A stretch of 64,000 nucleotides of DNA from Phycisphaerales bacterium. Its GTDB lineage: Bacteria > Planctomycetota > Phycisphaerae > Phycisphaerales > SM1A02. Positions 1-64,000 of the stretch are shown one piece after another. A program made the translations under genes and the position numbers. The notes under the pieces were generated by a model, which was not told where the DNA came from, made no database searches, and worked only from the letters and a program-made list of their open reading frames with translations. Positions within the stretch are counted from its first letter, which is position 1. Each line of letters starts with the position of its first letter. Location of the stretch: assembly GCA_029242715.1 (NCBI GenBank), contig JAQWTL010000025.1, positions 62,001-126,000 of the forward strand, given 5' to 3'.

Positions 1-527
1 ACCAGTGCTCGGATGAAGTTGATCGTCAGGGCTGAACGCTCATATCCCCGGAGCATCCGCCATGGATCCGGTTTGCGTGAATGTTCCTCGAACTCGGGAC
101 GGTTGACGATGTCACCGAAGTAGGAAGGCAGTTCGACCCCATCACGGGTTTCAGTCGGGGACGATCGAGGCTTGGCATATTGGCCGCCCAGGCGTCCGAC
201 GCGGATGACCGGAAGGCGTGTTCCCTGGACGAGCACAAGTGACATCTGCAGAAGGATCTTGAGTTTCGCAGTGATCTCGTCAGAGGTGCATCCATTGAAC
301 TGCTCGGCGCAATCACCTCCCTGGAGGAGGAAACGACGTCCTTCGGCAGCTTCACCAAGCCGTTCCTTGAGCCGCTCGATTTCCCAGGAAGTCACCAGGG
401 GTGGAAAGGAGGCCAACTCCCCAGCCGCTTCCTTCAATGAGGCAGCATCCGGGTAGCCCGGCTGGTGCATGGCAGGTCGGTCCCGCCAGGATTCATTGGT
501 CCACGTTGAGGCCTGGTTCTTTTTCAT
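1..527 (-). CDS. Class II DAHP synthase, partial (C-terminus beyond the left edge)
   Basis: First enzyme of the shikimate pathway, condensing phosphoenolpyruvate and erythrose 4-phosphate to DAHP in the cytoplasm. The reading frame on the minus strand starts with ATG at 527 and is open to the window edge, giving about 175 N-terminal residues. It shows the class II (plant/actinobacterial type) hallmarks: a QGGDCAEQF segment with the metal-binding Cys, a V-x-R-V-G-R-x-x-GQ-x-AKPRSSPTE stretch, and GVELPSYFGDIVN, with the usual spacing. The start follows from the family: MKKNQ then a W-rich N-terminal helix. A tRNA-Leu on the same strand lies 87 bases upstream. The rest of the enzyme must lie to the left of the window. 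Identity is secure; the gene symbol varies between genomes. Confidence 0.93.
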   Translation of the reverse strand, partial: MKKNQASTWTNESWRDRPAMHQPGYPDAASLKEAAGELASFPPLVTSWEIERLKERLGEAAEGRRFLLQGGDCAEQFNGCTSDEITAKLKILLQMSLVLVQGTRLPVIRVGRLGGQYAKPRSSPTETRDGVELPSYFGDIVNRPEFEEHSRKPDPWRMLRGYERSALTINFIRAL

Positions 528-614
528 GGGAATGGGAAGAGTACCCGCTGAATAGCCAGTGGCCTCTGAAAAGGCTCATTGAAAGGAGGGGTCGGGTCCT
601 CAGGGGGATCAAAA

Positions 615-696
615 TGCGGGTGAGAGGATTCGAACCTCCACGGGTTGCCCCACTGGAACCTAAATCCAGCGCGTCTGCCAGTTCCGCCACACCCGC
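615..696 (-). tRNA. tRNA-Leu (anticodon UAG)
   Basis: Read on the minus strand, the RNA begins GCGGGTG and ends CACCCGC plus the discriminator A, so the seven-base acceptor stem is perfect. The D arm (GGCGGAACTGGCAGACGC) is typical of bacterial tRNA-Leu. The anticodon stem CTGGA/TCCAG encloses a TTTAGGT loop, giving anticodon TAG, and the T arm carries GGTTCGAATCC. A short variable arm lies between. No CCA is encoded; the bases after the discriminator are TTTTGATC. Confidence 0.95.
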
Positions 697-805
697 AATA
701 AAGTACCTGTGAAGCCCCGGTGGGCCTTGGGACGATGATGGGAGGGTACCTTTGCCCACATGATGCTGGGCAGCACACAATGATACACCCAGGGAGTCAC
801 TCTCA

Positions 806-1486
806 ATGAGTTTCAGTCAAGCCACCGGAACAACCTTCATGCCCTTGTTGAGCCGAATCGTCCTTGGTTCAGCTTTCCTGCTGTCTGGTTGGTACCACTG
901 CTTCTCAACAGGCGATTTCACGCCTGCCCAGCAAGACCAGATCAAGCAGATGCAGGCCTCCGTGGGCCATGGGGCCACAAAGGCCAGGGTGGTTGTCCTT
1001 CAGGATGGTGATGGGGGCGATGCTGAGACACCTCCAGCAGCGGAACCCAAGCCTGCGGATGACCCTCCAGCAGCCAAGGAGCCCGAGGGAACCCGAGCGA
1101 TGTATCGCATCGCTCTGGATCTTCACCAATGGGGCATCAAGGGCGCCGTCCCGCTGGCATGGGGCATCGCGGTCTTCGAGATCGTTGCCGGAGCACTTGT
1201 CCTGCTGGGTCTCTTCACGCGGCTGTGGGGTTTCCTGCTGGCTTGTCTGATCGGCGCTGGATTCGCCCTGACCAGTGTCCAGGAGCACGGCATGTTCCAG
1301 GACAATCCATTCCAGTGGCGTGGCAATCCTGCTGCGTACTACGAGATGTATTTCCAGGCAGCTGGTTTCGTGCTGGCGCTGGGTCTGTTCCTGGTCGGCC
1401 CGGGTGTGCTCGCCCTGGATAGCGTCGTCTTCGGGCGTCGCCAGGCCAAGGCGAATGCAAGCACACCGGCAAACCAGGCCAGCTGA
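806..1486 (+). CDS. DoxX-like membrane protein
   Basis: 226 residues with about four hydrophobic helices: one near residues 13-28, then a soluble acidic and proline-rich insert (about 35-98), then helices near 118-140, 142-160 and 180-203. The helix pattern, the LGSAFLLSGWYHC start and the ALVLLGLFTRLWGF segment fit the DoxX/SURF4-like family, whose members include subunits of quinone-linked oxidases and many proteins of unknown role. The insert between helices 1 and 2 is longer than in typical family members. An AGGGAG ribosome site lies about ten bases before the ATG. The next gene overlaps its 3' end, so it may be the first gene of the ExbBD operon or simply a neighbour. Confidence 0.7.
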   Translation: MSFSQATGTTFMPLLSRIVLGSAFLLSGWYHCFSTGDFTPAQQDQIKQMQASVGHGATKARVVVLQDGDGGDAETPPAAEPKPADDPPAAKEPEGTRAMYRIALDLHQWGIKGAVPLAWGIAVFEIVAGALVLLGLFTRLWGFLLACLIGAGFALTSVQEHGMFQDNPFQWRGNPAAYYEMYFQAAGFVLALGLFLVGPGVLALDSVVFGRRQAKANASTPANQAS

Positions 1487-2465
1487 ACCGATCGTGGATC
1501 GTTCGCCGGCACGGTTGAAGAGAAATCGTCGGACTCGCAAGCCGCAGCGTTCGCGTGCCGTCCCCTGGATGGCATCGATCCTGCTGCATGCTCTTGTCAT
1601 CGCAGCGGGGCTGGTCGTGACCTGGACAGTCGTCCAGGAAGATTCCAGGCCATTGCCTCGACCGATTGTTGCGGATTTCAAGGCGACGGCCTTCATGCCA
1701 GTGGATGAACTCCCGGTCACTCAGATTCAGGACAGCATTGAGCCCACATTGGAACCGCCACCCCCGATTCCCGTGAAGACGACCAGCCCTGAACAGGTCG
1801 ACATGACTTGGGCAGTCATTGATGCCTCGATGGCGGCAAGAGCAGGCGAATCAAAGCATGACGCGGGATTTGCAGGTGCAAGGGCAACCAATGCACGCTC
1901 GATTGTCTATGTCATCGATGCCAGCGGCAGCATGACGACCTGGTTGACCATGGTGCTCAAGGCGCTTGACCAGTCGTTGTCCCGACTTGATTCTGCCCAA
2001 CGGTATGCCGTGGTTTTCTTTCAGGGAGATCAGGCGATCGTTGTTCCACCAGATCGGCTGCAGCCAGCCAGGAGTCGGAATATCCGAAACACGATGAACT
2101 GGACACGGAAGGGCTCCAATCTGATGCCCGGCGGCGGCTCCAACCCTCTGCCGGCACTGGAAGTTGCCTTGCAGATGCAGCCCGACGTGATCTTCATGCT
2201 CAGTGAAGGCCTGGAAGGGCCTGGCAGCGACACGATGAATGGAACCTCGATGTTGCAGAAGCTGGATGAACTCAACCCGATTGCAGATCCTGTCACTGGT
2301 AATCGCTGGACACGTATCCAGTGCATCCGCATCGGCAGCGATGCGGGGTCGGCAGATGCAGAATCCTCGTTGATGAAAAACATTGCAGAACGTCATGGAG
2401 GGTCAGGTGGCTGGGTCAGCCTGAGCCGATCAGACCTGATGAATGATTCCGGAGAAGATCAATGA
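1455..2465 (+). CDS. TonB/TolA-type membrane anchor fused to a periplasmic VWA domain
   Basis: From the ATG at 1455 the protein has 336 residues. A basic cytoplasmic tail (residues 1-38) is followed by one membrane helix (39-61) with Ser41-x3-His45, the same S-x3-H pattern that TonB and TolA use to engage ExbB/TolQ. A proline-rich linker (PPPPIPVK, about 94-101) leads to a VWA fold starting at VYVIDASGSM, where D155-x-S-x-S forms the MIDAS metal site. No TonB C-terminal domain is visible. It overlaps DoxX by 32 bases and the ExbB-like gene by four (ATGA). The start is uncertain: GTG 1494 or ATG 1569 are alternatives, and all keep the helix. The VWA assignment is firm; the TonB-like role is inferred from the motif and the neighbours. 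Confidence 0.8.
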   Translation: MQAHRQTRPAEPIVDRSPARLKRNRRTRKPQRSRAVPWMASILLHALVIAAGLVVTWTVVQEDSRPLPRPIVADFKATAFMPVDELPVTQIQDSIEPTLEPPPPIPVKTTSPEQVDMTWAVIDASMAARAGESKHDAGFAGARATNARSIVYVIDASGSMTTWLTMVLKALDQSLSRLDSAQRYAVVFFQGDQAIVVPPDRLQPARSRNIRNTMNWTRKGSNLMPGGGSNPLPALEVALQMQPDVIFMLSEGLEGPGSDTMNGTSMLQKLDELNPIADPVTGNRWTRIQCIRIGSDAGSADAESSLMKNIAERHGGSGGWVSLSRSDLMNDSGEDQ

Positions 2466-3238
2466 TCAAATACAGACGCCGATTCCCAAAGGGAAATCAA
2501 ACGAGAAACATTGTCATCGGCCTGTTTACGTGTGCCCTTGCATCGCCGGCTTTGGCGGCGCCTGCACAGAGAACATTTGCCGAGGCCTTCTTTATTGCAC
2601 GCCGTGCAGATGGCGGCCTTGAAGTTCTCGGGAGTGTCGTCATCTGGCTGCTGCTGGCGATGTCCGTATTCGGAATAGGCCTGATCGTTTCGATGGCAGT
2701 AGCCAATCGGAGACGTACCATTCTGCCTGACGATGTCGTCCAGCGAATCGGAAAGCCTCTGAAAGCAGGCCAATATGAAAAGGCCATCGCTGTCGCCAAA
2801 GCGGATGGCAGTTATTTCGGTCGAGTCATGAGTGGCGGGCTCAAGCAGTCACCGCATGGATACGAGGCCATGGTGCGTGGCCTGGAGCAGGTTGCCGCAG
2901 AGGAGACAACGATTCGATTCAGGCGTATTGAACTGCTCAACGTACTTGGGCAAGTCAGCCCGATGATTGGTCTCTTTGGAACCGTGTATGGAATGATCCT
3001 GGCGTTCAGCGCGATCGTGGCCAGTGGAGGTGCAGCCGACCCCGTCATGTTGGCTGGTGGTATCGGTACCGCATTGACAACGACCTTCTGGGGACTGGTC
3101 GTGGCCATCCCCGCTCTGGCCGGATACGCATTGATTCGCAACAGGATTGATGAGCTCACCATCGAGGCGACCTTGCAGGCGGAAGAACTCGTGGCCCCAT
3201 TCCGTCCAGTTGATGCAGAGATGAAGCAGACGACATGA
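2462..3238 (+). CDS. ExbB/TolQ/MotA-family proton channel subunit
   Basis: 258 residues. A hydrophobic N-terminal segment ending ALASPALAAPAQ looks like a cleavable signal. Three membrane helices follow, near residues 55-80, 158-185 and 195-220. The family signatures GLFGTVYGMI and GIGTALTTTFWGLVVAIPALAGY are present. ExbB/TolQ proteins form the pentameric inner-membrane channel around an ExbD/TolR pair and turn the proton gradient into motion of TonB or TolA. Here the start overlaps the VWA gene by ATGA and the stop overlaps the next ExbD gene in the same way, so the products are probably made together. Which subfamily it belongs to (ExbB or TolQ) cannot be settled by eye. Confidence 0.93.
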   Translation: MIKYRRRFPKGNQTRNIVIGLFTCALASPALAAPAQRTFAEAFFIARRADGGLEVLGSVVIWLLLAMSVFGIGLIVSMAVANRRRTILPDDVVQRIGKPLKAGQYEKAIAVAKADGSYFGRVMSGGLKQSPHGYEAMVRGLEQVAAEETTIRFRRIELLNVLGQVSPMIGLFGTVYGMILAFSAIVASGGAADPVMLAGGIGTALTTTFWGLVVAIPALAGYALIRNRIDELTIEATLQAEELVAPFRPVDAEMKQTT

Positions 3239-3705
3239 GATCGATCCACCAACGTGGACCAGTCCGAGCCCAGGCAAGCCTCACGCCGATGATCGACGTG
3301 GTGTTTCTGCTGGTGGTGTTTTTCGTTGCGGTTTCACAGCTCGTTGATCGAGATCGAATCGACATGGATCTTCCGTCTCCCAGTCCATCTGCGGCTCATC
3401 AGCCTGAGGATGGTGCGAGGGCAGTCGTGAATGTTCTACCTGGACCTGAAGGAACCAGCATTGGCTATCAGGTTGATGGCCTTGTCTTCGCTGCCGATGC
3501 AACGGGTCAAGCCGCGCTGGTGAACCATCTCCAGGATCGACTTGAGCAATCACCGGATCTGTTCGTGAATGTTCGAGCAGATCGTGGAACAGCATGGGGC
3601 TGGGTGGCACCAGTGCTTGGCGCTGCAAGAGGTGCTGCAGCCATGGCAGGGCAACCAATGGCTCGTGTACGCTTGATCGTTGAACCGGGGGCGATGCAGC
3701 AGTGA
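3235..3705 (+). CDS. ExbD/TolR-family protein (first copy)
   Basis: 156 residues with a short cytoplasmic tail, one membrane helix (about 19-37) and a periplasmic domain. LTPMIDVVFLLVVFF is the ExbD/TolR signature, and Asp21 in the helix is the expected proton-carrying residue. The periplasmic part starts DRDRIDMDLPSPSPS, a typical ExbD linker. Both ends overlap neighbours by four bases. Two different ExbD proteins follow one ExbB here, which would allow an ExbD heterodimer in the channel; that is inference. Confidence 0.93.
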   Translation: MRSIHQRGPVRAQASLTPMIDVVFLLVVFFVAVSQLVDRDRIDMDLPSPSPSAAHQPEDGARAVVNVLPGPEGTSIGYQVDGLVFAADATGQAALVNHLQDRLEQSPDLFVNVRADRGTAWGWVAPVLGAARGAAAMAGQPMARVRLIVEPGAMQQ

Positions 3706-4208
3706 CCATCACCTCTCAATCAATGCAGGGATCGAATGCCGGCCGTACCCGGATGAGCTCGACACGCATCGGTGTCAATCTGGCATCAATGATCGACGTG
3801 GTATTCCTGTTGTTGATCTACTTCATGGTGGCTACGGATTTTCGCAAGGGCGAGGATGTGTTTCGCCTGGATCTGCCTGATCGAGGTTCTGGCATTCATG
3901 AAGCGATCTATGAACAGTCAGAGGAGCCCTTGATCATTCTGGTGCAGGATGATCCGACGGCTCCGGACAGATGTTCGGTGTCGATTGAAGGAGATTGGCC
4001 GCCAGTGAATGATCCTGGAGCTCTGGCTGAGTTTCTCTCAAGGCACCGGGTCGGTGGTACGGGAGAGGCTGTGGAGGCCTATTTCGCCAGCGATCATCCG
4101 ATCATCATCCTGGCCGGCAGCGATACGGCCTGGGCACATGTCGTCACGGCCTTCAACGCGGTCGTCCGAGCAGGCTACGATGCCGTGTCGCTTGAAGTCC
4201 AGCCCTGA
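3702..4208 (+). CDS. ExbD/TolR-family protein (second copy)
   Basis: 168 residues starting at GTG, which overlaps the preceding TGA (GTGA). The helix LASMIDVVFLLLIYFMVATDF holds the signature and the channel Asp32. The periplasmic domain (about 50-168) contains RVGGTGEAVEAYF and ends in a helix-strand pair as in ExbD. It diverges strongly from the first copy outside the membrane helix, so this is not a recent duplication. It ends 19 bases before the start of the helical-repeat gene. Confidence 0.92.
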   Translation: MTITSQSMQGSNAGRTRMSSTRIGVNLASMIDVVFLLLIYFMVATDFRKGEDVFRLDLPDRGSGIHEAIYEQSEEPLIILVQDDPTAPDRCSVSIEGDWPPVNDPGALAEFLSRHRVGGTGEAVEAYFASDHPIIILAGSDTAWAHVVTAFNAVVRAGYDAVSLEVQP

Positions 4209-4227
4209 TTTCACCAGGAGAGTTAAC

Positions 4228-6657
4228 GTGTTTGGAGTCGTTCGAACAGTCGGACAGTTGGTTGTCTTGCTGGCAACCATGACCACCATTTCCATGGGGG
4301 CACCGCCGGATGCCAGCACCCGGGTGTCACAGCTTCGTGCCCAGCTTGCCTTGAAGGATCTTCCTGTCCAGTCCCGCTCCAGAATCCTGGATGAACTGCT
4401 TGATGCACGTTCTCAGTTGATTCGTACACAACCGGATGATGCAGAAACCATCTTTTGGAAAACGGCACAGGCTGAGGATGCGATTCTCCAGGGTCTTTCG
4501 CTGAATGCCCTGGAACTGATCGTTCGGCACGGGCTTCCAGGTCAGATTCAGGAAGAGGCTTTCGATCGTTACGTGCGGTTGGCCTTGCAGGAAACGCGTG
4601 ACCTTGAGAAGGCTGTGCCTGGCGCAATCAAGGCGGCTCCGGCAGGCACCGATCTTCTGGCCAGGCTTGAAGCGTTGCGCGACAGCCGTTTGCCCATGCT
4701 CAGGGGTATCGCCCTTGTATTGGGATCGGAAAGGAACCTGGTTCCAGATCGGGACGCGGCGCTCCGAGAGGGCGTGCGGCTCCTGGCGGTTTCAGTTCCA
4801 ACCCTGCGGGGCAACGAAGAAATGGTTGCGTATCGGCAGTTGGCACTAGCGAAGCTGGCGATGGGTGATGAGGATGATGCACGATCGATGCTTGAGTCCC
4901 TTCAGCGAAAAGACATGGACAATCAACTTGAGAACATTGGTCTCAGGCTGGCACTCAACGAGGTTGTTGCACGTGTGGATGGGTGGGGGCAAGCGGCTGG
5001 TCGTGCCCAGCTCGTTGCTGCAACGAACAGCGATCCACTCGAGCGATTGCTCCTGGTCGAACAGGCCGCTCGTTGCTGGATGTTGACATCACGGGAACTG
5101 ATCGAGAGCGATGATCCAGAGCAACAGGCACTTCACGTGACAGTTGAACGCAATGCGATTGAGTCATTTCTTCTGCTTCTTCCTGAAAAGGGAGGCCTGG
5201 ATTTCAGTGATCCAAGGATCGTCCCTCTTCTGATCGAAGAACGGCTGGGTCGACTCGATATTGCAGATCTGCAGGCATCGCATATTCCTGATTCCGTGCT
5301 GATTGCCAAGGCGGCGCAACTTGTCGAATCCGAAGACACCGCCTTGCAAGCCAGAGAAATGCTGCTGCCACTCATGGACAAGTCGGGGATGATTCCTCGG
5401 GCAAGATCACGCATGATGGCCATGCTTGTTCGCTCGGAACTGACCGCTGGCATGGATGCTGCTGCGAGTGAACATGCCATTGAATGGTCACAGATCGCAT
5501 TGAGCCGTGAAGAAGCATTTGAAGGGGCGGACCTGGGGATGATTCACGCCACGCTTGCTCTGCAGGCATCTCCGGATGACAAGGAATTGCAATCACTTCT
5601 CAAGCAAGCCATCAGCAACATGATGGAGAATTTCCCCGATCACCCAAAGAGCGATGTCTGGCGATTGAAGGCGGGCGAATTCGCTCACCGCAATGGGAAC
5701 AAAATGGATGCGATGATGATCTATGCCACCATCCCGGCAGAGTCGCCAATCCGACCGGACGCCATCTCGAAACAGGCGTTTCTGATTGTCGAGACAGCTT
5801 TGCTTGAAGCCAACCGTTCAGCGGCTATTGCGGCAGCGCGAGCGCGGCTGAGTGAGTTGAAGCAGGCCCTTGACGAAGTCAATCCGAAGTACCGCGAGGC
5901 GATTAAACGGACGACGCTTGGTCTGGATCTTTGCCAGGCTCGTCTGGATCTTCTTGATGGAAGGCCCATTGATGCGCTGGACGTGCTCACCAGGCCCGGC
6001 ATGGACTCGATCGAGCCGGGGCTCGCTGTTTATCTGTACACGGCTCAGATCGATGCCGCCATGGCAACCGGTCGTGAGGCCGCTGTTGAGGCCGTCATTG
6101 ATGATCTGCCGTTCAATGTTGATGCAGAAGTTGTCCTGGCTACGTTGCCAGGCCTCCTGTCCGTGCCCGGCGCACCACTTCCCCTGGATGAGTTGCAGGA
6201 TCCGATTCAGCGGATTGCGGCATTGAAGTTGGCGATTGTCCTGGAAGCAAGTGCTGAATCAAACATCACCAATCGAATGTTGATCATCGAGGCGTTGCGT
6301 CGTGCAGGTCGGTGTGAAGAGGCTCTGGTCAGGCTGGAGAAAGTGCTTGAGTTCGAGCCGGATCTTGGAGATGCCTTGTTCATCAAGGCGGAGTGTCAGC
6401 GACTGGATCCACAGGCAGATCAAGCTGAGATCATCAGGATCTACACACGGTTGTCAAAGGGCGAACCAGCTGAGAACCCGGACAGGTTCTGGACATCGCA
6501 ACTGAGACTTCTTCAGTCAATGCAATCTGATGCACGCGACTCGGAGAAGATCCTGGCTCGGCTGAATCGACTACAGCGTCGGTACCCTGACCTTGGGGGG
6601 CCGGCGTACATCAGTGAGTTTGCGATTCTCCGCAGTGAGCTTTCGCCAACACCGTGA
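4228..6657 (+). CDS. Secreted TPR-like helical-repeat protein of the ExbBD operon
   Basis: 809 residues from GTG 4228, chosen because AGGAG lies eight bases upstream and the product then begins with a signal peptide (residues 1-24, ending ISMGA). The longer frame back to 4009 overlaps the ExbD gene and has no such start. The rest is almost wholly alpha-helical, with repeated A-x3-L-x3-G patterns; the clearest tetratricopeptide-like repeats are near the C-terminus (RRAGRCEEALVRLEKVLEFEPD). I see no catalytic motif. As the last gene of the set it may be a periplasmic scaffold for the VWA/ExbBD complex. Function unknown. Confidence 0.82.
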   Translation: MFGVVRTVGQLVVLLATMTTISMGAPPDASTRVSQLRAQLALKDLPVQSRSRILDELLDARSQLIRTQPDDAETIFWKTAQAEDAILQGLSLNALELIVRHGLPGQIQEEAFDRYVRLALQETRDLEKAVPGAIKAAPAGTDLLARLEALRDSRLPMLRGIALVLGSERNLVPDRDAALREGVRLLAVSVPTLRGNEEMVAYRQLALAKLAMGDEDDARSMLESLQRKDMDNQLENIGLRLALNEVVARVDGWGQAAGRAQLVAATNSDPLERLLLVEQAARCWMLTSRELIESDDPEQQALHVTVERNAIESFLLLLPEKGGLDFSDPRIVPLLIEERLGRLDIADLQASHIPDSVLIAKAAQLVESEDTALQAREMLLPLMDKSGMIPRARSRMMAMLVRSELTAGMDAAASEHAIEWSQIALSREEAFEGADLGMIHATLALQASPDDKELQSLLKQAISNMMENFPDHPKSDVWRLKAGEFAHRNGNKMDAMMIYATIPAESPIRPDAISKQAFLIVETALLEANRSAAIAAARARLSELKQALDEVNPKYREAIKRTTLGLDLCQARLDLLDGRPIDALDVLTRPGMDSIEPGLAVYLYTAQIDAAMATGREAAVEAVIDDLPFNVDAEVVLATLPGLLSVPGAPLPLDELQDPIQRIAALKLAIVLEASAESNITNRMLIIEALRRAGRCEEALVRLEKVLEFEPDLGDALFIKAECQRLDPQADQAEIIRIYTRLSKGEPAENPDRFWTSQLRLLQSMQSDARDSEKILARLNRLQRRYPDLGGPAYISEFAILRSELSPTP

Positions 6658-6684
6658 CCCGTTTCATCAGCCGAAACCGGAACG

Positions 6685-7572
6685 CTATGAAGCCTTTGTT
6701 TCCGGCATGTCATTGCCCTTGGCAAGGTGACGGAAGAGGTTGCGGCGATCATCATTGAGTCGAGCCTTCATGCGGCGTAACGTGTCGACCTCGATCTGCC
6801 GGACGCGTTCACGAGTCAGCCCGACAATCACTCCGATTTCCTTGAGTGTCAGGGGAGCCTGGCCAGAGAGTCCGAAGCGGAGCTTCAGGACATGTGCCTC
6901 ACGTGGGCCGAGATCCTCGACCAGTTGCAACGCCGCCTTGATCTGTTCTTTCTGTTCAACCCGTTCGAAGGGAGGCTCGTGCCTTTGATCCTCAACGATA
7001 TCCGCGAAGTCCAGAGCCTGGCCGTCCTCGCCGCGAGGGGCATATGAAGATGACTGATAGGCACGCATGGCTCGGACAATGACGCTCGCCTTCTTCATGG
7101 GAACGTCCATGGCGATGGCCATTTCCTGCTGATTTGGACTACGGCCGAGTTCATCTTCAAGCCGGCGGAACGTCTGCTTCCATCGTCCAATGAGTTCAAC
7201 CATGTAGGCAGGGATATGAATGGGTTGGACCGCGTTGATCAGAGTCCTCTTGATGGCCTGTTTGATCCACCAGGATGCATAGGTCGAAAACCTTGCGCCC
7301 TGGGCTGGGTCGAAACCTTCAACAGCTCTGATCAGGCCGATGTTGCCTTCTTCAATGAGATCAGAAAGCGACAGTCCTCTACGGGTGTAATGCTTGCTGA
7401 TCGACACCACGAGCCTGAGGTTGGCTCGGACCATGCGGTCCTTGGCCTCCAGATCGTTGTCATTGATCACCAGCCACCCCAACTCCTTCTCTTCCTCAGG
7501 AGTCAGGAGAGGTGTACGGTTGATCTGTTTCAGATACGTCTCAAGGTCACGATCTGATGTTCGGTATGCCAT
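6685..7572 (-). CDS. RNA polymerase sigma-70 factor, SigA/RpoD-like group
   Basis: 295 residues covering regions 1.2 to 4.2 without a long region 1.1. Region 1.2 is [17 protein letters not shown]. Region 2 includes [23 protein letters not shown] and the melting/-10 helix [18 protein letters not shown]. Region 3 has [12 protein letters not shown], and region 4.2 has [21 protein letters not shown]. This is a housekeeping-like or group 2 sigma. At under 300 residues it is shorter than usual primary sigma factors, so it may be an alternative SigA paralogue. No clear Shine-Dalgarno sequence precedes the ATG. It is convergent with the ExbBD operon, 27 bases from its stop. Confidence 0.95.
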
Positions 7573-7989
7573 AAGAGGATGAATTCCGAATGCGTTGTCC
7601 AGACGGGTCTCGGCTCATTCACCAACGGAGGCGGCCATCGAGTCTGGGGTCTCTGAAGTATGCGTCCGGACTGCCCGGAAGCTCTCATCCTGTTCCTCAG
7701 TTCGTGCTTTATTGAAGTCTGGATGCAGTTGATCGGGGTTTCTGGCCCCCTGATTCCCACACGACTATCAATTTCCGCCTGAACCTCCGAGCTGGACGAG
7801 CGTTAGAATCGGTACTCCAAGGGGGTTTCTGAACCCCATGCAAGAGATCAATGGTCATTTCAACGGCAAGAGGGCCGATTTCCGCCCCCCAGTCCAGACA
7901 GGCAGTACAAACGGCCCTAGGCATGGAAAAACTGCCTTGAACTGATTCAATTTCTCTTAGGGCCTGTTGATAAGGATGTGTGACGGAAA
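7573..7989. other. Intergenic region between divergent sigma-factor and UVR-motif genes
   Basis: About 417 bases without a convincing gene; this is the 5' leader of both flanking genes. Two short GC hairpins with near-identical sequence stand out: GGGGTTTCTGGCCCC near 7736-7750 and GGGGGTTTCTGAACCCC near 7818-7834. Neither is followed by a T-run on either strand, so they are not classic terminators. No recognisable riboswitch core was found, and promoters could not be assigned with confidence. Confidence 0.5.
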
Positions 7990-8730
7990 ATGGCCAAAAA
8001 GGACCTCAGTGAAGTTCTCCAGGAATGGCCCCATGAATCCGGGCGTTTTCTTGTCCGATTGGTGGAGACCCATGATGGGCGGACTGTGCTCCAGATCAGG
8101 ATCGATCTCGGGATCCTCCAGATGGAGGTGGTAGGACGGCCCGACGGCATGAAGATCCAAGGGTGTGATTCTTCGCTGGAGTTTCAGAAACAGGAACTGG
8201 ATCGTTACCAGGCTGCCCAAGGCTCCAGTCGCGGTTTTGTCATCTCAGAGGAGGATTGCCGGGCATTGCGGGAGGAAGCTGCCCAGTATTTTCACCGCTA
8301 CGTTGCGATGTTCCACATTGGGCGTTTCGAGGACGTTGTCCGTGATACGAAAAGAAATCTGGAGTGCATCGAGTTCTGCCGTGATTTCGGGACAACCGAT
8401 GAGGATCGGCTGGCACTGGAACCATTCAGGCCCCAGGTCATCACGATGCGCACGCGGGCCGAAGCAGAAATAGCCGTTGCCGGAGAGCAGCCGGGGATCG
8501 CCGTCAAGATCATCAACCAGGGACTTGAAGACCTTGAGGATGTGCTCCCACCAGGCCATTTCGAGAACAGCAATGAAGTGTCGCTTCTCCGCGGAATGCG
8601 AGACTTGCTGGTACCAAAGCTGCCGTCCTCTCAGCGAGCGGAACTGGAAGATCGCCTGCAGCGTGCTCTGGACGCGGAGAATTACGAATTGGCAGCCATC
8701 CTTCGAGATGAGCTGAGACAGATGTCCTGA
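7990..8730 (+). CDS. UVR-motif (UvrB/UvrC) domain protein
   Basis: 246 residues. The last 30 residues (ELEDRLQRALDAENYELAAI) are a UVR motif, the helical hairpin through which UvrB binds UvrC; it also occurs in McsA/ClpC-type and other adaptor proteins. The N-terminal 75 residues are beta-rich and the middle (about 95-215) is helical, with no helicase or nuclease motif, so it is not UvrB or UvrC itself. It lies 28 bases upstream of gcvT and is probably co-transcribed. A protein-protein adaptor role is the most that can be inferred. Confidence 0.8.
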   Translation: MAKKDLSEVLQEWPHESGRFLVRLVETHDGRTVLQIRIDLGILQMEVVGRPDGMKIQGCDSSLEFQKQELDRYQAAQGSSRGFVISEEDCRALREEAAQYFHRYVAMFHIGRFEDVVRDTKRNLECIEFCRDFGTTDEDRLALEPFRPQVITMRTRAEAEIAVAGEQPGIAVKIINQGLEDLEDVLPPGHFENSNEVSLLRGMRDLLVPKLPSSQRAELEDRLQRALDAENYELAAILRDELRQMS

Positions 8731-8758
8731 AGGGGCCCCGGTCGGATACCCTTTCGAG

Positions 8759-9883
8759 ATGTCCACGACATCCGAAATGACGCAAACACCGTTTCACAAG
8801 TACCACGTCGAGCACAACGCCAAATTGGTGTCCTATGCCGGCTGGGAGATGCCGCTGCTCTATACCTCGATTATCGAGGAGCATCGCCAGGTCCGAACCA
8901 GTGGCGGGTTGTTTGATGTTTCACACATGGGCCGGATTCGATTCAGTGGTCGCGACGCCTGTCGCTTCCTTGATCGGATCTGCACCCGGAAGATCCACGG
9001 CACGGCCATTGGCCAGGCCCGATACACGATCATCTGCAACGAGCGAGGAGGATGTCTGGATGACGCTCTCGTGACTCGTCTTGATGAGAATGCATATCTG
9101 ATGGTCTGCAACGCGGCCAATCGCGAGAAACTGCTGCAGCACTTCGCTCGAGAGAAGGGTGAATTCGTCTTCAAGCAGGAAGACCAGACCACTCGGACGG
9201 CCATGATCGCTTTGCAAGGTCCCAAGGTGATGGAGATGCTGTCGGCATTCTCCAGCGAGATCCCCAACTTGAAGCGATACCGGAGCACGACCAAAAGCCT
9301 GTTGATGGCAAAGTTCATCATTTCCCGAACGGGATACACCGGAGAAGACGGGGTCGAGGTCATTCTGCCCTCCATGTTTGCAGGCAAGGCGGTCGAGATG
9401 ATGTTGAAGAACGTCGATTCGCCCGACATGATCAAACCTTGCGGCCTGGGCGCCAGGGACTCACTCCGCCTGGAAGCAGGCATGGCGCTCTACGGTCATG
9501 AGATTGATGAGGATACGGATCCCCTCACGGCCAATCTTCACTTCGCCATTTCACTGGACAAGGGAATTGATGATCCCGAGGTGGAGAAGTTCATCGGCCA
9601 GGAAGCGCTCAGACGCATTGCTGAATCGGGGCCGGCTCGCACAACGACTGGCCTCGTGCTGGAAGGAAGACGGGCTCCAAGGCAAGGCATGGCGGTGAAG
9701 CGTGACGGTCAACAAGTCGGTGTTGTAACCAGTGGTTGTCTGAGTCCAACTCTGGACAAGCCTATTGCGATCATCCGCATCGACGCGCAGCATGCAGAAG
9801 ACGGAACGTCTCTGGGTGTTGATTTCGGAAAGCAGATCCAGGAAGGGACGGTTACGCCGCTCCCGTTCTACTCTTCCCGTTGA
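8759..9883 (+). CDS. gcvT: Glycine cleavage system T protein (aminomethyltransferase)
   Basis: 374 residues, the usual GcvT length. GcvT transfers the methylene group from the aminomethyl-lipoyl H protein to tetrahydrofolate and releases ammonia. Seen in the sequence: H-A-K-L-V-x-Y-A-GWEMPL near the start, GLFDVSHMG, GYTGEDGVEV, and GARDSLRLEAGMALYGHEID, which together build the folate site. The start at 8759 could instead be ATG 8777. No gcvH or gcvP lies in the window. Its 3' end overlaps the convergent lpxD gene by 16 bases. Confidence 0.95.
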   Translation: MSTTSEMTQTPFHKYHVEHNAKLVSYAGWEMPLLYTSIIEEHRQVRTSGGLFDVSHMGRIRFSGRDACRFLDRICTRKIHGTAIGQARYTIICNERGGCLDDALVTRLDENAYLMVCNAANREKLLQHFAREKGEFVFKQEDQTTRTAMIALQGPKVMEMLSAFSSEIPNLKRYRSTTKSLLMAKFIISRTGYTGEDGVEVILPSMFAGKAVEMMLKNVDSPDMIKPCGLGARDSLRLEAGMALYGHEIDEDTDPLTANLHFAISLDKGIDDPEVEKFIGQEALRRIAESGPARTTTGLVLEGRRAPRQGMAVKRDGQQVGVVTSGCLSPTLDKPIAIIRIDAQHAEDGTSLGVDFGKQIQEGTVTPLPFYSSR

Positions 9884-10914
9884 TCCATCTTCGCCAGTTT
9901 GCGTTCCATTGAACGAACACGCTTGACGAGCTCGGCGAGGTTCATGGCAGCCAGCGCATTTCGTTTTGCGGTATCGGCGTCAACGGCAGGGGCTCCACCG
10001 ACGGTTGATCCATCAGGAACATCTCCGACGATACCGGTCTTGGCCAGTGCCTGGACCTGATTTCCGATCCGGAGGTGACCGGCAACACCTGTCTGTCCGC
10101 CAAGTGCAACATAGTCACCGACGTCTACAGATCCAGCGATGCCAACCAGTGAAACCAGGAGGCAGTGCTTGCCAATGGTGGTTCCATGGCCAATAGAGAT
10201 GAGATCCGCGAACTTGGTGCCAGCTCCGACGACCGTCTCACCGAGCGCTGCACGTTCGATGGCGCAATTGGATCCAATCTCGACATCGTCCTCGAGAACG
10301 GTAATGCCTGACTGGGGGATCTTGTGGTGCGCACCAGCATGTGTCGCATACCCGAACCCATCATTTCCAATGGCGCTACAGGCATGTACCGTCACGCGAT
10401 TGCCCAGCCGGCAGCGGTCATAGATGGCAACATTGGGATAGAGAATGCAGTCATTCCCGATTGTCACGTCGGGTCCGATGTACACGCCTGGATAGAGATG
10501 ACAGCCCGTACCCACCTGGGCACCACATTCGATGGTCACATTCGGGTGGATTCGTGTCCCCTCCCCGATGGCGGCCTCTGGATGAACCGTTGCCTGGCGG
10601 GAGATCCCATCGCCACGGTCATCAATGACCTGAGGGTGGACTCGATGGCCATGTAGAAGGATCATCGCATTGCGAAAACCAAAATAAGGATCTTCACACA
10701 CCAGTCGGGTCAGCCCCTCGGGGCAGGGGTCGGATTCCCGCACGAAGACGGCTGCAGCCTTGGTTGTTGCCAAGTGAGCCTGATACTTCGAATTTGCTAG
10801 GAAAGTGACCTCATTGGGGCCTGCGTCCCGGATTCCGGCGCATCCAGTCACCTGGACCTCGCCATCCCCGTGGAGGGTGCTATCGACCTGCTGGGCCAGT
10901 TCTGACAGCTTCAT
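9868..10914 (-). CDS. lpxD: UDP-3-O-acylglucosamine N-acyltransferase LpxD (first copy)
   Basis: 348 residues from ATG 10914 (MKLSELAQQ), which matches the family start; the longer frame to 11004 would run into the bamA leader. An N-terminal uridine-binding domain (about 1-100, with NEVTFLANSKY) precedes a left-handed beta-helix of I-G-x-x-x hexapeptide repeats and a C-terminal helix. The region that holds the catalytic His reads SIGHGTTIG, differing from the common A-H-N. LpxD adds the second N-linked acyl chain in lipid A synthesis. It is divergent from bamA, separated by 120 bases. A second lpxD lies at 14767. Confidence 0.92.
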   Translation of the reverse strand: MKLSELAQQVDSTLHGDGEVQVTGCAGIRDAGPNEVTFLANSKYQAHLATTKAAAVFVRESDPCPEGLTRLVCEDPYFGFRNAMILLHGHRVHPQVIDDRGDGISRQATVHPEAAIGEGTRIHPNVTIECGAQVGTGCHLYPGVYIGPDVTIGNDCILYPNVAIYDRCRLGNRVTVHACSAIGNDGFGYATHAGAHHKIPQSGITVLEDDVEIGSNCAIERAALGETVVGAGTKFADLISIGHGTTIGKHCLLVSLVGIAGSVDVGDYVALGGQTGVAGHLRIGNQVQALAKTGIVGDVPDGSTVGGAPAVDADTAKRNALAAMNLAELVKRVRSMERKLAKMDQREE

Positions 10915-11034
10915 CGACCGTTGATCTCCATGAATCAGCAGGGGAAGCCCTGCCTCAAGGGGCAGCAGACTAGCAGACTTGGGGGGCCTGCTCGTAGCGG
11001 TCAACGGATCGTGCAGTTATCCTCCGTCCGATTC

Positions 11035-13416
11035 ATGCGAACCTCGCTATTCATCGCGTTCCGCGGGGTATCACCTCTCCTGGTGCTGCTGATCGGGGTC
11101 ATTCAGCTTGGCAGTAGCCGGGCCATGGCCCAACAGGAACAATTAGTGGATCGGCCCGTCTCCAGTATCCGGTTTACAGGCCTGGAGCGGGTGCCTGAAC
11201 AGAAGATCGTCAACAACATCCGATCCAGAGTCGGTGCGCCGTATGAGCCATCAACAGCTCGAGGTGACGTGTCACGGCTGACCAGGCTCGGCGACTTTGC
11301 CAGCATCGATGTAGAGGCGACGCTCCTGGCTGACGGCACGGTTGCCTTGAACTACTACTTCAAGGAACAGACACTTCTTGCGCAGGTCCAGGTTGTCGGG
11401 AACCGAGTGCTCGGGGACTCGGCGTTGTTGGGGCCGACGGGGCTGCGTCGCGGATCGGCAAGAGATGACTTTCTGATTCAGCGTGGACTGCGCGACATGA
11501 AGGAGGCCTATCGCAAGAAGGGCTACTACCTGACGACCGTCAGTCTTGATGAACAGCAACTGGAAGAGAATGACGTTCTGATCTACGAAGTGATCGAGGG
11601 TCCTCGGGTTCGAGTTCGTCATATCGAGTTCGTCGGGAACACACGTTTTCAGACCAAGGTGCTTCAGGCTGAAATAAAAACACGGACATGGTTCCCGTTC
11701 TTTGTAAGAGGCGAACTTGATAACGAGATCCTGGCATCTGATGTGAAATCACTGGATGACTACTACAAGGATCGCGGCTACCTGGATGTCCGTGTTGATC
11801 GCACCATCGAGATCTCTCCTGATCAGAAGGAAGCCAAGGTCATCTTCCTGATCGAGGAAGGGGTTCGTTACCGGGTGGGAGACATCCGGGCCACATCTTT
11901 CAACGGTGGACCATTGACGGTCTTCGCTGATGAACAGGTTGCCGCCTTGATCTCTCTGAAGAAGGGTGATGTCTACAGATCCGATCGGGTCTCGAGTTCG
12001 CAAAAGGTCGTTCAGGACAGCTATGGGGCCATGGGCTATCTCGATACGCAGGTTCAGTTCTTTCCAGTTCGTCGAGAAGCAGGCTCGCCTGTGGTGGACG
12101 TCCGGATAGAGGTCCGCGAGGGTGAGGTGGCCAAAGTCGGGCTCATCAATATCCACGGCAACAGCCTGACGCGGGATCGGATCATCCGTCGGCCGATTTA
12201 CCTTGAACCGGGCAGGAGATTTGATGCCAACGAGATCCAGGGTGCCAAGGAGGGGGTCGAGCAGACCGGGCTCTTCAATGATGTTCGTGTGACGGTTCAG
12301 CAGGAGTCAGAGGACAACCCTGGACATCGCGATGTGCTCGTGGAAGTCAAGGAAAAGAACACCGGCTCGTTGAACTTCGGCGTCGGCTTCGGATCGGATT
12401 CCGGTGTCTTGGGCAGCATCTCGCTCAATCAGGACAACTTTGACATTCTGGATTTTCCCCAGACGCTGGGTGAGCTCATCCGTGGCCGTGCTTTCCGGGG
12501 TGCTGGTCAGAAATTCGCGATCACGTTCCAGCCTGGTAACGAGATCTTCGCGTATGACATCTCGCTGTCCGAGCCCAATATCTTCGATACGCCTTACACA
12601 CTTGGCAGTGCTGCTGGTTACTACCGTCGGATTTACCGTGACTACACCGAGGAACGCGTCTATGCAGGCACCCAGGTCAGTCGTCGCTTTGGCGATGTCT
12701 GGGTAGGCGAAGCCAGGTTGAACTGGGCAGACATCAAGTTGGATGACATCGTCTTTGGTGCACCCCTTCAGATTTACGATGACGAAGGACCCGATATCGC
12801 CGTAAACACGGGCGTCTCGATCACTCGAACCACCATTGATCGACTGACCCGTCCAACCAAGGGCAGCAGGATCGAGTTGAGTTATGACAACTACGGGGCC
12901 TATGCCGGTGATCTGTCATTCAACAAGGCACGAGGCGATTACACGGCCTACTTTGCTCTGGATCGCGATTTCCTCGGAAGGACCACCACGCTTCGCGTAG
13001 ATGGTTCTGTTGGCTACATCTTCGGAGGCCGGGCCCCAAGCTATGAGCGTTTCTACCTGGGTGGCAGAACCCTGCGTGGCTTTGAATTCCGCACAGTCAG
13101 CCCGAAAGGCACCCCCAGTGTTCCCGGCGGTCCTGTGGATATCCCGATTGGCGGCAACTGGCTGATGTTCCTGGGGGCCCAGCTCCAGTTCCCACTGGCC
13201 GGGTCGGCCATTGATGGGGTCGTCTTCTGCGACTCCGGCACGGTGACCGATGTGGTTGGATTTGACGAGTATCGCCTTTCCGTGGGTATCGGGATTCGTC
13301 TCTACCTTGCCCAGTTGGGCCCGACACCCATGGGCTTCGACTTTGCCTTCCCTCTCATGACAGGCGAGTATGATGAGACCCAGATCTTCAGTTTCTCTGC
13401 GGAACTGCCGTTCTGA
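11035..13416 (+). CDS. bamA: Outer membrane protein assembly factor BamA
   Basis: 793 residues from ATG 11035, which gives a signal peptide (residues 1-33, ending SRAMA); the ATG at 10921 would put an unlikely 38-residue tail before it. Several POTRA domains (about 45-400) include the typical YEV-x-EGPRVRVR-x-I-x-F-x-GN and EVREGEVAKVG segments. A C-terminal 16-stranded barrel follows (about 430-793), with GGRTLRGFEFR corresponding to the conserved loop-6 V/IRGF-type motif, and the last residue is Phe. BamA inserts beta-barrel proteins in the outer membrane. It heads the outer-membrane block and is followed by two ompH genes. Confidence 0.97.
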   Translation: MRTSLFIAFRGVSPLLVLLIGVIQLGSSRAMAQQEQLVDRPVSSIRFTGLERVPEQKIVNNIRSRVGAPYEPSTARGDVSRLTRLGDFASIDVEATLLADGTVALNYYFKEQTLLAQVQVVGNRVLGDSALLGPTGLRRGSARDDFLIQRGLRDMKEAYRKKGYYLTTVSLDEQQLEENDVLIYEVIEGPRVRVRHIEFVGNTRFQTKVLQAEIKTRTWFPFFVRGELDNEILASDVKSLDDYYKDRGYLDVRVDRTIEISPDQKEAKVIFLIEEGVRYRVGDIRATSFNGGPLTVFADEQVAALISLKKGDVYRSDRVSSSQKVVQDSYGAMGYLDTQVQFFPVRREAGSPVVDVRIEVREGEVAKVGLINIHGNSLTRDRIIRRPIYLEPGRRFDANEIQGAKEGVEQTGLFNDVRVTVQQESEDNPGHRDVLVEVKEKNTGSLNFGVGFGSDSGVLGSISLNQDNFDILDFPQTLGELIRGRAFRGAGQKFAITFQPGNEIFAYDISLSEPNIFDTPYTLGSAAGYYRRIYRDYTEERVYAGTQVSRRFGDVWVGEARLNWADIKLDDIVFGAPLQIYDDEGPDIAVNTGVSITRTTIDRLTRPTKGSRIELSYDNYGAYAGDLSFNKARGDYTAYFALDRDFLGRTTTLRVDGSVGYIFGGRAPSYERFYLGGRTLRGFEFRTVSPKGTPSVPGGPVDIPIGGNWLMFLGAQLQFPLAGSAIDGVVFCDSGTVTDVVGFDEYRLSVGIGIRLYLAQLGPTPMGFDFAFPLMTGEYDETQIFSFSAELPF

Positions 13417-13454
13417 ATGCACACCTGAGTCCCGAGCCGGGGAGATCACTTCTC

Positions 13455-14087
13455 ATGTTGAAACGTGACCGAATCACCATTGCCATCTGCCTGCTGGTTG
13501 CCGTAGCAGCCCTTGGTCTGTCTTTTCAGGCAGGCGCTGCTCGCAGAATGGCCGCTCCAACTGTCGTAGCCACCGTGGATATCAATCGCGTACGCGAAGG
13601 ACTTTCCGAGCGTGTCGATGCACAGGCTGGCCTCATGGCTTTAGCGCAGCAGATCGAGACGGAGAATGCCGATCGCCTCGGGAAGATCGAGGAGCTGCAG
13701 GCGGAGATCACTGACGCCGTCGATCCTGCTCGTCGCGAGGAGATTCAGGAGGAACTGGATCTCAACCTTGTACGAGCAGCTGCCTGGCGAGAGTACATCA
13801 AGCAACAGGTCGACATCGAGAAGTCACTGCTTCTGCAGGACCTCTTTCAGAAGATCACCGAGGCTGTAGGTGAACTGGCCGAGGTCGAAGGCATCAACCT
13901 CGTTCTGGTCAGTGATGCCGGTCGTGTCGTCCAGACGATTTCGGATGCGAAGATTGCACGTGAGATGCAGGTACGCCAGCAGATCAGTACCCGCCGCATG
14001 ATCTACGCGTCACCAAGCATCGACATTACAGAGCAGTTGATCATTCGAATGAACAACAGCTATGCCGCGGAACAGGGCACCCGCTGA
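13455..14087 (+). CDS. OmpH/Skp-family periplasmic chaperone (first copy)
   Basis: 210 residues: a signal/anchor helix (about 7-28), then VVATVDINRV, the typical start of the mature OmpH/Skp domain, then a long charged coiled coil (about 55-145) and a C-terminal beta part with GINLVLVSDAG. OmpH/Skp trimers hold unfolded outer-membrane proteins on their way to BamA, which is encoded 38 bases upstream. The tail has QQISTRRMIYASPSIDIT, also found in altered form in the next gene. The exact client range is unknown. Confidence 0.88.
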   Translation: MLKRDRITIAICLLVAVAALGLSFQAGAARRMAAPTVVATVDINRVREGLSERVDAQAGLMALAQQIETENADRLGKIEELQAEITDAVDPARREEIQEELDLNLVRAAAWREYIKQQVDIEKSLLLQDLFQKITEAVGELAEVEGINLVLVSDAGRVVQTISDAKIAREMQVRQQISTRRMIYASPSIDITEQLIIRMNNSYAAEQGTR

Positions 14088-14139
14088 TTCAGCTGGATGC
14101 CACTGAGCAATGCACACCCACCTGTACCGGGAGAGAGTC

Positions 14140-14760
14140 ATGAATCAGATCAACTCCATTGGCCGTCTGCTCATTGTCGGCCTCATCTGTGTCCTTGTTG
14201 TCACTTGGATCGGTAATGTCCGGTCTGATGCCAACCAGGCTCCGAATGCATCAAAGACGGCGGTTGCTGTCGTCAATCTCGAGAAGACTTTCAACGGTCT
14301 TGAACAGTGGGTGGCCGTCGAGGGGACCCTCATGGACATGGGTGGCAAGCTCGAAGACGAAGCAGAGCGTCGCCGCGAAGTAGTCGAGGGCCTCCAGGCG
14401 GATACCGAGGATTACCCCGTCGGATCAGAGAAATACAAGGAAGCCGAGCGTCGATTCGAAATGGCAGCTCTGGAATTCCAGGCCTACGTCGCAATGCATC
14501 AGGGCCGACGGATGGAATACAACGACACCCAGATCCGATCCATCTACGAGAAGATCAAGGACGCAGCCAACAAAATGGCCGACGAGCGGGGCCTTGATCT
14601 GATTCTTGTCGATGACTCGGTCGTTCCCATCCCACCGGATTCCCAGGACATCCTTTCTCAGATCTCAAGCCGTCGTGTGCTGTTTGCCCGTGATCAAATG
14701 GATATCACCAACGCTTTGATCGCTGAGATGAATGCTGCCTACCGAGCCGGAGGATCTTGA
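14140..14760 (+). CDS. OmpH/Skp-family periplasmic chaperone (second copy)
   Basis: 206 residues from ATG 14140, chosen for the GGGAGAGAG ribosome site just upstream; an ATG at 14110 in frame lacks one. It has a signal/anchor helix (about 8-24), AVAVVNLEKTFNGL at the start of the mature domain, a coiled coil (about 60-130) and GLDLILVDDSV. The tail SQISSRRVLFARDQMDIT parallels the first copy. The two proteins are diverged tandem paralogues. The next gene, lpxD, starts six bases later. Confidence 0.87.
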   Translation: MNQINSIGRLLIVGLICVLVVTWIGNVRSDANQAPNASKTAVAVVNLEKTFNGLEQWVAVEGTLMDMGGKLEDEAERRREVVEGLQADTEDYPVGSEKYKEAERRFEMAALEFQAYVAMHQGRRMEYNDTQIRSIYEKIKDAANKMADERGLDLILVDDSVVPIPPDSQDILSQISSRRVLFARDQMDITNALIAEMNAAYRAGGS

Positions 14761-14766
14761 CCCGTG

Positions 14767-15819
14767 ATGGATTCGACTGGCGCCAGCGTAGGGGCCGGTT
14801 CAACGGTCGCAGACATCGCCTCATTTGTTGGTGGTGAAATCGATGGCAAGGCGTCGCTGGTCATCAACGGACTCAACAGCCTTGACCACGCCTCCGCGGA
14901 TGATCTGACATTTCTGCATGGTGCCCGTTGGGCAAAGCAATGGCCTGAGTCATCAGCAGGTGCATCGCTTGTGACGCGTGGCATGGAAGTGCCCGGTCAT
15001 GACCCATCGAACCGTGCGCTGGTGATCGTCGATGATGCTGAAATCGCCATGCTGCGGGTGCTGGAGTCATTCGCCGCTTCATGCCAGTTTGTCCAGGAAC
15101 CAGGCGTGCATGATTCGGCCGTGATCCATGGCAGTGCAAGGGTCGGAAAAGATGTACACATCGGCCCGCATGTCAGTATTGCCGAGAACGCGATGATCGG
15201 AGACGGGGTCTGTTTGGGGCCGGGTTGTCGCATTGGCCATGACGTGGTCATCGGTGACAAGACCATTCTGCATTCCAATGTCGTGATCGAACATGGAAGT
15301 CATATTGGACGAGGCTGCCGCCTGCATGCAGGCGTCGTCATCGGAGCCGATGGATTCGGCTACCGCCCGGATCCGGATGGAGCGGGCCTTCGGAAGGTTC
15401 CACACCTCGGAATCGTGCAGATTGGTGATGATGTGGAGATCGGGGCGGGAACCTGTGTTGACCGGGGCAAATTCGGAGCCACGAGAATCGGCGACAACAC
15501 GAAGTTGGACAATCTGGTTCAGGTAGCCCACAACGTGGCCATCGGCCGCTCTACGGTCATCGCGGCCCAGGTTGGTATTGCCGGATCCGCCAAGATTGGC
15601 AGCGGTGTTCAGATCGGAGCCCATGCCGGGATCGTGGAACATGTCACCATTGGTGATGGGGCCAGAATTGGAGCCAAGGCGGGAGTCATCCGAAATGTGC
15701 CCGCTGGAGAGGCCGTAGCGGGCATTCCTGCCCAGCCAGCCAAGGAAACTTTGCGTCAGGTGGCAGCCATTCGTAAACTGCCTGAATACCTGGCCCAACA
15801 GGGGCGCCCCAGGGGTTGA
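14767..15819 (+). CDS. lpxD: UDP-3-O-acylglucosamine N-acyltransferase LpxD (second copy)
   Basis: 350 residues (GTG 14764 directly before the ATG is an equally possible start; GGAGG lies about 14 bases upstream). It has a uridine-binding N-terminal domain with ADDLTFLHGARW, then hexapeptide repeats and a conserved GADGFGYRPD loop. LDNLVQVAHNVAIG contains the canonical catalytic His, so this copy looks more typical than the one at 9868. It sits directly upstream of lpxC-fabZ and lpxA and is probably the main LpxD. Confidence 0.95.
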   Translation: MDSTGASVGAGSTVADIASFVGGEIDGKASLVINGLNSLDHASADDLTFLHGARWAKQWPESSAGASLVTRGMEVPGHDPSNRALVIVDDAEIAMLRVLESFAASCQFVQEPGVHDSAVIHGSARVGKDVHIGPHVSIAENAMIGDGVCLGPGCRIGHDVVIGDKTILHSNVVIEHGSHIGRGCRLHAGVVIGADGFGYRPDPDGAGLRKVPHLGIVQIGDDVEIGAGTCVDRGKFGATRIGDNTKLDNLVQVAHNVAIGRSTVIAAQVGIAGSAKIGSGVQIGAHAGIVEHVTIGDGARIGAKAGVIRNVPAGEAVAGIPAQPAKETLRQVAAIRKLPEYLAQQGRPRG

Positions 15820-15872
15820 AAATCCTCTGGAACGGGCCCGCGTAACGGGCACCGCGTTATGTCGGAGTCCCC

Positions 15873-17231
15873 ATGATTCAAGAGGCCGACGAGATCCATC
15901 AGGACGGGGTTTCCCCCGCACCGTACCAGCACACGGTGGCAAAGCCTGCTGCCGTATGCGGCCGAGGGCTGCTCTATGGCGAAGAGGCCGAGATGGTCAT
16001 CGAGCCAGCTCCGGTTGATCATGGAATCGTGTTTGAGCGAGTGGATCTCGATCCGCCAGTACGCATCCCCGCACTCATTGATAACGCTGTGGATCGGGAA
16101 CGGCGTACGACACTGAAGAATGGCTCCAGCACAGTTGAGACCGTTGAGCATTGCCTCTCGGCCATGGCAGGGTTCGGAATCGACAATGCCCTGGTTCGCA
16201 TCAATGGCCCTGAAGTCCCGCTTGGTGACGGAAGCGCTTCGCCTTTCGTCGAGGCAATCAAGGTTGCCGGGATCCAGGAGCAGGATGGCTCACGTCTGGT
16301 CTATCGCGTTACAGAACCGATTGTGCTGGATGAAGGCGGTTCAATGCTGGCTGCTTTCCCAAGTCGTCACGATGACTTCAGGGTGATCTACGAACTGGAC
16401 TATGGGAATACGGAGACTCGAATCACTCGCCAGTCTCAGGGGTTTGTCCTGGAGACCGATCAGTATCTCACGGAACTTTCGACTGCACGGACCTACAGCC
16501 TGAAGGAAGAAGCTCAGGGATTGTGGGAACAGGGATTGTGCCGACACCTCACTCCAAAGGACGTTCTGGTTATTGGTGAGGACGGTCCGATCGAGAACAG
16601 CTATCGGTTCGACAACGAACCGGCTCGACACAAGATCCTCGACTTGATTGGCGATCTCTACCTTCTCGGCGGACCTGTGCATGGTCGTTTCGTGGCATCA
16701 CGTTCCGGTCACACGCTGAATCGAAAGATGTGCGCCAGAATTCGTGAGCAGGCAGAGGCGCGTCGTCGGCAGGACATGCTGCGTGACGGTCGGGTCATGG
16801 ATATCCGTGCCATCCAGCAGATCATGCCGCATCGGTACCCGATGCTGCTGGTTGACCGAGTCATTGAAGTGGAAGGGCATCGTCGCGCAATCGGTGTCAA
16901 GAACGTCACCATCAATGAACCCTTCTTTGGCGGACATTATCCAAGTACGCCCTTGATGCCTGGGGTGCTCATTGTTGAAGCAATGGCCCAGTTGGGCGGA
17001 TTGTTGTTGAGCCAGAAACTGGAACATGCTGGAAAGATCGCCGTTCTCCTGAGTCTGGACAAGGTCAAGTTGCGCCAACCCGTAACACCCGGAGATCAAC
17101 TGGTGCTTGAGGCTGAAACGGTCCGAGCGAGTTCACGCACGGCTTCGATTCATTGCAAGGCATTCGTGGGGACACGAGTGGCTGCCGAAGCTAACATCCG
17201 TTTCATGATGGTGGATGCAGAACAGCATTGA
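15873..17231 (+). CDS. lpxC-fabZ: Bifunctional LpxC deacetylase / FabZ dehydratase fusion
   Basis: 452 residues. Residues 1-300 are LpxC, the zinc enzyme that removes the acetyl group in the committed step of lipid A synthesis. Zinc ligands His93 (TVETVEHCLSAMAG), His253 and Asp257 (RHKILDLIGD) are present, as is His280 (RSGHTLNRK). Residues 308-452 are FabZ, the 3-hydroxyacyl-ACP dehydratase, with catalytic His320 (MPHRYPMLLVDRV) and Glu369 (MPGVLIVEAMAQ). Both halves look active. Such fusions are known in Bacteroidetes; the two enzymes compete for the same hydroxyacyl pool, so the fusion may balance fatty acid and lipid A flow. Confidence 0.96.
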   Translation: MIQEADEIHQDGVSPAPYQHTVAKPAAVCGRGLLYGEEAEMVIEPAPVDHGIVFERVDLDPPVRIPALIDNAVDRERRTTLKNGSSTVETVEHCLSAMAGFGIDNALVRINGPEVPLGDGSASPFVEAIKVAGIQEQDGSRLVYRVTEPIVLDEGGSMLAAFPSRHDDFRVIYELDYGNTETRITRQSQGFVLETDQYLTELSTARTYSLKEEAQGLWEQGLCRHLTPKDVLVIGEDGPIENSYRFDNEPARHKILDLIGDLYLLGGPVHGRFVASRSGHTLNRKMCARIREQAEARRRQDMLRDGRVMDIRAIQQIMPHRYPMLLVDRVIEVEGHRRAIGVKNVTINEPFFGGHYPSTPLMPGVLIVEAMAQLGGLLLSQKLEHAGKIAVLLSLDKVKLRQPVTPGDQLVLEAETVRASSRTASIHCKAFVGTRVAAEANIRFMMVDAEQH

Positions 17232-17273
17232 GGAGTTTTCCCCATCTGATGGTGGGTGACAAAGAGATCAGGC

Positions 17274-18119
17274 ATGGCAAACATTCACGACACGGCAATC
17301 ATCGATCCAGCGGCCAAGATCAGCGATAGCGCATCCATTGGTCCGTATTGTGTGATTGGTCCGGATGTTGAAATCGGTTCAGGTACAACGCTTCTCAATC
17401 ACGTCACGATCCAGTCTCTCAGCAGACTGGGATCCAACAACGTGATCTATCCTTTTGCTGTTATTGGCGCAGATCCCCAGGACAAGAAGTTCGAGGGCGA
17501 ACCGACTCAGTGCATCATCGGGAATGACAATGAGATCAGAGAGCACGTCACGATTCACCGCGGCACAGGCAACGGCGGAGGCATCACATCGATGGGGAAT
17601 GGAAACCTCATCATGGTTGGCTGTCACATAGCGCATGATTGCGTGATTGGTGACGACACGGTGATCGCCAACCAGGTCATGCTTGCGGGGCATGTTGTCA
17701 TTGAAGATCGTGCAGGCATTGGTGGCGGCGCTGGCATTCACCACTATGTCACCATCGGTCAGTCCGCCTTTGTGGGTGGGCTTGCGAGGGTCTCTCGAGA
17801 TGTGCCGCCTTTCACAATCGTCGAAGGGCATCCGGCAGAGGTCCGTGCCATGAATGTCGTAGGGCTTTCAAGGCTTGGATTCCCATCGGATCACATGGAT
17901 GCGATGAAAGACGCGTTCCGCCGTCTCTTCAGAGACAATGGAAGCACGGCTGATTGCCTGGTGTCACTCCGCCAGGAGTTCCCTGATATTCCGGCGATCA
18001 TGGCTGTCTGCAATGCAATGGAGCAATCGGCCCAAGGGACGCATGGCCGTGCTCGCGAATCGTTGCGACGGGATGACAAGTGGGTTGGAAGTGGCTGCAG
18101 CGGGGAAGGTGGACGCTAG
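17274..18119 (+). CDS. lpxA: Acyl-ACP--UDP-GlcNAc O-acyltransferase LpxA
   Basis: 281 residues from ATG 17274 (MANIHDTAII); GTG 17256 is in frame but adds six residues outside the family start. A left-handed beta-helix of hexapeptide repeats is followed by a helical C-terminal domain (about 195-262). GADPQDKKFEGE and CHIAHDCVIG are LpxA signatures, with catalytic His121. It performs the first step of lipid A synthesis. The stop overlaps the stop of the convergent small acidic gene by four bases. LpxB, LpxK and LpxH are not in the window. Confidence 0.96.
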   Translation: MANIHDTAIIDPAAKISDSASIGPYCVIGPDVEIGSGTTLLNHVTIQSLSRLGSNNVIYPFAVIGADPQDKKFEGEPTQCIIGNDNEIREHVTIHRGTGNGGGITSMGNGNLIMVGCHIAHDCVIGDDTVIANQVMLAGHVVIEDRAGIGGGAGIHHYVTIGQSAFVGGLARVSRDVPPFTIVEGHPAEVRAMNVVGLSRLGFPSDHMDAMKDAFRRLFRDNGSTADCLVSLRQEFPDIPAIMAVCNAMEQSAQGTHGRARESLRRDDKWVGSGCSGEGGR

Positions 18120-18298
18120 TCGTCCTCTCTGTCCAGGTTGTCTGGATCGTCGTCAGCTGTCTCTTTGGCCTCATCATCCTCTTCAGAATCTTCAACGACC
18201 GCCTCATCATCATCCATGGCTTCATCGAGAAAGCCATATTCCATCTGGTCGTCTTCTTCGATGGGCTGAGATTGATTGGAATCCAAGTATTGACTCAT
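18116..18298 (-). CDS. Small acidic protein, unknown
   Basis: 60 residues, more than a third of them Asp or Glu, with no hydrophobic segment, so probably cytosolic and disordered. AAGGA precedes the ATG at about 11 bases, and it lies 42 bases downstream of the propeller gene on the same strand, so it would share that transcript. No family recognised. The low-complexity composition means it could be a chance ORF, but spacing and ribosome site favour a gene. Confidence 0.5.
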   Translation of the reverse strand: MSQYLDSNQSQPIEEDDQMEYGFLDEAMDDDEAVVEDSEEDDEAKETADDDPDNLDREDD

Positions 18299-18340
18299 GG
18301 CCTAGCGTTCCTTGCTGCGGTTCCTGTGCCACCGTGCCCT

Positions 18341-21300
18341 TCAGGGCTTGGCCTCTTCCTTTGTCGGCGGAAGCTGTATGGCGAGAACCTCTTCATCTGT
18401 TGAGAGCAGCATCATGCCATCCACTGCTCTTGCCGCGCGAATTCTACTATCGAGATTGAAGAGGTCAAGAGTTTCCACCGAACGACCTCCAGGTTCCAGC
18501 ACCTGGAGCTTGTACGGGTGATTGGGGCCGGCCACGTGAGAAGACATGTGCCGGTTTGAATGGGTGGCGGTCTGGTCCACCAGGATCAGGCCATCGGAGA
18601 AGGGCGCAATCGCATCAAATCGATGGAGCTGGGTTCTGCTGGTGGCATCTGTGCCCAGGATGCTGCCCTGAGCATCCAGAATCTGCAATTCCTTCTCGTA
18701 GAGCATCCAGAGTCGATCACCTGCAGCAACCAATCGCGGCATTCCCGTGAGCGTATTGCGGGTCTGGTTGTCGATGGATTCCAGTTCACGGCCGCTACGC
18801 AGGGAAATCGGATGCAGGTCGTACTGCAGGTCCATGACGATCAGGGTTTGTGGTGTGATCCTGGCGCCATCACGGATTCGCATGGCTTGCAGGGTCCGGC
18901 TCAGCGAGATCCAGTCCGGGCTGCTTCCTGGTTTGCGATAGAGGGCGACTCCCATGCTTCCACCAACAATCAGGTCGCCGATGTCGTTTGACCGCAGCCA
19001 TAACGGAAGGCCGATCGCCTCAGGAAGATCTGTCTGCTTGATCTCGCCGGTTTCAGCATCAAGCCATGCGAGGATCATGTCTCCTGGCTGGGGATCCACA
19101 TCGAGCCAGTCATTGCCGGCAGCCTTGTGGCTGTATCCAAGGACTGCCACGCCATGCAGCCATGGGGTGTGGTCTTTGATGACGTGACCAGGAAGTGATG
19201 CCTGCCAGAGAATTCTGGACGCTTCATCTGCACTGATGGCACTGCATCTTCCATCCTGGTGAAGCAGGACGATCTGATTTCCAATGGGTTCGATGGCGAC
19301 CCAGCCCGATGAAGTCAGGGCCAGGAAGTCATTTTCATCTGCAACTTGTTTGGAAGACAGATGTGATTCAAAGATCTCACCTGGCAGATCGATCTCCCAG
19401 TGCACTCGTCCATCATCAGTCGCCATTGAAACCAGTTGGGCAGGTTTTCCAAGGTTGGAAATCTGAATGATGACCACCTTGTCATCCTGATGAACGATCG
19501 CGGCTTCCCGATGAGTCAAGTATGTGGTCCATGACGCTTCGTAGTCAGGCGCGACGTGCCATGTCAGCCGATCCTGGTGGGATCTCAGGAAGGCATTCTG
19601 TGAATAGGTGGGAGCCCGGTCCTTGTACAGTTGGGAGACCAGTTTTCCGGGCCATTGAAAAGTTCTGCCACTGCTTGCTTCATGGCGAGGGATTGCGGGA
19701 TAGGCTTTTTCAACCAGTCGTTGTCGCCATGCATCCGGAGATTCTCCAGCCAGTTCTCCTGATGAAGATTCGTGGGCGTTCTTCCAGAGGTCAAGTAATG
19801 CGAGACCTTCCAGGGCACGCTCAGTCTCGATGGATTCTTCCAGCATGCGGACGGTGTTCTGTTCAAGTCGGTCAGTGTCTCGTTGTGTCCTCATGTTCTG
19901 GGCCATGGCAGCCATTCGGCGTTCCCATGGCACCTCAAGATCATCCAATGCGATCCATGGTGGAGCAGGCACCAGTTCCGGATAATCCATCGCAGCGTTT
20001 GCCAGCCGTCTTCTTGCCCAGGCTGAAGCTGGTGCGACGATGGAGTCTTCTGCATGCATGCTGTCGGAAAGCGCAGGATCTGTCTCAAGTTCGCGCCAGT
20101 GTGAAACGGCCAGGCGAAGATCGGATCCTGCCATCCAGTCACCAATCGCCAGCTTGGAGGAGGCTTCCATGGAGGTTCCACTGGTGAACTGGTCGAGCAG
20201 ATTCCTGACAGCGAGGTAGTCGGTTCTGGAAACGGCTTCGTTTGGATCGAGCGTCGAACAGATCTCCTCGAAAATCCCATTTCGTATCAGTTGTGTTTTC
20301 AGTTGATCCTCTGGCTCCTGATCGTTCAGGATGGGCATGACCATTGACACGCGTTCGAGCAGCAATGGTCTGTCGCCAGATCGGGCAGCCACTCTAATCA
20401 TGGCGAGATGCGTTCCTACATCGTCAGGTTGATTCTTGAGCCTTCGGTCAAGTTCTCCAACAATGCGGGAGCGATCGGCATGCAGTGTCAGTCCTTCCGC
20501 GCCACCCAGCAGGAGGTGTCCGTCGGTCACCACAGGCAGTGATGATCCAGTGATCGGAAGCCTTCGAATGATGTCGCCCGTTGAGGTGTCAATCTCCGTG
20601 ACGCTTGAACCAGTTGGGATGTAGAGCCGGTCACCAGCGAGGTGGACACGTCCTGCCAGTGACATGCCTTGTCCCTTGGCGCGTGGCCAGGTTGTCCAGA
20701 GAGGCACGGACAGATCGTCAGGATCCAGCGAGGAGAGAGAGGCACCGACGATGTAGACATGTTCGCCATCCGCCAACATGTAGCTGGCGGATTTCCATTC
20801 GGGCCGGTCCTCGATCAACATCATTGTTTCCCGCTTGCCGGTCATGCGATCCATCACGAGCACATGTCTGAAGTCGGGACTCAGAGAAATCACCTTGTCC
20901 TTGACGACGAGTGGCAGGTGAATGTGATACGGACGAATTCGAATAGCAGCCTGTGTTCCAGCTACTGGTGTATCCAGCCGTTGCAGCCAGCGAACCCGGC
21001 CGCTTGCCACGTCGACGGAGGCAATGGCGCCGATCGAAGAGGCCACGATGACCTGATCATCATCAACAACAGGCATCGTCAGGGGCCGCAGGCTGCCTTC
21101 CCGGTACTGGCTTCCAGTTGATGCGATGTAGGAAACAAATGCGGGTGTGCCATCGTCGCGATTCAGGGCAAGCAGGTAGGAACTCTTCAACCCTTGCCGA
21201 CGTTCCCGTCGCGCGATCACGAAGACCCGATCCTCATGAATCACAGCGGGTCCCGCGGGATACAGAGACTGGGGATCATCGATCTGTGGTGTTTCCGCGA

Positions 21301-22417
21301 GGTCGTATCGCCATCGCTCTTCACCGCTCATGGCATCAAGGCAAACGATCTCTTCAGACTCCGAGGTGCGACCTTCCATGCTGTAGCCGATCCAGGTCAC
21401 GACATCATCGCCATCAACCGCAACGGCCGTTGGACCGATTGGATCATCGATTCGATCGGATCTCTCCGATGCATCCAGAATGGATGTTCGCCAGTCTTCC
21501 ATGCCTGTGAACAGGTTCATTCTGACCACATCGCTGCCTTCGTTGAAAAAGACGTGATGATCCAGAATTGCGGGAACGATTGCAGTCAGTCGTCCGCTCT
21601 GTATACGGTCATCAATCTCGTCATCTGCAAACTCGTTGTTCGCCAGGATTGTTGCCGGTGTGCGTTCATACATGGCGGTCCAGAGCGCCGGTTCAAGCAA
21701 GTCACCCACAGGCGAGTCAGAGGTGTCCATCACGTCACTGCCGACAGCTACTGCCGGGGCCTGCTGGCTTGTCCAGTCTTCCAGGGCATCGCGCCAGGGA
21801 GTTGCCTCCGGCCCGGCTTGCGCCAGCCTGTTGGCCATGTCATCAACAGCACCACGATCACCTCGACCATGTGAAGCCATCGCGAGCATCAGCCAGGCCG
21901 CCCATCGATCCTGGTCGGAGAGTGCGGGATGGGTGAGTGCTTCCTGCAGCCAGATGCTGGCAATGGCCAATCGTCCTGCTTCAAGATTCTGCTGTGCGAG
22001 GACAAGCAGCCCCTCCAGGCCTGCTGGTGTATGGGACCGTGTTTCAACGAGCCGGCGGAGCCGACCTTGCTCAAGCATGGCTTCAGCCTGTTTGGCTTCC
22101 GCCTTTGCATAACGTTCCTGCAGAGATTCATTGCTTGTGAGAATGTCCAGGGCGACTGCCCTGGCGGATTCAAAGCGGCCAGCCTCCTGGGTATCAGGTA
22201 CCAGCATGTATTGATGATCATCGAGAACAAGTTGCACCAGGCGGATGGATTCGGCGGGATTCGTATCCGCGATATCCCGGGCACGTGCCAGCAGGCGAGC
22301 CGCCTCGGCCGAGTCATTGACAAAGACGGGATTGGGGGGCGGGGCCTGTGCCACTGCCGGGCTCGCGGCAAGGGCGAGCAGGCTGAGGGTTGCGAGGATT
22401 CCGAAGTGGCTGTTCAT
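18341..22417 (-). CDS. Large secreted PQQ-type beta-propeller protein
   Basis: 1358 residues with a signal peptide (1-23, ending SPAVAQA). Residues about 35-230 are helical and TPR-like. About 260-660 form a first PQQ/BamB-like propeller, with blades such as CLDAMSGEERWRYDL and VDVASGRVRWLQRLD. A helical middle (about 670-930) follows, then a second propeller (about 960-1350) with MATDDGRVHWEIDL and WLDAETGEIKQT. I see no dehydrogenase active-site motif, so PQQ binding is not implied; the folds suggest scaffolding or sensing in the periplasm. It is divergent from the lipoprotein gene at 22505. Confidence 0.85.
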   Translation of the reverse strand: MNSHFGILATLSLLALAASPAVAQAPPPNPVFVNDSAEAARLLARARDIADTNPAESIRLVQLVLDDHQYMLVPDTQEAGRFESARAVALDILTSNESLQERYAKAEAKQAEAMLEQGRLRRLVETRSHTPAGLEGLLVLAQQNLEAGRLAIASIWLQEALTHPALSDQDRWAAWLMLAMASHGRGDRGAVDDMANRLAQAGPEATPWRDALEDWTSQQAPAVAVGSDVMDTSDSPVGDLLEPALWTAMYERTPATILANNEFADDEIDDRIQSGRLTAIVPAILDHHVFFNEGSDVVRMNLFTGMEDWRTSILDASERSDRIDDPIGPTAVAVDGDDVVTWIGYSMEGRTSESEEIVCLDAMSGEERWRYDLAETPQIDDPQSLYPAGPAVIHEDRVFVIARRERRQGLKSSYLLALNRDDGTPAFVSYIASTGSQYREGSLRPLTMPVVDDDQVIVASSIGAIASVDVASGRVRWLQRLDTPVAGTQAAIRIRPYHIHLPLVVKDKVISLSPDFRHVLVMDRMTGKRETMMLIEDRPEWKSASYMLADGEHVYIVGASLSSLDPDDLSVPLWTTWPRAKGQGMSLAGRVHLAGDRLYIPTGSSVTEIDTSTGDIIRRLPITGSSLPVVTDGHLLLGGAEGLTLHADRSRIVGELDRRLKNQPDDVGTHLAMIRVAARSGDRPLLLERVSMVMPILNDQEPEDQLKTQLIRNGIFEEICSTLDPNEAVSRTDYLAVRNLLDQFTSGTSMEASSKLAIGDWMAGSDLRLAVSHWRELETDPALSDSMHAEDSIVAPASAWARRRLANAAMDYPELVPAPPWIALDDLEVPWERRMAAMAQNMRTQRDTDRLEQNTVRMLEESIETERALEGLALLDLWKNAHESSSGELAGESPDAWRQRLVEKAYPAIPRHEASSGRTFQWPGKLVSQLYKDRAPTYSQNAFLRSHQDRLTWHVAPDYEASWTTYLTHREAAIVHQDDKVVIIQISNLGKPAQLVSMATDDGRVHWEIDLPGEIFESHLSSKQVADENDFLALTSSGWVAIEPIGNQIVLLHQDGRCSAISADEASRILWQASLPGHVIKDHTPWLHGVAVLGYSHKAAGNDWLDVDPQPGDMILAWLDAETGEIKQTDLPEAIGLPLWLRSNDIGDLIVGGSMGVALYRKPGSSPDWISLSRTLQAMRIRDGARITPQTLIVMDLQYDLHPISLRSGRELESIDNQTRNTLTGMPRLVAAGDRLWMLYEKELQILDAQGSILGTDATSRTQLHRFDAIAPFSDGLILVDQTATHSNRHMSSHVAGPNHPYKLQVLEPGGRSVETLDLFNLDSRIRAARAVDGMMLLSTDEEVLAIQLPPTKEEAKP

Positions 22418-22504
22418 GCGTCTGGAAACGGACTTTCTACACGGCTCCCAAGTGATTCTACGGCGGTAGCCAAGGCCTTGTTCCCGTCCTGATACAGTGC
22501 ACCC

Positions 22505-23056
22505 ATGCGGTTCGAATTTCTCCTTTTCCTGCCACTTCTGGCCACCTCTGCCTGCATGAGCAGCCCACCGATTATTTCAGTGGACAGTGTGGAGGTCACG
22601 GGGAGAAACGAGCAGGCGATGGCCCTCAACTACAACCTTGTTCTGACGAATCCCAATGACAAGCCGATCGAACCATTGGAATTCACCTATTCGGTGTCCG
22701 TGGCTGGGCGGGGTGTGTACCAGGGGCGGCATGCCGCTGAAATGACGCTTGATGCCGGCGGGCAGGATCGCCCATTGATTCTTCCGGTCGTCATTCCCTA
22801 TGAGCGTGTTGGCTGGTCAGAATCGACTGTGCCAGATTCGGCCAGATGGTCCATGTCTGGAACGCTGATCTATGTTGATGAAGGCGTCTTTTCGGAGACG
22901 CTGCTGGATCTTGGATACCGGCCTTCGACAGGGTTCTCGGCAACAGGCGAATTGGACACGGTTGGGCTGTCCGGGCCGATCTATGATCCAGAGTCCGCCG
23001 CGCAGCCCGATTCATCCGGACAGTCCTCTTCCCCCTCGCCTTCCGCAGGGTCGTGA
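22505..23056 (+). CDS. LEA2/WHy-domain lipoprotein
   Basis: 183 residues starting with a lipoprotein signal (FLPLLATSAC, Cys17 lipidated). The body resembles a LEA type 2 (water stress/hypersensitive response) domain: NYNLVLTNPNDKPIEPLEFTY, where the N-P-N and the P-L-x-Y pattern are typical. The last 30 residues are Ser/Pro/Asp-rich. In bacteria such proteins are outer- or inner-membrane lipoproteins of unclear role. It sits 140 bases upstream of the pilT gene. Confidence 0.75.
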   Translation: MRFEFLLFLPLLATSACMSSPPIISVDSVEVTGRNEQAMALNYNLVLTNPNDKPIEPLEFTYSVSVAGRGVYQGRHAAEMTLDAGGQDRPLILPVVIPYERVGWSESTVPDSARWSMSGTLIYVDEGVFSETLLDLGYRPSTGFSATGELDTVGLSGPIYDPESAAQPDSSGQSSSPSPSAGS

Positions 23057-23196
23057 CAGTCGATTTATTCGTGAAATCCATGGATTGAAGGTCTGCCGAA
23101 TGGAATCGGAGACGTGATGAGTTGTCCCTGCAGCGCCGATAGGTGCTGTTGACGCCCCCCTTACATGCTCACCGCATCTCGGCTGGATCTGAACTC

Positions 23197-24252
23197 ATGC
23201 AACTGAACGACATTCTCCGAATGGCAGACGATCGTGGCGCCAGTGACATTCATCTGGTGCCAGGTCATCCTCCCATGGTTCGCACCAACACTGTCATGGA
23301 ACCTCTGGCCGAAGGCGAACTGTCTTCTGGTGAAACGCAGGCTTTCCTGGACAGCATGATCAACGAACGCCAGAAGAAGGCATTCGAGAAAGATCTTGAT
23401 CTTGATTTTTCTCATGCCGTAAAGGACCTGGGGCGTTATCGAGTCAATGCACACTCGCAGCAAGGCGGTCTGGCACTGGCCATGCGTGTGATTCGCACGA
23501 TGGTTCCTGATCTGGCAAGTCTCAATCTGCCGGAGGTGATTCAGAAGCTTACATGGCTTCCACGAGGCCTCGTGCTGGTTACGGGGGACACCGGCTCCGG
23601 TAAGTCCACCACTCTTGCCGCCATGATCCAGTCCATGAATGCGAGGTATCGCAAGCACATCATCACGCTAGAGGATCCCATTGAATACGAGCTCCGCTCT
23701 GATGAATGTGTCATCGAGCAGCGTGAATTGGGCGTTCATATGCCAAGTTTTTCGTCGGGCCTGAAGCATGCATTGAGGCAGGATCCGGACATCATCCTTG
23801 TGGGTGAAATGCGGGATCTTGAAACCACGGCCCTGGCGATGTCTGCAGCAGAGACGGGCCACCTGGTGCTTTCTACTTTGCATACATGCAATGCGGGGCA
23901 GACCGTCGAACGAATCATCGACATGTATCCAGCGGGGCAGCAGAACCAGGTTCGATCCATGCTGGGCAACACGTTGCAGGCGGTGATTTCCCAGACGCTC
24001 TTCAGTCGAATCGATCGCCCGGGAATGGTGCCTGCCGTGGAAGTACTGCTCTGCACGCCAGCAGTCCGAAACATCATTCGTGAAAGTCGGACCTTTGAGA
24101 TTCCAAATGTCATCGAGACCAGTCGTCGAGCAGGCATGGTCAGCCTGGACTCCTCGATTGCAGAGTTGTATTTCAACGGATTCATTAGTCGCCAGGATGC
24201 GGTTGCCCAGGCAGCGTATCCAGAACAGATGGAGCGCGGCCTGGCAGCTTGA
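23197..24252 (+). CDS. pilT: PilT-type twitching motility ATPase
   Basis: 351 residues from ATG 23197 (MQLNDILRMADD), the family start. It contains SDIHL, the Walker A GDTGSGKST (residues 130-138), the Asp box EDPIEYE, the Walker B DIILVGEMRDLET, and the His box LSTLHTCNA. The length and the lack of an extra N-terminal domain identify PilT (retraction) rather than PilB (assembly). The following pilC and prepilin genes are on the same strand, 30 bases apart. No PilB is present in the window. Confidence 0.95.
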   Translation: MQLNDILRMADDRGASDIHLVPGHPPMVRTNTVMEPLAEGELSSGETQAFLDSMINERQKKAFEKDLDLDFSHAVKDLGRYRVNAHSQQGGLALAMRVIRTMVPDLASLNLPEVIQKLTWLPRGLVLVTGDTGSGKSTTLAAMIQSMNARYRKHIITLEDPIEYELRSDECVIEQRELGVHMPSFSSGLKHALRQDPDIILVGEMRDLETTALAMSAAETGHLVLSTLHTCNAGQTVERIIDMYPAGQQNQVRSMLGNTLQAVISQTLFSRIDRPGMVPAVEVLLCTPAVRNIIRESRTFEIPNVIETSRRAGMVSLDSSIAELYFNGFISRQDAVAQAAYPEQMERGLAA

Positions 24253-24282
24253 TGCTGCCACTGCTGACGATACGAACGAATC

Positions 24283-25515
24283 ATGCCTCAGTACCGCTAT
24301 CAAGCACGACTCAGTACCGGCAGGCTCCAGGGCGGTGTCCTGGACGCTGACAGTGCAGCTGCAGCAGCCACGTTGCTCCGAAGCCAGGGGCAGCATGTTC
24401 TGAAACTGGTTCCCCTGCAGGGTGCTGGTTCAGGTGAGCTGTTGAAGCGAGTCGGCAACGCACTGAACTGGAGTTCGGGGCCCACTGCGAAGGAAGTTCT
24501 GGATTTCACATCGCAGCTGGCAGTCATGATCCGGGCGGGCATCAGCATCCGCCAGGCGTTGGAAGGTATTTCCGAACAGACTTCGAATGTGAAGTTCAAG
24601 AAGATCCTCCAGTCCATTCGCCAGGACGTCGAATCCGGAAAGCAGTTCTCCGAGGCGATTGCCAAATACCCCAGGCTTTTCGACGCGTTGTACGTCAACA
24701 TGGTTCGTGCTTCTGAGATGTCCGGTTCCTTCGCGCACATGCTCGACAGGATTGCTTCCTTCATGAAGCAGCAGCTGGAAACTCGCAAGATGGTCATTGG
24801 AGCGAGCATTTATCCAGGCGTAATCGCAACGCTCGCATCCGCGGTCACGATCTTCCTGATGACCTTCGTGTTGCCACGCTTCGCAACCGTATTCGAGGGC
24901 AAGGAAGCGGCGCTTCCCTGGCCCACCAAGTTTCTCATGGCGACATCCAACTGGATGGTGGCCAACTGGTGGGTTCTCGCCGTAGTCCCCATAGTCGCCC
25001 TGATCGCATTCTTCATGTTCATTCGAACTGAAGTCGGACGTTTCTGGTTTGACGGGACCAAGCTCAAGGTGCCGTTGTTCAAGCCGATGTTCCGCGCACT
25101 GTATGTGAGCCGTTCGTTGCAGACGATGGGCGAACTTCTCAACGCGGGCGTACCGGTTCTGGACGCCATGACAGTGACAGGCGACATCACGGGAAATGTC
25201 CTTTATCGCGGCATGTGGCGCAAAGTCCAGATGGAGGTACGACAGGGGCAGAAGATCAACGTGGCACTGAGCGAGACTTCTCTCCTGCCCAAATCAGTTG
25301 TTCAGATGATGGCAGCGGGCGAGGATTCGGGAAAGCTCGGTGAAGTCCTCGAGGAAATCGCCGTGTTCTATGCATCGGCGCTTCGGGATGCCATCAAGAC
25401 CATGACCAGCATGATTGAGCCATTGCTCATTGTCATCATGGGTTCGATTGTCGGATTCATTGCCATGGCAATCATCCTTCCGATCTTCAAGATGAGTGCC
25501 ATCGTTGCCGGGTGA
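24283..25515 (+). CDS. pilC: Type IV pilus / type II secretion inner-membrane platform protein PilC/GspF
   Basis: 410 residues, the usual length. There are two GspF repeats (about 75-198 and 275-400), each a helical bundle with membrane segments; three clear helices lie near 177-200, 222-248 and 382-405. Signatures: LAVMIRAGISIRQALEGI and LNAGVPVLDAM, plus MMAAGEDSGKLGEVLEEIA. PilC connects the cytoplasmic ATPase to the growing pilus. It starts 30 bases after pilT. Confidence 0.95.
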   Translation: MPQYRYQARLSTGRLQGGVLDADSAAAAATLLRSQGQHVLKLVPLQGAGSGELLKRVGNALNWSSGPTAKEVLDFTSQLAVMIRAGISIRQALEGISEQTSNVKFKKILQSIRQDVESGKQFSEAIAKYPRLFDALYVNMVRASEMSGSFAHMLDRIASFMKQQLETRKMVIGASIYPGVIATLASAVTIFLMTFVLPRFATVFEGKEAALPWPTKFLMATSNWMVANWWVLAVVPIVALIAFFMFIRTEVGRFWFDGTKLKVPLFKPMFRALYVSRSLQTMGELLNAGVPVLDAMTVTGDITGNVLYRGMWRKVQMEVRQGQKINVALSETSLLPKSVVQMMAAGEDSGKLGEVLEEIAVFYASALRDAIKTMTSMIEPLLIVIMGSIVGFIAMAIILPIFKMSAIVAG

Positions 25516-25531
25516 CTATCGAGGACCTTCA

Positions 25532-26113
25532 ATGAAACATCCATCCATCCAATTTGAATGCAGCAGACCGACTGCCAGACGCCAATCATTGGCGAGGCGA
25601 GGCTTCACGCTGCTTGAAACGGCGCTGGCAATCGTGATCGTAGGTGTTGGAGTGCTCGCAATGATGGCGGGGCAACAGGCCTGGCATTTTCAGAATGACT
25701 GGGCGGAACAGGTCGGGCTTGCTGCAAGGCTTGGTAACGAGATCCGTGAAATGACCTTGACCCTTCCTCGTCATGATCCAGTTACAGGTTCTGATAGTTG
25801 GGGCTCGGAGCCCAATGAAGCCAGTGTTTCTGATTTCGATGATCTCGACGACTTTGATGGAAACGGTTCGGGAATCACGTTTGCAGGCAGTGACAGTTCA
25901 GGTCCACTGAACAGTCTGAGGCAGCCCATCGTCGGTCTTGCGGACTGGTCACAGGAAGTCCGTGTCTGGAATGTCGAAGCAGGGGACATCAATGCTGCGG
26001 TTACCGACGGCTCTTCCGAGGTGATGCTGGTTGAGGTCACCGTGTACTGGGACGATCCCAGAATGGTTGGGCTTAGGGAGATGACGCGGGTGAGATGGAT
26101 CGCGCCGAATTGA
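25532..26113 (+). CDS. Prepilin-like protein, PilV/GspI type
   Basis: 193 residues from ATG 25532, chosen for GAGGA about seven bases upstream. The basic leader ends ARRG and is followed by FTLLETALAIVIVGVGVLAMM, a class III prepilin signal with Gly24, Phe25 and Glu29 at position +5. The rest is a small soluble domain with an Asp-rich stretch (FDDLDDFDGNGSG). A minor pilin or pseudopilin is likely. No prepilin peptidase is encoded here. Confidence 0.85.
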   Translation: MKHPSIQFECSRPTARRQSLARRGFTLLETALAIVIVGVGVLAMMAGQQAWHFQNDWAEQVGLAARLGNEIREMTLTLPRHDPVTGSDSWGSEPNEASVSDFDDLDDFDGNGSGITFAGSDSSGPLNSLRQPIVGLADWSQEVRVWNVEAGDINAAVTDGSSEVMLVEVTVYWDDPRMVGLREMTRVRWIAPN

Positions 26114-26205
26114 ATCAGCCTGATTCGGCTTCCTGACCTGTCTGGACCGACCTGAAGGCCAGGCCAATTGAATCCTGAACATGTCCTTTTCCCATTGGTG
26201 ACCCC

Positions 26206-28611
26206 ATGACTCGACTGAAACCACCAGCCATCAACCGGACCGAAGCAGTTTCACGACACGCCTGCAGGCGACGTGGCGTGGCGGCTGTTCTGTCGATGAT
26301 GTTCCTTGTTCTGTTTGCTTCTCTCGCCGCCGTCATGGCTGTCGTTGCACAGGGAAATGTGCGGACGGCTTACTCGGCGCTGCGCATATCAAGGGCTCTG
26401 AGCGTTTCCGAAAGTGGCCTCGCATTTGCGGCCCGTCGTCTTGGGCTTGAGAGCAGGCGTTTCGTCGTCGAGCAGGGTGTAATCGATTCCGAATTCGGTG
26501 AACGTCTCTGGCTTGGCACCTGGACCAATGCAGATGGAGATGTCACCGTGGCGGCTCCTGATGGGTACGCAGTTCCCAATCCGTCCGGATCCGGACTGGT
26601 GCACGCCATCTATGACGCCCATCTCAATGCCGATGATTACGACGATGTCGAGGACGAGGGCGTCTTCCACACTTTGACCCTTGATGATGTCAATGGAGTG
26701 ATCGTCACGCCGCCTATTCGACTTGGCGATGATCCTTCAGATCCCTGGTTCCGCCTCCGATATGAATTGCTTGCAGACGGTTCTCAGGTGAGGGTGACAA
26801 GTCAGGGGTATGACTCGGGTATTCGCCGAAATCTCCAACTGGATTTCCAGATCGACAAGAAGATCGAGTTTGCTGTGTTGGGTCCCAATCGGATCATGAT
26901 CGGAAAGAACGTACTCGTGGAGGGGCCCATCGGATCTCTCTATGGAACCGAGAACGGAGAGCTTGATCCCGCCAATGGTGATCCGCTCGTCCTGCGAAGT
27001 GATTACTTCGATCTTGACCCGGTTCTTGATAGTCGACTGCAGGAGTTCTATTCGGCAATCGGCCTGCATGATGTCGATGGCGACAACAGGCTGCGACCAG
27101 ATCATCCATCAGAATCCAACGGTGTTGTATTGCAGGGCTATTTCCAGGACAACGACGGCGATGAATACGTGGATGATTTCGATCTCTTCCTGGGCATCTA
27201 CGACGTCGACACCAATGGGGGCGTCGTCTACGACGAAGCCAGGGCATTGGCTACGGGCAATGGAGGAGCCCTTGAATTCGATATCGACCCGCAACTTGGA
27301 CCATTAGTCGATTCCGCTCTGCCGGATCGAAACAACGATGGGCAGGTTGATGCCGTGGACACTGCCCTTGGGTGGAATGATGGTGTTCTTGATGCAAGAG
27401 ATCAGTATGCGAAGGCACGCGGCGGCATCAATTTCTCGGTACTTCGAGATGATTGGGAAAATGCCAATGGCGACAGTTATCAAACACTGGTGCAGGGACC
27501 TGTGGCAACAGATCCGGACGTAGCAGCAACGGCATTCGAAGTTGGTGCTCCGGAGATGATCGAACTCACGACGGACATGTTTTCAACGTCTCACACCTGG
27601 TTCAATGATGAGGCGAATTCAGGAGCAGCCTTTGGTGATGCCGGATCTGGACAGGTGGCTGCCGGAATATCGGCGGGGGGCGTGTATACGGCACCAGGTG
27701 TCGAGGATGCGGAATCAGTTCCCTATGGTTCATTGGGCGCTTATGACTATTACGAGCGGCCCGTGTACGAGAACATGACTTTCACCAATGTCCGCATACC
27801 CAAGGGCACCAATGGGCTCTTCAGAAACTGCACCTTTGTCGGTGTGGCCTGGATCGAAACCGAGGAAGGTTGTCAGGACCCCAACTGGAATTACACGGGA
27901 TCCATCGAGCCGGATGGGGCGGGTGGCTACATCGAACGCTTTCCTGATCTCGCCTCCGATCTTGATGGAACAATCATCGAGGACACTCGTCTTCATTCCA
28001 ACAACATCAGATTCGAGGGTTGCACGTTCCTGGGATCACTTGCTGCGGATCGGCCAGGGGAGTACACCCACTGGCGCAACAAGATCCAGTTGACGGGTAA
28101 TACTCGCTGCTTCATCGACCCCTATGATCCTGACCTGTTGCAGCAGCCCGATGCTGGAGCATTGCAGTCAACGCTATTGGGCATTTCTGAAGACGACCGG
28201 GAAGAACTGGCGAGAAGTTCCATTCTCATGCCGGGATGGTCCGTGGACGTTGGTAATTTCGATAACGACACCGCCACTCGCATCAAACTCAGTGGCACCA
28301 TCGTGGCGGGCATCATTGACATCCGCGGTACCGCTGATATTCATGGAACGGTTCTGATGACCTTCAGGCCCGAACAAGGGGCTGGCCCTTTGTTTTACGG
28401 CGGCACACCGGATGCTTTCAATACGACTCTCGGCTACTTCGGCAGTGATGATGGTGACAGCGAGGGCATCGATCCACTGGATCCGGCCTTCAACGGATTC
28501 GGTGAAATCACGTTGCGCTACGATCCGGATGGCAAACTGCCCGATGGCATTCCATGGCCTGTTCGAATGTCGCCAATGTCCGGTACCTATGTCGAGGGAG
28601 GTACGTTGTGA
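26206..28611 (+). CDS. PilX-like protein with calcium-loop motifs
   Basis: 801 residues. The N-terminus (residues 20-70) has a basic stretch, one hydrophobic helix (GVAAVLSMMFLVLFASLAAV) and an amphipathic continuation with ALSVSESGLAFAARRL, as in PilX/GspK-like proteins, but no G-F-x3-E cleavage motif. The large exported part contains EF-hand-like loops DVDGDNRLR, DNDGDEYVDDFD and DRNNDGQVDAVD (about residues 285-390), then a beta-rich domain with repeated Gly. Far longer than a standard PilX (about 150-200 residues), so it may be a tip adhesin. The stop overlaps the next gene by four bases. Confidence 0.75.
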   Translation: MTRLKPPAINRTEAVSRHACRRRGVAAVLSMMFLVLFASLAAVMAVVAQGNVRTAYSALRISRALSVSESGLAFAARRLGLESRRFVVEQGVIDSEFGERLWLGTWTNADGDVTVAAPDGYAVPNPSGSGLVHAIYDAHLNADDYDDVEDEGVFHTLTLDDVNGVIVTPPIRLGDDPSDPWFRLRYELLADGSQVRVTSQGYDSGIRRNLQLDFQIDKKIEFAVLGPNRIMIGKNVLVEGPIGSLYGTENGELDPANGDPLVLRSDYFDLDPVLDSRLQEFYSAIGLHDVDGDNRLRPDHPSESNGVVLQGYFQDNDGDEYVDDFDLFLGIYDVDTNGGVVYDEARALATGNGGALEFDIDPQLGPLVDSALPDRNNDGQVDAVDTALGWNDGVLDARDQYAKARGGINFSVLRDDWENANGDSYQTLVQGPVATDPDVAATAFEVGAPEMIELTTDMFSTSHTWFNDEANSGAAFGDAGSGQVAAGISAGGVYTAPGVEDAESVPYGSLGAYDYYERPVYENMTFTNVRIPKGTNGLFRNCTFVGVAWIETEEGCQDPNWNYTGSIEPDGAGGYIERFPDLASDLDGTIIEDTRLHSNNIRFEGCTFLGSLAADRPGEYTHWRNKIQLTGNTRCFIDPYDPDLLQQPDAGALQSTLLGISEDDREELARSSILMPGWSVDVGNFDNDTATRIKLSGTIVAGIIDIRGTADIHGTVLMTFRPEQGAGPLFYGGTPDAFNTTLGYFGSDDGDSEGIDPLDPAFNGFGEITLRYDPDGKLPDGIPWPVRMSPMSGTYVEGGTL

Positions 28612-29180
28612 AGCAACTCCATCCACGGCGTCGATCCGGTTTCAGCATCCCTGAACTGCTCATCGCGTTGGCCATCTCTGCCACGTTGCTGCTGGCAACG
28701 ATGATGGCGCTTGGCGTGTCCTTCCGGGCTTTTCAATCCACAACGCGCACCGTTTCCACAGGTGTCACAGGCCGCATCGTGATCGAGCGTCTGCAGACAC
28801 TCATCCGGACCGGAGTTGATTTCGGTCCCTTGCCGGGAAGTCCCCTGGACTCGATCGTGGACTCGGACATCCTGACGATCAACATGGGTGATGGGGATTG
28901 GGTGACTCTGAGATGGGATCAACCCACCGAGACGATCTACTGGGAAGAGAATGGTGATTCATGGCCATTGCTCGAGGGCGTGACCCAGTTGCCTGCTGGT
29001 GAGAACAGTACGATCTCACCCTTCACACTCGAGTTCAAGGAAGGCCGTTGGCTGAACCGGGCGGTCATCGACCTGGTGGTCGAGCATGACGATGCTCAGG
29101 ACATTGCAATCGAGGGCACTCGCAGCGACCAGTTCCGGCTGATCGGCTCTGCGATGCCCCGTGTGGCCGCGTGGGACTAG
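28608..29180 (+). CDS. Prepilin-like protein, PilW/GspJ type
   Basis: 190 residues from GTG 28608, which overlaps the previous TGA (GTGA) and has GGAGG seven bases upstream. The leader PRRRSG is followed by FSIPELLIALAISATLLLATM, a class III prepilin signal with Glu16 at +5. The C-terminal domain ends RFRLIGSAMPRVAAWD-like, typical of the PilW/GspJ group. It is the last gene of the pilus-like cluster. Confidence 0.85.
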   Translation: MKQLHPRRRSGFSIPELLIALAISATLLLATMMALGVSFRAFQSTTRTVSTGVTGRIVIERLQTLIRTGVDFGPLPGSPLDSIVDSDILTINMGDGDWVTLRWDQPTETIYWEENGDSWPLLEGVTQLPAGENSTISPFTLEFKEGRWLNRAVIDLVVEHDDAQDIAIEGTRSDQFRLIGSAMPRVAAWD

Positions 29181-29231
29181 CGCCCACCGGGCTGCCGGGC
29201 ATTTCAACGCGGTGGACGCTATCGTTCCCGG

Positions 29232-29603
29232 ATGTTCTCGATTCGAGTTGAACGCGTGTTCTCTGCCGCCCATGGGATCACCATTGGCGGTGTCAATGAG
29301 CCACTTCATGGCCATGACTGGCGTGTTCGAGTGACGATTGAATCAGGCACCCTTGATGATGATGGGATGGTGTGTGATTTTCACGCACTGGAAAAGAGCC
29401 TTGATGGGATCCTGTCACCCCTTCAGAATTCGAATCTGAATGAAACGCCACCATTTGACGAGTTGAATCCCACGGCTGAAAACGTGGCTTTTCACATTGC
29501 CCGATCCATGCAGCCAGAGTTGCCTGCAACCGTGACCTCCATTACTGCTTCCGTCACGGAAGCGCCTGGTTGCGAAGCCCGTTGCAGGCTGGAGCGATCC
29601 TGA
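29232..29603 (+). CDS. 6-pyruvoyl tetrahydropterin synthase / QueD family protein
   Basis: 123 residues, the normal size. FSAAHGI (His14) and LHGHDW (His26, His28) are the three zinc ligands. The catalytic Cys that normally sits four residues before the first His of HGH is Asn22 here, with Glu23 next to it. VCDFHALEK and NPTAENVAFHIA fit the family. QueD makes 6-carboxytetrahydropterin for queuosine; without the Cys the reaction may differ (PTPS-III-like enzymes use Glu). No other queuosine gene is nearby. The mutase gene starts 15 bases later. Confidence 0.85.
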   Translation: MFSIRVERVFSAAHGITIGGVNEPLHGHDWRVRVTIESGTLDDDGMVCDFHALEKSLDGILSPLQNSNLNETPPFDELNPTAENVAFHIARSMQPELPATVTSITASVTEAPGCEARCRLERS

Positions 29604-29618
29604 TAGGATCCCCGCGCC

Positions 29619-31016
29619 ATGTCTGAAGAACACACATCCGAAGCGCCCTTGATGCTTTCCGTTTCCGGGGCAAGAGGCATCGTGGGCAAATCCATGACAG
29701 CCCAAGTCGCGCACCGTCTGGCGGCTATCTGGGGTGATCATCTGGTTGCCAGTACGAGTGAAACCCCACGGGTCATCCTCGGGCGAGACAGCCGTCCATC
29801 CGGTACGGAATTCGCGGAGGCTGCTGCCAGGGGATTGTCCGATGCCGGTTGTGAGGTGATTCGGCTTGGAATCGTCACAACGCCGACGGTTGGAGTGATG
29901 ATCGGGGCTACCAGGGCATCGGGTGGGGTCATGATTACGGCTTCCCACAATCCTGCCCAGTGGAATGGCATGAAGTTGCTTGATGGAATGGGTACGGCGC
30001 CTTCTGCTGACATAGCCATGAAGATCATGGATCGATTCCGTAGTGACGAAACAACGCCTCAGTCAGCAAGCGTTTCGGAAATACACCAAGACTCACGTGG
30101 AGATGACACACATCTGGCCAAGGTGCTTGGACAGGTGGATCCCACTCCGGTTCAGGGCTGTGGGTTCAAGGTCGTGCTCGATTCGGTGCATGGAGCCGGT
30201 GGTCCAATTGGTGCGACTCTTCTGGGACATCTGGGTTGCGAGACCGTGTTGTTATACAACCCGCCAACGGGAGACTTCCCTCATCCACCTGAGCCTCGAG
30301 AAGAGAATCTCAAGGAACTTTGCAGTGTGGTCATTGATGCAGGAGCCCAGGTCGGCTTCGCTCAGGATCCAGATGCAGATCGTCTGGCGATCGTGGATGA
30401 AAAGGGCCGCTATATCGGCGAGGAATACACGCTGGTCCTGGCGGCAAAGGCCTGGTTGCAACGTTTTCCAGGCATACCTGTCGTTACGAATCTTTCTACC
30501 AGCCGGATGATTGACGATGTCGCTACGGCCATGGGGTCCAGCGTGCATCGCTCAGCGGTCGGTGAAGCCAACGTGGCTGAGGTCATGCGTCGTGAAGGCG
30601 CGACTATCGGCGGCGAAGGCAATGGCGGTGTCATGGTTCCTGCGGTCACTTGGGTCCGTGACAGTCTCACAGCCATGGCACTGGTCTTGGAATTGCTGGC
30701 CAGCGAAGGCCGAGGTCTTTCAGAGATCGTTGATGAGATCTCGACCTATTCCATGATCAAGCAGACGATTGAATTGAGTGGTGAGGATGCGCGAGCCAGG
30801 TTGCTTGATGGCATCCGTGCGGTTCAGACGCACTACTCCGGGCAAGAAGATGCCAGGATCCAGACATCAGATGGCGTCCGTGTAGATCTGGCAGCTGGCT
30901 GGCTGCATCTTCGGGCCAGCAACACCGAGCCGATTGCCAGGTTGATCGTCGAATCCGGTGATCAGGACTCCGCAGAAGCACTTGCCCTGGAGGCACGACG
31001 CATCGCAGGGCTCTGA
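29619..31016 (+). CDS. Phosphohexomutase (phosphoglucosamine/phosphomannomutase family)
   Basis: 465 residues. SGARGIVG opens the first domain. TASHNP holds the phosphorylated Ser109, DPDADR (residues 250-255) binds Mg, GEGNGG (about 332-337) is the sugar-binding loop, and RASNTEP near the C-terminus binds phosphate. The GEGNGG loop resembles archaeal-type phosphoglucosamine mutases rather than the bacterial GlmM GEQSGH, so the exact sugar is open (glucosamine, mannose or glucose). In context it could make GlcNAc-1-P precursors for the UAP1-type enzyme at 33144. The stop codon abuts the stop of the convergent NUDIX gene. Confidence 0.88.
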   Translation: MSEEHTSEAPLMLSVSGARGIVGKSMTAQVAHRLAAIWGDHLVASTSETPRVILGRDSRPSGTEFAEAAARGLSDAGCEVIRLGIVTTPTVGVMIGATRASGGVMITASHNPAQWNGMKLLDGMGTAPSADIAMKIMDRFRSDETTPQSASVSEIHQDSRGDDTHLAKVLGQVDPTPVQGCGFKVVLDSVHGAGGPIGATLLGHLGCETVLLYNPPTGDFPHPPEPREENLKELCSVVIDAGAQVGFAQDPDADRLAIVDEKGRYIGEEYTLVLAAKAWLQRFPGIPVVTNLSTSRMIDDVATAMGSSVHRSAVGEANVAEVMRREGATIGGEGNGGVMVPAVTWVRDSLTAMALVLELLASEGRGLSEIVDEISTYSMIKQTIELSGEDARARLLDGIRAVQTHYSGQEDARIQTSDGVRVDLAAGWLHLRASNTEPIARLIVESGDQDSAEALALEARRIAGL

Positions 31017-31544
31017 TCAGGTTGATTCCTGGACGACAGACCAGGTGAACGGATCGGTTCTGCAGTCGATGTGTACACCAAAGAAGCCGCCCTTGTGCTT
31101 CTGGGCCATGGGCCAGATGACTTGCCGATCGGTTTCCGGGATCGGTAGATCCATGACATCATCCGTATCAATCCACTCAAGGCGGCCCTCGTCGAATTCC
31201 GTGAAGGCAAGCTCTTCAGGATCGATCGTCCGAGTGACTTCGAACAGATACAGCAGCCAGTGTCCGCTTGCCTCATAGGCGGTCTCAGAGATCATGCCGA
31301 ACATCCGGATGTCCTGAGCACTGATTTTCAGCCCGGTCTCTTCCTCGATTTCACGTCGGGCACAGGCCCAGGGGCATTCGCCCTGGTCGGTTTCCAGCTT
31401 GCCTCCAACCGGTGAATAGAGATGACGGTTGGGTGGCTTGGCTCGGTGCAGCATGAGAATCCGGCCATTCGTGTCATACAGGTAGCAGAGCACCGCAATT
31501 CGGTGGGGCAAGACATGCTGTTGGTTGCTTGGTTCCACGGGCAT
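31017..31544 (-). CDS. NUDIX hydrolase
   Basis: 175 residues from ATG 31544, with GAGG upstream; a TTG at 31556 would overlap the pdxJ stop by four bases. The Nudix box is GGKLETDQGECPWACA followed by RREIEEETGL, with two extra residues between Gly and Glu compared with the consensus. Nudix enzymes cleave nucleoside diphosphates linked to another group; the N-terminal HRIAVLCYLYDTNGRILML strand pair resembles 8-oxo-dGTP diphosphatase (MutT/NUDT1-like) proteins. Substrate unknown. Confidence 0.85.
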   Translation of the reverse strand: MPVEPSNQQHVLPHRIAVLCYLYDTNGRILMLHRAKPPNRHLYSPVGGKLETDQGECPWACARREIEEETGLKISAQDIRMFGMISETAYEASGHWLLYLFEVTRTIDPEELAFTEFDEGRLEWIDTDDVMDLPIPETDRQVIWPMAQKHKGGFFGVHIDCRTDPFTWSVVQEST

Positions 31545-31552
31545 GAGGGGCC

Positions 31553-32302
31553 TCAAGAGGAGGGTCTGGAGGACATGCTGCGGAGCATGTCCTTGGTTGC
31601 TTCGCGGATCCCTACGAAAACGGATCGGCTGATGATGCTGTGGCCTATGTGGAGTTCCGACAGGCCAGGGATCGCGGCAATGGCAGTGACATTGGCATAG
31701 TTCAGTCCATGGCCAGCATTACAGCTCATTCCCCGGCTCAGAACCTCCTTGGTACTGGCTTGGATCTTCTCCAACTCTTCCGTGACAAGGGGATGGCCGA
31801 TGTTCCGGGCGTGCTCATGGAAGGCTTCGGCATAGGGGCCGGTATGCAGTTCGCAGACGCTGAAGCCGCACTCTGCAGCTGCCTGGACCTGCTCGGGGCA
31901 GGCATCGATGAAGGCGCTGACGGGTATTCCTGCCTGTGACAGCGTGTCCAGCATCGGTGCCAGCTCTGCCTGGCGTCCCAGGACGTCCAGTCCGCCTTCG
32001 GTGGTGATCTCCTGGCGTCCTTCTGGGACGAGCATGGCCATCTGGGGTTTCAGGCCCAGGGCAATACCGACCATTTCCTCCGTGGCGGCCATTTCCATGT
32101 TGAGACGGACGGTCACGACATCCTTCAATCGCTCCAGATCGAAATCCTGCATGTGCCGGCGGTCTTCCCTGAGGTGGAAGGTGATACCGGCAGCCCCCCC
32201 GAGCTGTGCTTCTACAGCAGCCCAGGTCGGGTCAGGTTCCCAGGTCCGCCTGGCCTGGCGAACAGTCGCGACATGGTCGATGTTGACACAGAGATCAGGC
32301 AT
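31553..32302 (-). CDS. pdxJ: Pyridoxine 5'-phosphate synthase PdxJ
   Basis: 249 residues from ATG 32302 (MPDLCVNIDHVATVRQAR), which is the family start; the longer frame adds 22 atypical residues. PdxJ condenses 1-deoxyxylulose 5-phosphate with 3-amino-2-oxopropyl phosphate to form pyridoxine phosphate. Seen: GITFHLREDRRHMQD, CELHTGPYAEAF, and GLNYANV with GHSIISRSVFVG for the phosphate site. First of a two-gene unit with the NUDIX gene; divergent from phoU. Confidence 0.96.
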   Translation of the reverse strand: MPDLCVNIDHVATVRQARRTWEPDPTWAAVEAQLGGAAGITFHLREDRRHMQDFDLERLKDVVTVRLNMEMAATEEMVGIALGLKPQMAMLVPEGRQEITTEGGLDVLGRQAELAPMLDTLSQAGIPVSAFIDACPEQVQAAAECGFSVCELHTGPYAEAFHEHARNIGHPLVTEELEKIQASTKEVLSRGMSCNAGHGLNYANVTAIAAIPGLSELHIGHSIISRSVFVGIREATKDMLRSMSSRPSS

Positions 32303-32355
32303 GGTGGGGTGTCCGTGGGGAGAGGGGATCATACCCGGCAGCCCAGAGAGTTCTC

Positions 32356-32372
32356 CATTGTGGGCCACAATG
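32356..32372. promoter_or_regulatory. Inverted repeat in the pdxJ-phoU divergent region
   Basis: CATTGTG-GGC-CACAATG is a perfect seven-base inverted repeat 54 bases from the pdxJ start and 88 from the phoU start. It is too symmetrical to ignore and could be an operator, but a short hairpin is equally possible, and no second copy was noticed in the window. Confidence 0.35.
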
Positions 32373-32459
32373 TTGGCTTCTGGCTCCCTTCACAGCCAAA
32401 GGACCGTTATACTTCGCGCGGTTACACCCTTCAATCCCTCGCAAAATCGAATCAAGACA

Positions 32460-33143
32460 ATGGAAGAGTTTGCGCGCAAGCATGCCCAACTGAGAGAGGA
32501 CCTGCTCACGCAGGGTGATCGTGTTGTTGCGCACGCAATGAATGCCGTGGAGTCCTTCTTCGGCAACGATTCGGAGTTGGCCAGCAAGGTCGTGGAGGCA
32601 GACCGCCTCATCGATCGGGCCGATATCGATATCGAACGAGCCTCCATCCAGTTACTCATGCGATCTCCTGACAAGGAGTACGACATCCGGTCAGTCTTCA
32701 CGATCGTGAAGATCAACAATGAACTGGAGCGTATCGCGGACTGCGGGGTGAACATCGCGGAGTCATCGCAGTCATACGAAGCCGATCGTCCCAAGTCCGG
32801 CACTTTCGAGGTGATGGCCAACAGCGTCATCGGCATGGTGCGGGATGCCAACAGGGCCATGCGAAACAGGGATCAGGAACTGGCTCGTCGCGTGCTGGAT
32901 TTCGATGACACGATTGACCGCTTCCGAACAGAGGTGGTCCGGTTGGTTCAGACGGCCGTCAAGGATGGCACGATGCCACTGGAAGATGCCCTTGAGTTAC
33001 TCAACGTGAATCGCAGTCTTGAGCGAATGGCGGATCATTGCACCAATATTTGCGAGCAGTTGATCTACCTGGAATCAGGGAAGATCGTCAGGCACCTCTC
33101 CTCCGGTTGGACCATGCCGGCTCCACCAGAGCAGGATTCGTGA
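32460..33143 (+). CDS. phoU: PhoU-family phosphate signalling/transport regulator
   Basis: 227 residues from ATG 32460 (MEEFARKHAQLREDL). All helical, with two PhoU repeats. Metal-binding E/D-x3-D patterns are visible: ELERIADCGVNIAES in the first and SLERMADHCTNICEQ in the second. PhoU proteins dampen the PhoR-Pst phosphate response. No pst or phoRB genes are in the window, so its partner is unknown. The next gene starts directly after its stop. Confidence 0.93.
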   Translation: MEEFARKHAQLREDLLTQGDRVVAHAMNAVESFFGNDSELASKVVEADRLIDRADIDIERASIQLLMRSPDKEYDIRSVFTIVKINNELERIADCGVNIAESSQSYEADRPKSGTFEVMANSVIGMVRDANRAMRNRDQELARRVLDFDDTIDRFRTEVVRLVQTAVKDGTMPLEDALELLNVNRSLERMADHCTNICEQLIYLESGKIVRHLSSGWTMPAPPEQDS

Positions 33144-34562
33144 ATGTCCGACATGCCATGTGATTTCGACAGCACCATGAAAAGACTTGAAGCCTGCGGT
33201 CAGGCACAGGTGCTTTCCGGTTGGTCATCTCTTGATTCTTCACGCCGTGCATCACTCCTGAATCAGATCAACACACTGCCACTGGAATCCATTCCAGAAC
33301 TCGTGGCACAGTGTGTCCTGTCTCATGACCACGGTGGCGGCAGTAAGGATCTGTCACCACCAGAAGTCACGGCACCTGGCCCTGATGAGGCTGCCGAGTT
33401 GGCGAAGCGTGGGGAAGAAATCATTCGTGATGGCCGCGTGGCAGCGTTCACGGTTGCCGGCGGTCAGGGCACTCGCCTGGGTTGGGGTGGCCCCAAGGGG
33501 ACGTACCCGGCAACACCAGTCAGTGGCAAACCTCTGTTCAGGGTGTTTGCGGAGCAGATTCAGGCAGCAAGTGATCACTGGAATACCCGGATCTGCTGGT
33601 ACATCATGACGAGTGAGGCCAATGATTCTGCGACTCGTGACTTTTTCGCGGACAACAACTGGTTTGGTCTGCCTCGCACGCAGGTGATGTTGTTTCCGCA
33701 AGGCATGATGCCCTGTTTCGATGCTGAATCCGGCCACTTGCTCATGGAAGCTCCTGATCGACTGGCCATGAGCCCGGATGGTCACGGTGGTTCCATCGCG
33801 GCGCTGCACCGAAGCGGTGCATTGGAACAGATGTCAGTTCTGGGCATAGACACCATTTCCTATTTTCAGGTGGATAACCCGATTGCACCGGTGATTGATC
33901 CTGTCTTCATCGGTTTGCATGCAGATCCCGCGCGTTCCTCCGGGGAGATGTCCAGCAAGATGGTTCCAAAGATTTCATCTGGGGAGAAGGTCGGGGTCTT
34001 CTGCAAGGTGGGTGATTGCACGGAAGTCATCGAGTACTCGGACATGCCTGAAGATCTTCAGGAAAAACGGGATCAGCAGGGGCGTCTGGTTTATGACGCG
34101 GGCAACATTGCTCTTCATCTCCTGGGCGTTGAATTCGCCCAACGGCTCTGCAACTCCAATGAGCTTCCCTGGCATCGCGCGGTGAAGAATATTCCCTGGT
34201 TTGACCAGGCCTCTGGCACTCACATGACGCCCAAATCGCCCAATGGCGTGAAACTGGAGCGATTCATATTCGACGCCTTGTCACTGGCCACTCGGCCGGC
34301 TGTCCTGGAGGTGGAACGATCACGTGAGTTCGCTCCAATCAAGAATGCGGTTGGAAATGATTCGCCGGAATCATGCCGGCAGGCACAGAGCAATCTCTAC
34401 GGCCAATGGCTTGAATCACATGGCGTCAATATTGCCCGTAATGACAGCGGTGATGTTCTTGCAGATATCGAGATCAGCCCATTGACTGCGATGGATGCAT
34501 CGCAACTTGACTCTACGGATCTGCCTAAAGCCATTGGCCCCGCTGATCGCATCCTATTCTGA
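33144..34562 (+). CDS. UAP1-type UDP-N-acetylhexosamine pyrophosphorylase
   Basis: 472 residues. AGGQGTRLGWGGPKG (about 107-121) is the nucleotide-binding loop of the UDPGP family. Several stretches match the eukaryotic UAP1 subgroup: YFQVDNP with DPVFIGLH, SSKMVPK with GEKVGVF, EVIEYSDM, and DAGNIALHLL. This enzyme makes UDP-GlcNAc from UTP and GlcNAc-1-phosphate. In most bacteria that is done by GlmU, a different fold. It begins at the base after the phoU stop, so the two are probably translated in sequence. Confidence 0.9.
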   Translation: MSDMPCDFDSTMKRLEACGQAQVLSGWSSLDSSRRASLLNQINTLPLESIPELVAQCVLSHDHGGGSKDLSPPEVTAPGPDEAAELAKRGEEIIRDGRVAAFTVAGGQGTRLGWGGPKGTYPATPVSGKPLFRVFAEQIQAASDHWNTRICWYIMTSEANDSATRDFFADNNWFGLPRTQVMLFPQGMMPCFDAESGHLLMEAPDRLAMSPDGHGGSIAALHRSGALEQMSVLGIDTISYFQVDNPIAPVIDPVFIGLHADPARSSGEMSSKMVPKISSGEKVGVFCKVGDCTEVIEYSDMPEDLQEKRDQQGRLVYDAGNIALHLLGVEFAQRLCNSNELPWHRAVKNIPWFDQASGTHMTPKSPNGVKLERFIFDALSLATRPAVLEVERSREFAPIKNAVGNDSPESCRQAQSNLYGQWLESHGVNIARNDSGDVLADIEISPLTAMDASQLDSTDLPKAIGPADRILF

Positions 34563-34707
34563 CAAATCAAATTTCGATGAAATTGAAAGTGCTCATTGAG
34601 GGTGGAATCTCATTTTGCATTCTTGCTTATCAACATTCACGATGTAATCTCAGGTCTGCCCGGACGTTGTGGTCACGAACCGATCGGGCTGGAGAGAGAG
34701 TTCAAAA
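34563..34707. other. Intergenic spacer before an uncertain small ORF
   Basis: About 145 AT-richer bases than the surroundings. No terminator hairpin with a T-run was found after the pyrophosphorylase gene. A weak -35/-10-like pair (TTGCTT, 16 bases, TAATCT) can be placed here but is not convincing. Confidence 0.3.
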
Positions 34708-35187
34708 ATGCGAGGCCCTTGGAGATGGATTGTCCCGGTGGGGGGCGCCATGCTGTCGGCGCGCGCTGTGATGGCATCAATCTCATTTGGAATGGGAGCA
34801 GACGCCTGGAGTGGGGCCAATGCACAACTGGATCTTCATATTTTGACTGATTCGGTCAGGTCCACATGGAATATCCCGTCAACATCAGATCCTATCGACA
34901 AGATGCTTGAGGATCTGGACGAATGCCGGCAGATGCAATGCCTGGGTTTGGATGAGCAGATTCTGAATGAGTGGTCAGAGGAGTTCATAGCTGAAGGGGT
35001 GCTCATCACTCTGATGAATCGCAAACAAGTAATCCATGACATGAATGTGTTGACTGCAGGCACGGTCTTCGTCGATCTGGATGATGTCATGAAAAATCTG
35101 TACACACCTACCTGGATTACATTCGAGAATTCGAGCCCATTACGGACTACCAGCGTGCGCAATGTGATTGCAGATTCGACTCAATGA
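34708..35187 (+). CDS. Possible small secreted protein, unknown
   Basis: 159 residues from ATG 34708, with GGAGAGAGA about eight bases upstream. Residues 1-34 look like a signal peptide (basic start, then VPVGGAML and AVMASISFGMGADA). The rest has no recognised motif: two acidic helices (DPIDKMLEDLDECRQ) and a short beta-rich end. It lies alone in a 650-base gap, and its composition is a little more AT-rich than its neighbours. It may be a real lineage-specific gene or a chance ORF. Confidence 0.42.
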   Translation: MRGPWRWIVPVGGAMLSARAVMASISFGMGADAWSGANAQLDLHILTDSVRSTWNIPSTSDPIDKMLEDLDECRQMQCLGLDEQILNEWSEEFIAEGVLITLMNRKQVIHDMNVLTAGTVFVDLDDVMKNLYTPTWITFENSSPLRTTSVRNVIADSTQ

Positions 35188-35211
35188 CATGCTGACCAGT
35201 TGTCGCATTGG

Positions 35212-36327
35212 TTACAGCTGTGATTGTCCAGCAGTGATCAGGAATTTTGCAGCTTCTTGAAGGCATTCAGCCGTCTCATGAAGGGCCCTGTCCTCACCGA
35301 ATTGATCTGTGAGCGACAGGATTTTCTGGAACGGTCCGCCATTCTCTGCAAGCGCAGCTTGCCAACCATTGCCAAGTTTGCCACAGATGGCAAAGGAGTT
35401 GATGCCGTGTCGTGCAGCATGGTTGGCAGTCACACCACAGGCTTTCCCGAGCAGTGTCTGGGTGTCCATGCATCCTTCACCGACGATCAGCATGTCGGCA
35501 TCCTGGATTCGTTCATTGAAGCGGACAGCTTCCAGAACGTATTCAATACCGGATTGGATTCTGGCATCGAGTGCTGCATGAAGGCCGAACCCTGCGCCAC
35601 CTGCGGCGCCGCCGCCCTGGATCTGTCTCTTTGTTCCATCGGGATCCAGGATGTCTGCCAGATGAAGCAGGTTGGCTTCAAGTTGCTCGACTGTTTGTTC
35701 ATCCGCACCTTTTTGTGGCCCAAACATGTGGGCGGCGCCATGCTGGCCAAGTAAAGGCACTACGACATCAGCAGCGATATCGATGGTCGGGTAACCAAGT
35801 GGCAACTCGATGCTTGCGAGGCGTGTCAAGGTTCCACCGTTGATGGGATCCTCGATTGGTTGACCGATGGAATCCAGGCAACGGGCACCAAGGGCCTGCA
35901 GAATTCCACAGCCGCCATCAACAGTTGCCGTACCACCGGCTGCCAGCAGAACATGATCAACCTCCCGTGAGGCAATCGCGATCAACTGACCGGTTCCAAA
36001 TGAAGTTGTTTCCAGTGGACGGCGTTCATCAAGTTTCAGCAGACCAAGTCCGCTGGCGGCGGCCATTTCGATGATCGCGAGACGTGGACTCTCAAGGAAC
36101 CCGATCTCGGCCTCGATTGTCCTTCCAATTGGATCGATGGTTCGAACGTGCAGACGTCGTCCCCCCCGAGCCCCCAGAAGCACATTCATCGTGCCTTCCC
36201 CGCCATCTGCAATCGGGCAACGATCTGCAGTTGCTCCGGCCAATTCGACACCACGTGCCATCGCCTCCGCTGCCTGGGGGGCGAGGATGCTTTCCTTGAA
36301 ACTGTCCGGAGCACAGACAATCTTCAT
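35212..36327 (-). CDS. Glycerate kinase (GarK/GlxK family)
   Basis: 371 residues from ATG 36327 (MKIVCAPDSFKES), the family start. PIADGGEGT and LLAAGGTATVDGG are the other signatures, and VGEGCMDTQTLLGKA lies near the C-terminus. It phosphorylates glycerate to 2- or 3-phosphoglycerate, feeding glycolysis from glycolate, serine or sugar-acid breakdown. It stands alone on the minus strand, divergent from the DedA gene by 76 bases. Confidence 0.94.
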   Translation of the reverse strand: MKIVCAPDSFKESILAPQAAEAMARGVELAGATADRCPIADGGEGTMNVLLGARGGRRLHVRTIDPIGRTIEAEIGFLESPRLAIIEMAAASGLGLLKLDERRPLETTSFGTGQLIAIASREVDHVLLAAGGTATVDGGCGILQALGARCLDSIGQPIEDPINGGTLTRLASIELPLGYPTIDIAADVVVPLLGQHGAAHMFGPQKGADEQTVEQLEANLLHLADILDPDGTKRQIQGGGAAGGAGFGLHAALDARIQSGIEYVLEAVRFNERIQDADMLIVGEGCMDTQTLLGKACGVTANHAARHGINSFAICGKLGNGWQAALAENGGPFQKILSLTDQFGEDRALHETAECLQEAAKFLITAGQSQL

Positions 36328-36403
36328 TTCAGTGTTCGAGGCTATCAGAGAGAGCGGGGTTGTGTTGCGGGATTGAATTGGCAAGATCGCCTACCATCTC
36401 GAC

Positions 36404-37306
36404 ATGTTGATGACAGGCCACTCCAGGCGATGGCTGTTTGTCCAGGGCCTATTGGTGGCTCTGGCAATCCTGTTCACGCCTTGTGTTCCTTCTGTGCATG
36501 GCGCTCTAGAAGACCAGGCCGATACATCGCAGACTGATGCGACAGCAGACCAGATCGATGACGAGGATTCTTCGGCATACAAGGATCTTCCATACGTCCC
36601 GAGGAATCCGAATTCTTTCAAAGGACGGATCGAGACCAAGGTGGAAACCGGGCTCATCAATTACGGCCCACTTCTCCTATTTGGACTTCTGATGGCCTCG
36701 GGTGTGGGCTTGGCGCTTGGTGAAGACATCTTCATTGTTCCCGCCGGCTTCCTGATGCAACGGGACATCATGCCTTTCTGGTGGACAGCCATGGCGGCAT
36801 ATTTCGGGGTTGTCTTTGCGGACACGATCTGGGTGGTGCTTGTTCGTAGATTCTCCAGGACAATCCTCCGCTTCCGTTTCTTCAGGCGGATGTTTCACCC
36901 CAGGCGTATTCTCGAGATCAAGTACAAGTTTGATCGATGGGGCGTTTGGGTTGTCGTCGTCAGTCGATTCATCCCATTTTCCCGCACCCCGGTTTTTACA
37001 GCTGCTGGCCTTTCCAGAATGAATATCTGGAAGTTCATGCTTGCCGAGGGCCTGGCGGCCATTCCAGTCGTCGCTGCACAACTGGGCGTTGGTTGGTTGA
37101 TTGGCATGGGCTTCTCGATGTCCGAGAGACAGAAGCACATTCAGGAGATCATCATTGGCAGCCTGATCCTGCTTGCGATCATCTTGGTGTTCTGGCTCTG
37201 GAGGCGGAAAAAACGAAGGAAGATTCGCGCTCCTCGGGCACCGATTGCATGGCTCAGGCAGGCCATAGGAAGGCCGGTACGCCCAAGAAGCCGATCCAAG
37301 GACTAG
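36404..37306 (+). CDS. DedA-family membrane protein
   Basis: 300 residues. A signal-like hydrophobic start (about 10-33) is followed by an acidic spacer (35-70). Then comes the DedA core: a re-entrant and helix region near 88-105, GEDIFIVPAGF, a conserved SRFIPFSRTPVFTAAG (F-x-R-x-x-P-x-x-R motif), and two last helices near 215-260. The tail is very basic. DedA members include UptA, a carrier that returns undecaprenyl phosphate across the inner membrane, and others linked to membrane homeostasis. The N-terminal signal plus acidic spacer is unusual for the family. Confidence 0.88.
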   Translation: MLMTGHSRRWLFVQGLLVALAILFTPCVPSVHGALEDQADTSQTDATADQIDDEDSSAYKDLPYVPRNPNSFKGRIETKVETGLINYGPLLLFGLLMASGVGLALGEDIFIVPAGFLMQRDIMPFWWTAMAAYFGVVFADTIWVVLVRRFSRTILRFRFFRRMFHPRRILEIKYKFDRWGVWVVVVSRFIPFSRTPVFTAAGLSRMNIWKFMLAEGLAAIPVVAAQLGVGWLIGMGFSMSERQKHIQEIIIGSLILLAIILVFWLWRRKKRRKIRAPRAPIAWLRQAIGRPVRPRSRSKD

Positions 37307-37384
37307 CCTCCTGCGGAATTGGGCTGGCTTGGGGTATCCTGAGGGTCTTACAAGCTGCAAAAAAGAACCTTCGAGAGGACGCTC

Positions 37385-38518
37385 ATGCGTGCCGTCGTGA
37401 CTGGCCAAATCGGCCTAGACAAGAAGCCCTACCTGGAATCTGTTTCAAACCTTGCTGGTACGCGAGGCAGTCGGCTTGACTGCTTTCATGTCGGCTCAAT
37501 GATGTACCAGGAAGCGCCGGATATCCGGCATGGGCGAATCCTGGATCTTCCCCTCAGCCGCCTGGCGTCACTTCGACGTGCGGCTTTCAAGGACATCATT
37601 TCACAGACCAATCCAGTCAGTGAACATCCGGATGTCATCGTCAATACCCACGCGACCTTCCGTTGGCGTCATGGCCTGTTCAGCGCCTTCGATTTCGACC
37701 AGATGGCCCTGCTCAAGCCGGACATGTTCATCTGTCTGCTCGACAACGTCGAGATGTCACATCACCGACTTCATAATGAACATGATATTGATGCGACACT
37801 CAAGGACTGCATGGTCTGGCGTGAAGAAGAAATCATCGTGACCGAACTGCTGGCACATGCCATGGGTTGTCATGACAATTTCTACATTCTCAGTCGTGGT
37901 CGACACGAGGAGACCGTTGAGACATGTCTCCGGCTGGTCACCAGGCCGGACATGAAGAAGGTATATCCAAGCTTCCCGATGAGCCACGTCGTTGACATGC
38001 CGGACGTGCTTGCGGAGATCGAGGCTTTTCGTGCAGCAATCGCTGAGCACTTCATCGCCTTTGATCCTGCTGATGTTGATGAGAAGCTTCTGCTGGATCA
38101 TGCCGCAGCAGCTGCCAAAGAGGGCAAGGAATGGGTGGACGTCACGCCACATGCCTTCGGAGGAGGTGCGAACGCTGAGCCGATTCGAGTTCCTGTGCAG
38201 GAAGTCATGGATATCGCAGGTGATGTCGATGGCCAGATCTACATGAGGGATTTCAAGCTCATTGACCAGAGTGACATGATCATTTCCCTGATTCCCGAGT
38301 TGGAAGGGGGCATCCCGGCACTGTCCAGCGGGGTTGAGCGTGAGCTCCAGCATGCCTGGGAGCACACCAAGGAAGTCTATGTCGTCTGGAAGCCAGCCAA
38401 GCCGCCATCACCATTCATTACTGAAACGGCCACCAAGATTTTCCCTTCGGTTGATGATGCCCTCGAGTTCTTCGAGTCCAAGGGCATGTTTGCGGCGGGC
38501 AATCTCTTTGGCCACTAG
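37385..38518 (+). CDS. Two-part protein: AdkA-like kinase domain plus nucleoside deoxyribosyltransferase-like domain
   Basis: 377 residues with GAGAGGA just before the ATG. The N-terminal half (about 1-200) resembles archaeal-type adenylate kinase folds: a hydrophobic strand then GQIGLDKK in place of the usual G-x-P-G-x-G-K-T/S P-loop, and later IVNTHATFRWRHG and LKPDMFICLLDN. The P-loop keeps Gly and Lys but lacks the Gly-Lys-Ser/Thr order, so ATP binding may be lost. The C-terminal part (about 275-365) has FKLIDQSDMIISLIPELEG and SGVERELQHAWEHTKEVYVVWKP, the layout of nucleoside 2-deoxyribosyltransferase-like proteins. The pairing is a fold-level guess; the function is unknown. Confidence 0.65.
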   Translation: MRAVVTGQIGLDKKPYLESVSNLAGTRGSRLDCFHVGSMMYQEAPDIRHGRILDLPLSRLASLRRAAFKDIISQTNPVSEHPDVIVNTHATFRWRHGLFSAFDFDQMALLKPDMFICLLDNVEMSHHRLHNEHDIDATLKDCMVWREEEIIVTELLAHAMGCHDNFYILSRGRHEETVETCLRLVTRPDMKKVYPSFPMSHVVDMPDVLAEIEAFRAAIAEHFIAFDPADVDEKLLLDHAAAAAKEGKEWVDVTPHAFGGGANAEPIRVPVQEVMDIAGDVDGQIYMRDFKLIDQSDMIISLIPELEGGIPALSSGVERELQHAWEHTKEVYVVWKPAKPPSPFITETATKIFPSVDDALEFFESKGMFAAGNLFGH

Positions 38519-38554
38519 GTCATTCGGGCGCCGATCTCCCAATTGGTTCATGCC

Positions 38555-39388
38555 ATGCCTCGTTATGCCTTGACCATTGCCTACGACGGCACCGACTTTC
38601 ACGGATGGCAAAAGCAGCATCCTCCGGATTCTGAACCATTGCGTACTGTTCAGGGTCTCTTGGAGGCAGCAGTCGAAGAGCTGATTCGTGAGCCGGTCCA
38701 TGTTCTGGGTGCTTCCCGGACCGATTCAGGTGTTCATGCCGAGGGTCAGGTCGCCTGCTTCAACTCACCAAGAGAATTTGATCCAAAGGTGCTTCCTGCA
38801 GCTTTGACTTCAAGACTGCCAGAGGATGTACAGGTTCGAACGGCCTGGGAAGTTGATGACGCTTTCAATCCGATCGGCGATGCGATTTCAAAGGGATACC
38901 GCTATCGCCTGGCACATGCCAGGCTGACGGCCAACATGCGGCCGCTCTTCGATCGCCATGTGACATCCTGGTGTGCCGGAGAACTTGATCTCCAGGCCAT
39001 GAAGCGAGCTGCTTGTGATTTCATTGGGGAGCATGACTTCGCGTCCATGACGCGTGTACGGCACAACCGAGAAACAACCGTACGCGAGGTCTTCGATTGC
39101 ACGGTCGAGGAGGATGGCGATCAGAGGCTCGTCATAGATGTCAGTGGCAGTGGTTTTCTCTGGAACATGGTCAGGATCATTGCCGGAACACTCGTGGAGG
39201 TCGGAGAAGGTCGAATCGACCCGACATCCATTCCGGACATCATTGCCAGCGGTGATCGGCAGCGTTCCGGTCGGACCATGCCACCGGAAGGCCTTTGCCT
39301 GATGTGGATTCGATTTGGAGCGGCCGGTTCGGGCCGTGCTCGGCAGCAGATGGAAATGGCCCGGCGGCGTGATGACAAGACGGATTGA
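38555..39388 (+). CDS. truA: tRNA pseudouridine(38-40) synthase TruA
   Basis: 277 residues from ATG 38555 (MPRYALTIAYDGTDFHGWQ); the frame extends to a TTG at 38543. TruA modifies U38-40 in the anticodon arm. The catalytic Asp lies in GASRTDSGVHA, and RYRLAHAR, HDFASMTRV and SGSGFLWNMVRIIAGTL are typical. The last 25 residues after MWIRF are basic and unusual but short. Identity is secure. Confidence 0.96.
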   Translation: MPRYALTIAYDGTDFHGWQKQHPPDSEPLRTVQGLLEAAVEELIREPVHVLGASRTDSGVHAEGQVACFNSPREFDPKVLPAALTSRLPEDVQVRTAWEVDDAFNPIGDAISKGYRYRLAHARLTANMRPLFDRHVTSWCAGELDLQAMKRAACDFIGEHDFASMTRVRHNRETTVREVFDCTVEEDGDQRLVIDVSGSGFLWNMVRIIAGTLVEVGEGRIDPTSIPDIIASGDRQRSGRTMPPEGLCLMWIRFGAAGSGRARQQMEMARRRDDKTD

Positions 39389-39452
39389 GCGGCATGGCCA
39401 CGGGGCCCTATCGTGTAGCCCAGGAGCGTTCTGCTCCAGGGGCCATGTCATC

Positions 39453-41531
39453 ATGCATCCACTTCTGCTGTGCTCAACTCTGTTCATTCTGTGTTGTTCA
39501 TGCATGGTTGATGCCGCGGATCGTCCCGAAGCAGAGGGTGGTTCGCATGCACGGGACGCCAGTCAACAGCTGGCAGCGTTGAGGCGGGATTCCAGGCAGT
39601 CACCTTCAGCAGGCAGTGATGAGCCGAGCAATGCACAGATTGTTCGCCGAGCGATGGATCGTTATCGCATGCTTGCTGAGGCGATGCTCAACCGAGGTGA
39701 TCGTATTGGAGGTGATACAGGGGCCCGGCTCATCATCTATTCAACTCATATGCTTCTTGAACAGGATGCGGTGGAGCGGCTGCTTCACGCATTTTCTGAT
39801 GGAAGTCTTTCGCCAAACAGATCAGCATCGGTACAAGCTGAACTTGTGCGATTTACACGGGGCGTTCAGACAGGTCTTTCTCGTGTTCCCATGACGGAAA
39901 CGCAATCGCCCGAGCGAGTTGCCATGGAGCTTCTCCAGCCCTTGCGCATGGCCTGTGAGGAGGCGTCGTCAAGACAGGCCGTCTCTGGCTGGTGGCAGCC
40001 TGTTGCAGACTCCAATGCCCGTTCGGATTCATCGGAGGCAGAACTGGAAGAAGCATTCCAGAAGATTGAAATCGATGAAGTCCTGAGATTGACAATCGAA
40101 TCCTTGCCTGCCGAGTCACGTCTATATCGTTCTTCCTTGGAGCTTCTTGTGAAGCTCGACTCATACAGCTGGGTCAATGGACCTGCTCGACGAGCGGTCA
40201 AGGAGACGCTTCTATCAGAAGTGGAAGCTGCGGAGCTGTCCATTGAATCAAGAGAAGCATCGACAAGACGTATCGAAGCAATGCATGAACTTGTGACTGC
40301 GATGGGGCGTCTGGCCAGCGCACCAGGTGGAAGAGCGGTGGCAACTCGCCGCAGTGACGTGTTCGAAGACATCCTCGAGATCTGGCCAGATCAATATGTG
40401 CCTCCGGCAACAGCGATGGCCATCGCGGACACGATTGACATTCTGGCTCAGGCCAGAGGCGAAGAAGATGATGGTTTGTCACGTTTCCGGACCAGGGTGC
40501 ATGTCGATCTGTCTCGGCAGAGGCTGCAAGCGGAACGCAGAATCTTCGAGTCATTCAATGAGGTTGCAGCTTCGAGATCGCCGTGGACGGATCCGGGTCT
40601 GGTCGTCATTCTTTCCGAACCACGACACCTTCTGGAAGCCATGCAGCGTCTTCGTCAATTGGACACATGGTCGGAAGCGGCGCAACAAGCAAGTCCTGCC
40701 GTGGCCAATGCGCTCATTCATCGTCTCGAGACACTGGTAGGTTCGATGGCAGATCTCCGGACTCGTGAAGATGCTGCTCGTGCACTTGATGAGTTCGAGC
40801 GGCAGTTCGAGTTGTTCGAATCAATGAATGCAGCGGTTCTCATTGGCGACAGTCCGTTTGACCCTGGTGGCAGGATCAAGCGATCAATCTCCAGGGCACG
40901 GTCTGACTGGATGTCGGAATGGTCCAATGAACGATCGGCTGGCGATGCCGCCAATGATTTGTACCGATTCCATCGGCTTCTGGATCATGTAAAGACGTTG
41001 AGAAGATTGACTGATCTTGGTCACAGGCAGGCAGGCAGGCTGCCCGCCTGGATTCTGCCAAATGATCTGTTGGAGAGTAAACGTGCTCAATTCCAGGAGG
41101 AACTCCTGGCGTACTCCCGTGCCTTGGCAGACGGCGATGAAAAACGGATAGGGCAATTGCAGACAGTGCTGGAGAACGAATTCGCCACACTGCGCCTGGT
41201 CGCTTTCGTAGCAGCTGCAGTGCCACCTCAGGTGGCGCAGGCAACGGATCTTCACTCACTTGGCTTGCTGATGATTCGACCGGAACCAGGCAGCCGTTTT
41301 CTGCAATACAGGCCAGCTCTGGCCAGAATCAGCCATGGCCTTCTGGATGCTGATTTCCTTGTCCGGCAGGAACGATTTGAAGAAGCCGAGGCCTTGTTGG
41401 CCTGGACCAATGAGGAGGCCATGAGGGTTCTGAGAAGATTGTCGGCTACGCCTTCGCCACCTCTGGCGGTTCCTGGAATGCGGGATGGAGATGCGGGTAT
41501 CGATCCCGGGATGATGGAGATGATGCGATAG
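39453..41531 (+). CDS. Secreted helical protein, unknown function
   Basis: 692 residues from ATG 39453, which gives a Cys-rich signal peptide (LLLCSTLFILCCSCMVDA); cleavage after the first 20 residues or lipidation at a Cys are both possible. The remainder is alpha-helical with many Arg, Glu and Ala residues and no transmembrane segment or catalytic motif that I recognise. The end is a short Gly/Met tail (GIDPGMMEMMR). It lies between truA and a PIG-L gene on the same strand, with 64- and 36-base gaps. Probably a lineage-specific envelope protein. Confidence 0.75.
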   Translation: MHPLLLCSTLFILCCSCMVDAADRPEAEGGSHARDASQQLAALRRDSRQSPSAGSDEPSNAQIVRRAMDRYRMLAEAMLNRGDRIGGDTGARLIIYSTHMLLEQDAVERLLHAFSDGSLSPNRSASVQAELVRFTRGVQTGLSRVPMTETQSPERVAMELLQPLRMACEEASSRQAVSGWWQPVADSNARSDSSEAELEEAFQKIEIDEVLRLTIESLPAESRLYRSSLELLVKLDSYSWVNGPARRAVKETLLSEVEAAELSIESREASTRRIEAMHELVTAMGRLASAPGGRAVATRRSDVFEDILEIWPDQYVPPATAMAIADTIDILAQARGEEDDGLSRFRTRVHVDLSRQRLQAERRIFESFNEVAASRSPWTDPGLVVILSEPRHLLEAMQRLRQLDTWSEAAQQASPAVANALIHRLETLVGSMADLRTREDAARALDEFERQFELFESMNAAVLIGDSPFDPGGRIKRSISRARSDWMSEWSNERSAGDAANDLYRFHRLLDHVKTLRRLTDLGHRQAGRLPAWILPNDLLESKRAQFQEELLAYSRALADGDEKRIGQLQTVLENEFATLRLVAFVAAAVPPQVAQATDLHSLGLLMIRPEPGSRFLQYRPALARISHGLLDADFLVRQERFEEAEALLAWTNEEAMRVLRRLSATPSPPLAVPGMRDGDAGIDPGMMEMMR

Positions 41532-41567
41532 CCTCGCACTCTGGTGGGAGATCCCTATCATGCGCGA

Positions 41568-42257
41568 ATGGCCCGCATATGCGTCATAGGTCCGCATCCG
41601 GACGATCAGGAACTTGGGATGGGTGGAACCATCGCTTCTCTCGCTGCAGCGGGGCATGATGTCCTGCTCGTTGATCTCACCGATGGCGAGCCGACACCTC
41701 ACGGTGATCCGGCAACTCGTGCGAAGGAATCTGCAGCAGCAGCACAGATACTCGGCGTGCCACGTGTACAGGCTGGCCTGAAAAACCGTGAAGTCGTTCA
41801 TGACCTGGCTTCAAGACATCGAGTTGCAGGCATCATTCGAGAGCATCAATCGGAAATCCTCTTTGCGCCCCATTTCATGGATGCGCATCCAGACCACCTC
41901 GCCTGCACCAGAATTGTTGAGGATGCCAGATTCGACGCCAAGTTGACCAAGACGGATCTTCCAGGCGAACCCTGTCATCCGCGGTGGCTTTTCTATTACT
42001 ACTGCACGCACTTGCGTCGTGTACCGGATCCGACGTTCCTCATGGATATCACGGGGTACGAGGATCACAAGCGCCGTTCCATCCTGGCATATGAAAGTCA
42101 GTTCGTGGTTCCGGAAAAGAACCGTCGCATCATCGATGTCATGATGGCCAGTGTCACGTACTTCGGAAGTCGAATTGGAACAGCAGCAGCTGAGCCGTTC
42201 TACACGAAGGAACCGATGGGATTGAACACGCTTTCTGGAATCGTCGGGATCAAGTGA
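41568..42257 (+). CDS. PIG-L/BshB1-family zinc deacetylase
   Basis: 229 residues from ATG 41568 (MARICVIGPHPDDQE). H10-P-D-D and the later D-A-H-P-D-H-L supply the zinc and catalytic residues of the GlcNAc-PI/bacillithiol deacetylase family. SILAYESQF and the FGSRIG segment near the end resemble BshB1, which removes acetyl from GlcNAc-malate on the way to bacillithiol. No bshA or bshC lies in the window, so a bacillithiol role is only possible. The stop TGA is directly followed by the dut stop on the other strand. Confidence 0.87.
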   Translation: MARICVIGPHPDDQELGMGGTIASLAAAGHDVLLVDLTDGEPTPHGDPATRAKESAAAAQILGVPRVQAGLKNREVVHDLASRHRVAGIIREHQSEILFAPHFMDAHPDHLACTRIVEDARFDAKLTKTDLPGEPCHPRWLFYYYCTHLRRVPDPTFLMDITGYEDHKRRSILAYESQFVVPEKNRRIIDVMMASVTYFGSRIGTAAAEPFYTKEPMGLNTLSGIVGIK

Positions 42258-42713
42258 TCATGATCGGGCAGCGGTTCCAGTGGAACCAAACCCACCTTCG
42301 CCACGATCAGTGTCATCAAGTGTTTCGACCTCGACGAGCTGACAACGCGCAACGGGGCAGATGACCATCTGGGCAATTCGCATTCCCGGTTCCACGGTAA
42401 ACGCATCTGCGCCGTGATTGATCAAAGGCACTTTCAATTCACCGCGATAGTCTGCATCAATGGTGCCGGGGCTATTGGGAAGGGAGACCCCGTGACGGCT
42501 GGCAAGGCCACTTCTTGGTCGCACCTGAGCTTCCCATCCGACGGGTATCGATATGGCAAATCCCAGTGGGATCATCCTGATCTCACGTGAAGGAATAGTG
42601 ATCGGGGCCTCGATGGCGGCATGTACATCCATGCCCGATGCGCCCTCAGTGGCATACTCCGGGAGCCGGGCAAGTGAAGAGAGTCGCTTGATTCTGATGT
42701 CTGGGCCGGGCAT
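42258..42713 (-). CDS. dut: dUTP diphosphatase (dUTPase)
   Basis: 151 residues from ATG 42713. All five trimeric dUTPase motifs can be seen: GASGMDVHA, RPRSGLASRHG, SPGTIDADYRGELKV, GMRIAQMVI and RGEGGFGSTG. It hydrolyses dUTP to dUMP and protects DNA from uracil. It is the last gene of a minus-strand run and its stop abuts the convergent PIG-L stop, the two together reading TGATCA. Confidence 0.96.
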   Translation of the reverse strand: MPGPDIRIKRLSSLARLPEYATEGASGMDVHAAIEAPITIPSREIRMIPLGFAISIPVGWEAQVRPRSGLASRHGVSLPNSPGTIDADYRGELKVPLINHGADAFTVEPGMRIAQMVICPVARCQLVEVETLDDTDRGEGGFGSTGTAARS

Positions 42714-42770
42714 CCCCAAAGGCTACACAAATCCCGGACATCCTGGCAGCAGGCAGCCTCGGGCAGTTTC

Positions 42771-43154
42771 CTATGAGGCGTAGCGGGCTTGCTTGAGCCT
42801 TGAGAGGCCATTGCAGCTTGTACGGAACGTATGCACCTCGGGGGTGTGCTTGTCGAGTATCCGATCAAGGGAGCTGATGATTTCTTCAGCTTGTGCCATA
42901 GCCGAGTCAAGGGCAGAGTGAGCCCGGACGGTTGAGAGCGGATCTCGCTTGCCGCTTTCTGTTTGTCTCATCGATTCGGCCTTTCGACGTTCGACAAGTC
43001 GCCCCATGTACTCGAGCGTTTGCTTCCTGAGTTTACGAATGGCGTCGTCCATCGAGTGGTTCCAGCCCTTGCTCAAGACAGGCGAATGGGTACTAATGTT
43101 CCGTCGGACTGATTGGCGTTCAAACTGTTGTTTTTGCAGGACTTGATGAATCAT
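42771..43154 (-). CDS. Small helical protein, unknown
   Basis: 127 residues from ATG 43154, or 93 from ATG 43052 (MDDAIRKLRKQ). Highly charged and probably all helical, with a coiled-coil-like stretch (about 35-70 and 80-105); no signal peptide or motif. It lies 57 bases upstream of dut and 85 downstream of the small lipoprotein on the same strand. The reading frame is plausible but not recognised. Confidence 0.5.
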   Translation of the reverse strand: MIHQVLQKQQFERQSVRRNISTHSPVLSKGWNHSMDDAIRKLRKQTLEYMGRLVERRKAESMRQTESGKRDPLSTVRAHSALDSAMAQAEEIISSLDRILDKHTPEVHTFRTSCNGLSRLKQARYAS

Positions 43155-43239
43155 TTGTCTTCAAACATGCAGAAACGGCCCCTGCCGTGGCAGAGACCGT
43201 TTCTTCATTGATGGCACGTTGGCCGGATGTAAACAATGT

Positions 43240-43446
43240 TCAATTCATGTCATGCGTCATGTAGAGAGACGCTCCGAGGGAATCACCTGCACCCAGGGCC
43301 AGCGGGTTGCGATTGCTGTCCAGGGTCGCAAAGCGAACGGTGCTGCTGTTCGAGGCAGCCTGCCGGGATGGCGTGGAAGCGCAGCCGCTTCCGAGCGTGG
43401 CGATCCCGATGAGTGAAATGATGAGGGCAGTTCGCTTGAGGGTCAT
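43240..43446 (-). CDS. Small lipoprotein, unknown
   Basis: 68 residues from ATG 43446, with AAGGA about ten bases upstream. The start MTLKRTALIISLIGIATLGSGC is a lipoprotein signal with lipobox LGSGC (Cys22). The mature part of about 47 residues is Ser/Ala/Asn-rich, with no family recognised. The in-frame extension up to 43626 does not look coding. Confidence 0.65.
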   Translation of the reverse strand: MTLKRTALIISLIGIATLGSGCASTPSRQAASNSSTVRFATLDSNRNPLALGAGDSLGASLYMTHDMN

Positions 43447-43712
43447 GGCTAAGGGTCCTTGGGATTGAGGGTTGATCCACTTCCAACTACGGGCTTCGAG
43501 GCAATTTGTGAGATCAATTGGCAACCCTGGTGCTGTATCAATGAAAACCCCTTCCAGGGGCGACTCCAGAAGGGGGCATCGGGTCAATAGAGAAGGGGAT
43601 TCAGTCGCAGAGCCGGAACAGGGCATAAATCCGGTTCAATCAAACATGGCTTGAAACGGAGGTATCTGGCGTGAGAGTCCGGTATTCGGCGTGTTTGAAG
43701 TTTGCCAAGGGC

Positions 43713-43752
43713 AAAAAAACCCGCGGGCCCGCCAGATGGCGGGCCCGCGGGT
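43713..43752 (-). terminator. Strong intrinsic-terminator-like hairpin, element 2 of a tandem pair
   Basis: A perfect 15-base-pair stem (ACCCGCGGGCCCGCC / GGCGGGCCCGCGGGT, 43719-43733 and 43738-43752) with a four-base loop. Read on the minus strand it is followed by a run of six or seven T and preceded by a polypyrimidine tract (CTCTCCTCTCTCCC). The strand is set by the T-run. Confidence 0.8.
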
Positions 43753-43904
43753 GGGAGAGAGGAGAGAAAGAGAAGGGATGTTCTGAGTTGGACGGGGGTT
43801 TCATTCCCCGTGCACTACCACCTATTCCCCTGCCTTGGATGTGTGTGCCCTCTTCTGAGAAATGAGGGATAAATATCCGAGGGCTTCTTTGGGGGTTGCC
43901 AGGT

Positions 43905-43944
43905 CCAAAAACCACCGGACCCGCTTTTCAGCGGATCCGGTGGT
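43905..43944 (-). terminator. Strong intrinsic-terminator-like hairpin, element 1 of a tandem pair
   Basis: Stem 43911-43924 with 43931-43944, 14 pairs with one C/A mismatch on the plus strand that becomes a G-U pair in minus-strand RNA. On the minus strand it is followed by TTTTTGG and preceded by CTCTCCTCTCTCTCCACC, the same layout as the element at 43713. Both the T-run and the wobble pair indicate minus-strand transcription. Confidence 0.8.
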
Positions 43945-44126
43945 GGAGAGAGAGGAGAGTGTGTGAGAGGAGGGGTGTCAGAAGGGTTCAAATAATTGCC
44001 TTCCGACATACCCATCTACGACCGAGATTCGATTAGGTGTGTCTAAAAGCTAGAAAGGAGTAAAAAAGGCTCCTGTGGCCCTTTAAACGTGGTTTCAAGT
44101 CATGCTGCGGTTTGGCAGTTGGTAGC

Positions 44127-44148
44127 GAAAAGGGCCGAAAATGGCCCT
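44127..44148 (-). terminator. Terminator-like hairpin just downstream of the DUF368 gene
   Basis: On the minus strand AGGGCC-ATTTTC-GGCCCT is followed by TTTCGC, about 22 bases after the DUF368 stop codon. The six-pair stem and short T-run make a modest intrinsic terminator for the moaA-DUF368 unit. Confidence 0.55.
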
Positions 44149-44170
44149 GAAGAGGGCCTAATCGAGGGTT

Positions 44171-45214
44171 CTAATCCAGACCCTCGGATCCTGGAGGGGG
44201 GGTCTCGCGTCCCAACATGGAGATCGCCAGGGAGATCCCAAATCCGAGGATCACCAGCCCAATTGCGGCCAGACCTTGCCCCCCAGTGGGTGAAAAGGCG
44301 GCTGTGGGCCAGTCTCGAGGCTTGAGATCCTCTACTTGCTCAGCCAGCAGCCCATATTGAGCGTAATCCGTCATCAGGATGCTCTGATCAACAGGAGCGT
44401 GGAAAGGCCATAGGCCGAGGACTGCTCCCAGTAGAAATCCCATGAGGACCCCAAGGGTGGTTGTCCTGGCGTGCTGAAGGAACCACTGCATGATGTTGGA
44501 AACAGCCACAATGCCCACGGCAGCCCCGATGGCGACCGGAATCAGGATGGCCATGGGTTCTGACAGTTGACCATCTCCGCCCAACGCATCTTTCAGCCCG
44601 GAAATCGCAGAGAGAATGACGAGATACTGGCCCAGCACCAGCAGCAGGTAACTGCCAGAGACGCCAGGCAGGACCATCGTGGCACCACCAGCAGCACCTG
44701 CGATCAGCAACATGATGAAGCTGTACTCGCCAGGCTCGCTCTGCCCGAGGTCAACAAAGGCCAGCAGACCCATGGCACCGATTCCGGCAAGACAACCAAT
44801 GATGGCTGGCAGATTGAATGGTTGAATCATGCTCCAGAGAAGTGGGACACCTCCCAGAGTCAGCCCTATGAACAAGCTGAACATGATCCATCTTTGTTCA
44901 TGAACAAGTGATCCCAAGGTCTCTGCACCAAGAATGATCGCGAACCCGCCGCCAATGATGATGATTCCGAGCAGCACAATGGAGTCCAGCCGGAAACGGA
45001 AGGTTGTCACTTGTGAAACGGCAGCAATGAATCGGTCATAGATGCCGGTGGCCAGCAGCATGGTTCCGCCGGAGATGCCAGGGACGAGATTGGCAAGTCC
45101 CATGAGGAAGCCGCCCAGAAAACCACGGATCATCAATGCGATCGAAATCGCCGATGCAGGCAATGATCGGGATGTTGATGAGTTAGGCACGGCGTGTTGT
45201 TCAGGTGCGTTCAA
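44171..45214 (-). CDS. DUF368 membrane protein (PopT-like)
   Basis: 347 residues if TTG 45214 is used; ATG 45133 is an alternative that keeps all helices. About nine hydrophobic helices. The family motif appears twice as an inverted-repeat-like pair: GGFLMGLANLVPGISGGTM near the start and GGATMVLPGVSGSYLL in the middle. DUF368 proteins (PopT) have been shown to recycle undecaprenyl phosphate across the inner membrane. It lies 45 bases downstream of moaA, likely in one transcript, though no functional link is obvious. Confidence 0.9.
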   Translation of the reverse strand: MNAPEQHAVPNSSTSRSLPASAISIALMIRGFLGGFLMGLANLVPGISGGTMLLATGIYDRFIAAVSQVTTFRFRLDSIVLLGIIIIGGGFAIILGAETLGSLVHEQRWIMFSLFIGLTLGGVPLLWSMIQPFNLPAIIGCLAGIGAMGLLAFVDLGQSEPGEYSFIMLLIAGAAGGATMVLPGVSGSYLLLVLGQYLVILSAISGLKDALGGDGQLSEPMAILIPVAIGAAVGIVAVSNIMQWFLQHARTTTLGVLMGFLLGAVLGLWPFHAPVDQSILMTDYAQYGLLAEQVEDLKPRDWPTAAFSPTGGQGLAAIGLVILGFGISLAISMLGRETPPPGSEGLD

Positions 45215-45259
45215 ATGCTCTTTTCGGAAGGGTAGTGGTTCGCACTGGACTCGTGGCAG

Positions 45260-46315
45260 TCAGCCACCAATGGCAGACATGCTGCGAGCCGGTTGCTGGA
45301 AATCATCTTGTCCGATTTGATGGCCAGGTTGCTTGTTCCAAGCGGCATCAATGATGAAAGATTGGATGTCCTTGAGAGGGAGGCCTCGACGAAGCAGTGG
45401 CTTGAGATCCCATTCATCATGACTGAAAAGGCAGGGGCGAATTCGACCTTCTGCAGTGATTCGAAGTCGATTGCAGGCACCACAGAAAGGCCTGCTGACA
45501 GGGGCAATGAAGCCGATGCGACCAGAGCCACCGTCGGCAAATCCCCAATTACAGGATGTCGAAGAGGGATTGCCTCCATCCTCTTTCTGCAATGGCCAGA
45601 CCGCTTCGATGGCACGGCGTGTTTCATCAGCTGTGACAACCTGGTTCTTGTCCCAGTCCCGGGCAGAATCAAGTGGCATGAACTCGATGAATCGGATGTC
45701 CAGATCATGGCTGCGCGCTGCTCTGGCGAAATCGACGGCCTCGTCATCATTGATGTCTCGCATCATGACGACATTGACTTTGGGTCGAGGAAAACCAGCA
45801 TCCCTTGCAGTTTTGATGGCATCAAGAACCTGGCTGACGCTGGTTTTAGATCGTGTGATAGCCGCCATGCGATCTTCACGAAGGCTGTCAAGGCTGAAGG
45901 TCAAGCGTTGCAGGCCCGTATCATGCCATCGGCTGGCCCGGTCCTTGTTCAGGGACCAACCATTGGTGGTCATGGCCATGTCATCAAGGCCAAGCTTGCC
46001 TGTTTCTTCAATCAGTTCATCAAGCTCTGGGTAGAGCGTTGGTTCGCCTCCTGTAAGACGGAGTGTTCGTACGCCCAAGTTCATGCAGGCCTGAATAACC
46101 TGGAGGTACTCCTCCTTGTACAGCAGTTCCTGACGTGGAAGAAAACGCGTCCCTGGCTCCAGGCAGTACACGCACCGGAAGTTGCAGCGATCGGTCACGC
46201 TGAGCCGCAGATCCGTGATGACTCGTCCATGGGAATCCCTGAGATCGCCGGCAAGCCGCTGCTGGTTGCTGGCTGGCGGAGGCTGGTTTCCAAGGGTTGG
46301 CAGGGAGACTCTCAT
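45260..46315 (-). CDS. moaA: GTP 3',8-cyclase MoaA
   Basis: 351 residues from ATG 46315 (a GTG at 46354 is in frame). A radical-SAM enzyme for the first step of molybdenum cofactor synthesis. The first cluster motif is TDRCNFRCVYC (Cys44, Cys48, Cys51). The second cluster is in FCGACNRLRIT with a Cys 14 residues on (IRPCLF), unique to MoaA. LTGGEPTLYP, TTNGW and the terminal Gly-Gly (SAIGG) are also present. No other mo genes are in the window. Confidence 0.96.
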   Translation of the reverse strand: MRVSLPTLGNQPPPASNQQRLAGDLRDSHGRVITDLRLSVTDRCNFRCVYCLEPGTRFLPRQELLYKEEYLQVIQACMNLGVRTLRLTGGEPTLYPELDELIEETGKLGLDDMAMTTNGWSLNKDRASRWHDTGLQRLTFSLDSLREDRMAAITRSKTSVSQVLDAIKTARDAGFPRPKVNVVMMRDINDDEAVDFARAARSHDLDIRFIEFMPLDSARDWDKNQVVTADETRRAIEAVWPLQKEDGGNPSSTSCNWGFADGGSGRIGFIAPVSRPFCGACNRLRITAEGRIRPCLFSHDEWDLKPLLRRGLPLKDIQSFIIDAAWNKQPGHQIGQDDFQQPARSMSAIGG

Positions 46316-46380
46316 CTGGTCATGAATGATAGAGGAGCAGGGCGAGGCCGGCACCCTTCTGACCTCGTTAGACTCCGGTA

Positions 46381-47484
46381 ATGCAGATGAGACACCTGAT
46401 TATTTTGATGCTGATTGCTACGGTTGGGGCAGGGTGCAACCATGCTCCAAGGACCGGCGGACTTCCAGATGATTTTCCCGAGGTCTATGTTGCGGGGCGA
46501 GCGACTACTCCTCTGGTGATCGATGGCCGACTGGATGAGCCTGGCTGGCAGGCGGCACCCTGGACCATCGCCTTTCGTGACATCGAAGGCGATGCCAAGC
46601 CGGAGCCCCGTTTCAGAACCCGGGCCAAAATGCTCTGGGACGATGAGTACTTCTATGTCGGAGCGGACATGGAAGAGCCGGATGTCTGGGGCACCCTCAT
46701 TGAGAGGGATTCGATCATCTACAACGACAATGATTTTGAAGTCTTCATTGATCCGGATGGCGACAACCTCGACTACTACGAGCTGGAAGTCAATGCGCTG
46801 AATACCCAGTTCGATCTCATGCTCACAAGGCCATATCGATGTGGTGGGACCTATGACATTGGCTGGGATATTGAGGGCTTGAAGACAGCTGTCGATATTC
46901 AGGGGACGCTGAATGACAGCACGGATGTTGATGAACGCTGGTCCATGGAGATCGCGATTCCCTGGGAGTCGTTACGCAGTCATGCCAACCGTTCCATCCC
47001 TCCTGGTGATGGTGATCAGTGGCCGGTGAACTTCTCAAGGGTTCAGTGGCGTCATCAGATCAACTCCAATGGAACCTATGAACGGATCCCTGATGTCCGA
47101 GAGGACAACTGGACATGGACCCCACAGGATGCGATTGACATGCATCGTCCCGAGTACTGGGGGCTCGTTCAGTTCAGCGATGCTGCCCCTGGAACAGTGC
47201 AATTCAAGGCGGCTCCAGATGCCGCGGCATGGACCCTGCTGCGTCGTGTACATCATGCTGCCGAGCAATACCGTGCCGAGCATGAAGCGTGGCCGACCAC
47301 GATGAAGGAATTGGCGGGTCGATACGAGGCGCTGGCGAGCCCCGGTTTGGGTTCCCCGCAAGTCGAAGTCACTGAAGAAGGTTTCATGGTCGAAGTTGAG
47401 CAGGCCACGGATACCGGTTCCATGCGGTACCGATTCGGGCCCGGGTGCTTCCGCTCAGCGAGTGTCATTCAAACCCGTCCTTGA
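46381..47484 (+). CDS. CBM9-like lipoprotein
   Basis: 367 residues. A lipoprotein signal (LMLIATVGAGC, Cys19) is followed by a carbohydrate-binding module family 9-like domain (about 35-270): PLVIDGRLDEPGWQ, KMLWDDEYFYVGADMEE, NDNDFEVFIDPDGD, YYELEVNALN, and the closing HRPEYWGLVQFS, all in the usual order. The last 90 residues (about 280-367) are a separate alpha/beta part with no family recognised. Likely binds sugars or polysaccharide at the cell surface; no glycosidase motif seen. Confidence 0.85.
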   Translation: MQMRHLIILMLIATVGAGCNHAPRTGGLPDDFPEVYVAGRATTPLVIDGRLDEPGWQAAPWTIAFRDIEGDAKPEPRFRTRAKMLWDDEYFYVGADMEEPDVWGTLIERDSIIYNDNDFEVFIDPDGDNLDYYELEVNALNTQFDLMLTRPYRCGGTYDIGWDIEGLKTAVDIQGTLNDSTDVDERWSMEIAIPWESLRSHANRSIPPGDGDQWPVNFSRVQWRHQINSNGTYERIPDVREDNWTWTPQDAIDMHRPEYWGLVQFSDAAPGTVQFKAAPDAAAWTLLRRVHHAAEQYRAEHEAWPTTMKELAGRYEALASPGLGSPQVEVTEEGFMVEVEQATDTGSMRYRFGPGCFRSASVIQTRP

Positions 47485-47517
47485 ATCAGAGCTCACATTC
47501 GGGGCTTCCTTCGGGTT

Positions 47518-47557
47518 CCTGCGTAATTCATTGCGCAGGAGTGCGTCTCTTTCGCAC
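47518..47557 (+). terminator. Two adjacent small hairpins after the CBM9 gene
   Basis: CCTGCG with CGCAGG (47518-47523 and 47534-47539), then GTGCG with CGCAC (47541-47545 and 47553-47557). They lie between the CBM9 stop and the ribosome site of the next gene. Neither is followed by a T-run, so they may end transcription weakly or lie in the leader of the next gene. Confidence 0.35.
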
Positions 47558-47620
47558 CTGTATCTGGATCGCGACATGAACTGCCCCATACTGGCTGTGT
47601 GGCCCTTGAGGAGGAATCCA

Positions 47621-50008
47621 ATGATCACAAACGGTCTCAATTCAAATTACGGCATGAGCTTCATCGTAGCCATTGGTCTTGCGACGATTGTGGGATCGGC
47701 CTCCGCTGACGTCGAAGTTCAGATGTTGTCAGATGGCGAGGACTATGGAACCGCCCTGAGTGTGAGCGATACTCATCTTGCTGTCGGGGCTCCAGCTAGC
47801 GATGTCTCGCGTGTCTATCTCTATGGTCGCCAGGGAAACATGTGGACTGAGACAGCTGTTCTGGAGAAGGAAGCGGGCGGTGGTGGTATCGGAGGAGGCC
47901 TCGCTGATCTGCATCAATTTGGTGCGGCAGTAGATCTGGAAGGCGATACGCTGGTTGTGGGTGCGCCCGGATGGGGCAGCAGCGGGGCGATCTTCGTGTA
48001 TGAACGGACCCAGTCCGAGAATTGGGACGAAGTACTGACCAAGGGTGGCTCGGCAGGCAGTAGGCACCTGCAGGGCACCTCAGTCGCTATCAGTGGTAAC
48101 TGGATCATCGCCGGCAGTCCGATCGGCCAGATCGTAGGCCCATCTGAGTACGTCACCTTCTTCAAGCGAATCGATGGGACATGGACTGAGTGCGAATCCA
48201 TTTCTCGTCCGGAATCTAATGCGATCAACTTTGGCACGGCTGTCGACCTCGATGGTGATGTTGCCGTCATCGGTGCCGTGGACAGTAATACGGCCTGGGT
48301 GCTGGAACGACAGTCCGGACTGTGTGGTTCCAGTTGGGATGCTGGCAGCCTAGTTGAACTTGTGCCAGAGGCCTCGCCGCCAACAGGATTCGGCACCGCG
48401 GTAGCCGTCGAGTCCGACCTTATCGCTGTGGCCACGAATAGTGGTACGACCTACCTCTTTCGCCGAGGCGCGACAGGTTGGGTCCAGGAGGCCAAGTTGG
48501 ATCTTCCCGAGGGCAGTGATTCCAGTTTCAGCAATTCGTTGGCGATGGCAAACGATCAAGTACTGATCGGTGTGCCGAAATACAGCTCTTCCAATGAGAA
48601 CGGCGTGGTGTATGCCTTTGAGCAACATGATGATGGATGGCGATACTACGGCCGATACGACTCTGATTCCGCGCCACCAACGCTTGGCACAGGCCTCGCG
48701 ACAGATGGTTCCTTTGTCTTTGCGGGAGCCCCAGACGACAGTGGGGCGGTCGTGATCTTCGACTCGTGCCGAGACTGTGATGAGTCGGGCAGCTGTGATT
48801 CAGATGAAATCAGCCAGGACCCCGGGCTGGATTGCGATGGGAGTGGATTGCTCGATTCCTGTGAGATCGCCGATTGGGGCGGAGACGACTGCGATGGCGA
48901 TGGTGCCTTGGATGTCTGTCAACTGGCCTCAGGGGGATACGACTGTGATGGTGATGGAGTGATTGACATCTGCGCGATCGCAGATGGCGACGTCCTGGAC
49001 TGCAACCGCAATTCCATTCCCGACAGCTGTGACATTGCAGCGGGTACCACCCCGGACTGTGATGAAGACGGGTTGATCGACTTCTGCACCATCGCCCAGG
49101 GCCTGGTTCCCGACTGCAACGAAAACGAAAGGCCTGATGCCTGTGATATTGCTGATGGAACCAGTTCCGACTGTAACGGTGATGGTGTCCCGGACAGTTG
49201 TCAGCCACCTCAGCTTGAGGTCGTATTCATTTATGACGTTTCAGGCTCGGGTGAGGACTCCAAGGGCTTGTGCGAGTTGACGAGGGATGCCATAGAGCAG
49301 CTGGAGGACTGGGGCTACATCGTGTCCGACTTGCATGGTCAGATCATTACGGACTATTACAAGGGAGACTGGTGGGGGAATTGCACGGACGTTCCCAAGG
49401 GTGGACTCGCGGGCCTGTATGGAACGGATGTTCCCAATTACAACGGCACTATTTCAGGAGAGAAGGCCTTAGAGGACTGGGCGGATATGGCGGCGGTTGT
49501 CGCTGATCAGCGTCCATGGGAAGGCGTGTACCGTGTGATCGTGACGTTGTCTGATGAATGTCCTGAGCAAGGTGGACAGGTCGAATGCAATGAGTTTGAC
49601 CAGGATGCCATCGACAATGCCGTGGAAGTCCTGAACGAGAATAACGTCAGCGCCATTACCATTGTCACTGAAGTAGATCCAATTCCAGAGGGGTTGGTGG
49701 CGATGGCCTCCCAGCTGGCTCAAGGGACCGACGGGGTGTACGTGGATGACTCACAGGCGACACTGACGTCACTGGAACTGGCCGAGATCCTGAAGGACTT
49801 TGCCCCGACTCCCGATGATGGGACGGGGACATGCGGCACCTGCCTGGGTGACCTGAACTGCGACAACAATGTTGACGGCGCCGACCTGACAATCCTGCTG
49901 GGGACCTGGGGCATCACGAGTGATCCCGTGGGTGATCTGGACAAAGACTGCCAGGTCACGGGAGCGGACTTGACGATTCTGCTGGGGAACTGGGGCTCAT
50001 GCATCTAA
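47621..50008 (+). CDS. Secreted FG-GAP-like / VWA protein with dockerin-like C-terminus
   Basis: 795 residues from ATG 47621, chosen for GAGGAGGAA seven bases upstream and for the signal peptide (SFIVAIGLATIVGSASA). Residues about 30-380 are seven FG-GAP-like blades (DLEGDTLVVGAPGWGSSGAIFVYE). About 385-530 hold seven or eight repeats of the DCDGDG-x2-D-x-C-x-IA type. Then a VWA-like domain begins LEVVFIYDVSGSG, with D-x-S-x-S of a metal site. The end (about 740-795) has two dockerin-like loops, DLNCDNNVDGADLTILLGTWG and DLDKDCQVTGADLTILLGNWG, and finishes WGSCI. Role unknown. Confidence 0.85.
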   Translation: MITNGLNSNYGMSFIVAIGLATIVGSASADVEVQMLSDGEDYGTALSVSDTHLAVGAPASDVSRVYLYGRQGNMWTETAVLEKEAGGGGIGGGLADLHQFGAAVDLEGDTLVVGAPGWGSSGAIFVYERTQSENWDEVLTKGGSAGSRHLQGTSVAISGNWIIAGSPIGQIVGPSEYVTFFKRIDGTWTECESISRPESNAINFGTAVDLDGDVAVIGAVDSNTAWVLERQSGLCGSSWDAGSLVELVPEASPPTGFGTAVAVESDLIAVATNSGTTYLFRRGATGWVQEAKLDLPEGSDSSFSNSLAMANDQVLIGVPKYSSSNENGVVYAFEQHDDGWRYYGRYDSDSAPPTLGTGLATDGSFVFAGAPDDSGAVVIFDSCRDCDESGSCDSDEISQDPGLDCDGSGLLDSCEIADWGGDDCDGDGALDVCQLASGGYDCDGDGVIDICAIADGDVLDCNRNSIPDSCDIAAGTTPDCDEDGLIDFCTIAQGLVPDCNENERPDACDIADGTSSDCNGDGVPDSCQPPQLEVVFIYDVSGSGEDSKGLCELTRDAIEQLEDWGYIVSDLHGQIITDYYKGDWWGNCTDVPKGGLAGLYGTDVPNYNGTISGEKALEDWADMAAVVADQRPWEGVYRVIVTLSDECPEQGGQVECNEFDQDAIDNAVEVLNENNVSAITIVTEVDPIPEGLVAMASQLAQGTDGVYVDDSQATLTSLELAEILKDFAPTPDDGTGTCGTCLGDLNCDNNVDGADLTILLGTWGITSDPVGDLDKDCQVTGADLTILLGNWGSCI

Positions 50009-50052
50009 CGAACAGGATTTCGATAGCGAGTTGGACGATGTTTCAGAGTATG

Positions 50053-50094
50053 GAAGCCTGCCTGGCAGTCCTCTACGGGCGCTTGGCAGGCTTC
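50053..50094 (+). terminator. Hairpin downstream of the FG-GAP/VWA gene
   Basis: GAAGCCTGCC (50053-50062) pairs perfectly with GGCAGGCTTC (50085-50094) across a 22-base loop, 44 bases after the stop. The stem is strong but no T-run follows; possibly a factor-assisted terminator or an mRNA end protector. Confidence 0.45.
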
Positions 50095-50244
50095 TGACGT
50101 GATGAGGCGAATGCTGTCATGAATGACGGTTATTTTGCGCATATTCGAAGCAAATGCTTTTTGGCATGACTTCGGAAAGCCACCTCGCATTCACGAGAAA
50201 ATAAGTTGCTTGTCAAGGACCTCTCTCCCCTGACGAGTAAGGTG

Positions 50245-50283
50245 CCTCCTCGGCTGGATCCCTGATTGATCCGGCCGAGGAGG
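50245..50283 (+). promoter_or_regulatory. Hairpin that covers the ribosome binding site of the 50290 gene
   Basis: CCTCCTCGGCTGGATC (50245-50260) pairs with GATCCGGCCGAGGAGG (50268-50283) over a seven-base loop, 16 pairs with one G-U. The 3' arm contains the Shine-Dalgarno GAGGAGG, and the ATG is seven bases downstream at 50290. In the mRNA the ribosome site would be closed unless the hairpin is opened. Confidence 0.65.
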
Positions 50284-50289
50284 TGATTC

Positions 50290-51246
50290 ATGGTCGCAAG
50301 GATGCGAAGTGTAATCGTGACTCCTCACGTGGCGCTGGTGCTGGCAACACTCTCTCCGTTCTTGCCAGCACCGGCGTTGGCCTTGGCAGCAGCTGTTGCT
50401 GCCAAGCGTGAGGTTGTTCACCAAGTCTACGCTGGAAGAGGAACGATCCAAGCTGCAATTGACAAGTCTGTAGATGGAGATGAGGTTCGGGTGGGGCCGG
50501 GCATCTACCGCGAGCGGATTGACTTTCTTGGAAAGTCCATAACGGTTCGAAGCGAGGCGGGCGCCGAGCAGACTCTGCTTGATGGAACTCCACTCGAACC
50601 AACTGATACAGGTGGCAGTACTGTTGTCATGTGTTCCGGTGAAGGCCCTGATTCAATGTTGATTGGATTCAGCATTGCGGGTGGTGATGGGACCGCTGAG
50701 CCTGGGAAAAAACATCAGATCTCTCGAGGCGGCGGATTGTTGTTGCTGGAATCCAGCCCAATCATCAAGGAATGCCTGATCCTGAACAACACTGCAGATC
50801 AGGGAGGTGCGGTGTACGTCGAGAAGGGGACGCCGGTCTTCCTGGAGTGCTGGTTTTATCGCAATACATCGCAGCTTGGTGGTGCCACGATTCAATGCGT
50901 GGACAGTCGGCCACGGGTTGTGTTCTGCGGATTCCATGAGGATGGAATCCAGTGGCGTGATACGGGATCAGTCAGTATCCGAAGTGACTGCGGTCCGGGT
51001 GGCGCCTGTTGTATTCGAGATGCCTGCATCATGGCATCGCGTACGGCCTGCGAGGATGCCGGTGGCCGATGGCAGGGGCAGGACATGCCTTGTGTTGAAA
51101 GTACCTGCCCGTCGCCATGCCAGGAAGATGTCAATGGAGATGGCCGTGTGAACATGACGGACATACTGCTTGTGATGGATGCATGGGGTATGTGCCATCA
51201 ACATAATGTTCACAACGAAGCTCAAATCACAGACGCTTGTGAGTAG
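50290..51246 (+). CDS. Secreted beta-helix protein with a dockerin-like segment
   Basis: 318 residues. A signal peptide (about 1-34, ending ALALAAA) is followed by a right-handed parallel beta-helix like those of pectate lyases: TIQAAIDKSVDGDEVRVGPG, then GGGLLLLESSP and GGAVYVEKGTP. A Cys-rich region (about 235-275, CGPGGACCIRDAC) precedes one dockerin-like loop DVNGDGRVNMTDILLVMDAWGMC. Unlike its neighbours, it continues another 18 residues. No catalytic residues were recognised. Its ribosome site lies in a strong hairpin. Confidence 0.82.
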   Translation: MVARMRSVIVTPHVALVLATLSPFLPAPALALAAAVAAKREVVHQVYAGRGTIQAAIDKSVDGDEVRVGPGIYRERIDFLGKSITVRSEAGAEQTLLDGTPLEPTDTGGSTVVMCSGEGPDSMLIGFSIAGGDGTAEPGKKHQISRGGGLLLLESSPIIKECLILNNTADQGGAVYVEKGTPVFLECWFYRNTSQLGGATIQCVDSRPRVVFCGFHEDGIQWRDTGSVSIRSDCGPGGACCIRDACIMASRTACEDAGGRWQGQDMPCVESTCPSPCQEDVNGDGRVNMTDILLVMDAWGMCHQHNVHNEAQITDACE

Positions 51247-51275
51247 AGACAGGGCTGCAAACTGGTTTCTAAACG

Positions 51276-51297
51276 CATTCAGGGGACTTTCTGAATG
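51276..51297 (+). terminator. Short hairpin after the 50290 gene
   Basis: CATTCAG pairs with CTGAATG over an eight-base loop, 30 bases after the stop codon, followed by ATTTG. It is a weak terminator candidate. Confidence 0.35.
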
Positions 51298-51447
51298 ATT
51301 TGAGGAATTCAGTTCCAAGCGGACACACGCCGGGTTCCATGGTGCATATGTGGATGTGGGAATTGTCTCTGCAAGGGGCCCAGTCCTCGCTATTGCTTCA
51401 GGCATGCCACCGGGCACCTGATGCGGCGAACACAATTGGAGCTCAAC

Positions 51448-53340
51448 ATGTCCCGATCAATTTTTGCTTTTGTTACGGCGTTAGTTCTGTTTACTCAGGG
51501 CCTGTGTGCCGCTGTTATTCATGTTCCGGCTGACTACCCGACCATTCAGGATGCTGTCGATGCTTCCGTGAATGGCGATGTGATTCAAATTGCTGGTGGT
51601 ACCTGGTACGAGAATATTGACATCATCAGTAAGGGCATTGTTCTGCAAGGCAGTCAGGTCAAGGGTCAGCCGACCGTGATTGATGGCTCTGCCATGACGC
51701 AGGGCCCAACACAGGGAAGCACGATCCGATGCGTCAAAAATGCATCAGGTCTCGCTTTTTATGATCTCATGATCACAGGTGGTACAGGGACGCCGGGGCT
51801 TGGCACGCACTCGTCCCCTAATCCGAACAGCCTTCTTGGCGGTGGCGTCTACTGTGAAGATGCATCACCCGAATTTTCACGTTGTGCTATTTTTCATAAC
51901 ACGGCCTTTGATGGAGCCGGCGTCTTTTGTCGCATCGGATCGCCTCGTTTCATGGCTTGTACATTCAAGAGCAATTACTCAGCGAATGCCGTTAAATCCG
52001 GAGGCGGCGCCATCAATTGCTCAGAGTGCGAAGTCTACATAGCCCGATGCAGGTTTGATAACAACCGAGGCGATGCCGGCGGCGCATTGCGATTGATTGA
52101 TTCACGGAACGTCATAGAACATTGCACCTTCGAATCCAACAAGGGCCGAATTGGTGGAGCGGTAGGCATATTTTGTTGGAACACGAGTCCATTATCAATC
52201 ATCCATGGGTGCCATTTTACTTCAAACCAGGCGAATCTTCCGTCGTATCCGCAAATCCCATCTTCTTGTTCCTTTGGCGGCGCCGTGCATCAATTCGGTG
52301 GCGAACTGGATCTTGTCTCATGCCATTTCATCTCGAACGAATGCGAGCAACTTGGCGGAGCACTTTCGCAATCAACTGTTCGATTGAATGTCAGGCATTG
52401 TGAATTCCATGAGAATCACAGTGATATCAATGGCGGCGCCATCAGTTGCGGCCCGGTCATGGGAACCAATCTGGTGATTGGATCTGTGTTCACGATGAAT
52501 ACGGCAGGCGGTATGGGTGGGGCCGTATTTGGCACCAATGTAAACAGTGCCAGTCCTCGAATTCAATTCTGGAACACGCAGTTTTCATTGAATGAATCTG
52601 TTGGCAGAGGAGGCGCTGTCCGCCTGCTCGGAGGACAAGGATCCCCATGGGCGACAATTCCATTGAGATCATTTGTGAATTGCATCGTGTCTGACAATGT
52701 AAGCGGTCTTGGTGCCGCGATCGACATGGAACAATTTGCCGGTGATGTTGCCAACTGCACGATCGTAAACAATACCGGTGATGGTATTCGCTTCGGCAGT
52801 ACATCCATTTCTCAGCTCGCAGTCATATCGAACACAGTCATTCATGGGAACAGTGTGGCTCAGATCACGGCTCCCAATTCGAACATGCAGGTGTCCGATT
52901 GCATTATTGAAGGCGGCCTGGCATTCGGTACGAATGTTCAGGATGTTGATCCCGAACTGATCTTCAACGGGAACACCTATGGATTGATGTCGTCATCCCC
53001 ATGCCTGGACGCAGGCGATCCGTTCAATCTTCCATCTGATGAGCAGGATCTTGATAATGACGGAGACCTTACTGAGGCAATTCCTGTTGACCTTCTGTAC
53101 CAGGCACGTGAGCAGGATGGCGATGGTGATGGCTTGGTAGTCGTCGATATTGGTGCTATCGAAGTCTCAAGTGCAATCTGTAGTGCTGATCTGAATATGG
53201 ATGGCGTCGTTGATCTGCTCGACCTGATCATGTTGATTGCTCAATGGGGAACGTCCGGCAGCGCTGATTTGAATAACGATGGCGTTGTGGACATTCTGGA
53301 CCTTGTGACCATGACCAGTCTGTGGGGGCCTTGCCCCTGA
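51448..53340 (+). CDS. Secreted beta-helix protein with two dockerin-like repeats
   Basis: 630 residues from ATG 51448, with GGAG about seven bases upstream. Signal peptide 1-20 (ALVLFTQGLCAA). The mature start VIHVPADYPTIQDAVDAS, with NGDVIQIAGGTWYEN, is typical of planctomycete beta-helix proteins. The middle (about 80-520) has many GGA-x-x turns (GGGVYCEDASP, GGAINCSECE). The end has DLNMDGVVDLLDLIMLIAQWG and DLNNDGVVDILDLVTMTSLWG, then GPCP at the stop. A polysaccharide-binding or structural surface role is likely; no enzyme motif is clear. Confidence 0.85.
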   Translation: MSRSIFAFVTALVLFTQGLCAAVIHVPADYPTIQDAVDASVNGDVIQIAGGTWYENIDIISKGIVLQGSQVKGQPTVIDGSAMTQGPTQGSTIRCVKNASGLAFYDLMITGGTGTPGLGTHSSPNPNSLLGGGVYCEDASPEFSRCAIFHNTAFDGAGVFCRIGSPRFMACTFKSNYSANAVKSGGGAINCSECEVYIARCRFDNNRGDAGGALRLIDSRNVIEHCTFESNKGRIGGAVGIFCWNTSPLSIIHGCHFTSNQANLPSYPQIPSSCSFGGAVHQFGGELDLVSCHFISNECEQLGGALSQSTVRLNVRHCEFHENHSDINGGAISCGPVMGTNLVIGSVFTMNTAGGMGGAVFGTNVNSASPRIQFWNTQFSLNESVGRGGAVRLLGGQGSPWATIPLRSFVNCIVSDNVSGLGAAIDMEQFAGDVANCTIVNNTGDGIRFGSTSISQLAVISNTVIHGNSVAQITAPNSNMQVSDCIIEGGLAFGTNVQDVDPELIFNGNTYGLMSSSPCLDAGDPFNLPSDEQDLDNDGDLTEAIPVDLLYQAREQDGDGDGLVVVDIGAIEVSSAICSADLNMDGVVDLLDLIMLIAQWGTSGSADLNNDGVVDILDLVTMTSLWGPCP

Positions 53341-53358
53341 GGCCAAAGGGGAAGAAGG

Positions 53359-54237
53359 TCAGGACGGCAGCAGCAGCACCAGCCCAATGGGCAGGGTTAT
53401 GACCAGCCAGATATTGGTGCAGAAGATGAACATGGTCATCGGAGGCATGTCGGCGCCTGACTCTTTTCCCATCAACAGGTTGATCGTCGAAGAGGGGAGC
53501 ATTGAGAGCAGTACGACGACGACAAAGGCATCATTTTCCAAGCCCATGAGCAGGGCCGTGGAGATGCCGATGCCCAAGCATATCGTGTGGTGAATGGCAG
53601 ACAGCACGAGATTCTTCGGGAACCTGGTGATCTTGATTCCTGCCAGTGAAAAGCCCAGGGAAAACAGAAGCAGTGGAATCGCCAGTTGCCCGATCAAGGA
53701 GAGCGTCTTGTCGATGTAGGACGGTGGCTGGATGTGCACGAACATCAATAGGAGTCCCAGGATGATGCCATAGATGGTGATCTGGGACAGAGTGCGCTTC
53801 ACATTGATGCGACCTTCGGGAATCCACCAGCCCAAGGTGAATTGGGCAAACAGAATCACAGAGGCGTAGCCAAGTGCCAAGGCAAATCCAGTATTGCCAA
53901 ACCCGAGAAAGCCCAACGCGAGGCCGATGGACATGTTCTGGAGAGAAGCAGCTCCCAGGAATGTTCGAAGTGGCATCTTGAACAGACGAAGAAGCAGGTA
54001 GAAGATTCCCAAGAGGATGGTGAAGATGATCCCAGCTGAGATCAAAACTTCGACCAGTCCCTCGGGGACTGTCTTCTGTCTGGAAAAATGCGACACGATC
54101 AGGCAAGGGAGACTGATCTGCAGGATCAGCGGCACGATGGTGCGTGATACCCAGGGAAATTCCCGACGACCAAGAAGGTAGCCGAAGATCACCGTTGCAT
54201 AGATAGGGACAAGAATGTCGAGAATATTGATGAGCAC
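53359..54237 (-). CDS. AEC-family (auxin efflux carrier) transporter
   Basis: 292 residues from GTG 54237, which has GAGAAG upstream; a TTG at 54252 would add five residues. About ten membrane helices in two inverted halves, with LVPIYATVIFGYLLG at the start, the polar interrupted helix SLQNMSIGLALGF and the second ALLLFSLGFSLAG-like LAIPLLLFSLGFS. AEC carriers export organic acids such as malate or auxin-like compounds. It follows the Rieske gene in the same direction but has no evident link to iron-sulfur assembly. Confidence 0.85.
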   Translation of the reverse strand: MLINILDILVPIYATVIFGYLLGRREFPWVSRTIVPLILQISLPCLIVSHFSRQKTVPEGLVEVLISAGIIFTILLGIFYLLLRLFKMPLRTFLGAASLQNMSIGLALGFLGFGNTGFALALGYASVILFAQFTLGWWIPEGRINVKRTLSQITIYGIILGLLLMFVHIQPPSYIDKTLSLIGQLAIPLLLFSLGFSLAGIKITRFPKNLVLSAIHHTICLGIGISTALLMGLENDAFVVVVLLSMLPSSTINLLMGKESGADMPPMTMFIFCTNIWLVITLPIGLVLLLPS

Positions 54238-54270
54238 GGTGCTTCTCGCCAATGATCAATTGTCGAAGTA

Positions 54271-54579
54271 TCAGAGCTCGACTTCAATATCCTGGCCGTT
54301 GACCCTGACGTTGTATGTCACCAGATCTTCATCGGCGGGAGGTCCCGTGCACAGTCCGGTCCGTATGTCGAAGGTTGCATAGTGAAGAGGGCAGACGACC
54401 TCACCACCTTCGATATCTCCATCGGCAAGATCGGCTTCTACATGCGTACATGATGGAGAGGTGGCGAAGTACTCGCCTTCCAGGTTGTAGAGCGCAACTC
54501 GGGTTCCGGCGACGTCAACACAGAGGATGGCACCTGGTTCAAGATCGGTTATGGAAGCGGCCTTGTGATAATCGGGCAT
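54271..54579 (-). CDS. Rieske-type [2Fe-2S] ferredoxin
   Basis: 102 residues. The two Rieske motifs are SCTHVEAD (Cys44, His46) and VVCPLHYATFD (Cys63, His66), giving a two-Cys two-His cluster. Small soluble Rieske proteins of this kind often serve dioxygenases, but here it is the sixth gene of the suf operon, eight bases after the DUF59 gene. It may pass electrons to or receive a cluster from the SUF machinery; the partner is unknown. Confidence 0.92.
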   Translation of the reverse strand: MPDYHKAASITDLEPGAILCVDVAGTRVALYNLEGEYFATSPSCTHVEADLADGDIEGGEVVCPLHYATFDIRTGLCTGPPADEDLVTYNVRVNGQDIEVEL

Positions 54580-54586
54580 GGTGGCT

Positions 54587-54976
54587 TCAGTCCTGTTTCT
54601 TTCTATTGATCGAAAGCGAGGTGGGGGCTTTCTTCATGAACTTGGATGGATCGAATTTGCCTGTGAAATCCAGCTCCAGCCTGGCAACCTCGGACATCAT
54701 CTCCGGCACCCATGTTGGCTCCCAGACGAGTTCGACCGTTGCAGAGGTGACGCCCTCTACGGCGGCTACGGCTGCCTGGACCTGGCCGGGGATTACCTCA
54801 GCCATTGGGCAATTCGGTGTCGTGAGGGTCATGCGTATTGATGCAGCACCATTCTCATCAACAGTGACATCGTAGATCAGTCCCAGGTCGTGGATGTTGA
54901 CCGGGATTTCAGGATCATGGACCTTTCGGAGGGCCTTGACGATGCGGTCATTGATGTCATTTGGTTGGTCACTCAT
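54587..54976 (-). CDS. SufT-like DUF59/MIP18-family protein
   Basis: 129 residues. ALRKVHDPEIPVNIHDLGLIYDV and LTTPNCPMAE (Cys56) are the conserved parts of the MIP18 (DUF59) family, whose suf-linked members help mature iron-sulfur proteins. The C-terminal 40 residues (after VWEPTWVPEMMSE) are longer than in the smallest members. The start overlaps the sufS stop by four bases (ATGA). Confidence 0.9.
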   Translation of the reverse strand: MSDQPNDINDRIVKALRKVHDPEIPVNIHDLGLIYDVTVDENGAASIRMTLTTPNCPMAEVIPGQVQAAVAAVEGVTSATVELVWEPTWVPEMMSEVARLELDFTGKFDPSKFMKKAPTSLSINRKKQD

Positions 54977-56238
54977 CCGAACACCTCGATAACTCGACGA
55001 AGGGCGACATCCAGTGCCTTGATGTCTGAATCGTCGTTGAATACGCCAACGGAAGCCCGCACCGTTGCAGGCACATCAAAGTGCTGCATCGTGGGCTGTG
55101 CACAATGGTGGCCCGTGCGAACGGCAACCCCATGACGATCAAGCATCGTTCCGACATCATGCGGATGGAGCCCGTCTACCATGAAAGACACGGCGGCTGC
55201 TCGAGGCACCGGATGCCCGATCAGATTGACTCGAGGGATTGCTTCGAGCATGGCTGCCAGTGATTCAACTAATGAATGTTCATGTGTAGCAATGGAATCC
55301 ATGGTGAGGTTCCGCAGCCAATTGACGGCGGCACCAAGACCAATCGCGCCAGCAATATGAGGCGTGCCGGCTTCAAACTTCCAGGGAAGCTTGTTCCATG
55401 TTGTCTCTGAGAACGTGACTTTGTCGATCATGTCGCCGCCACCCTGCCAGGGAGGCATGGCTTCAAGAAGGCTTTCGCGTCCCCACAGGCAGCCGATGCC
55501 TGTCGGGCCATACATCTTGTGACCTGAGAAGACAATGAAGTCGGCATCAAGTGCCTTTACGTCAACTGAGCGATGGGGCAGTGCCTGAGTCGCATCCACC
55601 AGAGTCGTTGCGCCGGCCTGTTTGGCCAGTGAGATGATTTCCTCAATCGGGTTGACGGTGCCCAATGCATTGGAGATCCATGTTGCCGATACGAGTTTTG
55701 TCCGGTTGCTGATCAGATCCCGCAGGGCTGCCATGTCGAGCATGCCGCGGTCATCCATCGGTGCGACCTGAAGTTCAATACCCAGGCGATCCCGAAGCAG
55801 TTGCCATGGAACGATGTTCGCATGGTGCTCCATCTCGGTCACGAGAATCTCATCACCAGAACTCAATCCCATTGGTCCCCAGGCATTGGCTACCAGGTTG
55901 ATTGCTTCAGTGGCACTGCGCGTAAAGATGATTTCATTGGAGGAAGAGGCATTGATGAAGTCGCCAATGTCCTGGCGTGCCGTTTCAAAGGCCTCGGTAG
56001 CCTCGACGCTTAATGCGTGAGCTGCCCGATGGACATTGGCTGTGCCCTGGGTGTAATGGCTGTCCACAGCATCGATGACTGCTCTTGGCTTTGGTGTAGT
56101 TGCCGAGTTGTCGAGATAGACGAGCTGCTTGTCATGGACCTTGCGTTCCAACAGCGGGAATTCCGCGCGGATTGCAGGGATGTCCAGGGGCGAACTAGTC
56201 TGGGATTGGCCAGGCATGCTTGACAGCCTACCGGTCAT
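54973..56238 (-). CDS. sufS: Cysteine desulfurase SufS
   Basis: 421 residues. A PLP-dependent enzyme that takes sulfur from cysteine for cluster assembly. VYLDNSATTPKP and the TEMEHHANIVPW segment are typical of the SufS/CsdB group. PLP is bound by Lys241 in SGHKMYGPTG, and the active Cys379 lies in RTGHHCAQP, in the short rigid loop of group II enzymes. Overlaps both neighbours by four bases. No SufE or SufU is in the window, so the sulfur acceptor is unclear. Confidence 0.96.
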   Translation of the reverse strand: MTGRLSSMPGQSQTSSPLDIPAIRAEFPLLERKVHDKQLVYLDNSATTPKPRAVIDAVDSHYTQGTANVHRAAHALSVEATEAFETARQDIGDFINASSSNEIIFTRSATEAINLVANAWGPMGLSSGDEILVTEMEHHANIVPWQLLRDRLGIELQVAPMDDRGMLDMAALRDLISNRTKLVSATWISNALGTVNPIEEIISLAKQAGATTLVDATQALPHRSVDVKALDADFIVFSGHKMYGPTGIGCLWGRESLLEAMPPWQGGGDMIDKVTFSETTWNKLPWKFEAGTPHIAGAIGLGAAVNWLRNLTMDSIATHEHSLVESLAAMLEAIPRVNLIGHPVPRAAAVSFMVDGLHPHDVGTMLDRHGVAVRTGHHCAQPTMQHFDVPATVRASVGVFNDDSDIKALDVALRRVIEVFG

Positions 56239-57569
56239 TCGATCATCGCGAGATGTTCAGCAGCGGGAAGTCGGTTCCGGAGAAGCACCATGGCCTGGGA
56301 ACGGAGTGATGGTGGGGCAACATCATCAAGAATCTCCCCGGCAAAGGCCTGTACAAGCATGCTCCGGGCTGCTTCAGTTGGAACACCACGGGCTTGCAAG
56401 TAGAACAGTGCTTCCGCATCCAATTCACCGACAGTAGCCCCGTGAGTGCACTTGACGTCATCCGCGTAAATCTCGAGTTGCGGTCTCGCGGTAGATCGAG
56501 CGGTCGGTGAGAGCAGGAGATTCCGGTTTGTCTGGACTGCGTCTGTCTTCTGGGCACCTTCAGCGACATAGATCCGGCCAGTGAATGCAGCAGTTGATTC
56601 ATCTTCCAGAACGTGCTTGAAGGCTTCTCGGCTTCTGCAGTTGGGAACCATATGATTGACCTGAAGCAGATTCTCTACATGTCGCTTGCCATGTCCGAGG
56701 GCCAGGCCGTGCAGGATGGCATTGCTGTGCTCACCGGCAAGGGTCCCTCGCATCCGGGTTCGCACGACGGGGCCATCGAACGCCAGTACACAGGAAGAGA
56801 CCTCGGTATTCGAACCTTGATGAAGTGCCAGGTCGCCTAAGTGCCATGTGCCGGCACCTTCCTGAACCATTCGATAATGGTCGAGATTCACGTTGTCGCC
56901 TGCAATCAGTTCAGTAACGGGTGTAGTCAGAATCGTGTTCTCACTGGTTCCCACGTGTGATTCGATTACGGTTCCTTTGGCATTGTTTCCGGCAACGATG
57001 AGGACGCGTGGATGCACGGAAACAGGTTCTTCACCACCCTTTGATAAGAAGATGAGATGCAGTGGTTCCTGCATCGACGCTCCATCTTCAATTTCGACCA
57101 GAACACCGTCTGTGAGCAGTGCCGTCGAGAGTGCTGAGGCGGGATCGTCTTGCCAATCGGCATGCGCTGACAGACGGTCAATCAGGCGATTAGGATCGTT
57201 GGCCAGCAGGCTGCTGATCCGATCAATTTGAACGCCGGGCATGCTTGGTGCTGTTGAACAGGATGCTTGATAGACACCATCGACAAAGACCATTCTTGGC
57301 ATGTCATCATCGAGCATGAACGGCGTAATCGCATCCATGTCCGTGGTGCTGGAAGGGTCAGCGGCGGCAAAATCAATCGAGGCAATCGGCCGCGTATCGG
57401 TGTATCGCCAGGCTTCGTCCCGCATGCTGGGCCAGAGCATGTCCTGGAAGCGAGCGAGGGCCTCTGTTCGACTTTTGGTGAAGCCGTCCTGCGCGATGGC
57501 CTTGGAGCGATCGCTGAAAGTGCATGGTTGGTTGGTAGTCATGGTAGGCATGGTATTTCTTCGATTCAC
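56235..57569 (-). CDS. sufD: SUF scaffold complex subunit SufD
   Basis: 444 residues from GTG 57569, which overlaps the sufC stop (GTGA); ATG 57551 and 57542 are alternatives. The central beta-helix and the C-terminal EIYADDVKCTHGATVGELD, with LQARGVPTEAARSMLVQAF, are SufB/SufD signatures. SufD pairs with SufB on a SufC dimer to build clusters. Order and overlaps indicate one polycistronic message. Confidence 0.95.
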   Translation of the reverse strand: MNRRNTMPTMTTNQPCTFSDRSKAIAQDGFTKSRTEALARFQDMLWPSMRDEAWRYTDTRPIASIDFAAADPSSTTDMDAITPFMLDDDMPRMVFVDGVYQASCSTAPSMPGVQIDRISSLLANDPNRLIDRLSAHADWQDDPASALSTALLTDGVLVEIEDGASMQEPLHLIFLSKGGEEPVSVHPRVLIVAGNNAKGTVIESHVGTSENTILTTPVTELIAGDNVNLDHYRMVQEGAGTWHLGDLALHQGSNTEVSSCVLAFDGPVVRTRMRGTLAGEHSNAILHGLALGHGKRHVENLLQVNHMVPNCRSREAFKHVLEDESTAAFTGRIYVAEGAQKTDAVQTNRNLLLSPTARSTARPQLEIYADDVKCTHGATVGELDAEALFYLQARGVPTEAARSMLVQAFAGEILDDVAPPSLRSQAMVLLRNRLPAAEHLAMIE

Positions 57570-58324
57570 GCGTCGACAGCGTTCTCCTGCTCTACCCAGG
57601 CGTAGCCATGCTCTTCGAGATCCATGGCGAGTTGCTTGTCACCGGTACGGATGATGCGACCATCCACAAGAACATGCACGACGTCAGGAATGATGTAACT
57701 CAACAGTCTCTGATAATGCGTGATCAGGAGGAATGATCGATCGGGAGATCGCATCTTGTTCACACCATCAGAGACGATTTTCAGAGCATCGATATCAAGG
57801 CCGGAATCAGTTTCATCCAGAATGCAGGCAGTGGGTTCGAGCATTGCCATCTGGAAGATTTCAGCACGTTTCTTTTCGCCACCTGAGAAGCCACCATTGA
57901 CCGGCCGATCCAGAAGATCCAGATCGAGTTCAACCAAGTTGGCTCTTTCTTTTACAAGACTGAGAAACTCATAGGCGTCCAGTTCATCCTGGCCACGATT
58001 CTTTCGAATGGAATTGATGGCGGTTCGGAGGAAATACTTCATGGTCACGCCGGGGATTTCGACGGGGTACTGAAAAGCCATGAAGAGCCCTGCGGCTGCA
58101 CGCTCATGTGGATCGGCTTCCAGGAGATCATGGCCATTCAGGACGATTGATCCGTCGGTGACTTCATAGGCCTCGTCGCCGGCAAGCACCTTGGCGAGTG
58201 TGCTCTTGCCGGAACCGTTGGGTCCCATGAGCGAGTGAACTTCTCCGTCCTTGATGGAGAGGTCGATGCCTCGCAGGATAGGTTGGCCGTCGATGGAAGC
58301 GTGAAGGTTCGTGATCTGGAGCAT
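57566..58324 (-). CDS. sufC: SUF ATPase SufC
   Basis: 252 residues from ATG 58324 (MLQITNLHASI). ABC-type ATPase with Walker A GPNGSGKST (residues 34-42), signature NGGFSGGEKKR, and Walker B ACILDETDSGLD. SufC energises the SufB-SufD scaffold. There is no clear ribosome site before the ATG; 62 bases separate it from sufB. The frame is open for another 210 bases upstream but that part overlaps sufB. Confidence 0.96.
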   Translation of the reverse strand: MLQITNLHASIDGQPILRGIDLSIKDGEVHSLMGPNGSGKSTLAKVLAGDEAYEVTDGSIVLNGHDLLEADPHERAAAGLFMAFQYPVEIPGVTMKYFLRTAINSIRKNRGQDELDAYEFLSLVKERANLVELDLDLLDRPVNGGFSGGEKKRAEIFQMAMLEPTACILDETDSGLDIDALKIVSDGVNKMRSPDRSFLLITHYQRLLSYIIPDVVHVLVDGRIIRTGDKQLAMDLEEHGYAWVEQENAVDA

Positions 58325-58386
58325 GGGAGGCTTTCGGTCGTGTACTTGTTGATTCAGGTGGTTTCTGTTTAGTAATGCGAAGTGGC

Positions 58387-59850
58387 TCAGCCCACGCTGT
58401 CCTCGAGACTGACCTCGAGAAGCTTGCGAGCTTCCACGGCGAATTCCATGGGGAGTTCTGCGAGAACTTCGCGGCAGAACCCGTTGACGATCATGGAGAC
58501 CGCATCTTCGGGCGAGATGCCGCGTTGGTTGCAATAGAAGATCTGGTCTTCTCCGATCTTGGAGGTGGAAGCTTCGTGTTCGACCTGCGCCGTATCATTT
58601 CCAACTTCGATCACGGGGAATGTATGTGCTCCACATTCTTCACCCATCAACATCGAGTCGCATTGGGTGTAGTTGCGTGCATTGGTGGCTCCACGACGAA
58701 TGTTGACCATGCCTCTGTAGGTGTTGTGGCCATGTCCGGCGGAAATGCCCTTTGAGACGATGTTGCTTCGCGTGTTCTTCCCAATGTGGATCATCTTGGT
58801 GCCCGTGTCGGCCTGTTGCTTCATATTGGTGAGTGCAACAGAGTAGAACTCTCCGATCGAGTCATCGCCCTTGAGAATGCAACTGGGATATTTCCAGGTA
58901 ATGGCCGAGCCGGTTTCAACTTGTGTCCAGGAGATGTGACTGCGGTTGCCTTTGCAGAGCCCTCGCTTGGTGACGAAGTTGAAGATGCCACCGACGCCAT
59001 TTTCATCACCGGGGTACCAGTTCTGGATGGTCGAGTACTTGATCTCTGCATCATCCATGGCGACAAGTTCGACCACGGCGGCATGCAACTGGTTCTCATC
59101 TCGCATCGGGGCGGTGCAGCCTTCCAGATAGGAGACATAGGCATTGTCATCAGCAACGATGAGCGTGCGTTCAAACTGGCCGGTATTCAGGGCGTTGATC
59201 CTGAAGTACGTGCTCAGTTCCATGGGGCAACGGACACCCTTGGGGATGTAGACGAATGATCCATCTGTGAAGACGGCGGAGTTGAGCGCGGCGAAATAAT
59301 TGTCCTTGGCGGGAACAACAGATCCCAGATATTTGCGGATCAGTTCAGGATGCTCCTGCACAGCTTCAGAGAAGGAGCAGAAGATGACGCCATGCTCCTT
59401 GAGCTTGTCACGGAAGGTCGTGGCCACGGAGACACTGTCGAAGACAGCATCGACCGCAACACCTGCCAAGGCAGCTCGTTCTTCCAAGGGAATGCCGAGT
59501 TTCTCGTAAGTCTCGAGCAGTTTCGGATCGACTTCATCGAGACTCTTTGGCCGGTCTTCATCAGACTTGGGCGCGGAGTAGTAACTGATGGCTTGGTAAT
59601 CGATCGGCCCCCAGGGGTGATCGGGAAAGTGAGCCCACAGGGGCTCTTCCATAGTCAGCCAGTGCCGGTAGGCCTCCAGCCGCCATTCCAGCAACCATTC
59701 CGGCTCCTTCTTCTTTGCTGAGATAAAGCGGATTACACCCTCATCAAGGCCTGGTGGCACGGTATCGGCATCGATATCCGTGACAAAGCCCCAACGGTAA
59801 TCCGATTGCTCAGCCCATTGATCGAGCATGGCATTGGGATCAGTGGTCAT
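58387..59850 (-). CDS. sufB: SUF scaffold subunit SufB
   Basis: 487 residues, full length. Early segment [11 protein letters not shown] and [19 protein letters not shown], then [23 protein letters not shown] and [17 protein letters not shown]; the cluster-assembly region near the end has [10 protein letters not shown] and [16 protein letters not shown]. First gene of the operon sufB-C-D-S-DUF59-Rieske. The divergent A-type carrier gene starts 183 bases away. Confidence 0.97.
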
Positions 59851-60033
59851 CGAGTTTCAGGCTCCAGGGCGGGATTGCTGAGAGGGTTAAAAGTGCTAGC
59901 TCATTATTGTAAGTTGCACCTTAGAATCATTCCACAATACACCGCTTGAAACCCGGTATTGAGGCTATAATTGCGGATCTGGATGGCCCACCTGCCAGGG
60001 GCTCCTTATTCAACCTTGTTTAGGATGAAAACC
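59851..60033. promoter_or_regulatory. Divergent promoter region of sufB and the A-type carrier gene
   Basis: A perfect TATAAT lies at 59966-59971 on the plus strand with TTGAAA 14 bases upstream (short of the usual 17), a plausible promoter for the carrier gene. ATTGT and ACAAT form a loose inverted repeat around 59906-59938. AT-rich bases in the middle suggest a minus-strand promoter for sufB, but I could not place it. No classic IscR or SufR operator was recognised. Confidence 0.45.
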
Positions 60034-60414
60034 ATGCCTGTCACTGTCACCGATACAGCAGCCCAAGAGATCGCCTCAATCATCAAGCAGCAGGAGCTCT
60101 CGGCTGAAAGCGTCCGTCTCAGGGTGGGCGTCAAGGGAGGTGGATGTTCCGGTTTCAACTACCTCCTGGATCTCACGGAGAACACCAAGGACACCGATGA
60201 GAGCTGGGAATACCGTTTCAATCTCTCTCAGGTCCCTTCTGCTGATGGGGCGGGAGAGGAAATTGCCATCAGGGTGGTCTGTGACCCCAAGTCCTATCTG
60301 TACCTGAATGGCACAGAAATCGACTTCAAGGACGAAATCATGGGCCGTGGGTTTGTCTTCAACAACCCTAATGCGACCAGCACTTGCGGCTGTGGCAGTA
60401 GTTTCTCGGCCTGA
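60034..60414 (+). CDS. A-type iron-sulfur carrier (IscA/SufA/ErpA family)
   Basis: 126 residues from ATG 60034, with AGGA eight bases upstream; ATG 60025 is an alternative. The three ligand cysteines are Cys38 in GVKGGGCSGF and Cys118 and Cys120 in TSTCGCGSSF. These proteins deliver clusters made by SUF. The length is slightly above average because of a loop near residues 55-75. It is divergent from the suf operon and so may share its regulation. Confidence 0.95.
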   Translation: MPVTVTDTAAQEIASIIKQQELSAESVRLRVGVKGGGCSGFNYLLDLTENTKDTDESWEYRFNLSQVPSADGAGEEIAIRVVCDPKSYLYLNGTEIDFKDEIMGRGFVFNNPNATSTCGCGSSFSA

Positions 60415-60456
60415 TCACGCTCAAATCCACGTCCGCTCAGGGTACACTCGTCTCCT

Positions 60457-61656
60457 ATGAAGGATATGGCTGTCAACGTGGTATGCACCCTGGTCCTCGC
60501 CCCGATCCTGGCATTCGGGATCTTTGCCGTGAGTTGGTGGGGAACGATGCCGGCAAGTGTGCCTGAATCACCCCCAGTCCATTCTCCACACAATCAGAAT
60601 TCCACCAAAGGGCCGCCAGGCCTGAACAGTTCAATTTCGCAGAATGTGCGGCCGGTATCCGGCCGTACGTTGTTTTTGGCCAACTGCGCTTCTTGCCATG
60701 GATCCGACGGAAGTGGGCAGGGCGAGATGGTTCTCGATCGGCCGGCCCGGTCATTCAAGGATGGTGGCTTCTCATTCGGTAACACGATTTCATCCATCGA
60801 GCGGGTCATCTCATCAGGTATCCCCGGAACACCGATGCCGGGCTTCAAGGCCACGCTTGATCCACGGCAGCGGTTGGCAGTGGCCAAGTACGTTCAATCA
60901 CTGGGGCCACCTCTGGTTGTGGTTGATCCTGATGACACCGAACTGATCGTGACTGATCGTCCGAAGGTGATCCGGGGTGAACTGGCTCCTGTAGCGGAAG
61001 GTCAGCCATCGCATGTTCGCGGATTGATTGCCGGTGGGACAGATGGCTTGAGCTGGGAGTATCGAACCGACGATGTCCGGCTGTTGGCTGTACGTCAAGG
61101 TGACTTTGTTAAACGAGCAAACTGGTCAGGCCGAAGCGGCGAACCGATCAAGCCGCTGGGGCGAATGGTTCGAGCCGTCCGTGGCGGCGCTGCAGGCCCA
61201 TCCTTCTACGTCAATGGCAAGCCGGTGAAGTCGCAGCTCGCAGGCACTTCGGTCGTAAAGGGTTCGATGGCCATTCGTCAGAAGTTGTCAGTGGGGGATA
61301 TTCACGTCCAGGAGGTGGGGCAGGCCGCAACGGTCGGCGCCATGTCCGGCTATGAACGTGTCTATGCGATTGAAAATCCTCAAATGGATCGGTTGTCAAT
61401 CAATCTCAATCTTGATGGTTCTGCTGAATCACTTGGTACCGGTGTGAATGGTGTTCATTGGTTTCGTTCGACGGGCCCTGGTGGTCTTGTAGAAATCACA
61501 GGCCTGCGTCAGGCAACGCTGGATCAACTGAATGACACGGTGCTGGCAACAGTGCCTGATTCCAAGGCGGCGACTGTGACGATCACTACGTTGCTGGTGC
61601 CTGAGTGGAACGCGGAATTACAAGAGACGCTCCTTGGCAAGGATCGATCGGCATGA
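60457..61656 (+). CDS. Membrane-anchored cytochrome c with a C-terminal beta-rich domain
   Basis: 399 residues. A signal/anchor helix (about 8-29) and a low-complexity linker lead to a mono-haem cytochrome c domain (about 66-152): CASCH (Cys77, Cys80, His81) and Met127 in TPMPGF as likely axial ligand. The C-terminal half (about 155-399) is beta-rich, with SFYVNGKPV and a final jelly-roll-like part; I do not recognise the family. The stop overlaps the next start by ATGA, so the two proteins probably act together in periplasmic sugar or aldehyde oxidation. That role is inference. Confidence 0.82.
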   Translation: MKDMAVNVVCTLVLAPILAFGIFAVSWWGTMPASVPESPPVHSPHNQNSTKGPPGLNSSISQNVRPVSGRTLFLANCASCHGSDGSGQGEMVLDRPARSFKDGGFSFGNTISSIERVISSGIPGTPMPGFKATLDPRQRLAVAKYVQSLGPPLVVVDPDDTELIVTDRPKVIRGELAPVAEGQPSHVRGLIAGGTDGLSWEYRTDDVRLLAVRQGDFVKRANWSGRSGEPIKPLGRMVRAVRGGAAGPSFYVNGKPVKSQLAGTSVVKGSMAIRQKLSVGDIHVQEVGQAATVGAMSGYERVYAIENPQMDRLSINLNLDGSAESLGTGVNGVHWFRSTGPGGLVEITGLRQATLDQLNDTVLATVPDSKAATVTITTLLVPEWNAELQETLLGKDRSA

Positions 61657-64000
61657 TGTTGACAGTCGTGGCCGCCATGTTGTCTTTCCTCGTGGGTGCT
61701 GACGAGTCCGTCTACTACACGGTCGAGACGATTCCATCGCCTGAAGGAGAGATCATCGAAATCGGAGGCATGGACATGCTTCCTGATGGCTCACTGGCCT
61801 TGAGTACTCGCCGTGGGCGTGTCTGGATTGTCGAGAATCCAACAGCGGATAATCCTGAGGATGCAACCTGGCACCTCTTTGCGGATGGTCTGGCTGAAGG
61901 CCTGGGTTTGAAGGTTGTTGATGGTGACATCTACGTCATTCAGCGAACAGAGTTGTCTCGTCTGCGTGATGTGGATGGTGATCGACAGGTGGATCACATC
62001 GATACCTTGACCCAGGACTGGGGCTTGACCAACAACTATCACGAGTATGCGTACGGATTGCCTGTTGATGACGAGGGCAATTTCTATGTCAGCCTCAATC
62101 TGGCATTCATCAATCCCGAATGGTGGCACGGTCAGTCGGAGGAACCTTGGCGCGGCTGGGTGGTGAAGATTTCACCAGACGGTGAGGTGACGCCAGTAGC
62201 ACATGGCCTCCGTAGTCCCTGTGGCGTCGGGATGAATGTCGAAGGCGATGTCTTCGTCACGGACAACCAGGGAGACTGGATGCCCGTGTGCCCTATCTTT
62301 CATATCAAGGAGGGTGGCTTCTATGGCCACCCCAACTCGCTTCGCTGGACGGAGGATTGGCTTTCCACAGATGAAGTGCCCAGTGATACCCAGCCGGTTT
62401 CGGACCAACGTGAGCCGGCGGCGATCTGGATTCCCTATGACTGGTCACGTTCAGCAGGCAACCTGGTTCCGAATACGACCGATGGGCGTTTCGGCCCATT
62501 TGATGAACAACTGTTTGTTGCAGAGCTGACCAATGGGATGGTGCTTCGTGCTGACCTTGAGAAGATCAATGGCGATTACCAAGGCGCGATCTGGCCTTTC
62601 CGCAAGGGCGTTGGATCTATCTGTCGTGTTCGGTTTGGTGATGATGGCACGCTGTACACAGGTCTGACCAATCGTGGCTGGGGTGGCATGGAACCCGCAT
62701 ATGGGCTTCGCCGCATCCAGTGGACTGGCGTGATGCCCATGGAGATGTCCAGTGTCGATCTTCTCGCGGATGGCTTCGAGATCGACTTCACAAGACCTGT
62801 TTCCGAAGACATCGAGATTACGCCTGAGGCAATCAATGCCTGGACATACCACTACAACTGGTGGTGGGAATACGGATCTCCTGAACAGGGACGTGAGACA
62901 CTTGATATCGCTGAGGTTTCGCTTTCAGATGATCGAAAGAAACTGATTGTCCGCACGCCAGATCTGAAGGCGGGTCGATGTGTTCGAATGAACTTGACCG
63001 GCATTCTTGGTCAGGACGGCCACGAGTTGCTCCATCCTGAGTTCTCCTACACGGTGAACCAGATGCCTGGTGACACGTCACCTGCTCAATTGATTGCACG
63101 ACGGGTCGCGCCTCCTCTGGAACGGGGAGCGGGTGTCCTGGATGGGTGGGTACGATTGACCTGGGGTGATCCCATGGACCGGGTCAGTGGTGAAGGTTGG
63201 CAGTTGGGTTCAGCAGAACTTGATGCCAATGGCGCATTCACGATGAAGCCTGGCAATCATCTGTTGATGAATAATCCGGGCAAGTCCAAGGACATGGTGC
63301 TTCCCATCAGGAATGTAGATGGTCGATTGAGTTCCAATCTCTTCTTGCCATCCGGTGGGGGAGTCGGGATTGGTCTGCCCTCTGGCGGTCGCATCGTATT
63401 GAGAGATCATGGGGCGACGCCTCCAGCAGCGACGGTTCAGGTCATCGATGCGGATGACGCGATACTCGATGAATGGCCGGTAGATTTCTGGTTCGGCCCA
63501 GGCCAGTGGCAGCAACTGGATGTTGATTACGAAGGTCCTCACTTTGATACGCAGGGTCGTCAGCTTGACCGGGGGCGTATTGGTGGCATCTATCTCGACA
63601 ATGTCGCGATTGCAGATGCCATTGAACTGCCAATGACCAGCGGAGATGGAGAACGAGGATCGATTTGCATCCTTGGTGATCTTGGACCGGCTGGTATTTC
63701 AAACATCCGTTTCCATGCCACCAGTGACAAACTGCCAGATGGAGGCGTGAGCCTGCTTTCTGAACAGGTCCTTGGCAAGTCTGTTCGTAAAGGTGATCTG
63801 GTAGAAACGAGACCGGATAATCGGCTTGCCTTGTCTGGTACCGGTTCGTTGACATGGAAGTCTTCGCTTCCTGATTCCTACAAGGTAGCTGCGCGTCTTC
63901 GGTACAAGACCGGAACCCGGGCCCAGTTGGATCTCGGGGATCAACTCATGATTCATCTTGGCCACGGTGAAGTTGGCGAACCGGCGACCGGAACCATTTC
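61653..64000 (+). CDS. Secreted sorbosone-dehydrogenase-like propeller protein, partial at the right edge
   Basis: The frame opens with ATG 61653 and is still open at the window end, giving 782 residues. A signal peptide (about 1-17, ending FLVGA) is followed by a six-bladed propeller of the glucose/sorbosone dehydrogenase type (about 20-345): MDMLPDGSLALSTRRGRVWIV, LRSPCGVGMNVEGDVFVTDN, GHPNSLRW. Next comes a beta-sandwich region (about 355-480). After about residue 500 the sequence resembles a concanavalin-like domain as in DUF1080 proteins; this is less sure. The PQQ-binding residues were not checked. Planctomycetes carry many such proteins beside cytochrome c. Confidence 0.8.
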   Translation, partial: MMLTVVAAMLSFLVGADESVYYTVETIPSPEGEIIEIGGMDMLPDGSLALSTRRGRVWIVENPTADNPEDATWHLFADGLAEGLGLKVVDGDIYVIQRTELSRLRDVDGDRQVDHIDTLTQDWGLTNNYHEYAYGLPVDDEGNFYVSLNLAFINPEWWHGQSEEPWRGWVVKISPDGEVTPVAHGLRSPCGVGMNVEGDVFVTDNQGDWMPVCPIFHIKEGGFYGHPNSLRWTEDWLSTDEVPSDTQPVSDQREPAAIWIPYDWSRSAGNLVPNTTDGRFGPFDEQLFVAELTNGMVLRADLEKINGDYQGAIWPFRKGVGSICRVRFGDDGTLYTGLTNRGWGGMEPAYGLRRIQWTGVMPMEMSSVDLLADGFEIDFTRPVSEDIEITPEAINAWTYHYNWWWEYGSPEQGRETLDIAEVSLSDDRKKLIVRTPDLKAGRCVRMNLTGILGQDGHELLHPEFSYTVNQMPGDTSPAQLIARRVAPPLERGAGVLDGWVRLTWGDPMDRVSGEGWQLGSAELDANGAFTMKPGNHLLMNNPGKSKDMVLPIRNVDGRLSSNLFLPSGGGVGIGLPSGGRIVLRDHGATPPAATVQVIDADDAILDEWPVDFWFGPGQWQQLDVDYEGPHFDTQGRQLDRGRIGGIYLDNVAIADAIELPMTSGDGERGSICILGDLGPAGISNIRFHATSDKLPDGGVSLLSEQVLGKSVRKGDLVETRPDNRLALSGTGSLTWKSSLPDSYKVAARLRYKTGTRAQLDLGDQLMIHLGHGEVGEPATGTI

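Follow-up and report, generated by a model that had tools for sequence, protein, structure and literature searches.

A candidate Ton/Tol-like envelope motor with a vWA arm in an operon of a Phycisphaerales bacterium

What does an ExbB-ExbD motor serve when the transducer-like protein encoded beside it ends in a vWA domain instead of a TonB domain? The question is raised by an operon in the window, that is, the whole stretch of 64,000 nucleotides analysed here (G000:C28:62001-126000), which comes from a 3.2 Mb draft genome, G000. A tRNA-Leu at 614-697 on the opposite strand stands before six head-to-tail genes on the plus strand, which encode a DoxX-family membrane protein (806..1486, Pfam DoxX 3.4e-9), a vWA force-transducer candidate of 336 aa (1455..2465), an ExbB/TolQ-type motor subunit (2462..3238, Pfam MotA_ExbB 1.2e-25), ExbD-a (3235..3705, Pfam ExbD 5e-14), ExbD-b (3702..4208, GTG start, Pfam ExbD 1.1e-14) and a secreted TPR-like helical-repeat protein of 809 aa (4228..6657, GTG start, Pfam TPR_6 1.3e-5). 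The initial annotation had given the range 806-6657, and the ORFs were found there, but the range starts at the DoxX gene, which that annotation left out; its two diverged ExbD genes, its 809-residue secreted protein and its four-base overlap of the vWA gene (end 2465) with the ExbB gene (start 2462) were all recovered. The vWA gene starts inside the DoxX gene with an overlap of 32 bases, four-base overlaps also join ExbB to ExbD-a and ExbD-a to ExbD-b, and 19 bases separate ExbD-b from the helical-repeat gene; because of these overlaps (32, 4, 4 and 4 bases) and this gap, a single transcription unit for the six genes is plausible. A promoter scan upstream of the operon found none, and there was no plasmid match. 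The helical-repeat protein, modelled as all-helical at low confidence, is kept at the same operon place in relatives. The whole is best explained, with a probability of roughly three in four, by a Ton/Tol-like envelope motor with a vWA arm.

The N-terminal plan of TonB and TolA that had been read in the gene at 1455 is present, namely a basic tail, a single helix with Ser41 and His45 and, after it, a Pro-rich linker. The transmembrane helix (codons 38-62, 1566..1640, plus strand), placed by conserved columns and the structure model, carries S-x3-H, and in the alignment of related loci Ser41 is found in 60 and His45 in 63 of the 67 vWA relatives, with the neighbouring helix columns varying freely, so that conservation is specific to these two columns. 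At least three further vWA relatives carry Ala-x3-His. The S-x3-H pattern occurs in 59/67 vWA relatives against 26/558 (about 5%) background hydrophobic segments, the background being taken from other ORFs, some of them spurious; the motif in the vWA helix is more than chance. From the S-H-L-S motif of TonB and TolA the window protein retains S and H alone; at the places expected for L and S it has Gly52 and Thr56, and an acidic residue is absent from helix 36-60. A short conserved segment following the helix, P-x3-VA-x-F (codons 68-82, 1656..1700, plus strand), is a candidate motor box for pairing with ExbD, the role being taken from Williams-Jones et al. 2025 (PMC12204202). Its VA-x-F lies about 28-30 residues past His45 and is without a strand in the low-confidence model, and the candidate columns are A73 (44/67), F75 (43/67, with Leu in 16) and P82 (54/67).

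The periplasmic end (codons about 149-336, 1899..2465, plus strand) was assigned to a vWA domain by Pfam, conservation and PDB fold matches, as the initial annotation had it, and gave no match to a TonB C-terminal domain. The Pfam VWA_2 match (1.1e-5) is 0.5 bit below its cut-off, and the model, with a helix at 36-62 and alternating strands and helices from residue 149, matches inter-alpha-inhibitor, CMG2 and integrin I-type domains in the PDB (best E 1.9e-8); the mean pLDDT of the monomer is 48.6, lowest in the tail and linker, and the vWA fold is supported by the PDB matches. A full MIDAS needs D-x-S-x-S plus a Thr from loop 2 and an Asp from loop 3. The metal site had been called intact, and this stands for D155-x-S157-x-S159, where Asp155 is found in 67/67, Ser157 in 66/67 and Ser159 in 62/67 relatives, but not for the remaining two positions, since Ser229 and Glu251 replace the loop-2 Thr and the loop-3 Asp. 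At the loop-2 position 53 of the relatives have Ser and 10 have Thr (63/67 together), while an acidic residue fills the loop-3 position in only 40/67. Judged from these residues, the full five-residue MIDAS of the vWA1 family appears not to be canonical and to be partly degenerate in the window protein, and the domain may bind a metal.

ExbB is closest in sequence to TolQ and was aligned with the solved TolQ structure; its Thr174 and Thr208 fall on TolQ Thr145 and Thr178 and are invariant in 29 ExbBs. Asp21 of ExbD-a and Asp32 of ExbD-b sit in an M-I-D-V-V-F pore-helix motif, and the two ExbDs are alike in the helix only (38% over 39 aa). With the proton-path Thr and Asp residues kept, the motor looks active as far as its residues tell. 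According to a 2026 review (PMC12905483), the Ser and His of TonB/TolA connect with a conserved Ser and Trp in TM1 and a Pro in TM3 of ExbB/TolQ. Ser68 in TM1 and Pro217 in TM3 are kept in the family alignment, from which their equivalence to the reviewed residues is drawn, and are counted for TonB/TolA-like docking; the Trp that E. coli ExbB/TolQ have in TM1 finds no counterpart at the matching place, and another Trp (62) is common in ExbBs.

Proteins of this kind have been described already. In PMC12204202, inner-membrane vWA proteins with an S-H-L-S helix, a Pro-rich linker and a motor box are set out from predictions, its authors noting that members have no known phenotype. In the PVC group, Planctomycetes among those listed, genes of family 1 adjoin one TPR gene, one TolQ-like gene and a pair of TolR-like genes, and AlphaFold 3 models of relatives dock via the conserved His. 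The window operon belongs to family 1, sharing the Ser/His helix, the C-terminal vWA fold and the TolQ/two-TolR/TPR synteny. It differs from the family as presented there in its DoxX partner, in a second paralogous system, in the unmatched L and S of S-H-L-S and in gene order, since the published vWA gene lies downstream of TPR/TolQ/TolR whereas that of the window precedes them (DoxX-vWA-ExbB-ExbD-ExbD-TPR); the order given for family 1 is seen in a Verrucomicrobiaceae locus (L036). In the available part of the article, DoxX, two paralogous systems per genome and the MIDAS state were not found mentioned. Two paralogous motors in one genome, each with its own vWA protein and in the order stated here, the DoxX and small TPR partners and the class-wide retention independent of TonB are possibly new. 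Compared with TonB-ExbB-ExbD, the window shares the three-part transducer plan, the ExbB and ExbD families and the S-x3-H helix, but has no TonB C-terminal domain, no TonB-dependent receptor detected in the genome and two different ExbDs. Likewise ExbB is nearest TolQ and the operon TPR protein recalls CpoB, but, unlike TolQ-TolR-TolA, the transducer ends in vWA, and a TolA/TonB-type C-terminal domain and TolB_N were undetected.

Could the motor serve TonB-dependent receptors all the same? TonB_C (PF03544) and TonB_2 (PF13103) had no match in the window protein or in G000, and profile searches of G000 gave no plug, receptor barrel or TolB_N. Four of the five profiles behaved in the control genomes as they should, and TonB_2 was positive in one control only. 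A TolA-type C-terminal domain was not detected in G000 either, and the genome has two OmpA-domain lipoprotein candidates; the OmpA-domain lipoproteins on C18 and the operon's TPR protein come first to mind as possible partners of the vWA domain. Because no such receptors were detected there, the vWA motor would not serve them in G000. Among 61 genomes, TonB_C and plug are both present in 22 and both absent in 31 (p 6e-9), and linkage of vWA and ExbB genes is independent of TonB (Fisher p 0.76) and of plug (1.0), these p-values being a guide only, as related genomes are non-independent; the linkage is present in 24 of the 31 genomes having neither.

The linkage in related genomes, which the initial annotation had proposed as a check, was counted by hand from locus tables in these 61 genomes, sampled up to order rank, and the vWA gene adjoins ExbB, or lies one gene away, in 46/61; the lack of linkage that would have spoken against the reading was not seen. 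Two and sometimes three ExbDs then follow, and usually the repeat protein; DoxX adjoins vWA in most relatives and is upstream of it in most f1-f4 genomes. In many genomes an extra gene, whose product is some 400 aa long and has a signal-like N terminus, lies between vWA and ExbB, and it is absent there in the window and in sampled genus mates. Two tandem vWA genes before one motor are frequent in f5 and f6 genomes (L078, L079, L083, L084, L086 and L087), with a third ExbD at L078 and L086. Six f4 genomes have DoxX-vWA apart from the motor genes; loss of the motor was considered for them and rejected, since ExbB is present elsewhere (53-57% identity to the window ExbB, same clade in 5/5 tested in a quick tree) and the operon is merely split. 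Two near-complete genomes, G010 and G022, have neither vWA1 nor a close ExbB1 and keep the second system, and two further genomes without system 1 are 72-74% complete. In the f2 genomes that appeared to lack the metal motif it reads D-x-S-x-A. In four g33 genomes and in G054 a vWA1 relative persists with no motor next to it. At the g33 loci (L091, L092, L093 and L094) this vWA1 has D-x-S-x-A and a TPR gene lies alongside; g33 is a naturally occurring case in which the metal triad is lost and the gene stands apart from the motor. At L143 (G030:C8) system 1 stands in the usual gene order with a strongly diverged vWA protein, in which a pattern search found neither S-x3-H nor D-x-S-x-S. A vWA relative is present in 81/81 genomes sampled class-wide (match at E <= 1e-12), and in 20 loci fetched from that sample ExbB is near vWA in 18 and S-x3-H present in 19; a contig scan with a single vWA protein matched only two distant Verrucomicrobiota loci. 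Gene content, gene order and motif conservation are directly observed. The vWA motor is conserved throughout the bacterial class, frequently with two sets in one genome, and from this near-universal retention a core role is likely.

The second system of G000 (C38, L038) reads vWA2 - small TPR - ExbB - ExbD - ExbD - large TPR, an order seen in most of the 32 genomes with vWA2 and ExbB fetched, a few loci being cut off where the contig ends. A quick tree separates the two ExbB families with support, and within G000 their members are 34% identical. Every full-length vWA2 (31/31) has the S and H of the helix, and the five MIDAS residues are complete in 32/32. That two diverged families share this helix motif and this set of motor genes argues for a functional link between vWA and motor. 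In G054 (L180:4975-10057) vWA2, small TPR and TPR2 lie together with ExbB/ExbD missing between them, and ExbB-ExbD-ExbD is found elsewhere (L145).

For the envelope motor, stoichiometry, docking, energy coupling, metal binding, partner and job are what we infer. Five ExbB subunits and the two ExbDs, which probably pair as a heterodimer, would make up an inner-membrane proton channel. The vWA protein would be held at the ExbB rim via Ser41/His45, with its Pro-rich linker reaching across the periplasm, and its vWA domain would be swung or pulled by proton flow. That domain may bind an outer-membrane or cell-wall partner, perhaps with the help of its metal site and of the TPR protein that is secreted. 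The core of this reading, a TonB-like vWA protein coupled to a motor, was put forward in the initial annotation, and the linkage, the helix motif, the motor residues, the absence of TonB and TonB-dependent receptors and the description in PMC12204202 agree with it; the adhesion role and the pulling on a partner that accompanied it may apply as well. The likeliest job is housekeeping, such as outer-membrane upkeep, division or surface assembly. It is a tentative extension, more doubtful than probable, that the vWA-tipped motor, which many genomes have as two ancient paralogous sets, is the main or only proton-driven transducer to the outer envelope in the class, with a Tol-Pal-like housekeeping function and with intact- and degenerate-MIDAS arms dividing the labour.

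The vWA protein might instead be an anchored assembly or adhesion factor with ExbBD as its scaffold or sensor and no proton drive. vWA domains often serve assembly, and in the f4, g33 and G054 genomes the vWA gene is retained at a distance from ExbBD, but S-x3-H is kept in most of these split cases and the motor keeps its proton-path residues, which makes this rather unlikely. Alternatively, ExbBD may drive another transducer in trans, the vWA gene merely sharing the operon. G000 does have a third set (L041:6300-7944, C22), consisting of a short ExbB, a weak ExbD-like protein and a single-helix Pro-rich protein of 259-279 aa, which has neither vWA nor TonB_C and is possibly another unrecognised transducer. 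That set, however, has its own ExbB and ExbD-like gene, TonB_C was not found in G000, and the pairing of vWA with ExbB is an old one, seen in both paralogous systems, so that driving in trans has a small probability.

Two further ideas concern the helix and the motor type. PMC12204202 includes a second vWA class, in which the vWA helix is the pore helix and the gene lies beside a TolQ-like gene without TolR, and the window resembles it in having a helix-anchored vWA protein beside such a gene. A vWA helix inside the ExbB ring is nevertheless very improbable here, because the window helix has S-x3-H and no acidic residue such as Asp, and the operon supplies two ExbDs with pore Asp. The slightest chance is left to a Zorya-like anti-phage motor. 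The ZorA model does hit ExbB, though weakly (13 bits); other Zorya-type protein matches are absent and the spread across the class is that of a core gene, not patchy like that of defence genes.

If coupled as proposed, the envelope motor with a vWA arm would be a conserved one in a class many of whose genomes show no detectable TonB or TonB-dependent receptors. The two paralogous sets, with intact versus degenerate metal sites, offer a built-in comparison, and the motor is open to mutants of the TonB/TolA type at Ser/His, the pore Asp and the metal site. Other arrangements were also seen. A Verrucomicrobiota locus (L037:768-6591) reads TPR - small TPR-like - ExbB - vWA without ExbD, and its vWA helix, with neither S-x3-H nor Asp, fits neither vWA class of PMC12204202 cleanly. 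In G000 itself, a lone ExbB-like gene without ExbD (L040:6616-8570, C9) lies beside a gene for a TraB/GumN-like protein and ispA/dxs-like genes.
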